A stretch of 64,000 nucleotides of DNA, taken from assembly GCA_011321815.1 (NCBI GenBank), contig DROS01000069.1:62001-126000 (forward strand). Direction: 5' to 3'. Shown here piece by piece: positions 1 to 64,000 of this stretch. A program made the position numbers and the translations under genes. This DNA comes from Gammaproteobacteria bacterium. Its GTDB lineage: Bacteria; Pseudomonadota; Gammaproteobacteria; SZUA-152. The notes under the pieces were generated by a model. That model did not search any database. It saw only the letters and a program-made list of their open reading frames with translations, and had not been told where the DNA came from. The stretch's first letter is position 1, and the number at the start of each line of letters is the position of its first letter.

Positions 1-1
1 T

Positions 2-478
2 TATTACAACTGGCCGGGGTTTTTGCCGGTGTTGTTATTGTTTACCAGCTTTATTGGTGGCTGCGCAGGTTCCACTGGTGGCGGGCTCAAAGTGGTCCGG
101 TTTTTGTTGCTGGTCAAGCAGGGATTGCGGGAAATTTTCCGCCTGATTCATCCCAATGCGCAGATTCCGGTTAAAATTGGCAACAAACCTTTGCCCGAGC
201 GGGTCATCAATGCAGTGTGGGGTTTTTTTGCGCTGTATATTGCCTCATTCGCGGTGATGATGTTGTTGATTATGATGACAGGACTGGATCAGGTCACAGC
301 CTTTTCCGCCGTAGCGGCTTCCATGAACAACCTTGGCCCCGGTCTGGGCGATGTGGGCGCACATTACGGCGATATCAACGCCACCGCAAAATGGATTTTG
401 TGCTTTGCCATGCTGCTGGGGCGGTTGGAAATCTTTACCTTACTGGTGTTGCTGACGCCGGCTTTCTGGCGTAAATAA
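2..478 (+). CDS. trkH: Trk-type K+ uptake channel subunit TrkH, C-terminal part
   Basis: This is the C-terminal end of an inner-membrane potassium channel subunit; the 5' part lies outside the window and the frame is open from base 2. TrkH normally has four pore loops. The fragment shows the motif CAGSTGGG (about residues 21-28 of the fragment) and, further on, NNLGPGLG, which fit the last two selectivity-filter loops. Hydrophobic helices lie between and after them, and the protein ends in FWRK. Family members are about 480 residues, so roughly one third is present. TrkH works with the cytoplasmic NAD-binding gate TrkA, which is not in the window. The product call is firm. Confidence 0.93.
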   Translation, partial: YYNWPGFLPVLLLFTSFIGGCAGSTGGGLKVVRFLLLVKQGLREIFRLIHPNAQIPVKIGNKPLPERVINAVWGFFALYIASFAVMMLLIMMTGLDQVTAFSAVAASMNNLGPGLGDVGAHYGDINATAKWILCFAMLLGRLEIFTLLVLLTPAFWRK

Positions 479-552
479 CGCCGCACTTCCTCAAGGGGCT
501 TTCACCGCATATTTGTTTGTCTTTATTCAATAAAGGAATGCTTATCCCTGAT

Positions 553-867
553 CTACTCGTGCGGAATGCGATAGGCATCCATTTCCACCTCGCGCAGGGC
601 CTGTCCGAACATTACGATACGCCCTTGATACCGTTCAGCGCCATCGCTGGTAAATTCAAAAAAATATAAACGGCATAACTGGATTTTTCCTTGTGCATTA
701 CGCCGGAACCATTGCCGTTTCCGTTCGACGGTGTCGTCGAGAAATTGTACCCCGGCCTGTTGACAGGCCCGCAACCCAGCGTTGCGGGCAAGTTCCTGAG
801 TGCGCACACTGTCCCACCAATACCATATGCTCAGCCCCAATATGATCAGCCACAAAATGTCGGTCAT
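553..867 (-). CDS. DUF3301 family small membrane-anchored protein
   Basis: This 104-residue protein begins with a hydrophobic segment (about residues 5-20, ILWLIILGLSIWYWW). The following soluble part is rich in Arg and aromatic residues and includes an RQWFRR stretch and a YFFEF strand. This arrangement matches the gammaproteobacterial DUF3301 family, whose function is unknown. It is convergent with trkH, with about 75 bases between the two stops. The N-terminal helix could be a signal anchor, leaving the rest in the periplasm or cytoplasm. No catalytic motif is visible. Confidence 0.8.
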   Translation of the reverse strand: MTDILWLIILGLSIWYWWDSVRTQELARNAGLRACQQAGVQFLDDTVERKRQWFRRNAQGKIQLCRLYFFEFTSDGAERYQGRIVMFGQALREVEMDAYRIPHE

Positions 868-1007
868 TGTGGGTTAGGGGGGGTAACAATCACCGTTCGT
901 GGTGCGATTCTGGCCCTTTTCCGCGCCTTGCCGGCACGAAAAATACCTCAGAATCGTATTCACGAAGGTCATTGTTAACATCCCTTAGCATCCCCCGAAA
1001 TCGGCAT

Positions 1008-1211
1008 TTAATAATGTGGTGGCGGTGGTTCGTTCGCCAGTTCGGCAATGTTGCCAGCATTGCTATCTTGCAGCTGTTGTCGCAAGTGAGAGAGGTCATC
1101 CTGCAATTTGTTAATCAGTGTATGCTGCGCCAGCAATACGCCATTTATTTCTTCCAGTGCCGCCTCCTGGTGTGTGAGACGGATTTCCAGGTCGGTTATT
1201 CTGTTTTCCAT
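1008..1211 (-). CDS. slyX: SlyX family coiled-coil protein
   Basis: The 67-residue product is almost entirely a predicted coiled coil with heptad-like spacing of Leu and Ile (LEIRLTHQEAALEEI and following). It ends in PPPPHY, which is the characteristic C-terminus of SlyX. Length agrees with the family (about 70 residues). The function of SlyX is not established; it is a widespread small cytoplasmic protein of gammaproteobacteria. It lies on the minus strand, upstream of the DUF3301 gene in the direction of transcription, with about 140 bases between them. Confidence 0.88.
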   Translation of the reverse strand: MENRITDLEIRLTHQEAALEEINGVLLAQHTLINKLQDDLSHLRQQLQDSNAGNIAELANEPPPPHY

Positions 1212-1320
1212 TGCAGAGTCATTCCGGTTGAGTTGATGGTATTTGTGGGTTTTAAATATAGAATGAATGATCTTTCGCTATTGGCCGTCGGTGGTCAAGT
1301 GAAGTTTGCTCTCTGTTAAA

Positions 1321-1431
1321 CCTAAATTAATCCGTTGAATCTACTGCGAACGCCTATGACACAGAATCCAAAAAGTCTTTTATCTTCAGCGCTATAGTCG
1401 CTCTCGCTACGATCCAGCTGATTAATTTAGG
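1321..1431. mobile_element. MITE copy 1 (internally deleted), 111 bp
   Basis: The element starts with CCTAAATTAATC and ends with GATTAATTTAGG, an inverted pair. It is flanked on both sides by the same five bases TTAAA (1316-1320 and 1432-1436), which looks like a target-site duplication. It is homologous to the reverse complement of the element at 5666-5840. It shares the stretch around CTGCGAACG near one end and AAAAAGTC plus GTCGCTCTCG near the other, but lacks about 64 bases of the central hairpin. It contains no ORF, so it would be non-autonomous. It sits directly before the methyltransferase gene. Confidence 0.8.
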
Positions 1432-1453
1432 TTAAACAATGTATGTGGGAACA

Positions 1454-2038
1454 ATGTCAGTAAAATACGAGCAGGAAAAGTGGGATCGCCGGTATGCGGC
1501 TGCAAAGGGTAAACCCCGGGCAGCGCAGGTTTTGTGGGAGGGGCATCATCTATTGCCACCATCGGGCGATGCCCTGGATCTGGCCTGTGGCCTGGGTGGC
1601 AATGCGTTGTTATTGGCACAGGCGGGGTTGACTGTACAGGCCTGGGATTTGTCACCGGTGGCAATCGCAGCACTGCAATCACGAGCGGCGGCGGCGCGTT
1701 TGCATGTGCAGGCTGTTGTACGTGACGTGGATGCGCAACCACCGATGCCTGCATCATTTGATGTTATTACCGTCAGTTATTTTTTGCAGCGGGCTCTGGT
1801 GCCGGCATTGTGTGCGGCATTGCGCCCCGGTGGCTTGTTGTTTTATCAGACATTTGTAAAAGACAAAGTGTTTCAGACAGGCCCGGCCAATGCTGATTTT
1901 TTATTGGCCGAAAGTGAACTGCTGACGATGTTCGCGCCGTTGTGCCTGCGGGTGTATCACGAAGCAGGTGCGTTGGGTGATATCACGCAAGGGCTACGCA
2001 ACGAAGCCTTGTTTATCGGACAAAAAACCGAAGAATAA
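1454..2038 (+). CDS. Class I SAM-dependent methyltransferase (TehB-like)
   Basis: The protein has the Rossmann motif I of class I methyltransferases (ALDLACGLGGNALLLAQ, about residues 40-56), an acidic motif II region (VQAWDLSP), and later FDVITVSYFLQR and LRPGGLLFYQTF, the usual motif IV and post-motif strands. The overall pattern resembles tellurite-resistance TehB and related small-molecule methyltransferases; the substrate cannot be read from sequence. I chose the ATG at 1454, preceded by GTGGGAA. An in-frame ATG at 1439 lies only eight bases beyond the end of the MITE at 1321-1431, so the insertion may have replaced the native 5' region. It is convergent with cysB, with 15 bases between stops. 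Confidence 0.85.
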   Translation: MSVKYEQEKWDRRYAAAKGKPRAAQVLWEGHHLLPPSGDALDLACGLGGNALLLAQAGLTVQAWDLSPVAIAALQSRAAAARLHVQAVVRDVDAQPPMPASFDVITVSYFLQRALVPALCAALRPGGLLFYQTFVKDKVFQTGPANADFLLAESELLTMFAPLCLRVYHEAGALGDITQGLRNEALFIGQKTEE

Positions 2039-2053
2039 TCAATCTCCGGCGTT

Positions 2054-3007
2054 TTATCGCACTGCCTGATTCTCACCCTTGGTTGATTCCCAGTGCAGAA
2101 TACCTTCCACTGCGTCTTCGGTGAGCTGTGGGGTGATATGGGTAATAAATGCGTAAACATAGTTGCGTAAGTGACGACCACGGTGCACACATACACAACT
2201 GGTGCTGGGCCGGAACAGGTGTCCGGCGGGCATCACGGTGAGGTTGTTGTCTTCGGCATCATTCAGCGCTGTTTCGGCAATCAGACCTACTCCCAGCCCC
2301 AAGCGGACATATTTTTTTATGATGTCGGAATCCAGCGCGGTGAGCGCAATGTTGGTGAGCAGGCTTTCGTCGGTAAAAGCCTGATTAATGGCGGCACGGC
2401 CGGCGACCTCATGATCGTAGGTAATCAACGGGTATTTTGCCAGTGCAGACAGCGTCAGCTCGGGTTCCTGGCTTAATGGGTGCCCGGGGGGGGTGATGGC
2501 CGACAGGCTCCACTCCCGGTAAGGCAGCATGACCAGTTCCTTGGGCATATTTTTGCTTGCGGTGGTCACCGCGACATCGGCAGTACGACTGAGCAACATA
2601 TCGTAAATCTGTTGGGTGTCTCCTTGGTGAATGCGCAGTTTTACGTCGGGGTAAATTTCAGCGAATTTGGCAATCACTTCCGGTAGGGCGTGGTAGGCCT
2701 GGGTGTGCGTGGTGGCTATGGACAGTGTGCCTTTGGTGTCATCGTTTACCTGTTGGGCCACCTGGCGGATATTTTCGGCTTCGGTAAGGATGCGCTCTGC
2801 CATGGTGATGATGCTTTCACCCGCCTGGGTAACGCCGGTGAGCCGTTTGCCGTGCCGCTCAAAAATCTGCGTATTCAATTCTTCTTCGAGCAGGCGGATC
2901 TGGGTGCTGATGCCTGACTGGGCAGTGAACAGACGTTCGGCCGCTGTGGTGACATTCAGTCCCCGCCTGGCAACCTCGCAGATATACCGTAGTTGTTGCA
3001 GTTTCAC
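2054..3007 (-). CDS. cysB: LysR-type sulfur regulator CysB
   Basis: This is a LysR-family transcription factor of about 317 residues that in relatives activates cysteine and sulfate assimilation genes in response to N-acetylserine. The N-terminal helix-turn-helix is clear (TAAERLFTAQSGISTQIR). With the GTG start at 3007 the protein begins with KLQQLRY after the initiator. The ligand-binding residues then fall at Thr100, Thr102 and Gln103 (TTHTQ), the positions known in enterobacterial CysB. An AAGAGG ribosome site lies the right distance before this GTG; another in-frame GTG nine bases upstream is less well placed. The CysB family follows with ARYAL, here changed to AYHAL. Confidence 0.93.
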   Translation of the reverse strand: MKLQQLRYICEVARRGLNVTTAAERLFTAQSGISTQIRLLEEELNTQIFERHGKRLTGVTQAGESIITMAERILTEAENIRQVAQQVNDDTKGTLSIATTHTQAYHALPEVIAKFAEIYPDVKLRIHQGDTQQIYDMLLSRTADVAVTTASKNMPKELVMLPYREWSLSAITPPGHPLSQEPELTLSALAKYPLITYDHEVAGRAAINQAFTDESLLTNIALTALDSDIIKKYVRLGLGVGLIAETALNDAEDNNLTVMPAGHLFRPSTSCVCVHRGRHLRNYVYAFITHITPQLTEDAVEGILHWESTKGENQAVR

Positions 3008-3296
3008 CGCAAGCACCTCTTATATTGGTATAGGATAAAATTATATCTCGTTATATTTTCTGAGTATTTGAAATCAGACCCACCTTTTTACCACAAAAAT
3101 ACACCAATGAGCATCTAAATATTGATAAATATTTCCCAAATCATGAAATTGGAAAACTATCGTGATATTTATCACGTTTTCATAGAAGGAGTGTTCAGCA
3201 CATCCGGTAATGGCCGTAAGAATTCATGAGTAACGCATCACACAATGCGTAGAAAAATTGAACCCAGATTACCCATAACCGGACAGCAGGAGAACG
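3008..3296. promoter_or_regulatory. cysB / Sel1-gene divergent intergenic region
   Basis: About 290 bases without a gene separate the divergent cysB and Sel1-repeat genes. The stretch is AT-rich near cysB. On the minus strand a perfect TATAAT (3045-3040) lies about 35 bases before the cysB start and is a candidate -10 box; no good -35 is seen. Towards the plus-strand gene, CGTGATATTTATCACG (about 3161-3176) forms a short palindrome that could be an operator. AGGAGA precedes the Sel1-gene start. No ORF in the gap looks real. Confidence 0.35.
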
Positions 3297-4127
3297 ATGA
3301 TGATTTTTGTACCTCGTCACACACAGAATGCAACACGTAGCGCGCCAGGCGTTTTTTGCAAAGTCATTATCGGCTTATCGCTGAGTATTGCGGCCTTTGG
3401 TGCACAGGCTGATTTATATGAAGATGGCCTGATGGCTTATGCCGTGGGTAATTATGCCAAGGCGGGACAGCATTTTATGGATGCTGCGGATGCAGGTAAT
3501 GCAGGAGCAGAGCACATGCTGATGCGTCTGTTTGAGGAGAATAAACTTTATGCCAAGGATATACAGGCTGAAACTCTGAAATGGACACGCAGAGCGGCGG
3601 AAAAAGGTGTGGTGCATGCACAGCTTTCTTTGGGCAGGATTTATGCGGAAAAACAAGGTGATGTGAAGGCTGCCGTTGAGTGGTATCGCAAGGCCGCAGA
3701 ACAGGGTCACCCGGATGCGTATTATCAATTGGGTGCCGTGTTTGCCAAGGGTGCGAAAGGCGTGGAGGCCGATACGCAGGAAAGCCGCCGTTTGTATCAG
3801 ATTGCGGCTTCCGAGTTTGATGTATATGCGCAAAAGGGCAGTGCAGATGCGCAATACAAGCTGGCTGGTATGTATCAGCAGGGTTTGGGTATGAAAACCA
3901 ATATAGTGTTGACGGTGAAGTGGATGGAAAAAGCGGCCTTGCAAGGTCATGCATTGGCGCAGTTGAGTCTGGGCCGCCTGTATGCCGAAGGCACTGATGT
4001 GCCGCGTGATGTCCGTGAGGCACGTTTTTGGCTGCATCTGGCTGCGGCACAGGGTGAGCAGGATGCCGTTGTGGCGCTGAATAAACTCAAGGCAAGCGAA
4101 GATACGAAGGTTGCTTTGGCTATGTGA
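3297..4127 (+). CDS. Secreted Sel1-like repeat (SLR/TPR) protein
   Basis: A 276-residue protein with an N-terminal signal sequence (hydrophobic core VIIGLSLSIAAFGAQA, likely cleaved near residue 38). Tandem Sel1-like repeats of about 36 residues follow, recognisable by A-x-x-x-L-G-x-x-Y/F-x-x-G spacing: LSLGRIYAEK, YQLGAVFAKG, YKLAGMYQQG and LSLGRLYAEG. Such alpha/alpha repeats are protein-interaction scaffolds, here probably periplasmic. The start is the first ATG of ATGATG, after AGCAGGAGAACG. A strong intrinsic terminator follows, so the gene is a single transcription unit. The partner is not known; no neighbouring gene points to one. Confidence 0.85.
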   Translation: MMIFVPRHTQNATRSAPGVFCKVIIGLSLSIAAFGAQADLYEDGLMAYAVGNYAKAGQHFMDAADAGNAGAEHMLMRLFEENKLYAKDIQAETLKWTRRAAEKGVVHAQLSLGRIYAEKQGDVKAAVEWYRKAAEQGHPDAYYQLGAVFAKGAKGVEADTQESRRLYQIAASEFDVYAQKGSADAQYKLAGMYQQGLGMKTNIVLTVKWMEKAALQGHALAQLSLGRLYAEGTDVPRDVREARFWLHLAAAQGEQDAVVALNKLKASEDTKVALAM

Positions 4128-4142
4128 TGAATCAGGGTTAAT

Positions 4143-4180
4143 AAAAAAGCCGCGACCATGGATAGGGTGGCGGCTTTTTG
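4143..4180 (+). terminator. Intrinsic terminator after the Sel1-repeat gene
   Basis: AAAAAGCCGC (4144-4153) pairs with GCGGCTTTTT (4170-4179) around a 16-base loop. The arms end in A and T runs, so it can act in both directions and may also serve the convergent HDOD gene. Confidence 0.8.
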
Positions 4181-4207
4181 GGTGGGTGCGTGATACAACT
4201 AACTACA

Positions 4208-5062
4208 TTAGTTGCCCATGAGCAGCGCGCGTGCCCCGTTGATTTGTGTTTGCACGTCGTCAATTGTCGGTGCGATGATAGCCTGGTCAAGCCCGGTCAG
4301 TTCCCAGGCGATATCGTGGATACGTGGAGCATTGTCCAGTTCGTGAGTGTTCAATTCGACCAGGGCGGCAATACTGTTGGCAATGTGCACAATGGCCGTT
4401 TCCACACGGTTCTGTTTGGCATGTGCCGGGTTGTGATGGTAGGCAATGCACTCTTGCAGGCTGACAGGCAATGACCAGCTGCGTGCCAGTTCGCTACCGA
4501 CTTCCGCGTGGTCAAAACTGATAATATCTCGCTCGGCCTCCTGGGATTCCAGTTCGTCCGGGCTGTCAAGACAGGCTTCAAGGGTTTGGCGCGAAAGATC
4601 CGGCAGGGTGTGGTACAACACCAGCTGGCCGATATCGTGTAACAGGCCTGCAACAAATACTGCTTCGCGTTGGCGTTTGAGACATTTCAGGGCGAGGGTG
4701 CGTGCGCACAGGGCGCAAAGAATGCTGTGTTCCCAGAAGCTCTCCATGGAAACCAGCTCGTTGGGGATACCATCAAAAGACTTACAGGCGGATGTGGCCA
4801 GGGCCAGATCGCGCACCTGTTGGGTACCGAGCACGGTAACGGCACGGGATACGGTATCTATTTGTGTGGACAGCCCGTACATGGGGCTGTTGGCAACCCG
4901 CAACAGCCGGGCAGTAAGGGCAACGTCCTGAGTGATGACGTGGGCAATGTCATCTGCGCTACTGGTAGGATCTTCCACCAGCTCGTTGAGTTTTACATAC
5001 GCTGCCGGTAGTGAAATCAGTTGTTCAACATTGCCCAGTAAATCCTGAATTTTTTCATTCAT
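4208..5062 (-). CDS. HDOD domain signalling protein
   Basis: The 284-residue protein is essentially one HDOD domain, a metal-lacking relative of the HD superfamily found in bacterial signalling and motility regulation. Typical sequence is seen: LPAAYVKLNELV, the helix ITQDVALTARLLRVANSPMYGL, VLGTQQVRDLAL, FWEHSI and FVAGLLHDIGQLVL. I chose the ATG at 5062 (MNEKIQDLL), because the upstream extension to 5143 is low-complexity, polar and unlike the family. It is downstream of the PilZ gene on the same strand with a gap of about 110 bases, so the two may be cotranscribed. Specific function unknown. Confidence 0.87.
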   Translation of the reverse strand: MNEKIQDLLGNVEQLISLPAAYVKLNELVEDPTSSADDIAHVITQDVALTARLLRVANSPMYGLSTQIDTVSRAVTVLGTQQVRDLALATSACKSFDGIPNELVSMESFWEHSILCALCARTLALKCLKRQREAVFVAGLLHDIGQLVLYHTLPDLSRQTLEACLDSPDELESQEAERDIISFDHAEVGSELARSWSLPVSLQECIAYHHNPAHAKQNRVETAIVHIANSIAALVELNTHELDNAPRIHDIAWELTGLDQAIIAPTIDDVQTQINGARALLMGN

Positions 5063-5172
5063 GGTCAGTATCTGTCCGGTTGCCTGATTGTTTGTATGCG
5101 ATCTGAAGCGCCCACTATGGGTGTGCTGAGTGAGTGCGGACACTTACAGGGTTTAGATGTACCATAGTAGTG

Positions 5173-5604
5173 CTAGTTGTCGTTGTCTTCTGTATCGGTG
5201 CCCGGGAAGTCCGTTGCATATTTCTGAATCCATTCCACGGCGGCTTGTTCGCCGCTGAGCTGACGTCCGTCTTTGTCGAAAACCTCCTGTTTATACTGTT
5301 CAATGTGGCAAATCTGTTCGACCATACGTGCCCGAAAAGAGTCATTTTCATCCATAAACTGGATGCCGATTTCAAAAGCGTTTTGCAGAGGATGACACCA
5401 GGTGACTTTACCAACGGCCTGAAATACGGGTGACACCAACGGAATTTTGATACGGATAGTGGTGCCTGGCCTCAGTGTGACCGTGGAATGAAAGGCGAGC
5501 CCACCCTGGCTGACATTTTTAAGATAATCGCTACCGTTTGTAACCAGCTCTTCCAGTTGAAAATCAACGGGAATGCTTGAAGGGTGTCGGATAAAGCTGC
5601 GCAT
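5173..5604 (-). CDS. PilZ domain protein, probable c-di-GMP receptor
   Basis: The protein carries the two cyclic-di-GMP binding motifs of PilZ domains: RSFIR (RxxxR) at its N-terminus and NVSQGG (N/DxSxxG) about 25 residues later. Beta strands follow (TTIRIKIPL, FQAVGKVTW, FEIGIQF). The conserved GxVxW and GIxF features are present. An acidic tail (TDTEDNDN) closes the protein. I place the start at the ATG at 5604, just before the RxxxR motif; an in-frame ATG at 5631 would add nine residues. It probably acts as an adaptor that responds to c-di-GMP made by enzymes such as the one encoded at 43.6-46.3 kb; the partner is unknown. Confidence 0.87.
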   Translation of the reverse strand: MRSFIRHPSSIPVDFQLEELVTNGSDYLKNVSQGGLAFHSTVTLRPGTTIRIKIPLVSPVFQAVGKVTWCHPLQNAFEIGIQFMDENDSFRARMVEQICHIEQYKQEVFDKDGRQLSGEQAAVEWIQKYATDFPGTDTEDNDN

Positions 5605-5665
5605 GATTTGCTTTGCTCTTAGTTTCCTCAAAAAACGCGACGGCTGTGCTGTGCGTGCGCGTTAT

Positions 5666-5840
5666 CCTAAATTAATCAGTTGAGCCGTCACGAGAGCGGC
5701 TAAGGTGCTCAAGATCAATGACTTTTTCGGTTATTTTGAATGAAAGCGTATCACCCATACGGTGAGTTCAAAATGTTCGAAAAAGTCATTGAGATTGAGT
5801 GCATTAGACGTTCGCAGCAGGCTCAACTGATTAATTTAGG
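5666..5840. mobile_element. MITE copy 2 (full length), 175 bp
   Basis: A 21-bp perfect terminal inverted repeat bounds the element (5666-5686 and 5820-5840, beginning CCTAAATTAATCAGTTGAG). It is flanked by a direct GTTAT duplication (5661-5665 and 5841-5845). Inside, 5715-5729 pairs perfectly with 5778-5792, and further nested pairs (ATTTTGAA with TTCAAAAT, TCACC with GGTGA) make the core one long hairpin. It has no coding capacity. The element lies between the PilZ and deacetylase genes, and is the fuller relative of the copy at 1321-1431, in opposite orientation. Confidence 0.88.
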
Positions 5841-5941
5841 GTTATCCTTCATGAAAAAATAGCCGGGTACCTGTTTGTATTCAAGGTAATATTGCATAGT
5901 CAGTGTATCTGTCTATTGGCGGCGGCAGCCGTTTTCGGGCG

Positions 5942-5958
5942 TATACCCGTAGCGTTTG
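5942..5958. repeat. Solo terminus matching the 47.7-kb inverted-repeat element
   Basis: Seventeen bases, TATACCCGTAGCGTTTG, are identical to the left end of the element at 47695-47855. No matching second end is visible nearby. The gap from 5841 to 6047 otherwise holds nothing I can name. It may be a remnant of the same repeat family. Confidence 0.4.
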
Positions 5959-6047
5959 AGGGTGAAAAGCGCATGACAGGCTTCTGTAATCCAGCCGGGT
6001 TTTCCAGGAATATCCTAATACACCGCAAAACGGGATAGAATTTGTTC

Positions 6048-7124
6048 ATGCGCTCATTGAAATGTCTTGAGAATTCCCGGTGTGCTTATTGGTCCAGCAT
6101 GCTGCTGGTGCTGTTAATGGGCAGTGGGCTGTCCAGTGTCAAGGCTGAAGAATCACAAGCCGTGGTGCTCATGTATCATCACTTTGGTGTGGACAAATAT
6201 CCGTCAACCAATATCCGGCTCACACAATTCGATGCCCATCTGGATTATTTGGCGCAGGCTGGGTATCAGGTCTGGCCGTTGGCAAAGGTGGTGGATTATG
6301 TGCGCGGGCAAAAGCCTTTTCCCGGGCGTGTCGTGGCCATTACCATGGATGATGCTTATCGTTCGGTGTTTGATGAAGCCTATCCACGGTTACGCAAACG
6401 TGGTTGGCCATTTACCGTTTTTGTTGCCACCGATGGTGTTGACCGGCATTTTCAAGCCTATATGAGTTGGCAGCAGATGCGTGAAATGCAGCAGTACGGG
6501 GCGAATTTTGAAAACCATTCAGCAACGCATGATTACCTGATTCGGCGTCAGAAAGATGAAACCGCCGCACAATGGCGTCAACGTATGCAGGATGACATCG
6601 GTCGTGCCCAGCAGCGTATCAAAGCGGAGCTGGGCAGGGCGCCGACATTTTTTGCGTATCCCTACGGTGAATATAACGAAGCGCTGGCGGGGCTGGTCAA
6701 TGAAATGGGGTTGGTGGCTTTGGGGCAGCAATCCGGGCCGGTGGGTTTAGGGGCAGATTTGCGTGCTTTACCACGCTTTCCGATGGCGGAGCGTTTTGCG
6801 GCTTTGCCGGATTTCAAACAAAAGCTGCAAAGTCTGGCCTTTCCCATTACCGCGGTACAGCCATGGGAGCCGGTGGTTACGGTAAAGGAGGCTCCGCAGA
6901 TGGGGATTGTGTTGGCGGCGAGTGATGCGCAACTGGATCGGTTATCGTGTTTTGTATCAGGTCAGGGTGCGGTGGCGGTCAGGTGGATTGATCGAAATAG
7001 GCGGCATTTTGTGGTGCAGGCGCCGGCCGCTTTACCGCGCGGGCGCAGTCGTTACAACTGCACTGCGCCATCGTCCCGGCCAGGGCGTTATTTCTGGTTC
7101 AGCCACCTGTGGATTGTGCCTTGA
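6048..7124 (+). CDS. Secreted polysaccharide deacetylase (NodB/PgaB-like)
   Basis: A 358-residue exported enzyme of carbohydrate-esterase family 4. After a signal peptide (hydrophobic MLLVLLMGSGLSSVKA) comes VVLMYHHFG, as in PgaB-type enzymes. The metal and catalytic motifs follow: ITMDDAY (about residue 100), the zinc-binding HSATH (about residue 156) and AYPYGEY (about residue 203). The first Asp of MDD would be the catalytic base. The C-terminal 100 residues are outside the NodB fold and may help bind the glycan. The likely role is de-N-acetylation of an envelope or exopolysaccharide. An upstream TTG at 6042 is also possible. It is convergent with the HPr gene. Confidence 0.87.
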   Translation: MRSLKCLENSRCAYWSSMLLVLLMGSGLSSVKAEESQAVVLMYHHFGVDKYPSTNIRLTQFDAHLDYLAQAGYQVWPLAKVVDYVRGQKPFPGRVVAITMDDAYRSVFDEAYPRLRKRGWPFTVFVATDGVDRHFQAYMSWQQMREMQQYGANFENHSATHDYLIRRQKDETAAQWRQRMQDDIGRAQQRIKAELGRAPTFFAYPYGEYNEALAGLVNEMGLVALGQQSGPVGLGADLRALPRFPMAERFAALPDFKQKLQSLAFPITAVQPWEPVVTVKEAPQMGIVLAASDAQLDRLSCFVSGQGAVAVRWIDRNRRHFVVQAPAALPRGRSRYNCTAPSSRPGRYFWFSHLWIVP

Positions 7125-7145
7125 TCCGGCAGGGTGTCTGTCAGG

Positions 7146-7415
7146 TTATTCGGCCTCGTCAAAGCGACGTGCGATAAGGTCTTCCAGCGCATCCAGCGCT
7201 TTTGTTGCATCTGTGCCGTCAGCGACCAATACCAGTTCTGTACCTTTGGCCGCGGCCAGCATCATTACCCCGAGAATGCTTTTGCCGTTAACTTCGGTGG
7301 TGTTCTTGATCAGTTTGATATCACTGCCAAATTGGCTGGCGAGCGCCACCAGTTTGGCAGCAGCGCGGGCGTGCAGGCCAAGTTTGTTGATAATGGTAAC
7401 GGGGCGGCGGGTCAT
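7146..7415 (-). CDS. HPr-family phosphocarrier (NPr type)
   Basis: At 89 residues this is a typical HPr protein. It carries the phospho-accepting His15 in GLHARAA and a serine at position 46 (GKS), the site phosphorylated by HPr kinase, whose gene is three genes upstream. No sugar-specific PTS permease is nearby, so this is the regulatory PTS, which passes phosphate from EI (outside the window) to EIIA proteins. It is the last gene of the minus-strand train, 24 bases after the EIIA gene. Confidence 0.92.
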   Translation of the reverse strand: MTRRPVTIINKLGLHARAAAKLVALASQFGSDIKLIKNTTEVNGKSILGVMMLAAAKGTELVLVADGTDATKALDALEDLIARRFDEAE

Positions 7416-7439
7416 GTTCAGGAATATTCTTGTTTTAGG

Positions 7440-7841
7440 TCAGGCTTCGTTGCGGCCGGGCAATAACATGACGCCTTGACGCCCGCCGTCCACAGCACGT
7501 TCCGCCATTTCAGTGAGCGACAATTCGGGATAGTTGAGTACCCGGATCAGCATGGACAGATTGAGACCGGCCACCACCATTACATCGTGGAGGCGAACAA
7601 GCCGGCAGGCTATATTTGATGGTGTTGCGCCACAGAGATCGGTGAGGATCAACACACCGTCACCACTATCCAGCTCGGTCACCATTTTTTCAGCACGGGC
7701 CGCCAGTGCGTCCGGATCATCGTCCAATGGCACATTCAGCACGCGGGTTGCCAGTGGGCAGACGCTGAGTGTTTTGACGCTGATATCCAGCATGGCATGG
7801 CCAAGGGATTCATGACTCACTAAAAGTACGCCAATGGTCAT
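7440..7841 (-). CDS. PTS EIIA component, mannose family
   Basis: The protein has 133 residues, the size of a stand-alone EIIA(Man) domain. It contains the phospho-accepting His10 in LLVSHESLG and the family signature LTDLCGATPSNIA. The absence of EIIB, EIIC or EIID partners nearby suggests a regulatory role rather than transport. In proteobacteria with this gene order it takes phosphate from HPr. It lies between rapZ (13 bases) and the HPr gene (24 bases), so the genes are almost certainly cotranscribed. Confidence 0.9.
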   Translation of the reverse strand: MTIGVLLVSHESLGHAMLDISVKTLSVCPLATRVLNVPLDDDPDALAARAEKMVTELDSGDGVLILTDLCGATPSNIACRLVRLHDVMVVAGLNLSMLIRVLNYPELSLTEMAERAVDGGRQGVMLLPGRNEA

Positions 7842-7854
7842 GACAGGTTCTCAG

Positions 7855-8712
7855 TCAAGGCAGGTCACGATGACGAACGATGACGTTATCACGCTGTTGC
7901 TGAAAATACTGGCCAAGACGCTCGGTTAAATATACCGAGCGGTGTTGTCCTCCTGTGCAGCCAATGGCAATGGTCAGGTAGCTGCGGTTGTCTGCTTCAA
8001 AACAGGGAATCCAGTTAGTCATCATGGTCTGTATCTGTGTAAAAAAATTCTCCACCAGTTCCTGCTTTCCAAGAAAATCTGCAACGGGTTTATCCAGGCC
8101 GGTTAATGCGCGCAGCTTGTTTTCCCAATGTGGATTGGGCAGGCAGCGTGCGTCGAAGACAAAGTCTGCATCTGCCGCCATGCCATGTTTAAAGCCGAAT
8201 GATTCAAACAAAATTGACAACCCGACCTGCTGTTCACCGCGCACACGTTCACGAATCAGGTCACGAAGCTGGTGTACATTACTCCGGGTAGTGTCAGTAA
8301 ACAAATCGGCACGATCAATAATGGGTTGCAGCAGGCGTCGTTCGTAATGTATAGCCTCCTGTAAGGGAACTTCTTCACCGCTTAAGGGGTGTTTGCGGCG
8401 GGTTTCGCTAAAGCGTTTGAGTAACACCTCGTCATCGGCATCGAGGAAAATCACTTCACAATCCACGCCTGCGTCTTTCAGTGTGTCGAGAATCTCGGGA
8501 AAACGGCTGAGATCCATGGGCGGGTTGCGGGCATCAATACCCACTGCGGCCAGCTCACCCAGCTGTCCGGGGAAGGCATTCATTTTTACGGCAAAGTCCG
8601 GAAGCAGGCCCACGGGTAAATTGTCGATGCAATAATAGCCCTGATCCTCCAGCACATGCAGTGCTGTGGATTTTCCGGAGCCGGAGACGCCGCTGATAAC
8701 AACAAGTTTCAT
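7855..8712 (-). CDS. rapZ: RapZ nucleotide-binding / RNase adapter protein
   Basis: The 285-residue protein has a Walker A motif at residues 8-15 (GVSGSGKS), the following YCIDNLPVGLLP block, and the C-terminal signature GCTGGQHRSV, all diagnostic of RapZ (YvcJ/YhbJ). In enterobacteria RapZ binds glucosamine-6-phosphate and small RNAs and directs RNase E, thereby controlling GlmS. The glmS gene is in this window at 33.4 kb. Whether the sRNA arm exists here is open; a candidate RNA lies just downstream of glmS. It is located between hprK and the EIIA gene, the usual order. Confidence 0.95.
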   Translation of the reverse strand: MKLVVISGVSGSGKSTALHVLEDQGYYCIDNLPVGLLPDFAVKMNAFPGQLGELAAVGIDARNPPMDLSRFPEILDTLKDAGVDCEVIFLDADDEVLLKRFSETRRKHPLSGEEVPLQEAIHYERRLLQPIIDRADLFTDTTRSNVHQLRDLIRERVRGEQQVGLSILFESFGFKHGMAADADFVFDARCLPNPHWENKLRALTGLDKPVADFLGKQELVENFFTQIQTMMTNWIPCFEADNRSYLTIAIGCTGGQHRSVYLTERLGQYFQQQRDNVIVRHRDLP

Positions 8713-8737
8713 GGTGTGTGATGTGTTTGAGCGTGAA

Positions 8738-9703
8738 TTAATCGTCTGTTTGTTGGGTCGGAATCGTTTGCGCCTGAATCAGTTCGCGTTGTCGCTGGCT
8801 GAATGCTTCGGCAGCATTGTACCCCTTGCGCAATAAAATGTGATCCCGTACCGCAGCTTCCACCAGTACCGCCAGATTCCGGCCAGAGGCTACCGGCAGG
8901 GTCGCTTCGGGAATTTCAACATCCAGAATCGTGCGCTTGCGGTAACTGCCTTTCAGTCGGTCCACTTTATGCAGGTCGCCCGCAGCCAGTCGCTGTAGGT
9001 GCACAACCAAACGCAGATCTTTGCTGAATTTGATGGCGCTGTCACCGTACATGGCGCGGATATTCAGGATGCCCAGGCCGCGCACCTCGATAAAGTCCCG
9101 TAGCACTTCAGGGCAACGACCACGCACGGTGTCTGGTCCCACTCGTGAAAATTCCGGAGCATCATCTGCGATCAGTCGATGATTGCGCGATATCAATTCC
9201 AGGGCTAATTCACTTTTACCCACACTGCTCTCGCCGGTAAGCAGCACACCCATGCCGTGCACTTCCAGTAACACACCATGCACCACCGTTTTTTCCGCCA
9301 ACTCATCATCGAGATAATGGCGCAGGCTACTCATCAGTTTTGCGCTGCCGAGACTGGACAGCAATAAGGGGGTTTGGGTTTTTTCACAATAATTACGCAA
9401 GTCATCCGGGATGATTTGCTGTTCGGCAATCACGACCGCCGCCGGTTCACCGGCACATAACTGTTTAATCAGTTGCAAACGTGATGCGGTATCCAGCTTG
9501 TTGAGGTAATCGAGCTCTATCGGTCCCAGTAATTGTAAGCGGTTGGGGTGGATGATGTTGAGGTAGCCGATCAATGAATGGCCTGAGGTGTCAGCACTGT
9601 ATCTCAAGGTCCGCTGTTCACCGCTACGCCCGGCAAGCCATCGCAAGCCCAGTCGCTGTTGATAATGCTGGAATAAAAGATTTACGGTAACGATGTCATC
9701 CAT
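8738..9703 (-). CDS. hprK: HPr kinase/phosphorylase
   Basis: HprK phosphorylates a serine of HPr using ATP or pyrophosphate and can also remove it. The sequence shows the conserved HGVLLEVHG region, the Walker A motif GESSVGKS (about residues 157-164) and the family signature VRGLGILNIRAMYG. Length (321 residues) is normal. I chose the ATG at 9703; a TTG at 9718 is in frame but has no better ribosome site. HprK is absent from enteric bacteria, but in other proteobacteria it sits between ptsN and rapZ as here. That placement suggests control of the regulatory PTS rather than sugar uptake. Confidence 0.95.
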   Translation of the reverse strand: MDDIVTVNLLFQHYQQRLGLRWLAGRSGEQRTLRYSADTSGHSLIGYLNIIHPNRLQLLGPIELDYLNKLDTASRLQLIKQLCAGEPAAVVIAEQQIIPDDLRNYCEKTQTPLLLSSLGSAKLMSSLRHYLDDELAEKTVVHGVLLEVHGMGVLLTGESSVGKSELALELISRNHRLIADDAPEFSRVGPDTVRGRCPEVLRDFIEVRGLGILNIRAMYGDSAIKFSKDLRLVVHLQRLAAGDLHKVDRLKGSYRKRTILDVEIPEATLPVASGRNLAVLVEAAVRDHILLRKGYNAAEAFSQRQRELIQAQTIPTQQTDD

Positions 9704-9738
9704 GGGCTGGGGGTACAAATTCCAGTTATTTGGTGCAG

Positions 9739-10203
9739 TTAGTGGCTGCGGTCCCAGTCGATCAGAAATTCGTACAGTGACTGGCTGTTAGCCGCTGTCC
9801 GTAATTTTTCGCGCAATTCACGGTCGCTGAACATCTCTGCCAGGCGCGCCAATAATTGCAAATGTTCTTCGGTGGAGTCTTCCGGCACCAACAATGCGAA
9901 CATGAGATTAACGGACTGATGATCAAAGGCGTCACAGTCAATACCATCAGCCAACTGTACAAAAGCACCAATAGTTTCTGTGTTGTTTTTAAGGCGGCCA
10001 TGCGGTATGGCAACACCATGGTCGATGGCTGTGGTACCCAGGCGTTCACGGGCAATCAAACTGTTAAAAATATCGTGTGCATCCAGGGTGTCCGGCGAGC
10101 GCGTTGCAAAAAGCTCACTGAGTGTTTCCAGTGCGCGTTTTTTACTGGCGACAGGCACCTGAGTGGCAATGCGCTCGGGGGTAATAATGTCAGAAAATTG
10201 CAT
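9739..10203 (-). CDS. ptsN: Nitrogen-regulatory PTS protein EIIA(Ntr)
   Basis: The 154-residue product has the active-site region VAIPHGR with the phospho-accepting His at about position 68. It also shows the fructose/mannitol-EIIA fold features GTTAIDHG and LLVPEDSTEEHL. EIIA(Ntr) modulates potassium transport, stress and sigma-54 related processes, depending on its phosphorylation state. It lies between hpf and hprK in the minus-strand train downstream of rpoN, which is the classical location. Confidence 0.94.
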   Translation of the reverse strand: MQFSDIITPERIATQVPVASKKRALETLSELFATRSPDTLDAHDIFNSLIARERLGTTAIDHGVAIPHGRLKNNTETIGAFVQLADGIDCDAFDHQSVNLMFALLVPEDSTEEHLQLLARLAEMFSDRELREKLRTAANSQSLYEFLIDWDRSH

Positions 10204-10269
10204 GATGATATCGGGGGGTTAAATAAAAATAAGGTTAGTTAAAAGGTGCATGGTTTATGTCCTGGCACT

Positions 10270-10297
10270 GTGTGCGGGAGTTTTTGCTCCCACACAC
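10270..10297. other. Stable hairpin between hpf and ptsN
   Basis: GTGTG-C-GGGAG (10270-10280) pairs with CTCCC-A-CACAC (10287-10297) across a six-base loop TTTTTG. There is no T run on the minus strand, so it does not look like a terminator. It could be an mRNA processing or stabilising element within the operon. Confidence 0.5.
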
Positions 10298-10321
10298 GGC
10301 TATGCCCGGACAGTTTCCCGG

Positions 10322-10666
10322 CTACTCCTGCGGAGCCTCTTCCTGCAATGAGGCTTGTAACACAGAGCTGCTGCCGCGATGGTGATCGGAGCGTTTTTCT
10401 TTGTGTTTTTTCACCTGGCGGTCAAGCTTGTCGATTAACGCATCAATGGCCGTGTACATGTTTTCATCTTCGGCAGCTGCAAAAAGATTGGCTCCATTAA
10501 TATGGATTGTAGCTTCGGCTTTTTGGCGTTGTTTTTCCACACTGAGAATAGCATGGACATTGGTCACCGTATCGATATGCCGCTCCAATTTAGCCAGTTT
10601 GGTAGTGACGTAGTCACGAAGCGAATCGGTAATCTCAAGATGTTGACCGGTAACATTAACTTGCAT
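10322..10666 (-). CDS. hpf: Ribosome hibernation promoting factor
   Basis: This 114-residue short-form HPF/YfiA protein begins MQVNVTGQHLEITDSLR and continues with KLAKLERHIDTVTNVHAILS, both typical. It binds the 30S decoding centre and promotes inactive 100S ribosomes in stationary phase. The short C-terminal tail is His/Lys rich and lacks the long-form dimerisation domain. AAGGAG precedes the ATG at good spacing. It follows rpoN by about 60 bases and is probably cotranscribed. Confidence 0.94.
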   Translation of the reverse strand: MQVNVTGQHLEITDSLRDYVTTKLAKLERHIDTVTNVHAILSVEKQRQKAEATIHINGANLFAAAEDENMYTAIDALIDKLDRQVKKHKEKRSDHHRGSSSVLQASLQEEAPQE

Positions 10667-10725
10667 AATTAACTCCTTTGGTTGTATCCAATGTCCATTC
10701 AGTGGCTATTTCTTGTTGCTTGAGA

Positions 10726-12255
10726 TTAGACAAGCCGCTTGCGTTCATTGGATGGTGCGATGGACATTGCCTCACGGTATTTTGCCACCGTACGACGTGC
10801 CACATTGATGCCCTGATCACCCAGCAAACCCGCTAATTTGTTGTCGCTCAATGGTTTGCCAGGTTTTTCAGCGGCAATCAGTTTTTTCAAAATTGCGCGG
10901 ATGGCGGTGGCTGAGCATTCACCACCTGCCGTTGTGCCCACATGACTGGAAAAGAAAAATTTCAGTTCAAATATGCCTCGTGGGGTATGCATATATTTTT
11001 TTGTGGTGACCCGGGAAATTGTTGATTCGTGCATTTCGACAATTTCTGCAATATCGTGCATTACCATAGGTTTCATGGCTTCTTCACCGTAATCAAAAAA
11101 ACCGCGTTGCCGGTCAACAATTGTTGTGGCTACTTTCAGTAATGTTTCATTACGGCTGCGCAGGCTTTTAATAAACCAGCGGGCTTCCTGCAAGTTATTT
11201 TTCAGAAAAGCGGCATCTTTGCTGTTGTTGCGTTGCGCCATTTTGGCATAAAGACTGTTGATGCCAATCTTTGGTGTGATGTCCGGGTTTAGCTCCACAC
11301 GCCATTGATCTTTTATTTTTTTTACGAAAACGTCGGGAATAATGTATTCAGGCTGACTGTCTGTAATATGTCCGCCGGGGCGTGGGTTGAGACTTTGCAC
11401 CAGTTGAATGACGTGTTGCATTTGTGTTTCTGACAATTTCATGCGGCGCATGATGAGCGGATACTCACGTTTGGCCAAGGCATCAAAGTGTTCTTTGAGT
11501 AATACTTTTGCTTCTGCCAGCCAGGGCGTTTCTGCATCATAATATTTAAGCTGGATCAACATGCATTCGCGCAGATCACGGGCGGCGATACCGGGTGGAT
11601 CAAAATCCTGTACACGGTGCAGCACCGCCTCTACTTCATCCAGTTCAATGTCGTTGCCTTCGGACAGGGTCTGGTGCAGTTCTTCCAATGATGCGCTGAG
11701 ATAACCATCATCGTCGATGGCGTCGATAATGGTGGTGGCAATGGCCTGATCGGTTTCGCTGCAAGGGGAAAGGTTGAGCTGCCATAATAAATGGTCTTGC
11801 AGACTTTCGCTGCTGCTGTCCGCCTGCTCATAACCTGAGTTTTCATTATCGTTGTTTCGCGAAACCGAGCTGTAGGAGTCGACGTAAGTGTCGGTGTAGG
11901 AATCTTCCCACTCGCTGTCGGTGGGCAGGTCATTGGGAATTTCCTGCTCTTGTTTGTCCACCGCGCGTTCGGTTACGTCGATGTTTTCGGTATCTTCGGT
12001 GTGGGTTTCACTACGAGGTTCAGTGTTGCTTCCGGCGGCGGTGCTGGTTTCATTGGCGCCGTGCCCGCTGTCGTCGCTTCCGGGGCGTTCTGCGGCTGCC
12101 TCCTCCGTAATCTCCAGCATCGGGTTGGATTCAAGCGCCTCCTGGATTTCTGTTTGCAGTTCCAGCGTGGAGAGCTGTAACAGGCGGATAGCCTGTTGCA
12201 GCTGGGGGGTCATGGTCAGGTGTTGACCCAGTTTAAGCTGTAAAGTTTGCTTCAT
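10726..12255 (-). CDS. rpoN: RNA polymerase sigma-54 factor
   Basis: The N-terminal activator-interacting region is a textbook match: [20 protein letters not shown], then [16 protein letters not shown]. It is followed by an acidic, low-complexity region II (about residues 55-155). The core-binding and HTH parts contain [18 protein letters not shown]. The RpoN box [10 protein letters not shown], which contacts the -24 element, lies near residues 486-495. The length of 509 is slightly above the usual 480 because of the acidic region. Sigma-54 directs nitrogen, motility and stress promoters with enhancer-binding proteins. It is located after lptB and before hpf, the conserved order. Confidence 0.97.
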
Positions 12256-12409
12256 TGATATGCTAATCGGGCCTTGGTCAAAACCGTTTTTTCCAAAGGG
12301 GAAGCGGTTTTTTTTGCCGGTTGTTTATTGTCAGTTTACTCCAAACCCCGGGATGTTGAAGGCTTGGCAAGCATTTATTTTTGTGTGTGTTGACTGGCAT
12401 TGTTATACG

Positions 12410-13135
12410 TCAAAGCTTGAAATCCTGTCCCAGATAAACGTCCCTGACGTGAGAATCTTTAAGCACATCCTCCGGGGCGCCCTGGGCGATGACTTCACCG
12501 GCATTCATGATGTAAGCGCGGCGGCAAATCCCGAGGGTTTCTCTCACGTTATGGTCAGTAATCAGTACGCCGATGTTGCGTTCAGTCAAGTGGCTGATTA
12601 TACGCTGAATATCCAGCACGGAAATGGGATCAACACCGGCAAAAGGCTCATCCAGCAGGATAAATTCAGGTTCAGTGGCCAGAGCGCGGGCAATTTCCAC
12701 CCGGCGGCGCTCTCCTCCCGAGAGACTCATCCCCAGCGAATCACGAATGTGGCTGATGTGCAACTCACCCAGTAGCTCGTCCAGTTTGCCTTGTTGCTGC
12801 TGCCGTGTCAGGTCGGTGCGGGTTTGCAATATGGCCAATAAATTATCCGCAACACTGAGTTTGCGAAATACTGAGGCCTCCTGTGGCAGATAACCGACGC
12901 CCAAACGGGCTCGTGCGTGCAGTGGATAATGGGTGACATCGTGGTTGTTGAGTTGAATCTGGCCATAATCACAGGCCACCAGGCCGACGATCATGTAAAA
13001 ACAGGTGGTTTTGCCTGCGCCATTGGGGCCCAGCAGGCCTACCACTTCACCACTACTTACAGTTACGGAGACTTTTTTCACCACCTGCCGTGACTGGTAC
13101 TGTTTGGCAAGGTCGATGGCTACCAGGTCGCTCAT
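12410..13135 (-). CDS. lptB: LPS export ABC transporter ATP-binding protein LptB
   Basis: The ATPase of the LptB2FG complex, which extracts lipopolysaccharide from the inner membrane. Walker A is at residues 36-44 (GPNGAGKTT). The ABC signature is LSGGERRR, Walker B is FILLDEP, and the switch His is in ITDHN. Its ATG overlaps the lptA stop by four bases, implying coupled translation. Length (241) matches the family. LptF and LptG are not in the window. Confidence 0.97.
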
Positions 13136-13653
13136 GGTTTGGTGTCGGTTTTTTTGGGGCGGGGTTGCAAGGTCACGGTGACTCGCTGCTGCTCGCCCGT
13201 CGCATCGGTATTCCCACCTGCATTGGCCAGTACACGTTCGGCATTGGAATCGTACTGAATACGGTTACCGCTAAAACGATTTCCGCCCTGCCATAATTGC
13301 GCTTTGCCCAGCAGGACCACCTGTTTGCTGTCTGCACTGTACTCCATGCGCTGACTGGTGCCTTTCACGATTTTTCCATCTGCCCGTTCTTGCAAATAAT
13401 GCGCTGGCTGGCCTTGCGCAGTAATGCGCTGCAATTCTCCCTCTTTACTGTACACCACGACGGTATCGGCGCGCATCTCAATGCTGCCCTGGCGTACGAT
13501 CACATGGCCGGTATAGGTCATCATTCCCAGAACCTCGTCAATCTCCGCCCGGTCGGCCTCGATATGCACAGGTTGTTGGCTGTTATCGCCACTGGCCAGT
13601 GTCAGTGTGCTGAACACGCAGCTCGTCAGCAGCAGCAGAAGCTTAAGGCGCAT
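13132..13653 (-). CDS. lptA: Periplasmic LPS bridge protein LptA
   Basis: A 173-residue periplasmic protein with an N-terminal signal peptide ([18 protein letters not shown]). Its OstA-type beta-jellyroll repeats are seen in [31 protein letters not shown] and [12 protein letters not shown]. LptA monomers bridge LptC and LptDE to carry LPS across the periplasm. The N-terminus overlaps the lptC stop by 11 bases and the C-terminus overlaps lptB by four. The tail is short and Lys-rich (RPKKTDTKP). Confidence 0.93.
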
Positions 13654-14215
13654 AAACCCCCCGTACCTGTGACAACAATTGCACCCGCCCTTCGCGGAAA
13701 TACACTTGCAGGCCGACTGTTTTCAAGGTGTCGTTATTTTGCACGATGGTGGCTATCTGGTCCGTTTCCGCATAGTCATCCGCTGGCCGTATTCGCACAT
13801 CGCGGGTATGAATCTGCAAATTGGCTGGCGATGTCATATCGGGGTAGCGTTGGATGGTCACCGTGCCATCCAGAAAAACCTGTTCGCTGCCATTTTTTGT
13901 GCGACCTGTTTCTGCCACCGCCGTCCAGCGTTGGCCATCGGGCCGGAAAGCGGTAAATTCTGGTTGTGTAAATTCGCTATGATCATCGTCAGCGTAGTGT
14001 GCCATATGCGTGGCCTGGAGTTGATACTGGGGCCGTCCCTGTTCATCCAGTATCTGTGTCGTGAAATTTTCCATGAACGAATCCGGTACCCCCTGAGTTC
14101 GCGGTGTCACCACTGCTCCCTTGTCCGGTTGTTCCTGAAACAGCCACACGCTGAGCCCGGCGACGAGCGCAACAAGCAGGGGGGCAAAAAATTTCCATAA
14201 ATGTTGAGACAACAA
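13643..14215 (-). CDS. lptC: LPS export membrane-anchored protein LptC
   Basis: A bitopic inner-membrane protein with one N-terminal helix (FFAPLLVALVAGLSVWLF) and a periplasmic beta-jellyroll. Characteristic segments are DSFMENFTTQILDEQGRPQYQL, shown here only by its MENFTTQILDEQG core, and LDGTVTIQRY. It receives LPS from LptB2FG and passes it to LptA. The start appears to be one of two consecutive TTG codons (14215 or 14212); no ATG is available. It lies 34 bases downstream of kdsC. Confidence 0.9.
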   Translation of the reverse strand: MLSQHLWKFFAPLLVALVAGLSVWLFQEQPDKGAVVTPRTQGVPDSFMENFTTQILDEQGRPQYQLQATHMAHYADDDHSEFTQPEFTAFRPDGQRWTAVAETGRTKNGSEQVFLDGTVTIQRYPDMTSPANLQIHTRDVRIRPADDYAETDQIATIVQNNDTLKTVGLQVYFREGRVQLLSQVRGVYAP

Positions 14216-14249
14216 TATTCAGCCTGGCGTTTGGGTTTGATCTGGCAAC

Positions 14250-14774
14250 TCACCGCAAATAGTGCTGCATGGCGGCGTCCAGTGTTCCCTGTGCCTCCAT
14301 AATCAGTTCACAGAGATCACGCGCTGCGCCTTGTCCGCCATTGTGCGGGGCCTGCCAATGGGCATGTTTGCCCACCAGTGCATGGGCATCCTTGGTGGCC
14401 ACGGCCAGCCCCACACGTAACATAATGGGCAGGTCGACGACATCGTCGCCCATGTACGCCACCTGTTCTGCTTTGAGCCCTAGCTTGGCCACAAGCTCCT
14501 CGAAGGCGGGCAGTTTTTCCAGTTTGCCCTGGTAAACATGCTCTATGCCAAGGTTGGTCATGCGGTGTTCCACCACCTTTGATGTGCGGCCGGTGATGAT
14601 GCCCACGGCCACACCGCTGTTTTGCAGCATTTTCATGCCATGGCCGTCGCGGGAATGAAAGGCTTTGTATTCCTGGCCATCGTCACCGAAAATCAAGCGG
14701 CCATCGGTGAGCACGCCGTCTACGTCAAAGATCAGTAATTTGATTTGGGCCGCACGGGCCAGGATGTCTTTCAT
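14250..14774 (-). CDS. kdsC: Kdo-8-phosphate phosphatase KdsC
   Basis: A HAD-superfamily phosphatase of 174 residues that removes phosphate from Kdo-8-phosphate in Kdo biosynthesis. Motif I is DVDGVLTDG, with the nucleophile Asp17 and Asp19. Motif II is ITGRTS and motif III/IV is YMGDDVVDLPIM. Length and tetramer-forming features fit KdsC. It lies between kdsD and lptC as in most gammaproteobacteria. The gap to kdsD is unusually large (about 205 bases). Confidence 0.95.
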   Translation of the reverse strand: MKDILARAAQIKLLIFDVDGVLTDGRLIFGDDGQEYKAFHSRDGHGMKMLQNSGVAVGIITGRTSKVVEHRMTNLGIEHVYQGKLEKLPAFEELVAKLGLKAEQVAYMGDDVVDLPIMLRVGLAVATKDAHALVGKHAHWQAPHNGGQGAARDLCELIMEAQGTLDAAMQHYLR

Positions 14775-14978
14775 AATATTCCCGAATTTCTGGTGGCAAC
14801 GCTTAATAGTGATTCAACTGCCAAGTAACCTTACATATGAATTAGGGGCTAACCGGTCTGTTTTTCCGAAAAGGCCGAGGGGGATGTGCGCAACGCAGAG
14901 ACGCAAGGTTTTTTGCGTTTGCAGTGCACAGGTCAGCAGCACATAAATATGTCGCGCCGGGTATCCGGCCCTTTTGTT

Positions 14979-15953
14979 TTAAACCACCCCTGCGCGCAGC
15001 AGGTCGTGCATATTCAATGCGCCAACAGGCTGTTGTTGTTCATTCACTACCATCAGCGAATTGATTTTATGTTGTTCCATCAGACTAAGTGTTTCCACCG
15101 CCAGCTGTCGAGGTTGGGCTGTTTTGCAATTACGTGTCATCACCTCGGCAATACTGGTTTGATGCACATTAACCTCACCATGGTCCAACACCCGGCGCAG
15201 GTCACCATCGGTAAAGATACCGGCCAATTTGCCGTCGGCACCAACGATGCCGGTCATTCCCAGGCCCTTTTGCGTCATTTCCAGCAGTGCTTCGCTAAGG
15301 CTGGCAGTATCGTTCACACAGGGAATCTGGCCATTGCCGTGCATAATGTCTTCCACATGTAACAGCAGGCGCCGTCCCAGCGAGCCACCGGGGTGCGACA
15401 ACGCAAAATCGTCCGCAGTGAATCCGCGCTGTTCCAGTAGTGACACCGCCAATGCATCGCCCATCACGAGTGCTGCGGTGGTGCTGGAAGTGGGGGCCAG
15501 CCCCAGTGGGCAGGCCTCTTTTTCCACGCTGACGTCGAGGTGGGCGTCGGCGGCCCCCGCCAGGGTGGAGTCAATCTTGCCGGTCAGTGCGATGAGCGGC
15601 ACGCCCAGGCGTTTGATGAGTGGCAGAATGGTGAGGATTTCGGTGGTTTCGCCAGAGTTGGACAGCGCCAGTACTACATCATTGCCGGTGATCATGCCCA
15701 TATCGCCGTGGCTGGCTTCACCGGGGTGCACAAAAAAAGCGGGGCTGCCGGTGCTGGCCAGGGTGGCGGCAATTTTTTCGCCGATATGTCCCGATTTACC
15801 CATGCCCAGCACTACAATGCGCCCTTCACAGTCGTACATAAAACGGCAGGCGTGCAAAAAATCCGGGCCAATGCGGCCGGCCAGATCGGCTACGGCTTTG
15901 GCCTCAATGTCGATGACCGCGCGGGCCATTTGTTCAAGTTTAACGGGACTCAT
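14979..15953 (-). CDS. kdsD: D-arabinose-5-phosphate isomerase KdsD
   Basis: The enzyme makes arabinose-5-phosphate from ribulose-5-phosphate for Kdo. The SIS domain (about residues 35-180) shows GMGKSGHIGEKIAATLASTG, SHGDMGMI and LSNSGET. Two CBS domains follow (from VEDIMHG and VMTRN). The ATG at 15953 gives the expected 324 residues; the frame stays open upstream to 16010, but that extension overlaps the yrbG end and has no family match. The start lacks an obvious ribosome site. Between kdsD and kdsC are two small hairpins but no gene. Confidence 0.95.
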   Translation of the reverse strand: MSPVKLEQMARAVIDIEAKAVADLAGRIGPDFLHACRFMYDCEGRIVVLGMGKSGHIGEKIAATLASTGSPAFFVHPGEASHGDMGMITGNDVVLALSNSGETTEILTILPLIKRLGVPLIALTGKIDSTLAGAADAHLDVSVEKEACPLGLAPTSSTTAALVMGDALAVSLLEQRGFTADDFALSHPGGSLGRRLLLHVEDIMHGNGQIPCVNDTASLSEALLEMTQKGLGMTGIVGADGKLAGIFTDGDLRRVLDHGEVNVHQTSIAEVMTRNCKTAQPRQLAVETLSLMEQHKINSLMVVNEQQQPVGALNMHDLLRAGVV

Positions 15954-15972
15954 AATTTTTTGGTTATTATGC

Positions 15973-15994
15973 CCTAAATTTATCAGTTCAGGCC
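15973..15994. repeat. Probable solo MITE end at the yrbG stop codon
   Basis: CCTAAATTTATCAGTTCAG (from 15973) matches the MITE terminal repeat (CCTAAATTAATCAGTTGAG) at 17 of 19 positions, and the next four bases can also be aligned with a one-base gap. It overlaps the last codons and TGA stop of yrbG. No second end is found. It may be a decayed or recombined copy, or a chance match. Confidence 0.4.
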
Positions 15995-16990
15995 TGTCAT
16001 GCCCAGCCATGCCATGTAACCGGCAAAACCGGCCAGTAGCAGTCCGCCTTCGAGGCGGTTGATGCGGCCCGGGCTCCTGAAACCATAAGCCATCAGGAAC
16101 AGCACCAGGGTTAATCCTACCACGACAGGAAAATCGCGTTGCAATACTGCCGGTTCCAGTATGCTGGGCGCTATCAGTCCCGGCAACGCCAGCACTGCCA
16201 GCAAGTTGAACATGTTTGAGCCGATGACATTGCCCACGGCCATATCGTCTTCGCCCTTGAGTGCGCTCATTACCGAGGCAGCCAATTCCGGCAGGCTGGT
16301 GCCGATGGCTATAATGGTCAGGCCAATCACTAAATCACTCACGCCCAGCTCACGGGCAATATCCACCGCTCCCCATACCAGCAGTTTGGAGCTTAGCACC
16401 AAAGCCACCAACCCCAGCACGGCCCAGAATATTGCCTGTCCGGTACTCAGGCTGGCGGGAACCTCCCTTTCAAATTCGCTGGTCAGAGGATCAGCGGTTT
16501 CCAAAGAGGTGGCCGGGTGTACATCGGTGGTTACAGACTGTGAACGCTTGCCCAGCCAGATCATCCAGAAAACCAACAAGGCTGTGGACCCCAGTAGAAT
16601 AGTGCCATCGAACCTGTCCAGCTCGCCATCGAGTAATAAGGCGCCAGCCAGTAATGTTACCGCAAACAAAACGGGGAATTCGCGGCGTAAAATGCCAGAG
16701 TCTACCGTTAGCGGCATAATCAGTGCTGTTGCCCCCAAAACCAGTGCAATATTGGCGATATTGGAGCCCAGTGCATTACCTATCCCCATTCCGGGATTGC
16801 CGCTGCTGGCGGCTATGCCGGAAACCAGCATCTCGGGTGCCGAGGTGCCAAAACCCATGATGGTCATACCGATAATCAGTGGCGACACCCCCAGGTTGCG
16901 CGCCAGCGCTGCCGCACCATGCACAAAGCGTTCAGCACTCCACACCAAAAATATCAAACCACCCAACACGGCCAACCACGACATCCACAT
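15983..16990 (-). CDS. yrbG: Calcium/sodium antiporter, YrbG family
   Basis: A 335-residue inner-membrane cation exchanger of the Ca2+:cation antiporter superfamily. The two alpha-repeats are visible: GFGTSAPEMLVS in the N-half and AIGTSLPELAAS in the C-half, each carrying the ion-coordinating Glu. About ten hydrophobic helices are split by a hydrophilic central loop (about residues 150-180). It lies directly upstream of kdsD, which is the common order in gammaproteobacteria. Whether it moves Ca2+ in vivo is not known from sequence. The stop codon coincides with a possible MITE end, so the C-terminus may have been altered. Confidence 0.92.
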   Translation of the reverse strand: MWMSWLAVLGGLIFLVWSAERFVHGAAALARNLGVSPLIIGMTIMGFGTSAPEMLVSGIAASSGNPGMGIGNALGSNIANIALVLGATALIMPLTVDSGILRREFPVLFAVTLLAGALLLDGELDRFDGTILLGSTALLVFWMIWLGKRSQSVTTDVHPATSLETADPLTSEFEREVPASLSTGQAIFWAVLGLVALVLSSKLLVWGAVDIARELGVSDLVIGLTIIAIGTSLPELAASVMSALKGEDDMAVGNVIGSNMFNLLAVLALPGLIAPSILEPAVLQRDFPVVVGLTLVLFLMAYGFRSPGRINRLEGGLLLAGFAGYMAWLGMTGLN

Positions 16991-16994
16991 CTAT

Positions 16995-17939
16995 TTAAAA
17001 ACCTCCACTTATGGCGCTGACAACGGGTTCCGCAGCTGTTTCCGCAAACCAGTAATGCAGCACCAGTCCGGCAAATATCAGTGCGCCAAACCAATGATTA
17101 TTGAGAAAAGCCTTGAAACAACCCTCAGGACTGCGATCACGAATCAGCCACTGCTGATACACACCCAATCCTGTTGCCGCCAACAGACCCAGAAAATAAA
17201 ATATACCCAGTTCCAGCTTGTTTCCGACAATCCACATGGTGAGCAGAAACGTCACCTGTATGCCGCCAATGATGATGCGGTCGGCATCGCCAAATAAAAT
17301 AGCCGTGGATTTGACCCCGATTTTCAAATCGTCTTCGATATCCACCATGGCATACATGCTGTCATAAGCCGTGGCCCATAATACTGTGGCAATGAGCAGC
17401 AGCCACGCCACCAGCGGCACCTCGCCGGTTTGCGCCGCAAAGGCCATGGGAACCGCCCAGCCGAAAGCCAGCCCTAAAAACACTTGCGGTAAATATGTGT
17501 GCCGCTTTGTAAAGGGGTAAATTGCCACCAGCACCGCGCCAACCAGCGACAGGCCGATGGTGAACCCGTTCGTCATCAGTACCAGCGTAAAAGCAATCAG
17601 ACACAGTGTTGCAAACAGTATCAGTGCTTCGCGGGGCGTCACCTTGCCTGCCGCAATGGGACGGCTGCTGGTGCGCGTCACGCGCGGGTCAAAATCGCGG
17701 TCGGCATAGTCATTGATGACACAACCGGCCGCACGCAGCAGTACCACACCCAGCACAAATACCAGTGTTATTTTGGTATCCGGGTTGCCCTGTCCCGCCA
17801 TCCACAGCGCCCACACCGTTGGCCATAACAGCAAATAAGTGCCAATGGGCCGGTGCAGGCGCATCAGCAATGCATACTGGTAGCTGCGATCTTTGATCCG
17901 TTTCCAGCTCAGGCCCGATATCGTTGTTGGTATGTTCAT
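16995..17939 (-). CDS. ubiA: 4-hydroxybenzoate octaprenyltransferase UbiA
   Basis: An integral-membrane prenyltransferase that attaches the isoprenoid tail to 4-hydroxybenzoate in ubiquinone synthesis. Both Asp-rich metal-binding motifs are present: NDYADRDFD (helix 2) and DIEDDLKIG (helix 6). About eight or nine hydrophobic helices surround them. I use the ATG at 17939 (MNIPTTISG); the frame extends to 17999, but that part overlaps the ubiC end. It follows ubiC with a 19-base gap and is four bases before yrbG, so all three are probably cotranscribed. Confidence 0.95.
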
Positions 17940-17958
17940 GGACGGATACTGTAGCCGA

Positions 17959-18534
17959 CTAACTGTGATGTGGGCAGATAGCCGGGAGAAAAATTTCACT
18001 TACCAGCAACGGGTGGTGATTGAGAAAAAAGGCTGAACGCCGGCCCCAGATGTTCGCCAGTGATTGCGACAAACCCGCCGTAGCGCGCGTGAACAACGGC
18101 TGTCCCGGTGATAGCCGGGCAATCTCAATGCCGCTGCGCATCATGGAGCGGTCGGCAAACAGCACTGCACCCAGGGGCTTTTTACCCAACCGTGACAGGC
18201 GGCGGCGTGGTCCGGTCAGCGTGCGTACGGGAATCACTGTGCGTGCAAACACCCATGGCTGGCCGTCACACAGCAAGCGTACCTCGCGCACAAAACAACG
18301 CTCATGTGGCAACACGCCCAGGGCCTGCGCCTCGTTCAGCATTGGCCGCTGCCAGTGTTGATCCGTGGGTTCAACACAAAACCTGCCCTGGCATGCCTGC
18401 TGTAATCGGTGGGTCAGGGACGTGGTGTCCAGCAACCAATCCAGCAGTCCGGTCGAGGCATCATGGTGGGCAACAGGCGAATATGTCTGCCAGCGGGGTT
18501 CGAATCGGTGTTTGCCTAAAGATGGGTTGGTCAC
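17959..18534 (-). CDS. ubiC: Chorismate lyase UbiC
   Basis: The enzyme converts chorismate to 4-hydroxybenzoate and pyruvate, the first committed step of ubiquinone synthesis. Recognised segments are [13 protein letters not shown], the [22 protein letters not shown] core and LGAVLFAD with a C-terminal [16 protein letters not shown], as in UbiC. The GTG at 18534 gives 191 residues, somewhat longer than the E. coli enzyme (165). The reading frame remains open far upstream, but that part is antisense to mnmG and not coding. It is divergent from mnmG. Confidence 0.9.
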
Positions 18535-18738
18535 AAGAATATTACGGGTATGGTTTAAGCGAGGGCGGATTGTACCGCAAGTTACAGGCGGGGTCGTTTG
18601 GGGATTTTTTATTTCTGTCTCCCCGTAGATTTTTTGGCGCCAATGGGCTGTTCGGTCATATGTGGTGCGTATAAAAACCATTGGATACTTATTCGTCAGG
18701 CGGTAAAATGCGTGGTTCTGTTTTTTTGGTAATGCGCC

Positions 18739-20682
18739 ATGTTTTTTCAGGATCGATTCGATGTGATCGTCGTCGGCGGCGGACATGCCGGTACCGAAGC
18801 CGCGCTGGCAGCGGCGCGCAGTGGTGCGCGTACGGTTTTGCTCACCCATAATCTCGACACGCTGGGGCAGATGTCCTGCAATCCCGCTATTGGTGGTATT
18901 GGCAAGGGGCATTTGGTGAAAGAGGTGGATGCGCTGGGTGGCCTCATGGCCAGGGCGGCCGACTGTGCTGGCATTCAGTTTCGCCGCCTTAATGCGCGCA
19001 AGGGTCCGGCAGTACGGGCGACACGGGCACAGGCCGACCGGGTGTTGTATCGGCAGGTGGTGCGTGGGGTGTTGGAAAATCAGCCCCATTTGACGTTGTT
19101 TCAGCAGGCGGTGGATGATCTGCTGGTGGAGGACGGGCATGTCGCCGGTGTGCGGACACAGATGGGACTCAAATTTCAGGCTCCGTCCGTGGTGCTTACT
19201 GTGGGTACTTTTCTTGGTGGCCGCATTCATATCGGGCTGGAGAGCCATCAGGGCGGGCGTGCAGGTGACCCGCCCGCCAACGCGCTGGCCAAACGTCTGC
19301 GTGAGCAGCCATTTCGTGTTGACCGGTTGAAGACCGGTACTCCGCCGCGCATCGACGGCAACAGCATCGACTATTCCGTGCTGGAAGCCCAGCCGGGTGA
19401 TAATCCCCGGCCGGTGTTTTCTTTCATGGGTTCGTCTGATGATCATCCGCGTCAGGTGCCTTGTCACATTACCCATACCAATGCACAGACTCACGATATC
19501 ATTCGCGCGGGTCTCGACCGTTCTCCCATGTACAGTGGCGAAATTGAAGGCGTGGGACCGCGCTATTGCCCGTCCATCGAAGACAAGATCGTGCGCTTTG
19601 CGGACAAGGATTCACACCAGGTTTTTGTCGAGCCCGAGGGGCTGACCACCCACGAGGTTTACCCCAATGGCATATCGACCAGTCTGCCTTTTGATGTGCA
19701 GTACGCGCTGGTGCGTTCCATGAGGGGATTTGAAAACGCACATATTACCCGGCCAGGCTATGCTATCGAATACGATTTTTTTGACCCGCGTGATCTCAAG
19801 CCGTCGCTGGAAACCAAACACCTGCCGGGGCTGTTTTTTGCCGGGCAGATCAACGGCACCACGGGTTACGAAGAGGCGGCGGCACAGGGTTTGCTGGCGG
19901 GCATCAATGCGGCGCGGCAGTCGCGTGGAGAGGAGGGCTGGAGTCCGCGTCGTGACCAGGCCTATCTTGGTGTGCTGGTGGATGATCTTATTACCAGTGG
20001 CACGCAGGAGCCTTATCGCATGTTTACCTCCCGCGCCGAATATCGCCTGTTGTTGCGTGAGGACAATGCTGATCTGCGGCTTACCGCCACGGGTCGTGAG
20101 CTGGGGCTGGTGGATGATGTGCGCTGGGCGGCTTTTGAGAAAAAACGTGAAGCCATCGAACGCGAGAGTCAGCGTTTGCGCGGAACGCTGTTGCGGCCAA
20201 ACATCGTGGATGCGGCCGTTGCTGAACAGGTGCTGGGCCAGCCGCTAAACAAAGAGGCACATTTGCACGAGTTATTGCGTCGTCCTGGTGTGAGCTATGC
20301 CGGACTGATGTCATTGCAAGGCGCGGGGCAGGCCGTGGCTGATCCGGTGGTGGCGGAACAGGTGGAAATTCAAATCAAGTATTCCGGTTATATCGCGCGC
20401 CAAAAAGACGAAATTGCCCGCCACCAGCGCCAGGAAGGGATGCCTTTGCCGGACGATCTGGATTATAGTCAGGTGGGTGGTCTTTCCAATGAGGTGGGCC
20501 AGAAGCTGGCCGCGCAGCGACCCGCGACACTGGGGCAGGCATCGCGTATTTCAGGGGTGACCCCTGCAGCGGTTTCCTTGCTGCTGGTGCATCTGAAAAA
20601 ACGTGATATGGCACAGCGTGCCCGACAGATTCCTGCGAGGCCGGAAAATACAATGCTGGATCCGCCAGGGGGAAGTTTATGA
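18739..20682 (+). CDS. mnmG: tRNA uridine-5-carboxymethylaminomethyl modification enzyme MnmG
   Basis: A FAD-dependent enzyme that, with MnmE, installs the cmnm5 group on the wobble uridine of certain tRNAs. The dinucleotide-binding motif [10 protein letters not shown] lies at residues 13-22. The family blocks [14 protein letters not shown] and GYEEAAAQG follow, as does the GidA motif [11 protein letters not shown]. At 647 residues it is slightly longer than E. coli MnmG (629), the extra being a Pro-rich tail. MnmE is not in the window. It is the first gene of the plus-strand unit and overlaps the next gene by four bases. Confidence 0.97.
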
Positions 20683-21161
20683 AGATGCGCACCGCAGTGC
20701 TGATTATCATTGGTGTTATATTTGTGGTTGCGGGCTTGGCACAAGCGGATGATCAACACGCGAACGACAATCGCGGCATGATCAGCAAAAAAAGTGCGCA
20801 TAGCGTGAAAGAAACATTGGACCGCCTGGAAACCGTTCTGAAAAAGAAAGGCATCACAGTCTTTGCGCGTGTGAGCCACGATGCCGGGGCGAAAAAGGTG
20901 GGTATTGCCTTGCGACCGACTGCGTTGTTGCTGTTTGGTAACCCGAAACTGGGTTCGCATATGTTCACCAGCAGCCAGACTGCCGGTATTGATTTGCCCA
21001 TGAAAGCGCTGGTCTGGGAGGATGAAAAGGGTCAGGTGTGGTTGACGTATAATGATCCAACCTACATTGCGAATCGTCATGGTATTACTGACCGGGCGGA
21101 AATCGTCACGGAAATGGCCAATGCGCTGGACAAGCTGACTGGCGCGGCCATCAAGCCGTAA
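20679..21161 (+). CDS. Exported DUF302 domain protein
   Basis: The 160-residue protein has a signal peptide ([18 protein letters not shown]) and then a single DUF302 domain. Family features are [30 protein letters not shown], seen here as the [17 protein letters not shown] core, FGNPKLGS and [14 protein letters not shown]302 proteins are small alpha/beta proteins of unknown function, often periplasmic. Its ATG overlaps the mnmG stop (ATGA) and rsmG starts immediately after its stop. It is therefore translationally embedded between two RNA-modification genes, an unusual place for it. Confidence 0.85.
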
Positions 21162-21854
21162 TTGCTGGACGTGTCATGGCAAGCGGCGCAGCCCGCCGAA
21201 TTACTTTCTGCTGGAATAAAGGCGCTAAACTTGGATTGCCCACTTGATGTTCAGGCCCGGCTTCTGGATTATGTACAACTCCTGCACAAGTGGAACCGCG
21301 TTTATAATCTGACGGCAGTGCGTGATCCTGCGCAGATGGTGACACGTCATTTACTGGACAGCCTCACGGTGTTACCGCACCTGAATGAAGAACTGGGTAA
21401 AAAGACAGAGGCTCAGAGGGTGCTGGATGTGGGGACCGGTGCAGGCCTGCCGGGTATTCCTTTGGCTTTGCTGAGTGTAAAACAGTACCCTGAACGCCGG
21501 TTTGTGCTGTTGGATAGCAACAGTAAAAAAACCCGTTTCATGCGGCAGGCGGTGACGGAGCTGGGGTTGGGCAATGTGCAGGTGGCGCATGCGCGCACTG
21601 AAGCCTTTGACGCCGGGCAAGGCTTTGATGTTGTGCTGTCACGGGCATTTGCCTCGGTAGCGGATATGCTGGCGGGAGCAGGTCAGCACTGCGTACCCGG
21701 AGGTGTGATGCTGGCAATGAAAGGCACTGATCCTACAGCGGAATTGGCAGGTTTGCATGTGGCTTTTGCATTGGAAAAGGTGCATTCGCTACAGGTGCCG
21801 GGATTGAATGAAGAGCGGCATTTGGTGTGTCTGCGCCGTGTTGGCTGGAAGTAA
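21162..21854 (+). CDS. rsmG: 16S rRNA m7G527 methyltransferase RsmG
   Basis: RsmG (GidB) methylates G527 of 16S rRNA. The SAM motif is VLDVGTGAGLPGIPLAL (about residues 86-102). The catalytic region VVLSRAFASVADML and the N-terminal WNRVYNLTAVRDP are characteristic. The frame begins with TTG right after the DUF302 stop; a GTG nine bases later is an alternative start. Length (230) is slightly above the family norm (about 207-215), consistent with a later start. Its position between mnmG and parA is the classical order. Confidence 0.95.
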   Translation: MLDVSWQAAQPAELLSAGIKALNLDCPLDVQARLLDYVQLLHKWNRVYNLTAVRDPAQMVTRHLLDSLTVLPHLNEELGKKTEAQRVLDVGTGAGLPGIPLALLSVKQYPERRFVLLDSNSKKTRFMRQAVTELGLGNVQVAHARTEAFDAGQGFDVVLSRAFASVADMLAGAGQHCVPGGVMLAMKGTDPTAELAGLHVAFALEKVHSLQVPGLNEERHLVCLRRVGWK

Positions 21855-21934
21855 CAGTGTTATTCTGGTTTGCGCCGGATTGGTGAGGCGGGCTGGCCGG
21901 ATATTAGGTGGGATAGCAAAGGCGGGACGGGAAA

Positions 21935-22735
21935 ATGGGAAAGATCATCGCAGTAACCAACCAAAAAGGCGGAGTGGGTAAAACCACCACCAGCGTTAAT
22001 CTGGCAGCGTCGCTGGTGGCAACGCAGCGCAAGGTTTTGTTGGTGGATCTCGATCCACAGGGTAACGCCACCATGGGCAGTGGCGTCGATAAACATGCGA
22101 CGGAGTTGTCCAGCTATCATGTGCTGATGAAAAAAGCGACGGTGGCCGAAGCCGTGGTGCCCACGGGTGAAGCCGGCTACGATATGTTGCCTTCCAATGC
22201 CGACCTTACCGCCGCTGAAGTGGAGTTGCTGCAACAGCCGCAGCGCGAACGTCGCTTGCGTGATGCGCTCATCGACGTCATCGGCAGCTACGACTACATT
22301 CTTATCGACTGCCCACCTTCGTTAAACATGCTCACGCTCAATGCGCTGGTGGCCTCGCAGTCGGTAATGATTCCCATGCAATGTGAATACTACGCACTGG
22401 AAGGATTGACGGCGTTGGTGAATACCATTGAAGAGGTCAAAGGCTCACTGAACCCCTTCCTGCAAATTGATGGACTGTTGCGCACCATGTACGATCCGCG
22501 CAACCGCCTTTCCGGCGATGTTACCGAGCAACTCAACAAACATTTTGGTGACAAGCTGTTTCGCACCGTGATCCCGCGCAATATTCGTCTGGCGGAGGCG
22601 CCAAGCTATGGTTTACCCGCATTGGTGTACGATAAAAGCTCACGCGGTGCCAAGGCCTATCTGGCGCTGGCGGGTGAGGTATTGCGCCGTGACAACAAGA
22701 CATTAGATGGTCCGGTGCTGGCTGCCAGCGTGTGA
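21935..22735 (+). CDS. parA: Chromosome partitioning ATPase ParA (Soj)
   Basis: A deviant-Walker ATPase with TNQKGGVGKTTTSVNLA at residues 7-23, LLVDLDPQGNAT, and DYILIDCPPSLNML. At 266 residues without an N-terminal HTH it is a chromosomal (Soj-type) ParA. It forms ATP-dependent nucleoid-bound gradients and is stimulated by ParB. It is 80 bases after rsmG and 37 bases before parB. The orphan ParA at 60.6 kb is a more distant relative. Confidence 0.96.
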   Translation: MGKIIAVTNQKGGVGKTTTSVNLAASLVATQRKVLLVDLDPQGNATMGSGVDKHATELSSYHVLMKKATVAEAVVPTGEAGYDMLPSNADLTAAEVELLQQPQRERRLRDALIDVIGSYDYILIDCPPSLNMLTLNALVASQSVMIPMQCEYYALEGLTALVNTIEEVKGSLNPFLQIDGLLRTMYDPRNRLSGDVTEQLNKHFGDKLFRTVIPRNIRLAEAPSYGLPALVYDKSSRGAKAYLALAGEVLRRDNKTLDGPVLAASV

Positions 22736-22772
22736 ATTGTCTGAAAAACTGAATTAAGAGGTCGTAGAGCAC

Positions 22773-23636
22773 ATGGCGGTAAAAAAACGGGGATTGGGGC
22801 GCGGACTGGATGCATTATTGGGTGGTTCCATGGCGAAGGCCATTGAGGAACCCCAGGGGGCGGATCTGCGTGAAGTGCCGGTGGACCTGTTGCAGCCGGG
22901 TAAATACCAGCCACGCACAGATATGCATGCCGAAAGTCTCGAAGAATTGGCCAGCTCGATTAAAGCCCAGGGAGTGGTGCAGCCTATTGTGATACGCCCC
23001 ATTGATGGCGGGCGTTACGAAATCATAGCCGGAGAGCGCCGCTGGCGTGCTGCGCAAATTGCTGACTTGCACGAAATTCCTGCCGTGGTGCGTGATGTGC
23101 CCGACGAGGCCGCCATCGCCATGGCGCTCATCGAAAACATTCAACGTGAAGACCTTAACCCCATTGAAGAAGCTGTTGCCCTGCAACGCCTGATCGACGA
23201 ATTTGAAATGACCCATCAACAGGCCGCCGGCGCTGTGGGCCGTTCCCGTGCAGCGGTGAGCAATCTGCTGCGGTTGCTCAGTCTCAATGATGATGTGCGC
23301 AAAATGCTGGAGCACGGTGATCTGGAGATGGGCCATGCCCGCGCCCTGTTAGCGTTGGAAGGTCAGGCGCAAAGCGAAGCAGCGCGGGATGTGGCTGCCA
23401 GGGGTTGCTCCGTGCGGGAAACCGAACAGCTGGTGCGTCGCCTGGGCAGTGCCCCCGCCAAAACAAAAAAAGAAGTTAAGTCAGTAGACCCGGACATTAA
23501 ACGCCTGCAAGACGAACTGGCACAAAAACTGGCGGCCAAAGTGTTGTTTCAACATGCCCCTAAAGGCAATGGCAAACTGGTGATTCATTACAACAGCCTT
23601 GACGAGCTGGACGGCATACTTGCACGTATCCAGTAA
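22773..23636 (+). CDS. parB: Chromosome partitioning protein ParB (Spo0J)
   Basis: A 287-residue ParB/Spo0J protein. The N-terminus MAVKKRGLGRGLDALLG is the ParA-stimulating peptide. The CTPase/ParB core contains the GERRWRAAQ motif (about residues 84-92) and NIQREDLNPIEEA. The HTH lies around QQAAGAVGRSRAAVSNLLRL. A C-terminal dimerisation domain closes the protein. It binds parS and spreads as a clamp. No convincing parS site (TGTTTCACGTGAAACA-like) is found in the window. Confidence 0.96.
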   Translation: MAVKKRGLGRGLDALLGGSMAKAIEEPQGADLREVPVDLLQPGKYQPRTDMHAESLEELASSIKAQGVVQPIVIRPIDGGRYEIIAGERRWRAAQIADLHEIPAVVRDVPDEAAIAMALIENIQREDLNPIEEAVALQRLIDEFEMTHQQAAGAVGRSRAAVSNLLRLLSLNDDVRKMLEHGDLEMGHARALLALEGQAQSEAARDVAARGCSVRETEQLVRRLGSAPAKTKKEVKSVDPDIKRLQDELAQKLAAKVLFQHAPKGNGKLVIHYNSLDELDGILARIQ

Positions 23637-24248
23637 ACTACGGCTACCTTCTTCGAGGCAGCGTGAAAACCCACTCAGTAAAGAGCCCTGTCCGAAAGCA
23701 GGTGTGTCGATAAAAGCCATTTGACTGCGATGTGGCGATACCGGCATAGGGCGCAAACATGCTTGCCATGCTGAGTGTAAAGCATTTTCCCAGTGCCACA
23801 GACAAATAACCCAACGGGTTGTAGATGATTCAATGCGCGTGGTGGCAAATGAGCAAGTCAGGCCAGGGTGTTCTGGTAAAGAGCGATAAGTGCGGGTAGG
23901 CTGCCCAAGGCGAGACTGGCGATGTGTGTGGCAGGGCGGTAAGCTGAAAACGCATTTTGCAGTTGGAGCCAGTCAGCAAAATTAAGTTTGGCAACAGTTG
24001 CTTTATATTTAACGGTACTGACACTGTGCTGGCAGGTTTGATGAAGCTTAAATCATGAAGGTTGCTGGGTGGCCGCGGGCTGATTATTGGTTGTCACAGG
24101 CCAATGACATTCCAAAATAATGTGTCGGGAAACGAAATATCTCCATGTAGTGGCTTGCCGCGAGCAAGGCGGCTGGTTATACTTCGGGCCCAATTTTGGG
24201 GTGCTTTAATAAGTTGTGAGGATGCGCTCCGGTCTTGCAGGGTTGTCG
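23637..24248. other. Gene-poor gap between parB and the atp operon
   Basis: About 610 bases lie between parB and atpZ. No complete gene is recognised. On the minus strand, 24052-23858 is open for 64 codons without an ATG, GTG or TTG near its beginning. It ends with a protein-like sequence (NFADWLQLQNAFSAY, then THIASLALGSLPALIALYQ) that could be the tail of a decayed gene. The right end carries a candidate atp promoter. The rest shows nothing I can name. Confidence 0.4.
24091..24119 (+). promoter_or_regulatory. Candidate sigma-70 promoter of the atp operon
   Basis: TTGTCA (24091-24096) and AAAATA (24114-24119) are separated by 17 bases and lie about 130 bases before atpZ. The boxes are imperfect, so this is a suggestion from spacing and position only. 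Confidence 0.3.
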
Positions 24249-24461
24249 ATGGCCAAAAGTAAAACAAAAGGCCCCGGACTGTTATTAGTCAGTGTTGGCA
24301 CCATGCTCAGCTCGATGGTTGTAGCCGGTTTTTTGCTGGGCTATTGGGTGGATGGCTGGTTGGGAACCCCCCCGGTTTTCATGTTGGCGTTTGGCGGCAT
24401 GGGTTTGGTCGGTGGTTTTCTGAAAGTGTGCAAATTATTGAATGACCCTAAAATGCAATGA
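24249..24461 (+). CDS. atpZ: AtpZ/AtpI-type F0F1 ATPase subunit (ATPase_gene1 family)
   Basis: A 70-residue membrane protein with two helices (LLLVSVGTMLSSMVVAGFLLGYWVDGWLG region and FMLAFGGMGLVGGFL) and the LGYWVDGWLG motif characteristic of the ATPase_gene1 (AtpZ) family. Such proteins are encoded at the head of atp operons and have been linked to c-ring assembly or Mg2+/Ca2+ supply. I chose the ATG at 24249 (MAKSKTKGPG); the upstream frame extension to 24216 is not like the family. The stop overlaps the next ATG by ATGA. Confidence 0.85.
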   Translation: MAKSKTKGPGLLLVSVGTMLSSMVVAGFLLGYWVDGWLGTPPVFMLAFGGMGLVGGFLKVCKLLNDPKMQ

Positions 24462-24904
24462 GTCTTCCCGTGGCGAACGGCGTAACAAAAAGTCCGATGA
24501 ACAATATCGATAAAGGACTTACGGGGAAAGCTCGACGGGTTGTTATAATTCAATTGCTGATGACGTTGCTCGTCGCGGTTGTTTTCTTTGGCGTGAGCGC
24601 CGAGGAAAAATTATGGGAGGCGCTGTCGGCCGGTTATGGAGGCCTGTCCAGCGTGGTGCTCGCCCTGATATCAATCAAGGGCTTCAAGCGCGCGAATGCG
24701 CTCGCGCTGAGTGATCCCAAACAAAGTATGATAATTTTATACATCGGTGCCGTGGTGCGGTTTGCGGCAGTGATTGTGTTGCTGGGTATCGGGCTTGGAT
24801 TATTAAAGCTCAACGCGATGGCCGTTTTTATCGGCTTCGCCCTGGCACAAGCCAGTTATTTGATGGGTGTGCGTGACCGGAAAGCGGCAGGCAGCCCGGA
24901 TTGA
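24458..24904 (+). CDS. atpI: ATP synthase protein I
   Basis: A hydrophobic protein with four predicted helices (IIQLLMTLLVAVVFFGVSA, YGGLSSVVLALISI, MIILYIGAVVRFAAVIVLLGIGL with MAVFIGFALAQASYLMG). This fits the proteobacterial AtpI family, which assists assembly of the c-ring. The frame begins at the ATG overlapping the atpZ stop (148 residues). The ATG at 24497 (MNNIDKGL) is an alternative that would give a more typical length of 135. Confidence 0.87.
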   Translation: MSLPVANGVTKSPMNNIDKGLTGKARRVVIIQLLMTLLVAVVFFGVSAEEKLWEALSAGYGGLSSVVLALISIKGFKRANALALSDPKQSMIILYIGAVVRFAAVIVLLGIGLGLLKLNAMAVFIGFALAQASYLMGVRDRKAAGSPD

Positions 24905-24913
24905 AAACGTTAA

Positions 24914-25747
<834 letters not shown>

Positions 25748-25765
25748 CGGGCTACCACGTATAAG

Positions 25766-26114
<349 letters not shown>

Positions 26115-26197
26115 TATTATTTGATTAAAGTAAGGCTACTAACTTGGTGATGACCTGCCGCACGTATGGGCAGAGATAAACCGGGAGGAATGAAACA

Positions 26198-26668
26198 GTG
26201 AATATTACAGTAACCCTTTTTGCGCAGATAATCGCGTTTATCTTGTTGATCTGGTTTGTCAACAGGGTGATGTGGGGACCTCTGTCCGGGATCATGGAAG
26301 CACGCCAAAAGCGTATTGCCGATGGTCTTGCTGCGGCTGAAAAAGGCAAGCACGAAGAAGAGCTTGCCAAAAAGAAAGCGCTTGAACTTCTTAAAGAAGC
26401 CAAAGATCAGGCGAGTGAGGTTGTGGCGCAAGGTCAGAAACGCGCATCTGAAATTGTTGAAGAAGCCAAAGAAACAGCACGCACCGAAGGTGAGCGTATT
26501 GTTGCAGCAGCCAATGCAGAGATTGAACGTGAAGTGAACCAGGCCAAAGAAGCGCTTCGTGCCCAGGTGGCTGTACTTGCGATAGCAGGTGCCGAGAAAG
26601 TGCTGAAACGTGAGATCGACAGTAAATCGCATGATGCGTTGTTGAACGATCTGGCGGCAGAGATTTAG
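26198..26668 (+). CDS. atpF: ATP synthase subunit b
   Basis: The peripheral-stalk subunit b, 156 residues as in E. coli. It has one N-terminal membrane helix ([20 protein letters not shown]) and then a long, highly charged right-handed coiled coil ([17 protein letters not shown] and following). A dimer connects subunit a to delta. The start is probably GTG at 26198 preceded by GGGAGG at good spacing. The stop is four bases before atpH. Confidence 0.95.
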
Positions 26669-26671
26669 GTT

Positions 26672-27208
26672 ATGGCTGAGAAATCCACCATTGCCCGACC
26701 TTATGCCGAAGCGGTTTTTCAGTTAGCCAAAGCCAATAAGCAGCTGAAAGAATGGTCAGATATGCTGCAAGCCGTGACGCTTATTGCGACGAACGCAGAT
26801 ATGCAGGGCATTATCGGCAACACCAGTGTCAACAAGGCGCAATTGGCGCAGTTGGTTATTGATGTTGCAGGCGATGTGATGACCGATTCCGGTCGCAACC
26901 TGATCAAGCTGCTGGCCGAAAATCGTCGTATGGATGTGCTCACTGAAATCACTGCGCAGTTTGAAGCCCTGAAGGCTGAGGCAGAAAAGACTGTCGAAGC
27001 AGAAATGGTGTGCGCACATAAAGTCAGTGCGAAACAGCAATCAATGATCGCAAAGAAACTCAAGGCGCGGCTGGGGCGTGAAGTATCCCTCAAATGCACT
27101 GTGGACGAATCCCTCATGGGGGGCGCCATTATCAAGGCGGGCGACATGGTGATTGATGGCTCAGTGAGTGGCCAACTAAACAAGCTTTCCGTGGAACTGG
27201 CGGGTTAA
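26672..27208 (+). CDS. atpH: ATP synthase subunit delta
   Basis: Delta joins the b dimer to the top of the alpha/beta hexamer. The N-terminus ([16 protein letters not shown]) and the C-terminal block ([21 protein letters not shown]) are the two signatures of the OSCP/delta family. Length (178) matches E. coli (177). It follows atpF by three bases, implying coupled translation. Confidence 0.95.
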
Positions 27209-27266
27209 TGCTGGCTGTCCTTACAGTCATGAGCAGTCACGAATCGCCAATAGAGGAAAAAAGAAA

Positions 27267-28808
27267 ATGCAATTAAATCCGTCTGAAATCAGTGAGCTGA
27301 TTAAAAAACGAATCGAAAATTTTGATGTCTCTACCGAGGCGCGCAACGAAGGTACAGTGGTCAGCATCACTGATGGCATCGTGCGCGTTCATGGCCTGTC
27401 CGATGTGATGCTGGGTGAAATGATTGAGTTTCCCGGCAACACCTTTGGTATGGCGTTGAACCTGGAGCAGGACTCCGTGGGTGCTGTGGTGTTGGGTGCT
27501 TACGAGCACATTACTGAAGGTGACAAAGTCAAGTGTACCGGTCGTATCCTGGAAGTGCCGGTGGGATCGGGGCTGCTGGGTCGGGTGGTTGACTCATTGG
27601 GTAACCCTATCGACGGCAAAGGCCCCATTGATGCCGCCAGTTATGAACCCATCGAAAAAGTGGCGCCAGGTGTTATCGAGCGCAAATCCGTGGACCAGCC
27701 TGTGCAAACAGGTTTGAAAGCCATTGATGCCATGGTGCCTGTGGGCCGTGGTCAGCGTGAGCTGATTATCGGTGACCGTCAGACCGGTAAAACGGCGGTC
27801 GCCATCGATGCCATCATCAATCAGAAAGGCACCGGCGTTAAGTGTGTCTATGTTGCCGTTGGCCAGAAAGCGTCATCCATTGCCGCCGTAGTGCGCAAAC
27901 TGGAAGAACACGGTGCGCTGGCGCACACCATCATTGTGGCTGCAACAGCAGCTGACCCTGCGGCCATGCAGTACATTGCACCTTACGCCGGCTGCACCAT
28001 GGGTGAGTATTATCGTGATCGTGGCGAAGATGCCTTGATCGTTTATGATGATCTGACCAAACAGGCATGGGCCTATCGCCAGGTTTCTCTGTTGTTACGC
28101 CGCCCGCCGGGTCGTGAAGCCTATCCGGGTGACGTGTTTTATCTGCATTCCCGTTTGCTGGAGCGTGCCTCGCGCATCAATGCGAAGGAAGTCGAACGTC
28201 TTACCAATGGTGAAGTGAAAGATAAAACCGGTTCCCTGACTGCGCTGCCCATTATCGAAACCCAGGCAGGTGACGTGTCGGCCTTCGTGCCCACCAACGT
28301 GATTTCCATCACTGATGGCCAGATCTTCCTGGAAGCCGACCTGTTCAACGCCGGTATCCGCCCGGCCATCAACGCCGGCTTGTCGGTGTCTCGTGTGGGT
28401 GGCGCCGCGCAAACCAAAATCATTAAAAAGCTGGGTGGTGGTGTGCGTCTTGACTTGGCGCAGTATCGTGAGCTGGCGGCCTTTGCGCAGTTTGCATCCG
28501 ATCTGGATGAAACCACACGCAAACAGATCGAACGTGGGCAACGTGTTACCGAGCTGATGAAGCAATTGCAGTATGCGCCACTGTCTATGGCTGAAATGGC
28601 GTTCTCATTGTTCGCAGCCAATGAAGGTTTCATCGACGATGTTGATGTGAAAAAGGTTGTGGATTTTGAAGCAGCATTGCATTCCTTCCTGCGCTCCAAC
28701 AATGCGGACCTGCTTGCCAAGATTGATGCAAGCGGGGACTTCAATGATGACATCGCTGGTGAAATGAAAGCGGCCATTGAGAAGTTCAAAACGTCGGGTA
28801 CCTATTAG
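27267..28808 (+). CDS. atpA: ATP synthase subunit alpha
   Basis: The regulatory, non-catalytic nucleotide-binding subunit of F1. It has 513 residues, the same as E. coli. The Walker A motif is GDRQTGKT (residues 169-176), and the conserved stretch [12 protein letters not shown] appears as [13 protein letters not shown] (about 371-383). The N-terminus [13 protein letters not shown] is typical. AGAGGAAAAAAG precedes the ATG. It forms the hexamer with AtpD, with AtpG as the rotor. Confidence 0.98.
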
Positions 28809-28867
28809 TTGGCAGGCACCGGTAAGCGCAAGACTTAAGGTCAGGAGCTTTTCGTTAGGAGATAAGC

Positions 28868-29728
28868 ATGGCAGTCGGTAAAGAGATACGCACAAAGGTC
28901 AAAAGCGTCCAGAATACGCAAAAGATCACGCGCGCCATGGAAATGGTGGCGGCAAGTAAAATGCGTAAGGCGCAGGACCGCATGACGGCCTCGCGTCCTT
29001 ATGCGCAAAAAATTCGCAATGTGATTCATCATTTGGCGCAGTCGCACCCAGAGTACAAACATTCCTACATGCAGGACCGTGAGGTCAAGCGTGTCGGTTT
29101 TATTGTGGTCTCCAGTGATCGCGGCCTGTGTGGTGGATTGAATGCCAATCTGTTTCGTACCACCCTGAAGTCACTGAAAGAATGGGATGCAAAGGGTGTC
29201 GGCATTGACGTTTGCACCATTGGTTCCAAGGGCACCAGTTTTTTCAAGCGGTTGGGCAGTAATATTACGGCGGAAACCAGTCATCTTGGCGACGCCCCGC
29301 GCATCAATGATATGTTCGGTACTATCAAGGTGATGCTGGATGCTTATGATAATGGTGTTATTGATCGTTTGTATGTGGTGTACAACGAATTTGTCAGCAC
29401 CATGGCGCAGAATCCCACCATTGATCAGTTGTTGCCCATTGAGGCCAAAGAAGAGAAAGAATACGCTCATCACTGGGATTATCTCTACGAGCCGGAAGCC
29501 AAAGAGGTGATCACCGATTTGTTGACGCGCTACGTGGAATCACTGGTTTATCAAGCCGTGGTGGAAAATGTGGCCTGTGAGCAATCGGCACGCATGGTGG
29601 CGATGAAGGCTGCATCGGATAATGCCGGTGACATCATCGACGAATTGAATCTGGCTTACAACAAGGCCCGTCAGGCAGCGATCACCCAGGAAATTTCCGA
29701 GATCGTCAGTGGCGCCGCAGCTGTTTGA
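28868..29728 (+). CDS. atpG: ATP synthase subunit gamma
   Basis: The central rotor shaft of F1, 286 residues (E. coli 287). The N-terminal helix [20 protein letters not shown] and the C-terminal helix ending [15 protein letters not shown] form the coiled coil inside the alpha/beta ring. [15 protein letters not shown] is the conserved middle segment. TTAGGAG precedes the ATG at good spacing. Confidence 0.97.
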
Positions 29729-29747
29729 TCCAGTGGGTCTTTGCTAG

Positions 29748-31190
<1,443 letters not shown>

Positions 31191-31232
31191 CTTAGGTCGT
31201 AACAACAGAAGAAGTTCGTAAGGAGAGAGGTT

Positions 31233-31661
31233 ATGGCGATGACTATGCACGTCGATGTTGTGAGCGCTGAAGAGGAAATTTTTGCCGGGCCAGCAACAAT
31301 GTTGTTTGCGCCGGGGGCAATGGGTGATCTGGGGATCATGCCCCGTCACGCACCTCTGTTGACACGGATCAAACCCGGCGAAGTGCGCATTGTCACTGAG
31401 CAGGGTGAGGAGGAGATCGTGTTATATGTTTCCGGCGGCATGTTGGAAATTCAACCGGAAGCTGTGACCATTCTGGCTGACACCGCCCAGCGCGCTGATG
31501 ACATTGATGAAGCCGCAGCGCTTGAAGCCAAGGAACGTGCCGAAAAACTGTTGGCTGATCAAAAGGACGATATTGACTATGCCGCTGCATCAGCGGAACT
31601 TGCGGAGGCCATGGCGCAATTGCAGGCGATTTCCCGTTTGCGGAAAAAAGTTGGCCGATAG
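31233..31661 (+). CDS. atpC: ATP synthase subunit epsilon
   Basis: Epsilon has an N-terminal beta-sandwich ([34 protein letters not shown]) and a C-terminal pair of helices ([18 protein letters not shown] onward) that can extend to inhibit ATP hydrolysis. At 142 residues both helices are present. It is the last gene of the operon; a strong intrinsic terminator follows. Confidence 0.96.
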
Positions 31662-31684
31662 CACCGTTGTTAAACAAGCAGCAG

Positions 31685-31713
31685 AAAAAGGGCGGTTTTT
31701 ACCGCCCTTTTTT
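31685..31713 (+). terminator. Intrinsic terminator of the atp operon
   Basis: GGGCGG and CCGCCC pair around a short T-rich loop, preceded by five A and followed by six T (31685-31713). It begins about 24 bases after the atpC stop. Confidence 0.88.
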
Positions 31714-31786
31714 ATTGGTATTACTATGAGGCATCGTTTAGGCCATAATTTGGAGCATATTTTACTTAGCGGGGGTTGGTTTTGTT

Positions 31787-33169
31787 ATGTCTGTAGACTT
31801 ACCACTTAGCGTTGTGGTGCTGGCTGCTGGCCAGGGTACGCGCATGAAATCCGCTTTGCCCAAAGTATTGCATTGCATAGCGGGACGGCCATTGGTCGAG
31901 CACGTTATCACGGATGCACTGGAACTGGGGGCGGCGGATATACACATCGTATTTGGCCACGGTGGCGGGCAGGTACAGCAGGCTTTGTCGGGCTATGACC
32001 TTAACTGGGTGGAACAGATGGAACAGCTTGGCACCGGCCATGCTGTCGAACAGGCGTTGCCCGCCATTCCGGATGACCATCTGGTGCTACTGTTGTACGG
32101 TGATGTGCCACTGATCACGGTGCATACTCTGCAACGGCTTGTTGCTGCGACTGCGGGGAATGCGTTGGCTTTGTTGACGGCAAAACTGGCCGATCCCACT
32201 GGCTATGGCCGTATTGTGCGTGATACGGCGGGAAAAGTGCAGTGCATTGTCGAGCAAAAAGATGCCAACAAAGAACAGCTGGGTATTGATGAAATCAATA
32301 CCGGTATGCTGGCGGTGAAAGCTGACATGCTCAAAAAATGGGTTGCCAGGCTGGATAACAACAATGCCCAAGGCGAATACTACCTGACAGATATTGTTGG
32401 GTTTGCCGTGACGGATGATGTTGTCATCAACACTGCGAAGCCGGATGAAATTTGTGAAATTGAAGGTGTGAATAACAAACGCCAATTGGCTGAACTGGAA
32501 CGGGCTTTTCAATTACGTCAGGCGCGACAGTTGATGGACGATGGTTTGACCCTGCGGGATCCTGCCCGTTTTGATGTGCGCGGTGAACTCATTATTGGTC
32601 GTGATGTTGAAATTGATATCAATGTGCTGATCGAAGGCCAGGTGGAGCTGGCGGATGGTGTGCGGGTTGGCCCCAACGTGGTCTTGAAAAACGTCAGTAT
32701 CGGTGCTGATACACAAATACATGCTAATTGTATACTGGAAGAGAGTGTTGTCGGCACACAATGCGACATTGGCCCGTTTGCCCGGTTACGGCCGCAGGCA
32801 AATCTGGCGGATAAAGTAAAGGTGGGTAACTTTGTCGAGATCAAAAAATCCAACATTGCCCGTGGCAGTAAAATAAACCACCTGAGCTACGTGGGTGATA
32901 CAACCATGGGCTCAGGTGTGAACGTGGGTGCAGGTACGATTACCTGTAACTATGATGGAGCAAACAAACACCAGACTGTCATCGGTGACAATGTGTTCAT
33001 CGGCTCCGGTACGCAGCTTATTGCCCCGGTGGTTGTTGCTGATGGGGCAACCATCGGCGCAGGCTCCACTATCACACGGGATACGTTGGCGGGCACGTTA
33101 ACCCTGAGCCGGGTAGAGCAAGTATCGGTAAAGGGCTGGAAAAGGCCTCGGAAGACAGAGGAAACATAA
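31787..33169 (+). CDS. glmU: Bifunctional GlmU (GlcNAc-1-P uridyltransferase / GlcN-1-P acetyltransferase)
   Basis: GlmU makes UDP-N-acetylglucosamine for peptidoglycan and LPS. The N-terminal pyrophosphorylase has LAAGQGTRMKSALPKVLH (about residues 11-28) and GTGHAVEQA. The C-terminal left-handed beta-helix starts near residue 255 with hexapeptide repeats and contains the acetyltransferase segment GAGTITCNYDGANKH. Length (460) is normal. It ends about 270 bases before glmS, with which it forms a functional pair. Confidence 0.97.
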   Translation: MSVDLPLSVVVLAAGQGTRMKSALPKVLHCIAGRPLVEHVITDALELGAADIHIVFGHGGGQVQQALSGYDLNWVEQMEQLGTGHAVEQALPAIPDDHLVLLLYGDVPLITVHTLQRLVAATAGNALALLTAKLADPTGYGRIVRDTAGKVQCIVEQKDANKEQLGIDEINTGMLAVKADMLKKWVARLDNNNAQGEYYLTDIVGFAVTDDVVINTAKPDEICEIEGVNNKRQLAELERAFQLRQARQLMDDGLTLRDPARFDVRGELIIGRDVEIDINVLIEGQVELADGVRVGPNVVLKNVSIGADTQIHANCILEESVVGTQCDIGPFARLRPQANLADKVKVGNFVEIKKSNIARGSKINHLSYVGDTTMGSGVNVGAGTITCNYDGANKHQTVIGDNVFIGSGTQLIAPVVVADGATIGAGSTITRDTLAGTLTLSRVEQVSVKGWKRPRKTEET

Positions 33170-33204
33170 GAAAGGAATACATCTCGCCCTGTTCGTTTGT
33201 TCCG

Positions 33205-33369
33205 ATGCAGAGTGGAACCCCGTACATTGCCCATGTTATTTTGCCGGGTTCAGTTGGTCTGTCAGTGCTCATGGCGAAACACCACTGTAACACTGAACCT
33301 GTCAATATTAACGGGTTGATGTACTGGAAAGGTGGCGAGAGTATTGCGCCTGAGCAAAAGCCTTTGTGA
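33205..33369 (+). CDS. Possible small ORF in the glmU-glmS gap
   Basis: The 269-base gap between glmU and glmS contains a 54-codon frame beginning MQSGTPYIAHVILPG. It has no ribosome site, and I recognise no family. The same DNA has inverted repeats (GGTTCAGT with ACTGAACC, CAGTG with CACTG, about 33246-33302), so it may instead be a structured leader. Reported as uncertain. Confidence 0.2.
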   Translation: MQSGTPYIAHVILPGSVGLSVLMAKHHCNTEPVNINGLMYWKGGESIAPEQKPL

Positions 33370-33438
33370 CAAAATACGGTTTTTTTACAGAGTGCGAAAT
33401 TGATATCGTTACTCGGATCTGGAGACGGGAAACTAATC

Positions 33439-35271
33439 ATGTGTGGAATTGTAGGTGCAGTAGCAGACAGAGATGTAGTGCCAATTCTGTTGGAAGGTTT
33501 GCGTCGACTGGAATACCGCGGCTATGATTCCGCGGGTATTGCCGTATTGGATAGTGCTGGCAAGCTGGATCGTGTGCGTTCCATGGGCAAGGTCGCAACG
33601 CTGGCGGAGGCAATGGCGGCAAAACTCAACGGTAAAGCCGGCATCGCCCATACCCGCTGGGCCACCCACGGCGCGCCCAGTCAAAACAACGCACATCCGC
33701 ACATTTGCCGTGACACCGTCTCGGTGGTGCATAACGGTATTATCGAAAATCACGAGCAGTTACGCGAAGCACAGACCCAGGCGGGGCATATTTTTACCTC
33801 GGAAACCGACACTGAAGTCGTGGTGCATCAAGTCTACGACTATCATGTCAAACACGGTAAAGATCTGCTGGCATCGGTACGTGCGGCTGTGGCTGATTTT
33901 AACGGAGCCTATGCCCTGGGGGTGATCAGCGCAAAAGAAGAGGGACGTCTGATTACTGCGCGCCGAGGCAGCCCACTGGTCATCGGTGTGGGCATCGGTG
34001 AATATTTTATCGCCTCGGACGTGGCTGCCCTGCTGCCCGTCACACAGCGATTTATCTTTTTGGAAGAGGGCGACATTGCGGACATCCGCCGCAGTAGTCT
34101 GGTGATTTACAACGCCCAGGGCGATGAAGTACAGCGACCAGTCAAAGAAAGCGAACTGTCTGCCGACGCAGTGGACCGTGGCGAATACCGTCACTACATG
34201 CTCAAAGAGATTTATGAGCAACCCCAGGCCATTGCAGACACCCTGGAGGGCCGTATCAGTGGTGGGCGGGTATTGGAACAGGCTTTTGGTGCAGCGGCAC
34301 CGGAAATTTTTGACAAGGTGCAGGGCGTACATATCATCGCCTGTGGCACAAGCTACCACTCGGGACTGATTGGCAGTTACTGGCTGGAATCCATTGTCGG
34401 CATTCCGTGCAGTGTCGAAGTGGCCAGTGAATTCCGTTATCGCAAACCGGTTGTGCGCAAAAACTCCCTCATCGTCACCCTGTCGCAATCGGGTGAAACG
34501 GCGGACACATTAGCCGGTTTGCAAGAAGCCAAACGCCTGGGCTTTGGCCACTCCCTGTCAATTTGTAACGTGCCTGAAAGTTCGTTGGTGCGGGAGTCTG
34601 ACCTGGTAATGTTAACGCGGGCAGGCCCGGAAATTGGTGTCGCCTCCACCAAGGCATTTACCACACAGCTGGTGGCGTTGATGTTGTTGGTGATTATCCT
34701 GGGGCGGCGCAATGGCTTCTCCGCAGAAGACGAAGCCCGCATGGTGGGGGAGCTGGAAAAACTGCCTGGGGAAATTGACCGGGTATTAAAGCTCGATGAG
34801 CCCATCCAGGAGATCGCCAAACAGTTTTCTGACAAGCACAATGCACTGTTTTTAGGGCGTGGCGCACAATATCCAGTGGCAATGGAAGGCGCACTTAAGC
34901 TCAAAGAAATTTCCTATATTCATGCCGAAGCCTATCCCGCAGGTGAGCTGAAACATGGGCCACTGGCGCTGGTGGACGAAAACATGCCCATCATTGCTGT
35001 AGCGCCTAACAATGAATTGCTGGAAAAATTGAAGTCTAATTTGCAGGAGGTGCGTGCGCGTGGTGGTGAGCTGCTGGTTTTTGCCGACATGCATTCCGAA
35101 CTGCAACAGGCCGATGGCATACAGGTATTAAATGTCGCACCGGTGGATGATGCCATGTCACCTATCGTGTACACCATTCCTCTGCAATTGTTATCTTACT
35201 ACGTGGCCGTACTCAAAGGCACGGACGTGGACCAGCCGCGTAACCTCGCAAAATCGGTTACTGTGGAATAA
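33439..35271 (+). CDS. glmS: Glutamine-fructose-6-phosphate aminotransferase GlmS
   Basis: GlmS makes glucosamine-6-phosphate, the first step to UDP-GlcNAc. The mature N-terminal catalytic Cys follows the initiator Met (MCGIVGAVA). The glutaminase domain has LEYRGYDSAGIA and RWATHGAP. The isomerase half has two SIS domains (CGTSYHSG, LSQSGETADTL, LGRGAQYPVAMEGALKLKE). The protein ends KSVTVE as usual, with 610 residues. The upstream frame to 33400 is not coding; GGAGACGGG precedes the ATG. RapZ, the regulator of GlmS in enterobacteria, is encoded at 7.9 kb. Confidence 0.97.
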   Translation: MCGIVGAVADRDVVPILLEGLRRLEYRGYDSAGIAVLDSAGKLDRVRSMGKVATLAEAMAAKLNGKAGIAHTRWATHGAPSQNNAHPHICRDTVSVVHNGIIENHEQLREAQTQAGHIFTSETDTEVVVHQVYDYHVKHGKDLLASVRAAVADFNGAYALGVISAKEEGRLITARRGSPLVIGVGIGEYFIASDVAALLPVTQRFIFLEEGDIADIRRSSLVIYNAQGDEVQRPVKESELSADAVDRGEYRHYMLKEIYEQPQAIADTLEGRISGGRVLEQAFGAAAPEIFDKVQGVHIIACGTSYHSGLIGSYWLESIVGIPCSVEVASEFRYRKPVVRKNSLIVTLSQSGETADTLAGLQEAKRLGFGHSLSICNVPESSLVRESDLVMLTRAGPEIGVASTKAFTTQLVALMLLVIILGRRNGFSAEDEARMVGELEKLPGEIDRVLKLDEPIQEIAKQFSDKHNALFLGRGAQYPVAMEGALKLKEISYIHAEAYPAGELKHGPLALVDENMPIIAVAPNNELLEKLKSNLQEVRARGGELLVFADMHSELQQADGIQVLNVAPVDDAMSPIVYTIPLQLLSYYVAVLKGTDVDQPRNLAKSVTVE

Positions 35272-35450
35272 GGTCTGTGCAGAAAGAAAAGCAATATGCA
35301 CCCCTATTATCAAGATGCAAGAAATGGGTGTGCTGCCCAATTTTTTGCGCCCTGTTTTCCTGAGTAACAGGTTTTCCGCGTCCCGGTTGCCTCTCCGCCA
35401 ATGGAGAGCGAAAAGCTTCAGGTTTTTCAGTCCGGTTTTTTCCCGCATTT

Positions 35451-35482
35451 AAAAAAAACAGGATGCTGGCTCATCCTGTTTC
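35451..35482 (-). terminator. Intrinsic terminator reading on the minus strand
   Basis: AAACAGGATG (35456-35465) pairs with CATCCTGTTT (35472-35481) over a six-base loop. On the minus strand the hairpin is followed by eight T. On the plus strand only three T follow, so it fits minus-strand transcription best, although no minus-strand gene lies upstream. It might also end glmS transcription less efficiently. Confidence 0.6.
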
Positions 35483-35560
35483 ATGGCCCTGGAAGACGCA
35501 GTTGGATCGCAGGCATCCATGCAACTTTTAATGTGTCTTACAAATTCAAAGATGTTATCG
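35451..35560 (-). ncRNA. Candidate small RNA, about 110 nt
   Basis: The minus strand has a TATATT/TATTAT box (about 35574-35567), then about 110 bases with no ORF, then the perfect hairpin plus T8 at 35451-35482. This is the layout of a bacterial sRNA gene. There is no clear -35 box and I recognise no known RNA family. Proximity to glmS and the presence of RapZ make a glm-related RNA a possibility, nothing more. Confidence 0.25.
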
Positions 35561-35662
35561 TAGCTGATAATATATACAGTAAAAAATAAAGTCGCCATTT
35601 TTTGGGGCGTTGCGATATTTGATTTTATGGCCTGTTTCTGCGATTTTTTAGGAGTTTTTTGT

Positions 35663-35902
35663 ATGGCATTTCTGAAAAAACATAACTGTATTTACGCTGT
35701 TTTATTGCTTTCGCTGGCTGTAAATCTGGTTGTTCGTCGAGGGTTGTGGGGCCCAAATTTGTTAAACAGGCCGGAAACCATTAACGATGCGCACAAAGGC
35801 CGGGTCAATAATGCATTGGAAGATCACTGGCTATCTATTTCGGCCAGAAAAGGAATTCTATCGGGAAAACAGGGGGCAAAAAAGTCGATTAATTCCGGTT
35901 AG
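35663..35902 (+). CDS. Small exported or membrane-anchored protein, unknown
   Basis: A 79-residue frame starts at the ATG at 35663, behind a good ribosome site (TTAGGAG, eight bases upstream). It has an N-terminal hydrophobic segment after two Lys (FLKKHNCIYAVLLLSLAVNLVV), like a signal anchor. The rest is polar with WGPNLLNRPE and a basic end. I do not recognise the family. It precedes the ATPase gene by about 250 bases and may belong to that envelope locus. Confidence 0.5.
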   Translation: MAFLKKHNCIYAVLLLSLAVNLVVRRGLWGPNLLNRPETINDAHKGRVNNALEDHWLSISARKGILSGKQGAKKSINSG

Positions 35903-36153
35903 CCGATGGGTTTTCTGTTGACCGGTTACACTGGGGCAGACCCACGTAATCGCACGTTCGACAACTTCACCCCGATTCAGTGCTTTTTTGTAGCAAAATG
36001 GGGAGGCTCTCCTCACCGGTAATATTCCTGCTGAGCTGGCAAAATCTTGTTAAGCTATCTAGACTTATTAAAGAGAGTAGTGTTACTGGATGCAGTAGGA
36101 GAGGGAGTCTTTCACAATATAATTGTCCGGCCAGAAGAGACAGGAGTAGTGGG

Positions 36154-38517
36154 ATGTACGAGTCTTTTTACGAGCTATACAAGCCCCCGTTTCGGCTGAC
36201 GCCTGATCCACACTTTTTCTTTGATAGTCGTACTCATAAACGCGGCCTGGCTTATTTACGTTATGCTGTGCAGCAGGGCGAGGGGTTTGTCGTCATCACC
36301 GGCGGCCCGGGAACCGGCAAGACAGAGCTGATGCTCAATCTCATTGAGGAGCTGTCTCAGTTCCGCACCACATTTGCAAAAATTGTTTCAACCAATGTGG
36401 ATTCTGACGATCTGTTGAAATTGGTGGCGGTTTCCTTTGGGCTTTCTTCTGAAGGTCTCGGTAAGGGGCTTTTGCTGAAGAAGCTGGAAAACTTCTTTAT
36501 GGCCTGCGCCCGCCAGGGGAGGCGGGCGCTTTTGCTGATTGATGAGGCGCACATTTTGTCGGCAGCCTCGCTTTTAGAGCTTTCCATGTTGTCCAATTTC
36601 CAGCTTGGTGAAAAGGCGATATTGCAATGTTTCCTGCTTGGACAAGAGCCATTGGAGACGAGGCTTGCAGACCCGGGTCTGGCTCAGATTAGGCAGCGTG
36701 TCATTGCGTCCAGCCATCTGGACCCGTTAGATGAAACCGAGACCGGGCAGTATATCAAACACCGTCTGGCCCAGGCCGGTTGGGAGGGTAAACCCCGGCT
36801 CCACGATAACGCCTATCCACTAATCCATAAATTTACAGGTGGAATTCCGCGGCAGATTAATTCCCTTTGTAACCGTTTATTAGTGCAGGGATTTATCGAC
36901 GAAAAGTACGAGATTGATGTCGGGGTCGTGCGCACGGTCATTAAGGATATGTTAGCGGAGACAGTGGTCGCTCATGCGCCTTACAGTGTTTGTGAGCCTG
37001 TTGTCGCTTCGTTTGCAAATTCAGGGAGTTCTGCTCATTGCCGCGGCCAGTCGAAGACACCGGTAACGAAGGCCGATGTGCAACCCCGTGCGCCGGCAGT
37101 AGCGCTGAAAATGGTGGATGTGGCTGCTGAGACGCCGACTGTCCATGCGGGCCCGGCGCATGCCGGTGCCCGTCAGGAACGGGTGCATGATGGGGCGCGT
37201 CGACTGCCGCATCGTTTGGCGGAAAACAGTCAGGCTGAGCGGGAGTTGCGCGCCAGAATCGCTTTTTTTGTTAATGCCGGACTAGCGGAGAATAATGGCC
37301 AAAGACTTCCCCGTCTAACACCCCCAGGTGGTGCGCAGCAACATAATGGCGGCGTGCACGGCGTTCAGGTTTCGTCAGCTGTTACGGCGACAGACAGGCG
37401 TTCTTCCTCAGGCTGGAAATGGGCCGCTGTCACAGGTGTTATTGTTCTTGGCATGGTTTTTACACCCCAGCTTTGGTTTAGCAGTGAGCCGGTTGAAATA
37501 ATGAGCACACGGGGTAGCGAGAGTACCAATAAGCTGACAATCGCCGCAATTGGTCCAGTGGCAATGCGGGATGTGGTCGACAGTGAACAAGTTTCCAGTC
37601 CCGTAAACACGGTAGAGGTGACGCAAAATGACAACAGTCTGCTGATGCCTGCGGGGATTCCGCTTCCTGACGTCATTGCCGGACTCCGTGCGCCATTAAC
37701 GGCAGGCTCGACAGATCCGCCGCCGCTGGGGAAAGGCAAGGCTGCGGAGGTTGCTGCGGCAGTGGGCCAGGAAGTGAAGAAGGATGATGCGCCCATGGTG
37801 GCGCCTCTGGCGCTCCGTGATGAGGCCCCCGCTGTTTCACAACAACAGTCTGTTAATGCTCCAAGCCAAAAACCAGCACAGGGCAAGGTGGCGGCAGCCT
37901 CGTCTGCCGGGGGGCTTCCACGCAAAATACCAGAGAGAAAATTGGCGCCGGAAAAACAAGCGCCTGTGATGCCCGCTGCCGCCGTGGGGGCGTCGGCAAC
38001 AATAATGCCCATACCATCATCGCCATTTCTGGCGCCTGTTGAACCTGCCAGCAGCAAACACATTGTGACGGCGCCCATGAAAAATGCGCCCTATGAGAAG
38101 AATCGCATTAGTGCTGATTCTCTCGAATCAAGTGCTGAAGTAAAAGCCGGTATTGCCATGGCCGAGTTGGATCTTTTGCTGGCAAGGCTTACGTCTGCTT
38201 ATGAGACAGGAAATCTTCGAAAATTGGTCGGTATTTTTGCTGAGAATGCGCGTAGTAATGACAGGGTGAGTCTTGATGAGATCGAAGAGGATTACCGCAA
38301 GTTATTTAATGTTACCGATATGCGCAGGATGACCATCAGTGACATTCAATGGGCAAAAGATAAAGGTCAAATGCGCGGCAAGGGAAATTTTCAATTATCA
38401 GTGCGTGAGAAAGGTGCAGGGAGAGTGACATCCTATGATGGCAGTATCAGGCTGGGCGTAACAAAGAGCAGGCAGGGTATTGCCATTACCCGCCTTGATT
38501 ATCGCTATGACAAATAA
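36154..38517 (+). CDS. ExeA/GspA-like AAA ATPase with TM segment and NTF2-like C-terminal domain
   Basis: The 787-residue protein opens with the ExeA-type start YESFYELYKPPFRLTPDPHFFF. The AAA domain has Walker A GGPGTGKTE (about residues 48-56), Walker B LLLIDEAH (about 124-131), and a sensor region ending GGIPRQINSLCNRLL. After a polar stretch comes one membrane helix (AAVTGVIVLGMVFTPQLWF, about 424-442), then about 220 residues rich in Pro, Ala and Val. The last 110 residues (from AELDLLLARLTSAYETGNL) resemble an NTF2/SnoaL-like domain, not the peptidoglycan-binding domain typical of ExeA. Cytoplasmic ATPase and periplasmic domain are thus linked in one chain. Start chosen at 36154 after GACAGGAG. 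It is probably the first gene of a three-gene envelope unit. Confidence 0.85.
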   Translation: MYESFYELYKPPFRLTPDPHFFFDSRTHKRGLAYLRYAVQQGEGFVVITGGPGTGKTELMLNLIEELSQFRTTFAKIVSTNVDSDDLLKLVAVSFGLSSEGLGKGLLLKKLENFFMACARQGRRALLLIDEAHILSAASLLELSMLSNFQLGEKAILQCFLLGQEPLETRLADPGLAQIRQRVIASSHLDPLDETETGQYIKHRLAQAGWEGKPRLHDNAYPLIHKFTGGIPRQINSLCNRLLVQGFIDEKYEIDVGVVRTVIKDMLAETVVAHAPYSVCEPVVASFANSGSSAHCRGQSKTPVTKADVQPRAPAVALKMVDVAAETPTVHAGPAHAGARQERVHDGARRLPHRLAENSQAERELRARIAFFVNAGLAENNGQRLPRLTPPGGAQQHNGGVHGVQVSSAVTATDRRSSSGWKWAAVTGVIVLGMVFTPQLWFSSEPVEIMSTRGSESTNKLTIAAIGPVAMRDVVDSEQVSSPVNTVEVTQNDNSLLMPAGIPLPDVIAGLRAPLTAGSTDPPPLGKGKAAEVAAAVGQEVKKDDAPMVAPLALRDEAPAVSQQQSVNAPSQKPAQGKVAAASSAGGLPRKIPERKLAPEKQAPVMPAAAVGASATIMPIPSSPFLAPVEPASSKHIVTAPMKNAPYEKNRISADSLESSAEVKAGIAMAELDLLLARLTSAYETGNLRKLVGIFAENARSNDRVSLDEIEEDYRKLFNVTDMRRMTISDIQWAKDKGQMRGKGNFQLSVREKGAGRVTSYDGSIRLGVTKSRQGIAITRLDYRYDK

Positions 38518-38549
38518 TGCATGCTTGAGGCTGTAAGAAATTGCTGTTT

Positions 38550-39176
38550 ATGAAAACTGATAAAGTTAATTGTTTGGGAAAAAGTCTGTATCCCGTCCTG
38601 GTGTTTTTGGCGATGGTTATCGGCCGCCCGGCATATGCAGGAGCCCTCGGTTTGCCGGAGAGTACGGCGAGACTGGGGTATGCTGTGGGTGTTGCTGCCG
38701 TGTCTGTCGATGATCCGGCCGGGGATACCGGGAGGGAATGGACGATGTTGCCGATGACGTTGATTCATACTGACTGGCTGTTTGGCGATATCCGTTATTG
38801 GTCAGCGTTTTTTTATTACAAGGCATCGCTGGATGCCGCTGTGAATAAGGTTGGTCAAAATGTGGAGCAGTATGGCCTCCGGTTTTCTCTACAAAAAAGC
38901 CTGAGAGTCGCGCGCTTGTGGGCCCCCTGGTTTGGCGTGGGCATCGCTGCTTCCCGGGCAACGTACACCACCCGTCATATTGTGGACGCAGACGGTTTCC
39001 TGATTGATACCTATCCTGATCGTGAACAAACATCTGTCGCATTGTTGCTTAATGTTGTCAGTGAATGGTCTTTAACCCGAGATTGGGATATCGGGGCAAA
39101 ACTTGAGTACGCCATTCCTGTGGATGGCGATATTGATGAAACCTCAGCCCTGATAACACTGTTATACCGATATTGA
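38550..39176 (+). CDS. Probable outer-membrane beta-barrel protein
   Basis: A 208-residue exported protein with a signal peptide (LVFLAMVIGRPAYA). Alternating hydrophobic and polar residues in many short strands follow (YGLRFSLQKSLRV, APWFGVGIAAS, VALLLNVVSEWSL). The C-terminal ITLLYRY ends in an aromatic residue, as recognised by the BAM machinery. This looks like an eight-stranded barrel of the OmpW or OmpA type, but I cannot assign a family. It lies 32 bases after the ATPase gene and 27 before the lipoprotein gene, suggesting one operon. Confidence 0.72.
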   Translation: MKTDKVNCLGKSLYPVLVFLAMVIGRPAYAGALGLPESTARLGYAVGVAAVSVDDPAGDTGREWTMLPMTLIHTDWLFGDIRYWSAFFYYKASLDAAVNKVGQNVEQYGLRFSLQKSLRVARLWAPWFGVGIAASRATYTTRHIVDADGFLIDTYPDREQTSVALLLNVVSEWSLTRDWDIGAKLEYAIPVDGDIDETSALITLLYRY

Positions 39177-39203
39177 TACAAGCAAAGGCGTAAATTGCCA
39201 ATC

Positions 39204-42194
39204 ATGAACATCACAGCAATATGCAAACAAGGTCTCCTGTTACTCCTGCTACTTGTCGTTGTGCCATTCCTGGCAGGCTGTTCCCCTGGAGGTTCGCAGA
39301 GCCTGCCTGAAACACGCCCGGCCGGCACCATAAAAGGTAATGTTGTCGATGGTGTTATCGTGGGCGCCCGTGTGACGGCTTATGGTTTTACTGGCGGTGT
39401 GCGTGGTGTGACACTGGGCAGTGCAATCACTGATGAAAAGGGAAGCTATGCCATTGAAGTACAGGCCCCGGATCAACCGGTTTTGATTGAAGTCAGTGGT
39501 GGCCGTTATGTAGAGGATGCCAGTGGTTCTTCTGTTGCATTGGCTGATGGGCAGGTTTTGCGTGCCATGGCGAGGTACGAGTCTGGAAAGAGTGTTGATG
39601 TCATGGTGACGCCACTTACACATCTTGTAACAGGGTTGGCCGACTATAAAATTACCAATGGTTCGCCGGTCAATCAGGCGATCATGGAAGCGATGGAGGA
39701 TATCAATAACTTCTTTGCCGTGGATGTTGGCAGAACACAGCCACTTGCCATTGTCGACGCAAATAATGCCATTTCAGACCTCAACGATGAAATATTGTAT
39801 GGGTTCTATTTGGCCGGACTTTCCAACTGGACGGCATGGGCAGGCAATGAAAACAGCGCCCCGCATACCACTTACTCATCAATCGCTTTGATGCAGGTGC
39901 TTTACAATGATATCCGTTCCGATGGCGTGCTGAATGGCACGGGATATAACCGGGAGGGCACAGCGTTAATGCCGCTTGCCTTTGGGCGGGTGGCCCTTGA
40001 TGCCAATACTTTTCGCATTGCATTTTCTCTGCACATGCTGGCGATAGCCAATAGCGATAAAAACAAAACAGGGCTGGGGCCCGACAAACTGCTTGCCGCT
40101 GCCCGGCAAATTGCATCACAAACCGGCGTGCTGTTGGGCGCATCGACGCCGATCAATATTGACGACCAATCACCTGAAGTGACCATAATGCGGTCGGCTG
40201 ACGAGTATTACAGCGGGGTTTTCAGCTTTGAGATAGCCATTGGAGGGCTTTTGGGTGCCGAAAGGGTCAGTCTGTCTGTCGATGGTGAGCCAGCGGTCGA
40301 ATTCGATGATCCTGCGGCCACCCTGGTCGTTTTCGATACCACCGATTATGCAGATGGCGAGCATGAGATTCTTATTGCTGCAACCGACGCTCTCGGGAAC
40401 ACGGCGAGCAGCAGCTTTGTTATACAGTTTGATAATACAGCACCGGTGATCAGTGTCAGCTCCCCTCCCGCAAGCGCTCAGACGAGCACACTGATCAGCG
40501 GCACATACAGTGACAATGTCTCCGGTGTTCAGTCCATCATCGCACAGGGGCAACAGGCCACGTTGTTTACCGATGGAACCTGGAATGCCGCCGTCAATAT
40601 TGAACCCGGCAAAAACATCATTCCGATAACCGTGATCGACCGGGTTGGCAAACGGCTTGATACCCAAACCATCCTGTATTTGGATGTGGTAGCCCCGGTT
40701 ATTGATGCCACTGACAGGCATAGTCTCGCTCGTTTTTCCAATGGTGATGGCAGCTATACAGAGGCGGCTTTGCAGGATGTGAACGATGCCCAGGCATTGT
40801 ATTTTGAAACGGACTCTGTTGATCTCAATGGTGTGCAGATTGGCAGGTCGGCATTAAACAATAATTCAATACCTTACTTTGCCTTTAGCGTTACAGATCA
40901 AATGGGCCCGGATGCCATTACAGCGCCGGATGCCATACAGGTGCGTATCCAATACGAACGAAGCGGTGAAATCATAAGTCCCTGGCGGATTATTACCCCC
41001 ATCAATACTGAATATCTGCTCCCGTTGGTGTCCGAGGTGCTGGCGCCTGACTGGCATCAGGCTACGCCCGAAGACGAGCATATGATTCGGGTTGAGGTGA
41101 GCGATTCCGCAGGCAACCTGAGTAACCTGAATTTCAGTTTCCGCACAGATTTTTATGTGCCCATATTCAGCATGGACACCATTGATGACCTTGGCGCCGG
41201 CATCTTCCTGAATACGGATTTTGCAGACCGGGCAATGCTCAACAATATGGAATTTGCCAGCACGGCTTATACCTTTACCAACACTGTAGGCAAATCCTTT
41301 TATCTGTCCCTTAGCGATACTTCGGCGCATACCACCACGCAGACCGTTGATCAGTTGGTAAGAGAGCATCGGGTCAACATCAAAACCACAACTGAATGGC
41401 AACTGGGATTAATGACTCCCACCGATCAATGCCCGGCCATGACCGGTTGGACAACCACATCCTCAGTGTGGAACTGGACCGGTTCTGCCTGGGTGGAGGA
41501 GCAAGTCCCGGGGCCAACCTACGGTGGCGAAGAATCGGTTTTCGATGATACATTGCCAGCATCGCCCGCTCCGTCGGATTGGAGCGATGCACCTGATTTC
41601 GATGGGCAATTCAAAATCACAACTATTGATAATTCACCACTGTCGATTTTGACCTACGGTTATGATTATATCCTGAGCCCATCCATCACCCCTCAGGCCG
41701 GATACGTATTTGCCTGGGTATATCAGGATCTTGGTAACACCACATCCACAACATGCCCACCAAAACGCTATTTTCAACAACGTGAAATTTACACTTACGA
41801 ATCTGTTTCAGGTTACCCGAAACCGGTTCTGTCATCCGTATCAGTTGCCGGCACGCCTGATTTTGCAACAAGCAACTTTGTTGTAATGGATAATGATACC
41901 GGTTTGGCCATAGAGCCCGTAGATGGCTGGTATCGAATCCTGGCAGGGCATTCTGTGACGATCAGAAAGTCGGTCACCACTCCCGGGTTGGTGTTCTACA
42001 ATGATGATGTTTCAGATCTGACCGGTTTTTCCAGTTATACGCCAAACTGGAATGACAGCAGCGTCCTTTGGGCGGTTGACCGGAGTTTGATGATTTCTGT
42101 TATTCACGATGCGGGAAATTCGAATATATCCGCGATGCCAGCGCGCAGTATGAGCAGTGGGGCAGGCATGTTCATCTACCAGATCAGCAGGTAG
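39204..42194 (+). CDS. Large lipoprotein with carboxypeptidase-regulatory-like and Ig-like domains
   Basis: A 996-residue surface or periplasmic protein. The signal ends in a lipobox LAGC with the lipidated Cys at residue 26 and Ser at +2, favouring the outer membrane. A carboxypeptidase-regulatory-like fold follows (GTIKGNVVDGVIVGARVTAYGF region, about 37-110). A mostly helical part extends to about 310. Two Ig/cadherin-like repeats come next (DGEHEILIAATDALGNTASS; GKNIIPITVIDRVGKRLDT), and the C-terminal half is rich in Trp, Ser and Thr with no family I can name. Asp-rich turns suggest Ca2+ binding. It is the last gene of the ATPase-barrel-lipoprotein unit. Starting at TTG 39195 is also possible. 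Confidence 0.78.
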   Translation: MNITAICKQGLLLLLLLVVVPFLAGCSPGGSQSLPETRPAGTIKGNVVDGVIVGARVTAYGFTGGVRGVTLGSAITDEKGSYAIEVQAPDQPVLIEVSGGRYVEDASGSSVALADGQVLRAMARYESGKSVDVMVTPLTHLVTGLADYKITNGSPVNQAIMEAMEDINNFFAVDVGRTQPLAIVDANNAISDLNDEILYGFYLAGLSNWTAWAGNENSAPHTTYSSIALMQVLYNDIRSDGVLNGTGYNREGTALMPLAFGRVALDANTFRIAFSLHMLAIANSDKNKTGLGPDKLLAAARQIASQTGVLLGASTPINIDDQSPEVTIMRSADEYYSGVFSFEIAIGGLLGAERVSLSVDGEPAVEFDDPAATLVVFDTTDYADGEHEILIAATDALGNTASSSFVIQFDNTAPVISVSSPPASAQTSTLISGTYSDNVSGVQSIIAQGQQATLFTDGTWNAAVNIEPGKNIIPITVIDRVGKRLDTQTILYLDVVAPVIDATDRHSLARFSNGDGSYTEAALQDVNDAQALYFETDSVDLNGVQIGRSALNNNSIPYFAFSVTDQMGPDAITAPDAIQVRIQYERSGEIISPWRIITPINTEYLLPLVSEVLAPDWHQATPEDEHMIRVEVSDSAGNLSNLNFSFRTDFYVPIFSMDTIDDLGAGIFLNTDFADRAMLNNMEFASTAYTFTNTVGKSFYLSLSDTSAHTTTQTVDQLVREHRVNIKTTTEWQLGLMTPTDQCPAMTGWTTTSSVWNWTGSAWVEEQVPGPTYGGEESVFDDTLPASPAPSDWSDAPDFDGQFKITTIDNSPLSILTYGYDYILSPSITPQAGYVFAWVYQDLGNTTSTTCPPKRYFQQREIYTYESVSGYPKPVLSSVSVAGTPDFATSNFVVMDNDTGLAIEPVDGWYRILAGHSVTIRKSVTTPGLVFYNDDVSDLTGFSSYTPNWNDSSVLWAVDRSLMISVIHDAGNSNISAMPARSMSSGAGMFIYQISR

Positions 42195-42272
42195 GCCCGT
42201 ATATTTTCCATTCAGGTTTGAACGGAAAGGGTAAAGCTGCCGCAACACCTCATAATGGGTTTTGGTGATATG

Positions 42273-42300
42273 GAAAACCCACCGCTTGGGTGGGTTCTTG
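42273..42300 (+). terminator. Hairpin terminator between the lipoprotein and Lys-rich genes
   Basis: AACCCACC and GGGTGGGTT (42276-42296) form a compact stem with a GCTT loop, followed by a short CTT tail on the plus strand. The opposite strand has AAAACC, so it may serve both convergent genes. The T run is weak. Confidence 0.5.
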
Positions 42301-42319
42301 ACCATTGTTCCGATAGAGA

Positions 42320-42784
42320 TCAGGAACTTACCTTTGCCGTTTTTCTTTTTTTCCGTCTCTTTTTTGGTTTGCTCATTGCTTTGTCAGCAGAGGCAATTGC
42401 TTTTGTGTAGACGGTTGCACGCTTGGCGACGACCTTGAGTGCGGATAGTTCGGCAATGGCCAACGATTTTTCAGCCGTAATTTTGGCCGCTTCTTTTTTG
42501 TTGGCTGCAATGTCTTTCTCGATGCTTTTGAGTGCTTTTTGGTTGGCAGCTGAGGAATCTTTGTTCAAAGCGGCTCTGGCTGCTTTTTTCTTTTTCATCA
42601 GCGTTGCCAGTTTTTTTGCGAGACGCTTGGATTCAGCCAGTAGTTTTTTCTTGTTTTTGGTTGTGCTAACCACTGCTTTTGACGTTAAAGTCGCCGCATC
42701 TTTCAGGCTGGCAATGGCATCATCTACAGATTTCAGTGATTTATTGCTCGATACAGCAGATTTGGTTTTCTTTTTTACGGCCAT
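42320..42784 (-). CDS. Lys/Ala-rich histone-H1-like protein
   Basis: A 154-residue, very basic protein made mainly of Lys, Ala, Ser and Thr (KKKTKSAVSSNKSLK, KKKKAARAALNKD and the end KPKKRRKKRKTAKVSS). The middle shows helical periodicity. Such composition is seen in bacterial H1-like and AlgP-like proteins that coat DNA. A clear AGGAG precedes the ATG. It is on the strand opposite to the lipoprotein gene and convergent with it. A DNA-binding role is inferred from composition alone. A second Lys-rich DNA-binding protein is encoded at 54.0 kb. Confidence 0.7.
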   Translation of the reverse strand: MAVKKKTKSAVSSNKSLKSVDDAIASLKDAATLTSKAVVSTTKNKKKLLAESKRLAKKLATLMKKKKAARAALNKDSSAANQKALKSIEKDIAANKKEAAKITAEKSLAIAELSALKVVAKRATVYTKAIASADKAMSKPKKRRKKRKTAKVSS

Positions 42785-43560
42785 GAGTAGAGTGCTCCTG
42801 TTTGATATAAAGGCTGTATTTTGACATTTCTTATAATTTAATGAAAGGGAGTGTTTAATTTAATGAAAAGGAAGTATTTGGGGAGGCTGCAATAAAAATT
42901 TTGAGTTGTAAAATTTTGTAAAAGCCGGAAAGATTTACAACCGGAAAATTTGATATACAGTTCGGGATTGGTACACTCTTTATGCAGTTTTATGTGGTTT
43001 TTTACAAACAGGCGTGCATGTTTTTATATTTCCGGCAGGATAATGCAAAGCAGGGCCAATTTATAATTTTGTTTATAACGTCCGGCCCACGAACCGTTTT
43101 TTACTGAAAGAACCAGCGTTGTTGATAATGGATAACTTAGGGGTTATAGGGTGCTGCATAGGGGTTATACGGATGCTGGCAATATTATCTTGATAGCATG
43201 CCTGAGTGTGAATTAAGGGCTGAATTACCCATGTCAGTGTATGTGCGGGCACAAAAAAACTGTCCACCTTAGGCTGTTTTTTTGTTATTCCGGCCTTCGC
43301 CGGAACGACGGATTAAATAATCAGCAGAAGTGGTCAGGGTGGCTTGGGCTGCTTTGCAGTGAAAATGATTGCGCATGAGCGCATTTTTATATCGGGGCCC
43401 CGCAATGGGTCACCGTGTTCATTGTTAGTCTTGTATGGCGGGATATTTTTGACTCTTGATTCACGTTTGAATGTGGTGAAGGGTAAGCCAACGTCATACC
43501 CTTTTGTTGTGTGCGGTTATTTTTATAAATAAGTCTGTAAATTTTTGTATATGGTGTTGA
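42785..43560. other. AT-rich gap with short repeats
   Basis: About 775 bases without a convincing gene. GTTGTAAA (42905) and TTTACAAC (42935) form an inverted pair. TAGGGGTTATA occurs twice (43138-43148 and 43159-43169), a direct repeat with 21-base spacing. The palindrome ATTCCGGCCTTCGCCGGAA (about 43287-43305) resembles dispersed GC-rich hairpins of proteobacteria. The short frames here have no ribosome sites. Confidence 0.45.
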
Positions 43561-46338
43561 TCAAGGCAGGCTTTTCGGAATGGCGTCAGTTTTGTCAGAT
43601 AACAATATTGCCAATGCCTCATGGGCGGGCATGGGCTTGGCAAAGTAGTAGCCTTGCGCAAAATCACAACCAATGGAATATAAATGCTGTAATTGATAGT
43701 CCTCTTCAATTCCTTCGGCCACAACGTTGAGTCCAAGATTGTGTGCCAGCATAACGATGGTGTTGACGATTTCTGCATTTGTTCCATCCGGCTTAAGCTC
43801 ATTTATGAATGAGCGGTCTATTTTCAGTGTGTCGATGGGAAATTGGTGCAAATAACTCAGTGATGAATAACCGGTGCCAAAATCATCAATGGCGGTCTGG
43901 ACATGATATTGCTTTAATTCTGTAATCATTGAACTTGCCATGCCAGGATTTTCCATCACCATGCTTTCGGTAAGCTCCAGCTTCAGGTTACGACCATCAA
44001 TGTTATTTTTTTGTATCGCCGCAGTAACTTTTTGCACAAGGTCGCCATAGGCAATTTGCCGACTGGAGACATTGATGTTGATTGTCGGCATTGCGCATTT
44101 ATCAAGCTGCTCCTGCCACGTTTTCATGAGTTGACATGCATCTTCCAGCACCCAGTCCCCGATGTCATTGATTAAGCCGGTATCTTCCGCTATCGGGATA
44201 AATTTATCGGGAGGCACCAGGCCGTGTTGTGGATGGTTCCAGCGTATGAGAGCTTCAAAGCCGCTGATATGGCCGGTTTTTAACTGAATGATCGGTTGGT
44301 AATAGAGTTCAAATTCTGTACGCTCAATTGCGCGGCGCATATCGCTTTCCAGCTCCAGCAGGCTTACCGCGCGCTCATGCATGCTTGAGTCGAAAATGGC
44401 GTACTGTCCTTTGCCGCAGGTTTTGGCGCGATACATTGCGATGTCGGCATCACGTAAAATATTTTCCGCTTTTTTATAATTGGCATCGCATAGCGCAATA
44501 CCAATGCTTGCGGTGACGGTAATTTCATTACCTTCAATGATACAGGGCTTGCAAATGATTTCCTGGACGGTTTTGGCAACCAGAATAGCGTAGTCAGGAT
44601 GCTGAAGTCCTTCCAGCAAAACGGTGAATTCGTCGCCGCCCAAACGTGTGATGGTATCCTCGGTCCGCAGTCTGTGCTGTAGGCGGCGGGCGATTTCCTG
44701 GAGAAATTTGTCGCCGATAAGATGTCCGAGACTGTCATTGATCGGCTTGAATCTGTCGAGGTCGATAAACAGAACGGCAAACCGGCATTTGCGCCGGCGG
44801 CTGCGGGAAATGGCGTGCTCCAGGCGATTGAGAAACAAGGCGCGGTTAGGCAACCCTGTGAGTTTATCGTGAAAGGCCTGATGACGAAGCTGGTCCTCCA
44901 TATGCTTGCGTTCGGTAATATCGAAAGCAGTTGCCAGACCCGCCGGTTGTCCTTCAAACCGGATCAGACTGGATGTCAGGAAAAGCCAGTGCTCGTTACC
45001 TTCCTTGTCCAGAATGCGAAGTTCTTCGCGGAGATTTTCTTCATTTCCCTGTTCATATTGGTGAATCAGGTGGGAAATAAATTGTCGGGAATCCTTGTCA
45101 ACAAGATCAATAAACCCCAGTTTGAGTATTTCATTATGCGTATAGCCGGTAATGCGTTGGAATGCCGGATTTGTATAGAGAAAATGTTCACGAAACACAA
45201 TGATTGCACTGTCAGTGGTTTCGGCGAGGATGCGAAACTTTTCTTCGCTTTCACATAATGCCGTCTGGGCTTTTTCACGCTCCCGTGTTTCCATTGCCAG
45301 GGAAACAAAGTCAGCCATGGAATGGGCAAAAGTGTTTTCTTCCGGAGTCCAGTTATGTGGCTGGCCGATGTGCTCATTGCGCAAAACACCCACAACCTGG
45401 CCGCCGACATTGATCGAGACATCCAGCAGGCAATGAATCCCTGGTGGTGCCGGGTGCGGGTAAGTTTCAAAAAACGCTTGAGTGGCAGAGCATGAATGGG
45501 CACCGTTTGCTGTGATGATTTGTTTTGCATGCAAAGCCTCAAAGTAGTTTGGGTAATGCTCGACGTTGACAGTCATCCCGGCCGAGTACTGGCCTGTATC
45601 CTGCTCATAGCATTTTATGCATTTGAGTTGACTGTGGTCATGGTTGTACAGCCATATGCTTGCGCGCTGAACATGCAGGCCCTGTGCTGCGGTAGCCGTT
45701 ATTTTTTCAAAGAAAACATCAATATCCCCCGATGTGAGATAGTTGTTTTTTGCCATGGTCAGGATAAGATTGTTGTGTTTTCTTAATCGTTTTTCGCTGG
45801 CGTAAAGGCTGTTTTCCGCCAGTTTACGATTGCTGATGTCGCGCACCAGAATAGCGATCCGGTCACCGGTTACCGGGAAAAGCCGCGCCTCAAAGAAGTG
45901 CGGGGTATCATTCCACGGGTACAAAAATTCAATAATCAGACTTCTGGCATCAGCACGAATATTTCGCACGGCCTGCGACAAAGCGTCATCGGCATTCAAT
46001 AAAGGCATATTCAGAAATGGCTTGCCGATGACCTCTTCAGCCCGTTGTGACATCGCTTTGCTATCACCGGCCTGATAGTCGATAACGATGTCATTTGAAT
46101 CAATGAGCACATAAAGGTCCGGTAGCGCATCCAATACAGCGCGGATACTGGCAGTGGCTTGCAATAACTCAGTGGAGCTCAGGTCGAGAGAGCGCTCCAC
46201 CATTTCATGATCAATATCAAATTCACGGTAGGCGTTATCGACAGCATCAATGAACATCGCGAAAGCTGGCGGAATGCGTTTTTCGTTTCCGAGGTGTTTG
46301 CGAAGCTGGCGGCGGAGAAGGCTGTGTTGCCTGGGCAT
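43561..46338 (-). CDS. PAS-GAF-PAS-GGDEF-EAL cyclic-di-GMP enzyme
   Basis: A 925-residue soluble signalling enzyme. Order: N-terminal helical region, PAS (about residues 65-175), GAF (about 195-345, IWLYNHDHSQLKCI), PAS (about 360-475, ending TAFDITERK), GGDEF (490-650), EAL (665-915). The GGDEF motif is intact (RLGGDEF, about 565) and is preceded five residues upstream by RTED, a typical inhibitory I-site. The EAL side has FEALIRW, ELTESMVMEN, DDFGTGYSSL, LKIDRSF and VAEGIE, so phosphodiesterase activity is expected. It follows the FIST gene by 22 bases; the two are very likely one operon. It may supply or remove the ligand of the PilZ protein at 5.2 kb. Confidence 0.95.
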   Translation of the reverse strand: MPRQHSLLRRQLRKHLGNEKRIPPAFAMFIDAVDNAYREFDIDHEMVERSLDLSSTELLQATASIRAVLDALPDLYVLIDSNDIVIDYQAGDSKAMSQRAEEVIGKPFLNMPLLNADDALSQAVRNIRADARSLIIEFLYPWNDTPHFFEARLFPVTGDRIAILVRDISNRKLAENSLYASEKRLRKHNNLILTMAKNNYLTSGDIDVFFEKITATAAQGLHVQRASIWLYNHDHSQLKCIKCYEQDTGQYSAGMTVNVEHYPNYFEALHAKQIITANGAHSCSATQAFFETYPHPAPPGIHCLLDVSINVGGQVVGVLRNEHIGQPHNWTPEENTFAHSMADFVSLAMETREREKAQTALCESEEKFRILAETTDSAIIVFREHFLYTNPAFQRITGYTHNEILKLGFIDLVDKDSRQFISHLIHQYEQGNEENLREELRILDKEGNEHWLFLTSSLIRFEGQPAGLATAFDITERKHMEDQLRHQAFHDKLTGLPNRALFLNRLEHAISRSRRRKCRFAVLFIDLDRFKPINDSLGHLIGDKFLQEIARRLQHRLRTEDTITRLGGDEFTVLLEGLQHPDYAILVAKTVQEIICKPCIIEGNEITVTASIGIALCDANYKKAENILRDADIAMYRAKTCGKGQYAIFDSSMHERAVSLLELESDMRRAIERTEFELYYQPIIQLKTGHISGFEALIRWNHPQHGLVPPDKFIPIAEDTGLINDIGDWVLEDACQLMKTWQEQLDKCAMPTININVSSRQIAYGDLVQKVTAAIQKNNIDGRNLKLELTESMVMENPGMASSMITELKQYHVQTAIDDFGTGYSSLSYLHQFPIDTLKIDRSFINELKPDGTNAEIVNTIVMLAHNLGLNVVAEGIEEDYQLQHLYSIGCDFAQGYYFAKPMPAHEALAILLSDKTDAIPKSLP

Positions 46339-46360
46339 TCCTGTGTGTCGATCCTGTGTG

Positions 46361-47506
46361 CTAGTTAGAGGTTTCGCTGAAGGTGGTAATCGTCATGGTC
46401 TGATTATGTAATTCACATTTTGCCCCGGGGATAAAAGGGGAAATTTCACCATAGGAATAAAAACCGGTGAGGGCAGGTGTTGGCCCAAATACTTCCCGGA
46501 CACCCTCAACCTCTTCTTCTGTCCTTTGTTTGAGTACCATCTTGCGTCCAACGCAGCTGATAAGAATGGCGAGTTCGGCCGTGGACCCTCTGATGGCCTG
46601 GGCGCTGGTTTCTGCGGCCGCCACGGCGCCATCCACAAGCCGGTTGAAATTTGCCTTCATCAGGCGGGCGTAGCTGCCCTCCGGCATATCACCGGCAAAG
46701 GTCATGCTTTGCTCGTCCTCATCGACGGCGAGAATGGTGCGTACCAGGCCGGTATTACTGTCCGCAGAGCGCAAGCTCAAGGGAAACAGCAGGCCGGTGG
46801 CGGGCAGCCCATTGGCGTGTTCGCCCAGATATGATTTGTACAATTCCAGTGCGGATTTGCCGTCCATCTCGTAAAGCACATTACCGTTGGCGCGCGTGAT
46901 TAGGCGCTCGGGACCAAAGGAGTCCCAGCCGCCCAATGAACCGAAACCAATATTGAGCTCTGCGCCATATAGACCAATCAATGTAACGATGTGGGATTGT
47001 GCCTGGCCTTTCCACAGCACCAGGGTCTCCTCGAAACGGTCGGCATCGCCGGATAAGCCACCCGTAATGGTAGTGCCCTTCGGAAGTTGTTCGCTCAGTC
47101 CTGCAACTAATTCACTGCCGTTGACGTTAAGTCCGTCTGACAATATAAACACATGCCGAAGCCCTTCATGCGGGACGGCCTGGGCCAGTTCTTTGCCGCA
47201 GCAAAAACTGTCTTCCGGGCCACTGACCCTGGCATATGTGGTTTGTAACCGGGTATGTTCAAAGTGAATCGCGGTAACGGACAGGGAATCATCTGACACA
47301 GTGATATCAAAAATTTCACCGGCCGTGGAGCAACCACTGATAAGGGCATTTGGATAAGTGTTTCGAATTTCCGCCATCTGATGGGCGTTTTTTAAGCGTT
47401 CGGTAGAGCCAAAAACCAATACCAGATTGGCAGCGCCAGCCAATTTTCCTGGCGTCTCAGGTGTCCACCCGGTAGTGTGTGTCCATTGTGTCTGCTCAAT
47501 TTTCAT
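46361..47506 (-). CDS. FIST domain sensory protein
   Basis: The 381-residue protein contains a FIST N domain (NLVLVFGSTERL, SGCSTAGEIFD, LSEQLPKGTTITGGLSGDAD) and a FIST C domain (FGPTPALTGFYSYGEISPF). FIST proteins are cytoplasmic sensors thought to bind small ligands such as amino acids, and are often encoded beside PAS/GGDEF proteins, as here. The ATG at 47506 (MKIEQTQW) is preceded by AAGGAATGG at correct spacing; a start three codons earlier would overlap that ribosome site. No enzymatic motif is seen. Confidence 0.9.
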   Translation of the reverse strand: MKIEQTQWTHTTGWTPETPGKLAGAANLVLVFGSTERLKNAHQMAEIRNTYPNALISGCSTAGEIFDITVSDDSLSVTAIHFEHTRLQTTYARVSGPEDSFCCGKELAQAVPHEGLRHVFILSDGLNVNGSELVAGLSEQLPKGTTITGGLSGDADRFEETLVLWKGQAQSHIVTLIGLYGAELNIGFGSLGGWDSFGPERLITRANGNVLYEMDGKSALELYKSYLGEHANGLPATGLLFPLSLRSADSNTGLVRTILAVDEDEQSMTFAGDMPEGSYARLMKANFNRLVDGAVAAAETSAQAIRGSTAELAILISCVGRKMVLKQRTEEEVEGVREVFGPTPALTGFYSYGEISPFIPGAKCELHNQTMTITTFSETSN

Positions 47507-47694
47507 ACAGGCCATTCCTTGGTTTATATAAACTCAGTGGAACGGTTCAGATATTGTGGTCGTCGTGAGTGAGCCTGGTGCGGGAAAAGCGGTGGCACTG
47601 GTTTTTTCTTTATCGATCATTGTCTGAATTATTCATGAGTCTGTTCAACAACTGTATTTGTGTCATCTGTACCGTGGTTTATAATTTGCGGATT

Positions 47695-47855
47695 TATACC
47701 CGTAGCGTTTGGGATTGAGGTCTCATTGCACGCCCTGTTTCCGCCATGGCCGCGTTGTTGTCCTTGCCATAGAATAACGATTACACGTCATTTCGCCGCG
47801 CCATGAAGAAAATATGACGCCGACTTAAACCGAAACCCCAAACGCCACGGGTATA
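47695..47855. mobile_element. Inverted-repeat element, 161 bp, distinct from the MITE family
   Basis: The ends are TATACCCGTAGCGTTTGGG (47695-47713) and CCCAAACGCCACGGGTATA (47837-47855), inverted repeats of 19 bp with one mismatch. The flanks GGATT and GAATT differ by one base, a possible degenerate target duplication. There is no ORF. The end sequence also occurs alone at 5942-5958. Confidence 0.65.
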
Positions 47856-48634
47856 GAATTATTTCTCCGTAAAACCTTCGGTCGCAACGTCTGGATCTTT
47901 AACAGGTTTTATGTGCTTCCCTCAGGTTGAGGTTTTTCCGTAGCTTGCTTTTTGGCGAAAATACAATAATGTTGAATCAGGAGGTTTTAGAATCCCTCCG
48001 CCTGTGTTGGTCAATCTGAAACCTTAAAGGCCTACACATTTTATGTGTCCGTTTTATTACATTTTAAATGTAATTGTTTAATGTTTGTTTGTTGTTAAAT
48101 TTTAGTAATGGACCATAAAATAATTTTTGATATCAGAAGGCGGGGTAAATTATAAGGTTGCCTATCGAAACTAATATTTTCTAATCATTTCATCAACTGT
48201 CACTATCGGTTGAGCATATTCATTCAATGCTGACAATGCCCTATATGGCCTGATTTTCTTATGGGTAAGGAATACTTTAAGGGGAAACCCGTAGCCCGTT
48301 CAGTATAGTTATATCAAACTGACGGTTTTTAATCGTTTGTCAGTAAGCGCTTGAGGGAAACTCAACTATCCATGTTAGAGGCTAAGTAGTATCACAGTAT
48401 TTTGCTATGTAGCGCATTTATAATTTATTGAACAAGCGCGGAGTTTGTGGAAATATAGGGAATTGTTGAATACGATTGTTTTATTCGTGCACTGTGTATC
48501 TAAATAGTAAATACACTATTGATATGCAGTGGTAATAGCTTGCTGGATATGCTTGATCATATGGAAATGTCTTGTCATTAAAGGAGAGTGAAAGAATCTG
48601 ATATTTACCTAACTGGAAATTTTTATTACATCTT
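47856..48634. promoter_or_regulatory. Long AT-rich leader region before the ThDP enzyme gene
   Basis: No gene is seen in these 779 bases. Two palindromes lie close together, ACACATTTTATGTGT (48034-48048) and ATTACATTTTAAATGTAAT (48056-48074). An inverted pair ACTGAC/GTCAGT lies near 48320-48345. They could be operators or RNA stems. AAAGGAGAG (about 48580) is 45 bases too far from the ATG at 48635 to be its ribosome site. Confidence 0.4.
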
Positions 48635-50404
48635 ATGGACAAAGATACACTATTTTTGCCAAGCAAAATGGCTTTAACTGGCGCAGATCTGATTCTGTAT
48701 TTCCTTGAGCAAATAGGCGTTGAATATATATTTGGAATACCTGGCGGTGCTATTGAGCCACTATACGATTCACTTGCTCGAAGCTCTCGACGTGGTGGGA
48801 TTCGTCCGATTGTGACCCGTCATGAGGCGAGCTCGGTTTTTGCCGCTGATGGTTATACGAGGCAAACCGGAAAGCTTGGCGTCTGTTGTGCAACAACCGG
48901 CCCGGGGGCGACCAATTTAATTACCGGCGTTGCCAATGCTTACGCAAACCATGTCCCGTTATTGGTGATAACCGCACAGACAGCCCTGCCGACATTTGGG
49001 CGAGGTGCGTTTCAGGAATCATCTGATGCGGGCATTGACGTAGTGGGTATGTTTCAGTATTGCACACGCTACAGCAGCCTTGTTTCCCATACCGACCAGA
49101 TAGAACAGAAACTTGTAACCGCCATAATGACGGCAATGCACTCTCCAAAAGGTCCGGTACACCTCAGCGTTCCCATTGATGTTTTGCGTGCAGTGGCGCG
49201 CCCTCCTCATGAACACGTTGATCTCAACAAATTACTCAGGGCAAATGCAACCTGTGATCAAAACGCATTGCGTGAGCTTTATTCGACAATTGTTAAAAAC
49301 AATAAATTCGTATTGGTGTTGGGTGGCGAATGCGGAGAGGCCACTGGCCTCATTCTGGAGCTGGCCGGATTGCTGGATGCCGGCATCGTTACCACCCCGC
49401 ATGGCAAAGGTCTGGTGGGCTCAAACCTTGCCTGTTACAAGGGCGTCATCGGCTTCGCAGGACACGACAGTGCGCGAAAGGCGCTCAGTGAAGAAAATGC
49501 AGATATTGTCATTGCCATTGAAACCAATCTTAGTGAGTGGGCGAGCAGCGGCTGGAGCGAAGACTACCTCCTTAACAAGCGGTTAATACACATAGACTCG
49601 ACAGAAGAAAATATGACCCGGTCGCCGATGGCGAAATTACACGTCCGGGGAAATATTCTTGCCATTTTTGAGCAGCTGTTAGAGCTGATCAGAAACAATA
49701 AACCCGCACTAAGTACACCCGAAAATATAGGTGCGCCCCTCGGTCTTCATGCAACCCTGACTCCCGATGAGCAGGAGATTATGCTTTCCGATGCCGTGCC
49801 CATTAAGCCCCAGAGATTAATGTATGAGCTAAATCAATTGTTTCCATCAAACACCCGTTTCTTTGCCGACACAGGAAACAGTGTGGCGTGGGCCATACAT
49901 TATCTTCAGCCGACAGACCGGCGCAGTGTCAGGCGGCGTGGTATCAATGCAGGGCTGTTTCGAAGCAGTATTGAATTCTCATCAATGGGCTGGGCGATTG
50001 GTTCGTCCGTCGGCGCTGCGTTAGGTTATCAGGACGGTCCTGTCGTCTGTATTACCGGTGATGGCAGTTTCATGATGCATGGGCAGGAATTAAGCGTCGC
50101 TGTTGGCGAAAAGCTTTCAATTGTTTTTGTCATTCTGAACGACGAAGCTTTGGGTATGGTGAAGCATGGGCAGCGACTGAACAAGGCTGAGCAAATTGCC
50201 TTTGAGCTTCCACCGACAGATTTTTGTGCGTTAGCCAAAGCGATGGGGGCGCAAGGGTATGTCATCAGATCTTCGGAAGACCTGCAAAGACTGGATTTTG
50301 ACCGCCTGGTTTCCGGCAGTGGTCCTGTCGTGCTTGATGTGAGAATCGACGGGGAGGAAATACCGCCAATGGGAGTGCGGATTCAAGGTCTGGCGGCGGG
50401 ATGA
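48635..50404 (+). CDS. Acetolactate-synthase-like ThDP-dependent enzyme
   Basis: A 589-residue ThDP enzyme. The catalytic Glu of the PYR domain lies in RHEASSVFAADG (about residues 66-77), followed by TTGPGATNLITG. The ThDP/Mg motif in the PP domain is GDGSFMMHGQELSVAVGE with ILND (about residues 472-500), and a Rossmann-like central domain lies between. The sequence is like acetolactate synthases and related decarboxylases, but no regulatory subunit or ilv gene is near, so biosynthetic ilvB function is doubtful. The substrate is unknown. It stands alone between AT-rich gaps, compatible with acquisition by transfer. The ATG at 48635 lacks an obvious ribosome site; the ATG at 48668 (MALTGADLI) is an alternative. 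Confidence 0.85.
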   Translation: MDKDTLFLPSKMALTGADLILYFLEQIGVEYIFGIPGGAIEPLYDSLARSSRRGGIRPIVTRHEASSVFAADGYTRQTGKLGVCCATTGPGATNLITGVANAYANHVPLLVITAQTALPTFGRGAFQESSDAGIDVVGMFQYCTRYSSLVSHTDQIEQKLVTAIMTAMHSPKGPVHLSVPIDVLRAVARPPHEHVDLNKLLRANATCDQNALRELYSTIVKNNKFVLVLGGECGEATGLILELAGLLDAGIVTTPHGKGLVGSNLACYKGVIGFAGHDSARKALSEENADIVIAIETNLSEWASSGWSEDYLLNKRLIHIDSTEENMTRSPMAKLHVRGNILAIFEQLLELIRNNKPALSTPENIGAPLGLHATLTPDEQEIMLSDAVPIKPQRLMYELNQLFPSNTRFFADTGNSVAWAIHYLQPTDRRSVRRRGINAGLFRSSIEFSSMGWAIGSSVGAALGYQDGPVVCITGDGSFMMHGQELSVAVGEKLSIVFVILNDEALGMVKHGQRLNKAEQIAFELPPTDFCALAKAMGAQGYVIRSSEDLQRLDFDRLVSGSGPVVLDVRIDGEEIPPMGVRIQGLAAG

Positions 50405-50842
50405 CAGATGTCCTGTAATTTTGGAGGGAAGGGAAGCAGGCGGTATCCGGCAACCGCCGGCTAAAACGGGGTCCAGCAGCACGATGGGCCCGGGTTCCGT
50501 TTTCTGGTTCCCACGCAGGGGTATCGCCGCCCATTAAGTTACGGCGACATTGGTCAAGCCTGGTGTTTGTTAACACAGAGACGCAGAGAAAAATATAAAA
50601 GTGCTGCGGTCTCTGTGTCATAAGCGTAAGCGCCATGTTTCCTCATGCGGTAACGCATACTGACATAACTGAAAAAAACAAGTATCACCGCGTAATGGCG
50701 GTGATGCTCCTGCGTGGAAGCGAGAAATGAGTGCATTTTGAATTTGCGGGTGCAGTAAGTGCTATGGGGCTTCTGTGACCCAGCTGAGTTTTCCAGGTTC
50801 AGCGGCGGGACGAATAAATCGCCAGTTTATCACTGGGCAGCA
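50405..50842. repeat. Gap with nested inverted repeats
   Basis: There is no gene in these 438 bases. ACACAGAGAC (50573-50582) is the perfect inverse of GTCTCTGTGT (50609-50618). Around it, GTTCCCACGCAGG (about 50508-50520) and CCTGCGTGGAAGC (about 50709-50721) form a looser outer pair. A sequence similar to the inner arm (AACGCAGAGACGCAAG) occurs at about 14894 between kdsC and kdsD. Confidence 0.45.
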
Positions 50843-51436
50843 TCAGGCGTTGCTGCGTGCGAGCATATCCATTGCTGCATTAATGGCTTGCAGGCGTTGT
50901 TTGTCACCACCGCGGTCTGGATGGTGTTGCATGACCAGTCGCCGATGCCGGGTTTTAATGGTTGCCCAATCAACGGGATCACTTAATCCCAATTCCGCCA
51001 GCGCACTGTGCCGTTCATCATCGCGCGCAAAGCGCTGCCAGAATTTCCCTAACAATAAATCGACATCATTGGCGTCGGTGTTTTTCAGGTTATCAATGTC
51101 CAGATAATAATCGCGTAATGGATTGTGCGTGGGCAATACGGGCCTGGAGTCGCTGTTGCCCGGCAGCAGCCGTATGCGCAATGGCGTAATTTCAAGATGA
51201 ATTCCATCGTCGCGCCACAGCTGGTCATGCAATTGGTAGAGACTGTGAAAAAGAAAAAAATGTGTTTGAAATAATGACAGGCTGTCGCGCAGGCAGTCGA
51301 CGCCAAAATGGGCCTCGCCAGCGGAGTCCAGCGCGCGAATCAGTTCGTACTCGCTGATGCCGGCGGGGTGAGTGCGCAACACCCCCAGCAGTCGTTGCAA
51401 AAATAATTGCTGTGCTGAAGAGGTGTTGGCGCTCAT
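50843..51436 (-). CDS. DnaJ-related protein (J domain at C-terminus)
   Basis: A 197-residue protein. The N-terminal two thirds match the DNAJ_related family (FLQRLLGVLRTHPAGISEYEL, FQTHFFLFHSLYQLHDQL). The C-terminal 55 residues are a J domain with the HPD motif in HHPDRGGDKQRLQAIN. It has no G/F-rich, zinc or substrate domain, so it would recruit DnaK to a specific partner rather than act as a general chaperone. The partner is unknown. It is the last gene on this minus-strand group, about 55 bases after the FKBP gene's stop in the opposite sense of reading. Confidence 0.87.
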   Translation of the reverse strand: MSANTSSAQQLFLQRLLGVLRTHPAGISEYELIRALDSAGEAHFGVDCLRDSLSLFQTHFFLFHSLYQLHDQLWRDDGIHLEITPLRIRLLPGNSDSRPVLPTHNPLRDYYLDIDNLKNTDANDVDLLLGKFWQRFARDDERHSALAELGLSDPVDWATIKTRHRRLVMQHHPDRGGDKQRLQAINAAMDMLARSNA

Positions 51437-51490
51437 GTGCTCATGCCTGTTACCAGTGAGGCTTTAATGAGTCTTTCACGATGAACCGCG

Positions 51491-52168
51491 TTAGTTGACC
51501 TTGAGTAGCTCGATTTCAAAAATCAGCGTTTCATTGGGGCCGATGGCGTTGCCAGAGCCGCGTTCGCCATAAGCCAGTTCGGATGGAATAAACACCTGCC
51601 ATTTGTCGCCTTCGTGCATCAGCGGCAGCACCTCTTTCCAGCCGGGGATGACCTGGTTGACATTGAACGTGGCAGGCTGGTTGCGGCTATATGAGCTGTC
51701 GAATTCTCTGCCGTCAATCAGCGTGCCTTTGTAGTGGGCGGTAATCGATGACTCGGCAGTCGGCTGCTTGCCCTTACCCGCGCTGATGACCTTGTATTGC
51801 AGTCCGCTGTCGCGTGTCACCACATCTTTTTTCTTTTTGTTGGCGGCAAGATAGGCCTCGCCTGCGGCCTTGGCCTTTTCGCCAACGGCCGCGCGTGCGG
51901 CCAGCAGTTTTTGTTGCGCGGCTTCCATGGCGGCGCGCATTTCAGGGGCGCTTAGTTGCGGTGTTTTATCGTTTAATACATCGTTGATAGCCTGAGACAT
52001 GGTTTTGGTATCAATTTCCAGGTTGTCGCGCTTAAAGCCCTGGCCGATCTGAAAGCCAATGGCATAGCTGAACTTTTCTTTGTCAGTATCGGGTTTTGCT
52101 GCGCTGACAGCGGTGCCGTGCAAAGCGATAATGGCGGCAAGGCCGCTGAATAATAATGGATTTTTCAC
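51491..52168 (-). CDS. Secreted FKBP-type peptidyl-prolyl isomerase (FkpA/Mip-like)
   Basis: A 225-residue periplasmic isomerase. The signal peptide is at residues 1-23 (FSGLAAIIALHGTAVSA). A helical N-terminal dimerisation domain follows (FSYAIGFQIGQGFKRDN to about residue 110). The FKBP domain ends the protein (SSITAHYKGTLIDGREFDSS, VIPGWKEVLPLM, YGERGSGNAIGPNETLIFEIEL). It helps fold envelope proteins. The start is GTG at 52168 behind AAGGAATAC. Residues lining the FKBP pocket are preserved. Confidence 0.93.
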   Translation of the reverse strand: MKNPLLFSGLAAIIALHGTAVSAAKPDTDKEKFSYAIGFQIGQGFKRDNLEIDTKTMSQAINDVLNDKTPQLSAPEMRAAMEAAQQKLLAARAAVGEKAKAAGEAYLAANKKKKDVVTRDSGLQYKVISAGKGKQPTAESSITAHYKGTLIDGREFDSSYSRNQPATFNVNQVIPGWKEVLPLMHEGDKWQVFIPSELAYGERGSGNAIGPNETLIFEIELLKVN

Positions 52169-52219
52169 GTTGTATTCCTTGGTTGTTAGGGTTTAAGGGT
52201 GGGTAGCAAAATAGTGCCG

Positions 52220-53026
52220 TTACAAGTATTGAGTCCAGTCAAAACCGGGGTCACCAATCACCAGAAAATAAGGGTTCAATAGCTCGTCCTTGGTATTATA
52301 CCGCAGCGGCTGCATATTGGTCTTGGTAATGCGCCCGCCTGCTTCTTCCACCACACATTGTGCGGCAGCGGTATCCCATTCGGATGTAGGCCCCAGACGC
52401 GGATAAATATCGGCGAGGCCCTCGGCTACCAGGCAGGACTTCAGTGAGCTGCCCATGCTGATCATTTCATAATCCCCGACCTTTTGCAGAAAAGCCTCCA
52501 GTGAATCGCCCCGGTGTGAACGGCTGCCGGCAATAATAGTGCTGTTTGCGATTTTGCGCCGGGTGTGAATGGCGGTGGCTTCACTTCTGTTATTACTGGT
52601 ATCGCTCCGGGTTTTTTTGAAGGCGCCCATGCCGCGCGCCGCGTAATAAGTGGCACCGGTAACGGGGGCATAAACAACACCAAGTATGGGTTCATGGTTG
52701 TCGATCAGTGCGATGTTAACGGTGAACTCGCCATTGCGTTTGACAAATTCGCGGGTACCGTCCAGCGGGTCGACCAGCCAGTAGCGCTGCCACTGGGCGC
52801 GTTCCTCAAAGGGTATGCTGGCGGATTCTTCTGAAAGAACAGGGGTATGCGGCGTGAGCCGGCCGAGGCCTTCAATGATGGTATGGTGAGCGGCCATGTC
52901 AGCAGCGGTGAGAGGGGTGTTGTCGGATTTTTGTTCGACATCAAAATCGGTATTGTAAATTTCCATGATGCGGCGGCCCGCCACAATAGCCAGCTCGATA
53001 ATGTCGTCGATTAATTCACTGCTCAC
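52220..53026 (-). CDS. cysQ: 3'(2'),5'-bisphosphate nucleotidase CysQ
   Basis: CysQ hydrolyses 3'-phosphoadenosine 5'-phosphate, a by-product of sulfate assimilation, to AMP. The inositol-monophosphatase family motifs are present: LSEESA, DPLDGTREF (metal ligands) and WDTAAAQCVVEEAGG. I set the start at GTG 53026, preceded by GGGGGAAC; the frame continues to 53044 but that covers the ribosome site. It lies downstream of nudE, a common pairing. CysB, at 2.1 kb, would control the same pathway. Confidence 0.94.
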   Translation of the reverse strand: MSSELIDDIIELAIVAGRRIMEIYNTDFDVEQKSDNTPLTAADMAAHHTIIEGLGRLTPHTPVLSEESASIPFEERAQWQRYWLVDPLDGTREFVKRNGEFTVNIALIDNHEPILGVVYAPVTGATYYAARGMGAFKKTRSDTSNNRSEATAIHTRRKIANSTIIAGSRSHRGDSLEAFLQKVGDYEMISMGSSLKSCLVAEGLADIYPRLGPTSEWDTAAAQCVVEEAGGRITKTNMQPLRYNTKDELLNPYFLVIGDPGFDWTQYL

Positions 53027-53143
53027 AATATGTTCCCCCGCCACTGCGAAATAAGAATGAAATACTATGCCTACAGTAATTGAGGCGAAGTGTATGTATT
53101 AAACCTGAATTCCAAGTGCCACAGGCATGTATACAGGCGCATG

Positions 53144-53725
53144 TTACGCGGTTTGTGTTGCCAAATGTGCTTGCACCATAAATAAAGCAGCAATGCTGCG
53201 TGCTTCGGTGCATTCATTTTGCTTTAACAATTCGGGCAGGGCATCCAGCTGCCAGGGTATTACATCTATTTTTTCCGGTTCATCGCCGTCGTGTCGTTCT
53301 TCGTAGAGATCTTCCGCCAGCACAATATGTGTTTCATGGCTGAGGTATCCCGGGGCCACCGTCAGGCTGGTGAAGTGTTGAAGGCTGCGGGCGCCGTAGC
53401 CAATTTCTTCCATGATCTCACGGTTTGCGGCGTCGAGCAGGGATTCGTCGGCCTCAATACGCCCTTTGGGTAAGGCCAGTTCGTAACGATGGACGCCTGT
53501 GGCGTACTCACGAATCAGTAACACCGTATTTTTGTCGAGCATGGGCACAATCAATACAGCACCCTTTTCGGAGCCCACCAATCGCTCATGACTGACTTCA
53601 ACGCCATTGGCAAAACGTAGATCGCGCCGTTCAACCCGAAAAATATTGGTGCGCGCAATGATCTCCGAGTGTAATACTTCCGGTTTGGTGCGTCGTGATT
53701 TTTTTTGAAGGGTTTTTTCACTCAT
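53144..53725 (-). CDS. nudE: ADP compounds hydrolase NudE
   Basis: A Nudix hydrolase of 193 residues. The Nudix box GRIEADESLLDAANREIMEEIGYG spans about residues 92-115, shown by its key residues GRIEADE and REIMEEIG. YELALPKG precedes it, as in NudE, which cleaves ADP-ribose, NADH and Ap3A. It is directly upstream of cysQ in the transcript, which matches enterobacteria and pseudomonads. GGGCTCACC precedes the ATG. Fully intact. Confidence 0.92.
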   Translation of the reverse strand: MSEKTLQKKSRRTKPEVLHSEIIARTNIFRVERRDLRFANGVEVSHERLVGSEKGAVLIVPMLDKNTVLLIREYATGVHRYELALPKGRIEADESLLDAANREIMEEIGYGARSLQHFTSLTVAPGYLSHETHIVLAEDLYEERHDGDEPEKIDVIPWQLDALPELLKQNECTEARSIAALFMVQAHLATQTA

Positions 53726-54015
53726 GGTGAGCCCTTTTCTGTTTTGAGGTGTGTGTTAGTCAGCAGGTGCATGCGCCGAATGGGTATCAATTCACTTCAT
53801 GTTGGTGCCACATAGTAGCTGTTGAATAGCGTGATAGCACGAAAAAAAAGCTGAAAAATGTTTTTGTGGCGTTGCTTAAAACGTCAAAAGAGTCTATAAA
53901 ACAGGGCAAATCGATGAAGGTCGGTTTGTTAACAGTATTGCTCGGCCGTGAACCGGACTCTGTTCATCAAAAAAATTAATGATACTCAAGTAATTACCCA
54001 ACCGGGAGAGTGCAA

Positions 54016-54408
54016 ATGGTAAAGAAGAAAGCAGTAAAGAAAAAAGCCACAAAAAAGAAAGCCGCAAAAAAGGCAGCACCTGCAAAGCGTATTGCCGCAA
54101 TTAAAGAACCCATGACAAAAACAGCATTGTTCGCCAATATTGCGGATGCCACCGAACTCTCCAAAAAAGATGTAGTAAAGGTTTTTGATGCCTTGTCGGA
54201 CATCATCAATGGCCACATCAAAAAGAATGCTGTCGGTACATTTACCCTGCCGGGCTTGCTTAAAGTGAAAACCGTGCGCAAACCTGCAACCAAAAAACGC
54301 AAAGGCATTAACCCCTTTACTGGTGAAGAAACTGTTTTCAAAGCCAAGCCCGCACGTGTTGTGGTTAAGGTTTCGCCGTTGAAAAAAATGAAGGATATGA
54401 CCGGCTAA
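54016..54408 (+). CDS. HU-family DNA-binding protein with Lys-rich N-terminal tail
   Basis: The 130-residue protein has a Lys/Ala tail (VKKKAVKKKATKKKAAKKAA, residues 2-21). A complete HU/IHF fold follows (MTKTALFANIADATELSKKDVVK; TFTLPGLLKVKTVRKPATKKRKGINPFTGEE), with the beta-arm carrying a Pro-containing GINPFTGEETVFKAKPARV segment. It probably bends DNA and compacts the nucleoid; the tail would add non-specific binding. The ATG at 54016 follows CGGGAGAG. A strong terminator ends the single-gene unit. Confidence 0.88.
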   Translation: MVKKKAVKKKATKKKAAKKAAPAKRIAAIKEPMTKTALFANIADATELSKKDVVKVFDALSDIINGHIKKNAVGTFTLPGLLKVKTVRKPATKKRKGINPFTGEETVFKAKPARVVVKVSPLKKMKDMTG

Positions 54409-54437
54409 ACGTATTTTTGCGTTGTAGTCAGGCATCG

Positions 54438-54472
54438 AAAGCGGGAACCACAATGGTTCCCGCTTTTTTTTT
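54438..54472 (+). terminator. Intrinsic terminator after the HU gene
   Basis: AAAGCGGGAACCA (54438-54450) pairs perfectly with TGGTTCCCGCTTT (54454-54466) around a three-base loop and is followed by a run of T. It lies about 30 bases after the stop, and may also stop tsaD transcription from the other side. Confidence 0.9.
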
Positions 54473-54526
54473 GTGACCGGCTGTCAGGAGTCTGCACGTT
54501 CCTTCGTTGAGGGCAATCGGTGATTT

Positions 54527-55570
54527 TCAGGCTGGAGTCAGCACATTGATGGGCCAGCGAGGTTGTGCGCCAAAGTGCTTGCCTTGTCTTTGTCCAGCGG
54601 CCAGCCGCAATGAGCCGGCGAAGGCGATCATTGCGCCATTGTCGGTACAGAATGCGGGGCGGGGGTAAAAAATCCCGAATCGTTCTTTTTCGGCAAGCCC
54701 GGAAAGCCGTTTCCGAAGAGTGTGATTGGCGCTGACACCACCGGCGATCACCAGCCGTTTCAGTCCGGTCTGTTGCAGCGCGCGTTTGCATTTGATCGCG
54801 AAGGTGTCTGCCACGGCATCTTCAAAGGCGCGAGCAATGTCAGCACGGGTTTGTTGTGGATTCGTGTCACCCGCCGTGTTGTCACGTAGCGTGGTGATGG
54901 CGAAGGTCTTGAGTCCGCTGAAGCTGAAATCGAGCCCGGGGCGCTGGGTCATGGGGCGTGGAAAATGAAAGCGATCCGGGTTGCCTTGTTTCGCCAGTTT
55001 CGCCAGCGCCGGGCCACCGGGGTAATCCAGTCCCAGCAGTTTGGCGGTTTTGTCGAAGGCCTCTCCTGCGGCATCGTCGAGGGTTTCACCAAGAATGGTG
55101 TACTGTCCCACGCCGTTTACCTCTACCAGCAAGGTATGTCCGCCGGATACCAGCAGTGCGACAAAGGGAAATGCCGGCGGGTTTTCTTCCAGCAGGGGGG
55201 CCAGCAGATGCCCTTCCATGTGATGCACAGCCACTGCCGGTATGCCCCAGGCCCAGGCCAGGCTGCGACCGATGCTGGCGCCTACTAACAATGCCCCCAC
55301 CAGCCCCGGCCCGGCGGTATAAGCGATGCCGGAGATGTCTTCTTTGTTGCAATCTGCGTCATTCAATACCTGCTGAATCAGTGGCAGAGTCTTGCGTACA
55401 TGGTCGCGGGAGGCCAGCTCCGGCACCACGCCACCGTAATCGGCATGCAGTTCGATCTGGCTATAAAGAGCATCGGCGAGCAGTCCATGCTCGTTATGGT
55501 AGAGCGCGATACCGGTTTCGTCGCAAGAGGTTTCGATGCCTAAAATCAGGGATGGAGTTTGATATGACAC
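54527..55570 (-). CDS. tsaD: tRNA N6-threonylcarbamoyladenosine transferase TsaD
   Basis: TsaD transfers the threonylcarbamoyl group to A37 of ANN-decoding tRNAs, together with TsaB, TsaE and TsaC. Signatures are [11 protein letters not shown] (residues 9-19), the metal-binding [18 protein letters not shown] and [13 protein letters not shown]. The GTG at 55570 gives 347 residues, close to E. coli (337). The reading frame stays open up to 55981, overlapping rpsU in antisense; that part is not coding. It is divergent from rpsU. Confidence 0.96.
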
Positions 55571-55735
55571 TTTTTCTGTACTCTGTGGGGAGTTTTTTGG
55601 CCGGATACTTTGCATTTGTGCGTTTAAATGACTAGAATTCCCGGCTCGCTGCGTTGGCTGGGTCTTTTGTCCTGTGGCACCGCAAAGAAAGAATGTATCG
55701 CAAAGCCTGTTTACTGTAAAAGGATTGGAAGACCA

Positions 55736-55951
55736 ATGCCGAATGTTCGTGTAAGAGAAAATGAGCCTTTTGATATCGCCCTGCGTCGTTTCAAGCGCTC
55801 TTGTGAAAAGGCCGGTGTGCTCACTGAAGTGCGTCGTCGTGAATTTTATGAAAAGCCCACCCAGGCCCGCCAACGCAAAATGGCTGCTGCGGTTAAGCGC
55901 CAGATGAAAAAAACCTCCCGGGATATCACGCGCCGCAAGCGTCTCTACTGA
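55736..55951 (+). CDS. rpsU: 30S ribosomal protein bS21
   Basis: A 71-residue basic protein with the typical start [20 protein letters not shown] and the C-terminal [10 protein letters not shown]. bS21 helps the 30S subunit bind the Shine-Dalgarno region. It is the first gene of the macromolecular-synthesis group rpsU-yqeY-dnaG-rpoD. The ATG at 55736 is preceded by AAAGGATTGGAAG. Length is exactly that of E. coli S21. Confidence 0.97.
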
Positions 55952-56025
55952 TCTTTGATGTTTGTCTCTTGCTGATAGCAAGGGACAGATGATCCCTTCC
56001 TGTTTTTTATTGTCCAGGTGACCTC

Positions 56026-56481
56026 ATGGCTGATTCAGCACTCAAACAACGACTGACTGAAGACATGAAGGCTGCGATGCGCAGCAAAGACAAGCCGCGC
56101 TTGGGTGTGGTGCGGCTGGTGCTGGCTGCCATCAAACAGCGCGAAGTTGATGAGCGCATTGATCTGGATGATGCGCAGGTGCTGGCAGTGCTGGACAAAA
56201 TGGTCAAACAGCGCCGTGATTCGGTAAAGCAGTTCGAAGAGGCAGGGCGTCAGGAGCTGGCTGATCAGGAGAATTACGAAATCAGCATCTTGCAGGACTA
56301 CCTGCCCGCTGCGCTGGGCGAGGCCGAGCTCGATACGTTGATTGCCGCCGCGATTGACAGTGCCGGAGCTGAATCCATGAAAGACATGGGCAAAGTGATG
56401 GCTGTGCTCAAACCACAGGTACAGGGGCGGGCAGACATGGGCGCAGTGAGTCAGCGGATTAAATCGCGTTTGGGCGGCTGA
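56026..56481 (+). CDS. YqeY/GatB C-terminal-like domain protein
   Basis: A 151-residue protein that begins LKQRLTEDMKAAMRSKDKPRLGVVRLV and ends with MGKVMAVLKPQVQGRADMGAVSQRIK. This matches the YqeY family, related to the tRNA-binding tail of GatB. Function is not established; a link to tRNA or amidotransferase is only inferred. It sits between rpsU and dnaG, a frequent arrangement outside enterobacteria. Confidence 0.9.
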   Translation: MADSALKQRLTEDMKAAMRSKDKPRLGVVRLVLAAIKQREVDERIDLDDAQVLAVLDKMVKQRRDSVKQFEEAGRQELADQENYEISILQDYLPAALGEAELDTLIAAAIDSAGAESMKDMGKVMAVLKPQVQGRADMGAVSQRIKSRLGG

Positions 56482-56524
56482 TTCCCGGCATAATATTTTT
56501 CCCATTCCTTAGAGTGTCCAGAGG

Positions 56525-56584
56525 GGAGAAAGAAAAAGCTGCAAGCGTAAAATTTTTGCAGGAGGCTGCCGTTCATCTTTCTCC
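56525..56584 (+). promoter_or_regulatory. Nested hairpin in the yqeY-dnaG gap, possible attenuator
   Basis: GGAGAAAGA (56525-56533) pairs with TCTTTCTCC (56576-56584). Inside, CTGCAA (56539-56544) pairs with TTGCAG (about 56556-56561). There is no clear T run. In E. coli a terminator between rpsU and dnaG lowers primase synthesis; this hairpin could have the same purpose or be a processing site. Confidence 0.45.
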
Positions 56585-56608
56585 TTTTCTCTTGTATCTT
56601 ACACTCCC

Positions 56609-58369
56609 ATGTCCGGCCGTATCCCTACTTCCTTTATCGACGAGCTGTTAGTGCGCGTCGATATCGTCGATGTCATCGACAGCCGTGTGCAGCTGAAAAA
56701 GACCGGGCGTGAATATCAAGCCTGTTGCCCCTTTCACAACGAAAAAACCCCCTCATTTACCGTTAGTCCTGACAAGCAGTTTTATCACTGCTTCGGTTGT
56801 GGTGCGCATGGCTCGGCGCTGGGTTTTCTTATGGAATACGAGCACCTGGGTTTTGTGGAAGCGGTGGAGGAACTGGCTGCCGGAGCCGGTATGGAGGTGC
56901 CGCGTGAAGCGGGCCAGGCTTTCAGCGGGCAAAGTCATCAGGACCTTTATGGCGTAATGGAAAAGGCGGCGCAGTATTACCGTCAGCAATTGAAGCGGCA
57001 CGAGCAGGCCGCGCAGGCGACGGACTACCTCAAAGGGCGTGGTCTTACCGGTGAAGTGGCCGCTGCATTTGAATTGGGTTTTGCGCCGCCAGGCTGGAAC
57101 AATCTCGGCGCATATTTACTGGCGCAGGATGTGAGTGAAACACAGCTGATGCAGGCCGGACTGATCGTGAAAAAGGACAGCGGCGGTTACTACGACCGTT
57201 TTCGTGAGCGCATCATGTTCCCGATTCGTGACCGGCGCGGCCGGGTGGTGGCTTTTGGTGGGCGTCAATTGGGTGGCGGTGACGGCCCCAAGTATCTCAA
57301 CTCCGCAGAAACAGCGATTTTTCATAAAGGCCGTGAGCTTTACGGCTTGTTTCAGGCCCGCAAAGCAGAACGCAAACTCGAACGACTGGTGGTGGTGGAG
57401 GGATACATGGACGTGGTGGCGCTGGCGCAATTCGGTGTGTGCAATGCGGTGGCCACGCTGGGTACGGCCACCACACGCGATCACCTGGAGCGCTTGTTCC
57501 GGGTGGTGCCGCAGATCGTATTTTGTTTTGATGGTGACCGCGCCGGACGACAGGCAGCGTGGCGCGCGCTGGAAAATGCCCTGCCAGTATTAAGTGAGGG
57601 GCGGCAGATTCTGTTTATGTTTCTGCCCGATGGCGAAGACCCGGACACGCTGGTGCGTAAAGAGGGTAAAGACGGATTCGAGGCGCGGGTCACAGACGCC
57701 AGCTCATTTTCCGACTATTTTTTTGGCGAGCTTAGTGGTGCTGTTGATATGACGGGCATTGATGGCCGGGCACGGCTGGTGGAGCAGGCGCGGCCTTTGC
57801 TGGAAAAACTGCCAAAAGGTGTGTTTCGTCATATGATGGCTGCGCGTTTGGCGGAAATTGCCAAAGTTGATGCCTCTGCGCTCGGTGGATTGATGGCGGC
57901 AAAGCGCTCATCATCACGGACCCCGCTTCGATCCGCGCATGTTATTAAAAGCGTACCGTCTCTCATGCGCAAGGTAATCCAGCTGTTATTGCATCGGCCG
58001 GCATTGATTATGCACATTGACGATTGGTCAGTATTGCAAGGGCTGGATCAGCCTGGCCTGCCTTTATTGCAGGAGCTGGTTGAATTATTGCAACAAAGCC
58101 CACAACTTAGTTGCGGAGCCATTGTCGAACACTGGCGTGCTCAGGAAAAGCGCGAAGAGGCGGGACATCTTGCCCGGTTGGCGGGGCAACCTCTGATGGT
58201 GCCCGAAGACGGGCTGGAGGCCGAGTTCGTCGCAGCAGTGGAAAAGCTGGCCATATTGCGGGATGAGCAACGCTGGGAATACCTGGAGTCAAAAGTGCAG
58301 CTGGGTTCGGCCAGCGATGCTGAAAAAAGCGAATATTTTGCGCTAAGCTCCGGCGGCCGGCAGCGGTAA
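56609..58369 (+). CDS. dnaG: DNA primase DnaG
   Basis: DnaG makes RNA primers at the replication fork. The N-terminal zinc domain has CCPFHNEKTPSF and YHCFGCGAHG (ligands Cys, His, Cys, Cys, about residues 38-64). The TOPRIM core has VVEGYMDVVALAQ and CFDGDRAGRQAA with the metal-binding acidic residues. The C-terminal helicase-binding domain (about residue 440 on) is divergent but present. Length is 586 residues. The start is ATG at 56609 (SGRIPTSFIDELL). It is the third gene of the group, followed by rpoD after about 115 bases. Confidence 0.96.
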   Translation: MSGRIPTSFIDELLVRVDIVDVIDSRVQLKKTGREYQACCPFHNEKTPSFTVSPDKQFYHCFGCGAHGSALGFLMEYEHLGFVEAVEELAAGAGMEVPREAGQAFSGQSHQDLYGVMEKAAQYYRQQLKRHEQAAQATDYLKGRGLTGEVAAAFELGFAPPGWNNLGAYLLAQDVSETQLMQAGLIVKKDSGGYYDRFRERIMFPIRDRRGRVVAFGGRQLGGGDGPKYLNSAETAIFHKGRELYGLFQARKAERKLERLVVVEGYMDVVALAQFGVCNAVATLGTATTRDHLERLFRVVPQIVFCFDGDRAGRQAAWRALENALPVLSEGRQILFMFLPDGEDPDTLVRKEGKDGFEARVTDASSFSDYFFGELSGAVDMTGIDGRARLVEQARPLLEKLPKGVFRHMMAARLAEIAKVDASALGGLMAAKRSSSRTPLRSAHVIKSVPSLMRKVIQLLLHRPALIMHIDDWSVLQGLDQPGLPLLQELVELLQQSPQLSCGAIVEHWRAQEKREEAGHLARLAGQPLMVPEDGLEAEFVAAVEKLAILRDEQRWEYLESKVQLGSASDAEKSEYFALSSGGRQR

Positions 58370-58437
58370 ATCGAACATTAAACATACACTATTATTAACG
58401 CGGCCGAAACTGGTCGCCAAGGCCTGGAAAAGTCAGG

Positions 58438-58443
58438 TATAAT
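58438..58443 (+). promoter_or_regulatory. Candidate -10 box before rpoD
   Basis: A perfect TATAAT lies 42 bases before the rpoD start, within GTCAGGTATAATGCCCGG. No acceptable -35 is seen at the standard distance. An internal promoter for rpoD is plausible, since E. coli has several in the same gap. Confidence 0.35.
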
Positions 58444-58485
58444 GCCCGGCTCTTTTTAGGTCGGTGTCGGGGGCTGGTCAATTAC

Positions 58486-60354
58486 ATGTCTATGAATGCA
58501 GAGCAACAATCGCAGTTAAAACTGTTGATCGCGAAGGGTAAGGAACAGGGCTACCTGACATACCGGGAAGTCAATGATCACCTGCCCAGCGGTATTGTCG
58601 AGGCGGATCAGATTGAAGACATCGTCCGCATGATCAACGATATGGGCATCGTCGTGCATGAAGTGGCCCCAGACAAAGACAGTATCGTACTGTCTGAAGA
58701 CGGTGTGTCCACCGACGAAGATGCGGCTGAAGAGGCCGCGGCCGCGCTGGCCAAGATCGACAGTGACTTTGGCCGCACTACCGACCCGGTGCGCATGTAT
58801 ATGCGTGAGATGGGTACGGTGGAGTTGTTGACCCGCGAAGGCGAAATCGTCATTGCCAAGCGCATCGAAGATGGCATCAATCAGGTCATGAATGCCCTGT
58901 CACATTATCCTGGCACTATTCGCACTGTGCTGGATATTTTCGAAAAAGTGGAGGCAGGCGAAACCCGCCTTACCGACCTGCTTTCTGGTTTTGTTTCGGA
59001 AGATGATGAAATTCCCGCCCCTGCCCCTGCCCCGGCGGCAACTAAAAATGACAAGGCCCCTGAAGACGGCAAGTCCGACGATGATGTCGAGGAAGAGGCT
59101 GTTGACACCGGCCCCGATCCTGAAGAGGCCAAAGAGCGCTTTGCTTCCATAAAAAAACTGTTTATCCGCCATAACAAAGCGGCGGAAAAGTATGGTTGTG
59201 CCGATGAGCGCTGCGTAAAAATATACACCCAGATGGTTAACGAGCTGGCAGAGATCAAGCTGGTGGCCAAAGTATCAGAAATGCTGATATCCAATGTGCG
59301 TGAAATCGTGAACAGTGTGCGCACTCACGAACGGGTGATTATGGATATTTGTGTCAGCAAGGCCCGTATGCCACGCAAGGAATTCATTGCCTCTTTTCCT
59401 GATAATGAAACCGATATGGACTGGTTGCAGCGCCAGATTGAGGCCAAGAAAAATTATTCCGAGGTCCTGGCGAATTATGCCGACGAAATCCGTCGTTCTC
59501 AAAACAGGCTCGTGGCTTTGCAGGAAGAGGCCGGTATTTCCATTGGCGAGATCAAGGAAATCAACCGCAAGATGTCCATTGGCGAAGCCAAGGCCCGCCG
59601 CGCCAAAAAGGAAATGGTGGAAGCCAATCTGCGGCTGGTGATTTCCATCGCCAAAAAATACACCAATCGTGGTTTGCAATTCCTCGATCTGATTCAGGAA
59701 GGCAATATTGGTTTGATGAAAGCCGTGGATAAATTTGAATATCGCCGTGGGTATAAATTTTCGACGTACGCCACTTGGTGGATTCGCCAGGCCATTACCC
59801 GCTCCATCGCAGACCAGGCACGCACCATTCGTATTCCTGTGCACATGATTGAAACCATCAACAAACTTAACCGCATTGCGCGGCAAATGCTGCAGGAAAT
59901 GGGACGTGAGCCTACGCCGGAAGAGTTGTCGGAACGCATGGAAATGCCGGAAGACAAAGTGCGTAAAGTGCTGAAGATCGCCAAAGAGCCCATTTCCATG
60001 GAGACCCCCATTGGTGATGACGAAGACTCGCGCCTGGGTGATTTCATTGAAGATGCCAACCTGCTGTCACCAGTGAACTCGGCTACCTTCGAAGGTCTGC
60101 GTGAAGCCACGTTGGACGTGCTGGATGGACTCACAGCCCGCGAAGCCAAAGTGTTGCGCATGCGTTTTGGCATCGACATGAACACTGATCACACACTGGA
60201 GGAAGTGGGCAAACAATTTGATGTGACACGTGAACGTATTCGTCAGATCGAAGCCAAGGCCCTGCGTAAATTACGCCATCCCAGTCGTTCGGATAACCTG
60301 CGCAGCTTTATTGACGCCGAAAAAACTGAACAGTCTTCATCGGGTTCTTCGTAA
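58486..60354 (+). CDS. rpoD: Primary sigma factor sigma-70
   Basis: The housekeeping sigma factor, 622 residues. Region 1.1 is at the N-terminus ([20 protein letters not shown]). Region 1.2 starts at [21 protein letters not shown], cited here by its YMREMG core. A large non-conserved insert with an acidic Pro/Ala stretch lies around residues 165-210. Region 2 has [16 protein letters not shown] and [16 protein letters not shown]. Region 4 has [20 protein letters not shown]. It closes the rpsU-yqeY-dnaG-rpoD group and is followed 64 bases later by a tRNA. Confidence 0.98.
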
Positions 60355-60418
60355 GCGGTTTTTATCGGTCAGCAGTTTTCTTGATTGCGGGCTAAAGGTG
60401 TTAATATTTGTCATATTC

Positions 60419-60495
<77 letters not shown>

Positions 60496-60512
60496 TAAAA
60501 TCAAAGACTTAC

Positions 60513-60540
60513 GAAATCCTGCCTTGTGCGGGATTCTTTA
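60513..60540 (+). terminator. Terminator after the tRNA
   Basis: AATCC-T-GC (60515-60522) pairs with GC-G-GGATT (60528-60535) and is followed by CTTTAT. It is a modest intrinsic terminator 20 bases after the CCA end. Confidence 0.5.
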
Positions 60541-60599
60541 TGCAGGCGCCACGTGGACAAAGAAGGGGTGATGAAAGTGCTCGCGTCCCCGCTTTGCCA

Positions 60600-61241
60600 T
60601 CAAGTCTGCGACATGCTGCGTTTACTGCGTAGCCACCTGAGCAGAGGTTGCCATTGCTCGATATCTTGCGCTACCAAAGACGGCGCCAACTCAAAAATCC
60701 CCAGCCCCTGTTCTTCAGCGTGAATGTAGTTTTGTGTGTCGCGCAGGGTGGCGATAAAAGGGATTTTCAAGCTCTTCAGAAACTTTTCCAGCTTGTGATA
60801 AACCAGCGTGTTTTCCCGTACCCGGTTGGCGACAACGGCCAGCTTGGTCTGTTTGCGCGAAATTTTGCCCACCAGCAATAAGTCGCGGATAAAATGTGAT
60901 GCGGCGCGAATGTCGATGGGAGAAGGCAATACTGGGATGATGATCGTATCGGCACGCCTCACCATGGCCGTGAGATCTTTGCCGCTGATACCCGCAGGTA
61001 CGTCATAAATGGCGATGTCGATGTTACGGGGAATACGCATGCCTTGCTCGGTGCCGTCGATGCCGAGAATTTCCCAGTCGTCCTCAGAACGGGCGGCCAG
61101 CCATTCCAGTCCGGATTTTTGTGGGTCAAAATCCACCAGAGCGACAGCTTTACCCTCGGTGGCGTAGTGGCTGGCCAGGTTACTGGCCAGGGTGCTTTTA
61201 CCGCAACCTCCTTTGGCGTTCAATAACATAATGCTGCGCAT
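60600..61241 (-). CDS. Orphan ParA-family ATPase
   Basis: A 213-residue deviant-Walker ATPase (NAKGGCGKSTLASNLASH at residues 8-25, then VALVDFDPQKSGLEWLA and IAIYDVPAG). It lacks the HTH of plasmid ParA and has no ParB next to it. Orphan ParA proteins of this size position cargo such as plasmids, chemoreceptor arrays or carboxysomes; no such cargo gene is nearby. A strong AAAGGAAG precedes the ATG. Its cargo and partner are unknown. It is downstream of ubiD's start on the same strand with a gap of about 90 bases. Confidence 0.86.
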   Translation of the reverse strand: MRSIMLLNAKGGCGKSTLASNLASHYATEGKAVALVDFDPQKSGLEWLAARSEDDWEILGIDGTEQGMRIPRNIDIAIYDVPAGISGKDLTAMVRRADTIIIPVLPSPIDIRAASHFIRDLLLVGKISRKQTKLAVVANRVRENTLVYHKLEKFLKSLKIPFIATLRDTQNYIHAEEQGLGIFELAPSLVAQDIEQWQPLLRWLRSKRSMSQT

Positions 61242-61330
61242 GATCGCTTCCTTTTGTCGGTCTGAATTTATCGGGCTGCCTTTGCTGTTGGCCGATTATA
61301 GTGGTAGACCAGTAAAAAAGTCGCGGACTT

Positions 61331-62824
61331 TTATGACCCGCTGCCAGCACCGACTGGATTATCAATTTCTAATGATTTCCAGATGTTATCGACCCTTTTT
61401 TTCACTTCTTCAGTCATTTGAATGGGTTCTCCCCATTCGCGGTTAGTTTCGCCGGGCCATTTGTTGGTTGCATCAAACCCCATTTTTGAGCCCAGCCCGG
61501 ATACCGGGGAAGCAAAATCCAGATAGTCGATAGGTGTATTTTCGATGATGGTGGTATCGCGTGCCGGGTCCATGCGCGTGGTCATGGACCAGATCACATC
61601 CTCCCAGCTGCGGATATCCACGTCGTCGTCGCACACCACCACAAACTTGGTGTACATGAACTGGCGCAGGAATGACCACACCCCTAGCATCACGCGCTTG
61701 GCATGACCGGGGTACTGTTTTTTCATGCTGACACAGGCCCAGCGATAGGAACAGCCTTCAGGTGGCAGATAAAAATCCACGATTTCCGGGAATTGTTTTT
61801 GCAAGATGGGCACAAAAACCTCATTCAATGCCACGCCCAATATGGCGGGTTCGTCCGGGGGGCGGCCTGTGTAGGTGCTGTGGTAAATGGGGGCATGGCG
61901 GTGGGTGATGCGTTCGATGGTGAATACAGGGAATTTATCCACCTCGTTGTAATAGCCAGTGTGGTCACCAAAGGGGCCCTCATCAGCAATGACACCTTCT
62001 TCCAGGTAACCCTCCAGTACAAATTCGGCGGAGGCGGGCACTTGCAGTTCGGAATTGTTGCATTGCACCACCTCGGTTTTGGAGCCGCGCAGCAGCCCGG
62101 CAAAGCCGTATTCAGACAGCGCGTCCGGTACCGGGGTGACCGCAGCGAGAATAGTTGCAGGGTCAGCACCCAGTGCCACGGCAATGGGGAAACGTTCGCC
62201 AGGATGCGTTTCGCACCAGTCACGAAAATCCAGCGCGCCGCCACGGTGGGCCAGCCAGCGCATGATCACCTGATTTTTGCCGACGACCTGCTGGCGATAA
62301 ATGCCCAGGTTCTGCCGGTCTTTATTGGGCCCTTTAGTGACCACCAGTCCCCAGGTAATCAGCGGCCCCACATCGCCGGGCCAACAGGTCTGGATGGGCA
62401 GCTTGCTTAAATCGACATTGTCGCCTTCGATGACGATCTCCTGGCAAGCGGCCTTTTTTACCACCTTTGGCGCCATGTTCAGCACCTGCTTGAATACCGG
62501 CAGTTTGTCCCACGCATCTTTCATGCCCTTGGGGGGGGCTGGCTCCTTCAGAAAGGCCAGCAATTTGCCCACTTCGCGCAATGCTGCCACCGATTCTTCA
62601 CCCATACCCAGGGCCACGCGCTCCGGAGTGCCAAACAGGTTGCCGAGTACGGGAATGTCGGAGCCGGTGACGTTTTCAAACAACAGTGCGGGACCGCGTG
62701 CGCGCAGGGTACGGTCGCAGATCTCAGTCATCTCCAGGTTGGGGTCAATCTCCTGGGTAATGCGTTTAAGTTGGCCGCGTTTTTCCAGTTGGGCGATAAA
62801 ATCTCGCAGGTCTTGGTATTTCAT
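61331..62824 (-). CDS. ubiD: 3-octaprenyl-4-hydroxybenzoate decarboxylase UbiD
   Basis: UbiD removes the carboxyl group from prenylated 4-hydroxybenzoate, using prenylated FMN made by UbiX. The family blocks [28 protein letters not shown] and [13 protein letters not shown], with the catalytic Arg/Glu region, are present. Length (497 from the ATG at 62824) is that of E. coli (497). Together with ubiC and ubiA at 17-18.5 kb, three successive ubiquinone steps are in the window; UbiX is not. It is the first gene of a short minus-strand unit. Confidence 0.96.
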
Positions 62825-62872
62825 GGTCATCGCTTTTTGCAGGGCTGTTCAGCATATCAGAAAGTGGAGTGG

Positions 62873-64000
62873 TTACGGCCTGGCCGGGCCCGTGCCGGGC
62901 AGGTCACCAAACAGGGACGCCGTTTCCTGCCAAACATCGTCAGCAAAGCCGCTGCCTGCTTCAGCATAAAGATTGACCGCATAGTCCACGCCCGCGTGTT
63001 TAAGGCGTTCGACTTCGTCGTCGTATTTGGCAATGGCAGCAATGCGGCCATGATAATCCAGTTTGCGTATTTGTCGCACGGCGGCAAGGTTCTCATGGTG
63101 GCTGGGCATGGCCAGCAGGATCAGCTTCAGTGTGTTGTTATCCAGATTTATGCGTTCCCAGAATTCCGGGTCTGTGGCACTGCCTGCGATAACACGGCGA
63201 CCGGCGGCAAGGTGGGCTTGTGCTGTCTGGGCATCCTGATCAATGCCCAGCACGACGTTACCAAGGCGCGCGTGCAGGCATTCGTAAGCGCCGCCACCCA
63301 CCCGGCCCATGCCGAGGATCAGCACCGAAGTGTCGCCAGGAGTGATGTCTTCTTCCTCTCGAATGCGGGTGAGGGTTTCGGCACGCAATAATTTTTGGCG
63401 GTAACGGCTATAGAGCCGGTTTGAAGCAATGTTCAGCGGCGCAGCAAGAATAAACGAGATAGCCAGAGCGATGGCAATAATGGCCAGCCATTCATTGCTG
63501 AGCCAGCCACTGGCAACGGCGATAGCGGCAACGATAAGGCCAAATTCGCTGTAATTAGCCAGACTGAGGCTGGCGAGAAAAGCGGTGCGCGCACGCAACT
63601 GAAAGCGTGAAAACAGCCAGAAAAACAGGCCGGTTTTCAGTGGCAGCAGCAGCGCCAGCAGCAGCGCGATGCCCACCGTCTGCGGCGAAAGCCCACCGGC
63701 AAGACCGATGGTAAGAAAAAACCCCACCAGAAAGAGATCCTTGAAATTCAGCAGGTGGCGGGCAAGCTCCTCTGACTTGGAGTGTGAGGCCAATAGCAAG
63801 CCAAGGATAAGTGCGCCAAGATCACCTTTTACGCCCACTGCTTCGAATACCGCTGCGCCACCCAGGGCCAGACTAAGCCCAAACAGCACCAGCAATTCAC
63901 CATGCCCCGCTTTTTCCAGCAACAAGGTGAGCAGAGGGCGTAGAGGGATCAGCCCGAGCAATAACAAAGCCCAGGGTGTGGGGATTTTTCCTGCGGAAAG
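62873..64000 (-). CDS. Kef-type K+/H+ antiporter (CPA2) with RCK/TrkA-N domain, N-terminus beyond window
   Basis: The C-terminal 375 codons are present; the frame is open to the window edge. The membrane part shows the CPA2 helices (LFGLSLALGGAAVFEAVG, LGALILGLLLASHSKSEELA, FFLTIGLAGGLSP and SLANYSEFGLIVAAIAV). The cytoplasmic part is an NAD-binding TrkA-N/RCK domain (VLILGMGRVGGGAYECL, VLGIDQDAQTAQAHL, AGSATDPEFWERINL). The closest types are KefB/KefC and YbaL. It moves monovalent cations against protons under nucleotide control. Both ends of the window thus carry potassium-related genes, though they are unlinked. Confidence 0.9.
   Translation of the reverse strand, partial: LSAGKIPTPWALLLLGLIPLRPLLTLLLEKAGHGELLVLFGLSLALGGAAVFEAVGVKGDLGALILGLLLASHSKSEELARHLLNFKDLFLVGFFLTIGLAGGLSPQTVGIALLLALLLPLKTGLFFWLFSRFQLRARTAFLASLSLANYSEFGLIVAAIAVASGWLSNEWLAIIAIALAISFILAAPLNIASNRLYSRYRQKLLRAETLTRIREEEDITPGDTSVLILGMGRVGGGAYECLHARLGNVVLGIDQDAQTAQAHLAAGRRVIAGSATDPEFWERINLDNNTLKLILLAMPSHHENLAAVRQIRKLDYHGRIAAIAKYDDEVERLKHAGVDYAVNLYAEAGSGFADDVWQETASLFGDLPGTGPARP

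Follow-up and report, generated by a model that had tools for sequence, protein, structure and literature searches.

A 175-bp foldback MITE in a gammaproteobacterial genome, and a divergent IS1380-family subgroup as its likely parent

The divergent intergenic gap between a PilZ-domain gene (5173-5631, minus strand) and a polysaccharide deacetylase gene (6042-7124, plus strand) in a gammaproteobacterial contig (DROS01000069.1) contains a short sequence predicted to fold into a long hairpin, which raises the questions of what this sequence is, which enzyme would have placed it there and why it folds. In this work, the window is the whole stretch of DNA that was analysed (64,000 nucleotides, positions 62,001 to 126,000 of the contig), and coordinates refer to it. 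The features of the locus are the following:

5666-5840, plus strand (that of the stabler RNA fold and the orientation of model R1): 175-bp MITE, supported by ends, duplication, fold and R1 score
5661-5665, no strand: left copy of the target-site duplication GTTAT, present once, as G[CT]TAT, where the six aligned relatives have the unoccupied site
5841-5845, no strand: right copy of the target-site duplication GTTAT, read from the sequence
5666-5686, plus strand: left terminal inverted repeat, CCTAAATTAATCAGTTGAGCC, from the inverted-repeat search
5820-5840, minus strand: right terminal inverted repeat, the perfect complement of the left one, from the same search
5694-5740, plus strand: left arm of an imperfect inverted repeat nested within the ends; the perfect 15-bp repeat occupies 5715-5729 of it
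5767-5813, minus strand: right arm of this nested imperfect repeat; the perfect 15-bp repeat occupies 5778-5792 of it

The initial annotation had described a 175-bp copy with perfect 21-bp ends, a GTTAT duplication, an inner perfect 15-bp inverted repeat and an extended RNA stem, and all of these were found again. The terminal repeats are 100% complementary over 21 bp, and the second inverted repeat (47 bp, 79%) is nested within them. The predicted RNA pairs nearly from end to end at -97.3 kcal/mol, against -40.0 +/- 3.9 for shuffled sequences (z -14.9; none of 200 shuffles equally stable), and the stem covaries, as described below. Model R1, built from 17 sequences that include the window copy itself, gives 191.1 bits on the plus strand and 117.0 on the minus strand. 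No listed open reading frame overlaps the element, whose size is too small for a transposase. In an Rfam scan of the window a tRNA was the sole match above the gathering score, with none on the element, and a search for a sigma-70-like site near it gave nothing better than chance.

The history of the site was followed by searching the genus with window positions 700-6700 (12 genomes) and then aligning the intergenic gap in six relatives. All six (G002, G003, G005, G006, G007 and G009) have the orthologous site without the element, the flanks joining at GCG[CT]TATCCT, and the element was thus inserted into a formerly empty site. In G003, a MITE of another subfamily (L388/L375, G003:C59:31412-31596) has been inserted independently at a point farther downstream in this gap, where ATAAT is duplicated; the gap is perhaps a preferred landing region. 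The initial annotation had considered the sequence a member of a transposon-derived family, and had named the lack of any autonomous element with such ends and of polymorphic insertions as what would speak against it. The duplication, the further genomic copies and the empty site agree with that origin, insertions vary among related species, and autonomous elements with nearly matching ends exist. Taking into account that it is short and gene-less, with perfect 21-bp ends, a GTTAT duplication, multiple copies, filled and empty sites, and ends similar to those of an autonomous element, the 175-bp element is a gene-less, non-autonomous parasitic transposon (MITE).

The 21-mer end, with up to three mismatches, occurs four times in the window (0.00 expected), and its 18-mer core 47 times in the window's genome, compared with once for a reversed control. 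A lone end-like sequence at 15973-15993 (three mismatches), without partner or duplication, is either a relic or chance. Four full-length copies, 96-100% identical, are present in this genome, three of them complete at either end and flanked by a 5-bp duplication, the fourth (L003) lacking an intact left end, together with members of 104-116 bp. Of the 57 genomes searched, 12 have a match to the MITE, including 8 of the 12 from the genus, and G006 holds many copies at 96-98%. The end pattern (up to two mismatches) was counted 70+81 times in G014, 49+59 in G003 and 39+41 in G006, and never for the reversed control. Exact 5-bp duplications flank 87 of the 124 elements with enough flanking sequence, and 82 of these 87 fit W-T-N-A-W, the commonest, complements included, being ATAAT (30), TTAAA (29) and TTCAA (11). 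The length is exactly 175 bp in 60 of the 124, and none of 81 elements lies inside an open reading frame.

A contig scan with one genome per species, whose host range is a lower bound, found at least 118 stretches with the end. Among the matches listed, paired elements occur in MAGs labelled Cellvibrionaceae, Thiohalomonas, Ectothiorhodospiraceae, Methylococcales and Kangiellaceae, in a Lucinoma symbiont, in Endozoicomonas and in one MAG labelled Deltaproteobacteria; the family is spread across several gammaproteobacterial groups. The last of these MAGs carries a 163-bp member with a TTAAA duplication (L237, JAESQZ010000223.1, 1640-1802), which reflects either an inter-class transfer or misbinning. 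Six stretches (four from Flavobacterium, one from Acinetobacter and one from Oceanobacillus) have only an unpaired 18-mer and look like chance. A search of plasmids and phages for the MITE found nothing; one viral contig bears the 18-mer, unpaired.

The window also contains a short member of the family:

1321-1431, minus strand: 111-bp short member without the apical 64 bases, nearest to subfamily c3, with TTAAA duplications at 1316-1320 and 1432-1436

As the initial annotation had stated, this copy aligns to the reverse complement of the 175-bp copy with a single internal gap of 64 bases. It had also been taken as an illustration of how shorter variants arise, which holds in part: there is one common internal deletion, in a different source subfamily. 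The short copy is 93% identical to c3 and only 80% to the copy at 5666-5840, which rules out derivation from the latter. The genome has four more copies, 110-111 bp long, from which this apical stretch is likewise missing; the identity of the five short copies is 87-93% with c3 and 76-80% with the full-length copy of the window, and one of them (L017) is slightly nearer to c5. Since they share one deletion and are nearest to another subfamily, they point to a deletion followed by amplification of the short form in that other subfamily.

Which transposase would move these elements was approached initially with the PF13701 (IS1380-type) profile. Ends of the IS1380 family begin with CC and its members make 4-5-bp duplications; ISEcp1 is an insertion sequence of this family, and the piggyBac and IS1380 superfamilies are related. 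The first elements found had CCTAAAT-like ends and 5-bp duplications (L084, TAGAA; L094, ATAAA; L279 and L262, TTTAA), and IS1380 elements of this sort resemble the MITE in style (CCTAAATTCTGCA with TTTAA, CCTAAATCCTGCAAG with TAGAA). L084 of G009 and L094 of G044 were rejected as parent because their ends diverge beyond CCTAAAT/CCCARAT. Pairs of MITE-type ends 0.8-3 kb apart (in G014 and the at least 118 genome stretches) were dismissed as autonomous elements, being two MITEs or chance, and unpaired ends near long frames gave no parent candidate.

Closer relatives came from searching 32 genomes, most of them MITE-bearing, with a profile. Thiohalomonas G061 carries a MITE together with broken copies whose ends (CCTAGTTTAATCAGTTGA and CCTAAAAAAATCAGTTAA, adjoining ATAAA, TTGAA, TTTAA and ATTAA) are 16/18 and 15/18 identical to the MITE end, and a profile of this subgroup has matches, some of them weak, in 14 of 369 genomes. 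Two intact elements were recovered, each with an open 524-codon frame. L335 (1687 bp) has ends (CCTAGA / CCTAAA) 13/18 and 15/18 identical to those of the MITE and a perfect ATGAT duplication. L336 (1685 bp) has ends 17/18 and 15/18 identical and is bordered by TTCAA / TTGAA, an inverted rather than a direct repeat. At G201:C84 1342-3102, L336 is flanked by two inverted hairpin-arm copies ending in a CTAG-type IS1380-like end (CCCGCTTTTCTCAC, with GCTAGC outside), a setting that is either a MITE-in-MITE composite or a rearrangement. Its left end is identical to the end, CCTAGATTAATCAGTTGA, of a sister family of 236-238 bp in genus g3 (L117, L129 and L138 in G019 and G017, and contigs of G021). 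The MITE-rich G014 has a C-terminal remnant of the transposase 105 bp inward of an end of MITE type, CCTAAATTCATCAGTTAA (16/18).

The frames of L335 and L336 score 68.6 and 74.0 bits against PF13701 (DDE_Tnp_1_4; cut-off 34.7). Their best NCBIfam match is IS1380 (E 3e-37 and 5e-38), at 128.2 and 130.9 bits, below the equivalog cut-off of 180, and for this reason the group has been named a divergent IS1380 subgroup. A Y-2-R-3-E-6-K signature is matched by the stretch YRDRADCENNFDEMK. For a family whose parent transposon had been regarded as unknown, a divergent IS1380-family subgroup is the likely parent, judged from ends and encoded protein; its transposase has about 520 aa, and its intact 1.69-kb elements have ends that match in 13-17 of 18 positions. 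The initial annotation had proposed looking for a transposase gene bordered by the same ends and making 5-bp duplications; nearly identical ends and the ATGAT duplication of L335 were found, with no autonomous element having ends identical to the MITE's among the genomes searched, and no match to the PF13701, A1 or A2 profiles in the window's genome (G000). The similarity between MITE and insertion sequence hardly reaches past the terminal 18-22 bp.

It is very probable that the MITE has been moved in trans by this divergent IS1380 subgroup, now undetectable in the genome, with a stem kept in the source lineage and decaying neutrally once inserted, and with short members arising through loss of the apex and then multiplying. 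In this proposal, the transposase would recognise the CCTARATTAATCAGTTRA-type end, favour W-T-N-A-W targets and mobilise the MITE, which would have been inserted between the PilZ-domain and polysaccharide deacetylase genes with duplication of 5 bp of target; the mobilising enzyme would later have ceased to be detectable in this genome. The full-length foldback would be the form that propagates, and the short members, having lost the hairpin apex, would then multiply themselves. It is improbable that the same MITE instead owes its movement to a transposase from outside the IS1380 family, with ends that converge on CCTAAATTAATC. Such a mover would agree with the missing exact end match and with most MITE-rich genomes, the window's included, having no detectable IS1380 transposase (11 of the 32 mostly MITE-bearing genomes have an A1 match, some of them weak). 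Against it, the end match coincides exactly with the borders of intact IS1380-type elements, L335 has a 5-bp A/T-rich duplication of the same sort, and in two MITE-bearing genomes such ends lie beside transposase remnants.

The conservation of the fold was analysed in an alignment (A3) of 17 full-length members chosen by hand from 90 elements sized 160-210 bp, a choice that favours alignable members. They come mostly from 18 representatives, with L063, L131, L144, L148, L214, L215 and L237 omitted (insertions, or 163-165 bp) and six other copies added. Compensatory changes are present in 32 of the 65 predicted stem pairs, 93.8% of cells pair, and 106 cells show a change in both partners, where shuffles give 32.6 +/- 5.4 (none of 500 reached the count) and slid registers 9-24. 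Template-switch correction occurs at long inverted repeats, and as a DNA process acting on imperfect palindromes it would yield matching changes in both arms; covariation by itself fails to separate it from selection on RNA. A strand test can do so, because a G-U pair read from one strand becomes A-C when read from its complement.

The GU:AC ratio is 89:33 in 12 representatives (of the 18, those of 170-190 bp), counts that share ancestry, and the stabler fold lies on the same strand in all 79 elements of 170-190 bp, which share ancestry too. When subfamily consensuses are compared in disjoint sister contrasts, the ratio is 18:3 (p 0.0015), and under four other groupings it is 17:3, 21:4, 10:1 and 26:3; it drops to 29:15 (p 0.049) once singleton sequences are counted. 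Slid-register controls are mostly near 1.3:1, a few reaching p 0.02-0.08, a mild excess due in part to the plus strand having more G than C (0.24 vs 0.17). Single-copy substitutions kept pairing in 57 cases and broke it in 57. Within-subfamily substitutions overall show no pairing preference either (78 kept, 74 broken); both counts come from those 8 of the 13 clusters that have at least four sequences (102 of 109 distinct sequences). The even single-copy count means that the GU:AC asymmetry is explained neither by a bias in mutation nor by selection acting on copies once inserted. Comparisons drawn from few independent subfamilies suggest that an RNA-level constraint would act on the propagating lineage and not on the inserted copies.

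These results bear on three explanations of the stem. Tentatively, and at somewhat less than even odds in our judgement, this would be an RNA-selected transposon, in which only source copies with a full one-strand transcript hairpin found subfamilies, the stem evolves by compensatory or G-U steps, and inserted copies drift. The hairpin RNA would then serve the spread of the element or its harmless landing, with no host function at each site. That stem covariation arose solely from template-switch correction, without RNA selection, is likewise conceivable though short of probable. This process is strand-blind, yet the between-subfamily ratios are skewed towards G-U under every grouping, and it should affect inserted copies too, where no effect was seen. 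Strong stem covariation and a consistent strand preference would also be expected of a repetitive structured non-coding RNA gene or cis-regulatory element kept for a host function at each site. This last possibility is very unlikely, since target duplications and empty sites demonstrate mobility, single-copy substitutions ignore pairing, orientation relative to tandem neighbour genes is unbiased (15 same, 16 opposite) and Rfam gave no match.

In sum, a widespread MITE family gains a likely parent, and the contrast between founders and inserts offers a clean way to tell selection on the source lineage of a transposon apart from that on copies already inserted. Should the strand-specific wobble result hold, why bacterial MITEs fold, as a by-product of inverted repeats or through a role of RNA in their spread, becomes testable.

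Like the IS1380 family, the MITE has CC-starting CCTARAT-type ends and 5-bp A/T-rich duplications; the family has a DDE transposase (PF13701), whereas the MITE has none, and its nearest autonomous elements belong to a divergent subgroup that scores under the NCBIfam cut-off. In the literature found on MITEs and IS1380, represented partly by passages, no IS1380-derived MITE is described. That MITEs form RNA hairpins is well established (PMC10969869, PMC5896051, PMC4853749), compensatory changes have been reported in Borrelia intergenic repeats (PMC2674063), and a piggyBac paper also mentions IS1380 (PMC10813416). Hairpin MITEs are therefore a known kind; what appears new, in the literature searched, is this family, its parent and the contrast between founders and inserts. 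According to the passages available, MITEPye1 of Paracoccus yeei (PMC11578231) was likewise assigned to a parent insertion sequence by its ends and has a long RNA stem-loop, and differs in its IS1182-type parent and its 1-3 copies per chromosome. The Tn3-derived TIMEs (PMC4133298) are also transposase-less, with 5-6-bp duplications and about 260 bp, and differ, in the portion seen, in their 38-bp Tn3 ends and unrelated sequence. Correia/CREE of Neisseria, ERIC and QMITE1/2 of Coxiella, as presented in excerpts of PMC10969869 and PMC5896051, are also small, gene-less and intergenic, with inverted ends, direct repeats and a very stable predicted stem-loop; in comparison with them, the family described here has other ends and another duplication pattern, a likely parent subgroup has been named for it, and its covariation has been measured across subfamilies.

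Follow-up and report, generated by a model that had tools for sequence, protein, structure and literature searches.

A conserved three-gene envelope unit of an ATPase-NTF2 fusion, a candidate outer-membrane barrel and an Ig-like lipoprotein in Gammaproteobacteria

Results and discussion

Organization of the locus

The window, i.e. the whole stretch of 64,000 nucleotides that was analysed, contains three consecutive genes on the forward strand. All three open reading frames were present, and the gaps of 32 bases (ATPase to barrel) and 27 bases (barrel to lipoprotein) given in an earlier note on this DNA were exact. The features are:

36154..38517, + strand: ATPase-NTF2 gene, 787 aa
38071..38514, + strand: stretch of the modelled NTF2-like domain (AF2 on alignment A4)
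38550..39176, + strand: barrel candidate gene, 208 aa
39204..42194, + strand: lipoprotein gene, 996 aa
42276..42296, + strand: inverted repeat AACCCACC-GCTTG-GGTGGGTT, about 80 bases 3' of the lipoprotein gene, spotted in the sequence

Genes glmU and glmS, named by reading their sequences, lie upstream of the unit. Downstream, the opposite strand encodes a small lysine-rich protein and a PAS/GGDEF/EAL-like regulator, the latter also recognized by sequence reading. The small protein (42320-42784, - strand, 154 aa), the first after the unit, is histone-H1-like. The inverted repeat is a possible end of the transcription unit; the terminator scan, for which a T run is required, did not pick it up, and the consensus promoter and terminator scan gave fewer sites than were found in shuffled sequences. 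Within the ATPase coding sequence (36506-36529) there is also a hairpin with a perfect all-GC stem of 9 bp and TTTT after it. Inspection of the neighbours by eye disclosed no VirB4 or VirB9/VirB10 genes next to the window unit; genes of this kind accompanied only more distant barrel-lipoprotein pairs. Likewise, no GspB or secretin genes were found as neighbours of the unit or of its homologues, their place being taken by the barrel and lipoprotein genes.

The ATPase protein

The product of the first gene is composed of an AAA domain (1-267), a cytoplasmic spacer, a transmembrane (TM) segment (424-442), a Pro/Ala linker and an NTF2-like domain (approximately 664-787). The single membrane helix and the 220-residue linker described previously were both recovered: the TM segment is the only one, with positive charges flanking its cytoplasmic side, and the linker, of low complexity, comprises about 221 residues (12% Pro, 16% Ala). 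Linker length ranged from 174 to 347 residues across units with a called TM segment, this segment falling under the hydropathy threshold in relatives L061, L062, L066 and L103.

The AAA domain matched TIGR03015, the family of XrtA/PEP-CTERM ATPases, with an E-value of 7.5e-94 (covering 1-267 of 269), and its 314.1 bits lie just under the curated cut-off of 324.5 bits. Relatives scored between 265 and 316 bits, and a paralogue from the host genome reached 365 bits, above the cut-off. Pfam scanning further gave a match to PF13401 (3.3e-18). Walker A and B residues T49, G50, G53, G55-T57 and D130/E131 were invariant in alignment A3 of eight relatives, and the ATPase domain of the window protein is intact as far as its sequence tells. 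The protein had been described as an ExeA/GspA-type ATPase, of which the AAA domain with both Walker motifs stands; its affinities, however, are closer to the XrtA/PEP-CTERM ATPases than to GspA. The reported lack of a nearby exosortase extends to the whole host genome (G000, 99% complete), where no PF09721 match was found at E<=1e-3.

The fusion had also been considered unusual. A literature search that covered few of the subscription journals found no description of this architecture, but it is not unique to the locus, the host paralogue combining AAA, a J-like region, a TM segment and two NTF2 domains. The ATPases of three-gene units may have one origin or more than one, the ATPase tree counting two changes. 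One relative (L102:8835-10259), its gene cut by the contig end, displays a long (Pro-Glu)n repeat in its cytoplasmic part.

The C-terminal NTF2-like domain

AF2 modelling from nine sequences (alignment A4) yielded an NTF2 fold with a core pLDDT of about 95 and an H-H-E-H-E-E-E-E order of elements. The best VIA-align match was 3ef8 (Z 17.5, 127 residues, rmsd 2.1); others were Csd6 (4xzz, Z 15.7), rat NTF2 (1oun, Z 15.4) and Bd1075 (7o21, Z 15.1). The C-terminal domain as modelled is an NTF2 fold of the NTF2-like superfamily.

The VirB8/DotI components of type IV secretion systems (T4SS) are inner-membrane proteins with a periplasmic NTF2-type domain. Kinship of the window domain with the VirB8/DotI-like proteins of T4SS loci was considered and rejected at the sequence level, HH comparison having found none; the absence of VirB8 among the 50 VIA matches listed excludes nothing. 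Plasmid records contained no relative of the NTF2 domain at E<=1e-5.

The earlier note had this domain standing in place of a peptidoglycan-binding one. Its fold and the absence of a PF01471-type domain from the Pfam scan agree with this. Whether the domain is itself a known peptidoglycan-binding fold, which the note had named as a refuting case, gets an ambiguous answer: in Campylobacter Pgp2 a domain of this fold binds peptidoglycan (PMC8038945), but its pocket residues K257 and K307 find no counterparts in the window domain. The NTF2 domain of Bd1075 directs the protein to one cell face (PMC8938487). In an L-INS-i alignment of low identity, and hence fallible, Pgp2 pocket residues Y233, K257 and K307 stood opposite L691, Y714 and I765 of P0001, and Pgp2 W225 opposite the invariant Y683. 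The Pgp2 pocket, as aligned, is not conserved in the window domain, which may bind peptidoglycan through residues outside a pocket of this type. HH comparison with Cds6-type NTF2 domains gave nothing, and a weak profile match (E ~0.01) was obtained to the NTF2-like N-terminal domain of PBP5/PBP2a.

The barrel candidate and the lipoprotein

The 208-aa protein remains a candidate, though a likely one, for a small outer-membrane beta-barrel, as previously proposed. A signal peptide and a C-terminal LLYRY were read from its sequence, and 3 out of 11 family members matched PF13505 at E<=0.01 (best 4e-5; 17.9 bits against a gathering cut-off of 28.7). Members displayed 34-71% identity in alignment A1, and the family profile found no outer-membrane protein among PDB sequences.

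The third product is the 996-residue Ig-like lipoprotein announced by the first reading. It displays an LAGC lipobox, whose cysteine is visible in aligned relatives with a complete N-terminus, and Ig-like domains at about 376-486; Big_13 and Glucodextran_B were each detected in all ten members scanned. The AF2 model of its C-terminal half (residues 496-996) is all-beta (pLDDT 91). Its top Foldseek matches were ice-binding adhesin domains (4p99, 6x6q), with the biofilm scaffold RbmA lower, and xanthanase and glucan-binding entries also occurred; these matches are weak (Foldseek TM-scores <=0.25, VIA Z <=7.5), and the lipoprotein profile matched nothing in the PDB. The predicted fold suits an extracellular Ig-type protein without identifying a function, and the label "adhesin" is a guess from the architecture. 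As VIA can miss a single domain inside a 501-residue model, we do not call this fold new.

Conservation and variants of the unit

Whether the three genes co-occur elsewhere had been set as a test of the original proposal. The full order ATPase-NTF2, barrel and lipoprotein recurred in five families of Gammaproteobacteria, well beyond chance, and the three genes are therefore a real conserved envelope unit. Its occurrences are:

f1: the window, L061/L077, L062/L078 and L083 (same genus); L066/L087 (same family); L076 (same family) is cut by the contig end
f23: L067/L085 (G045)
f53: L073 (G075)
f81: L099 and L101 (G227, G330)
f128: L103 and L106 (G358, G263)

The barrel family was found in 17 of the 369 genomes sampled from the class and, by hand count, a lipoprotein homologue directly adjoins the barrel at 22 of 26 places. 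The first protein was more variable. That of G014 (L063/L080) has no AAA part and consists of some 35 residues, TM segment, linker and NTF2 domain, followed by the usual barrel and lipoprotein; no credible ATPase match turned up when all frames of the 16-kb locus were searched. Since its NTF2 domain is nested, with 98/99 support, among those of AAA-bearing relatives, a loss of the AAA part is probable. The ATPase before the barrel and lipoprotein is replaced in G059 (L071) by a protein that pairs a degenerate DnaJ domain (PF00226) with an NTF2 domain, and the clustering of the latter with J/EPS-type proteins (modest support) suggests a gene replacement. Finally, barrel and lipoprotein occur in G010, G013 and L089 with no NTF2 protein at all and can work alone. 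From these variants, the barrel-lipoprotein pair appears stable and the NTF2 protein its frequent but non-obligatory companion; the AAA domain is the least constant part rather than the conserved core of the unit.

The polysaccharide-export paralogue

Four TIGR03015 relatives were recorded in the host genome: the window protein, another at C21, one of MSHA type (L059) and one bearing SPOR (L060), which is probably DamX and stands beside apparent aroK/aroB genes. The C21 protein (1089 aa), the 365-bit paralogue mentioned above, is the only other ATPase-NTF2 protein of the host. It heads a polysaccharide-export locus:

L058:12146-20000 and L090:1-2887: gene of the C21 protein, then genes for YjbH (PF06082), an SLBB export protein of Wza type, a Wzz protein and an APS kinase

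The window ATPase probably derives from this polysaccharide-export type, because the only other ATPase-NTF2 protein of its host heads a YjbH/Wza/Wzz locus. J-NTF2 proteins also occurred in or near polysaccharide loci of G090 (Wza/Wzc/Wzy-type) and G045. Beside the C21 locus (L058:5940-8156), a small Ras-like/ATP_bind_1 GTPase with short companions resembles an MglA-type module.

Barrel homologues at secretion-system loci

At four loci (L107, L108, L112 and L113, the last three cut by contig ends), VirB4-, VirB5-, VirB6-, VirB8-, VirB9- and VirB10-like genes occurred in this order and were followed by barrel and lipoprotein genes. Profiles supported VirB4 (TraC-type, 7.8e-21) and VirB10/TrbI (5.3e-7), the remaining VirB names resting on gene order and size. 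Locus L107 (also L117) belongs to the MOBP plasmid of Candidatus Tenderia electrophaga (CP013100.1, 106,908 bases), whose large replicon carries the ATPase-NTF2 form (L106). Barrels with no adjacent lipoprotein stood beside clear VirB genes (L110) and Dot/Icm genes (L111). A distant barrel relative opens a type VI secretion system (T6SS) cluster in Vibrio sp. THAF191d, with TagH, TssJ, TssK and TssL coming after it and TssA and TssM divergent.

CP013100.1 68511-78977: VirB-type T4SS operon ending in barrel and lipoprotein (Tel_17045-17080, all annotated "hypothetical")
L118:5983-6585: distant barrel relative of Vibrio, unannotated there (HMM 7e-18; reciprocal 1.6e-10 to the window barrel)

What surprises most in these results is that the pair recurs at T4SS loci and the barrel at a T6SS locus. 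The pair might be a portable outer-membrane accessory of several envelope machines, serving AAA-NTF2 or J-NTF2 arms and VirB-type T4SSs, with the barrel alone at Dot/Icm and at the Vibrio T6SS, and docking via a periplasmic NTF2-fold protein that belongs to the inner-membrane part of each machine; we consider this reading as a whole improbable. A shared NTF2 fold as docking element is a conjecture, since HH comparison linked the window domain to neither VirB8 nor DotI.

Proposed mechanism and alternatives

We infer, tentatively and with a probability of about 0.45, that the three genes specify a single envelope-spanning device, whose ATPase-coupled arm serves to assemble, hold or gate a barrel of the outer membrane with a surface adhesin. 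GspA/ExeA-type ATPases assemble at the inner face of the inner membrane, and the AAA part would do so here. The linker would take the NTF2 domain through the periplasm to the outer membrane, where it would dock on the barrel-lipoprotein pair and assemble, hold or gate it. In this way the lipoprotein would come to be displayed on the cell surface, to act there as an adhesin or to bind the matrix. The ATPase, probably derived from the polysaccharide-export paralogue, might modulate or energize the action of the NTF2 domain on the pair and would not be essential in all relatives. Because some relatives do without the AAA domain, we regard it as more probably regulatory, or a help in assembly, than as the only motor driving a secretion machine; that the whole serves secretion or assembly is likewise presumed.

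The genomic setting of the paralogue invites another reading, in which the unit arose by duplication as a side-branch of the exopolysaccharide-export ATPase system and its NTF2 domain and lipoprotein bind the polymer or the exporter, anchoring the matrix. In its favour are the domain set of the paralogue and its position before YjbH, Wza and Wzz, the J-NTF2 protein in the Wza/Wzc/Wzy-type locus, the name of TIGR03015 as an XrtA EPS-locus family and, from the weak structural matches to the lipoprotein, RbmA and the polysaccharide-related entries. We nevertheless hold it to be doubtful: the examined loci of the three-gene unit had no relative of Wza, Wzz or YjbH next to it, the EPS loci that were inspected showed neither barrel nor lipoprotein, and the same pair adjoins T4SS genes.

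A peptidoglycan-anchored assembly factor also seems unlikely. The NTF2 domain would here replace the peptidoglycan-binding domain of GspA, and the ATPase would remodel or hold the wall for insertion of the barrel complex. The lack of the Pgp2 pocket residues and of any HH match to Cds6-type domains weighs against it, whereas the peptidoglycan binding of Pgp2, the one-face targeting of Bd1075, the structural closeness of Csd6 and Bd1075 to the model and the faint PBP5/PBP2a match are in its favour. It also has a precedent in ExeA, which contacts peptidoglycan, and ExeB, for secretin assembly (PMC4098917). That the genes are unrelated and share only a promoter would fit the pairs that lack an NTF2 protein. 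It is very improbable given an order held in five families and the NTF2 protein kept before the pair in G014 and G059 despite loss or replacement of the AAA part.

If the envelope-spanning device is real, a cytoplasmic ATPase with a periplasm-crossing arm would offer bacteria a compact route for controlling a surface lipoprotein. One small barrel family would then tie polysaccharide-export ATPases to accessory genes of T4SS and T6SS, and operons annotated entirely as "hypothetical", such as that of the Candidatus Tenderia electrophaga plasmid, would become testable systems.

Comparison with known systems

The window ATPase resembles the XrtA/PEP-CTERM ATPases of TIGR03015 in an AAA domain matched end to end. 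It differs by a score below the cut-off, by the added TM segment, linker and NTF2 domain, by a genome devoid of exosortase and by its position outside an EPS locus. With GspA/ExeA, the T2SS assembly ATPase, it shares a cytoplasmic AAA domain, one TM segment and a periplasmic domain, to which analogy would add a part in outer-membrane assembly; yet its periplasmic domain is NTF2, and it is accompanied by a small barrel and an Ig lipoprotein instead of GspB and a secretin. The LD-carboxypeptidases Pgp2, Csd6 and Bd1075 have a periplasmic NTF2 fold as well (Z 15.1-15.7 to Bd1075 and Csd6), but the window protein has no LD-carboxypeptidase domain and does not conserve the Pgp2 pocket residues. The parallel with VirB8/DotI lies in an inner-membrane protein that bears an NTF2-type domain in the periplasm, and in the barrel-lipoprotein homologues that come after VirB10-like genes in T4SS operons; in the window unit, by contrast, AAA and NTF2 are on the same chain, VirB4, VirB9 and VirB10 are missing, and HH gave no sequence link. 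The C21 protein is of the same ATPase family and has a TM segment and the same NTF2 domain family; the window protein differs from it by lacking the J-like region, the second NTF2 copy and the polysaccharide-exporter partners. The ATPase and NTF2 families are known and their combination already exists in the EPS paralogue, and the three-gene unit itself is an unnamed one.
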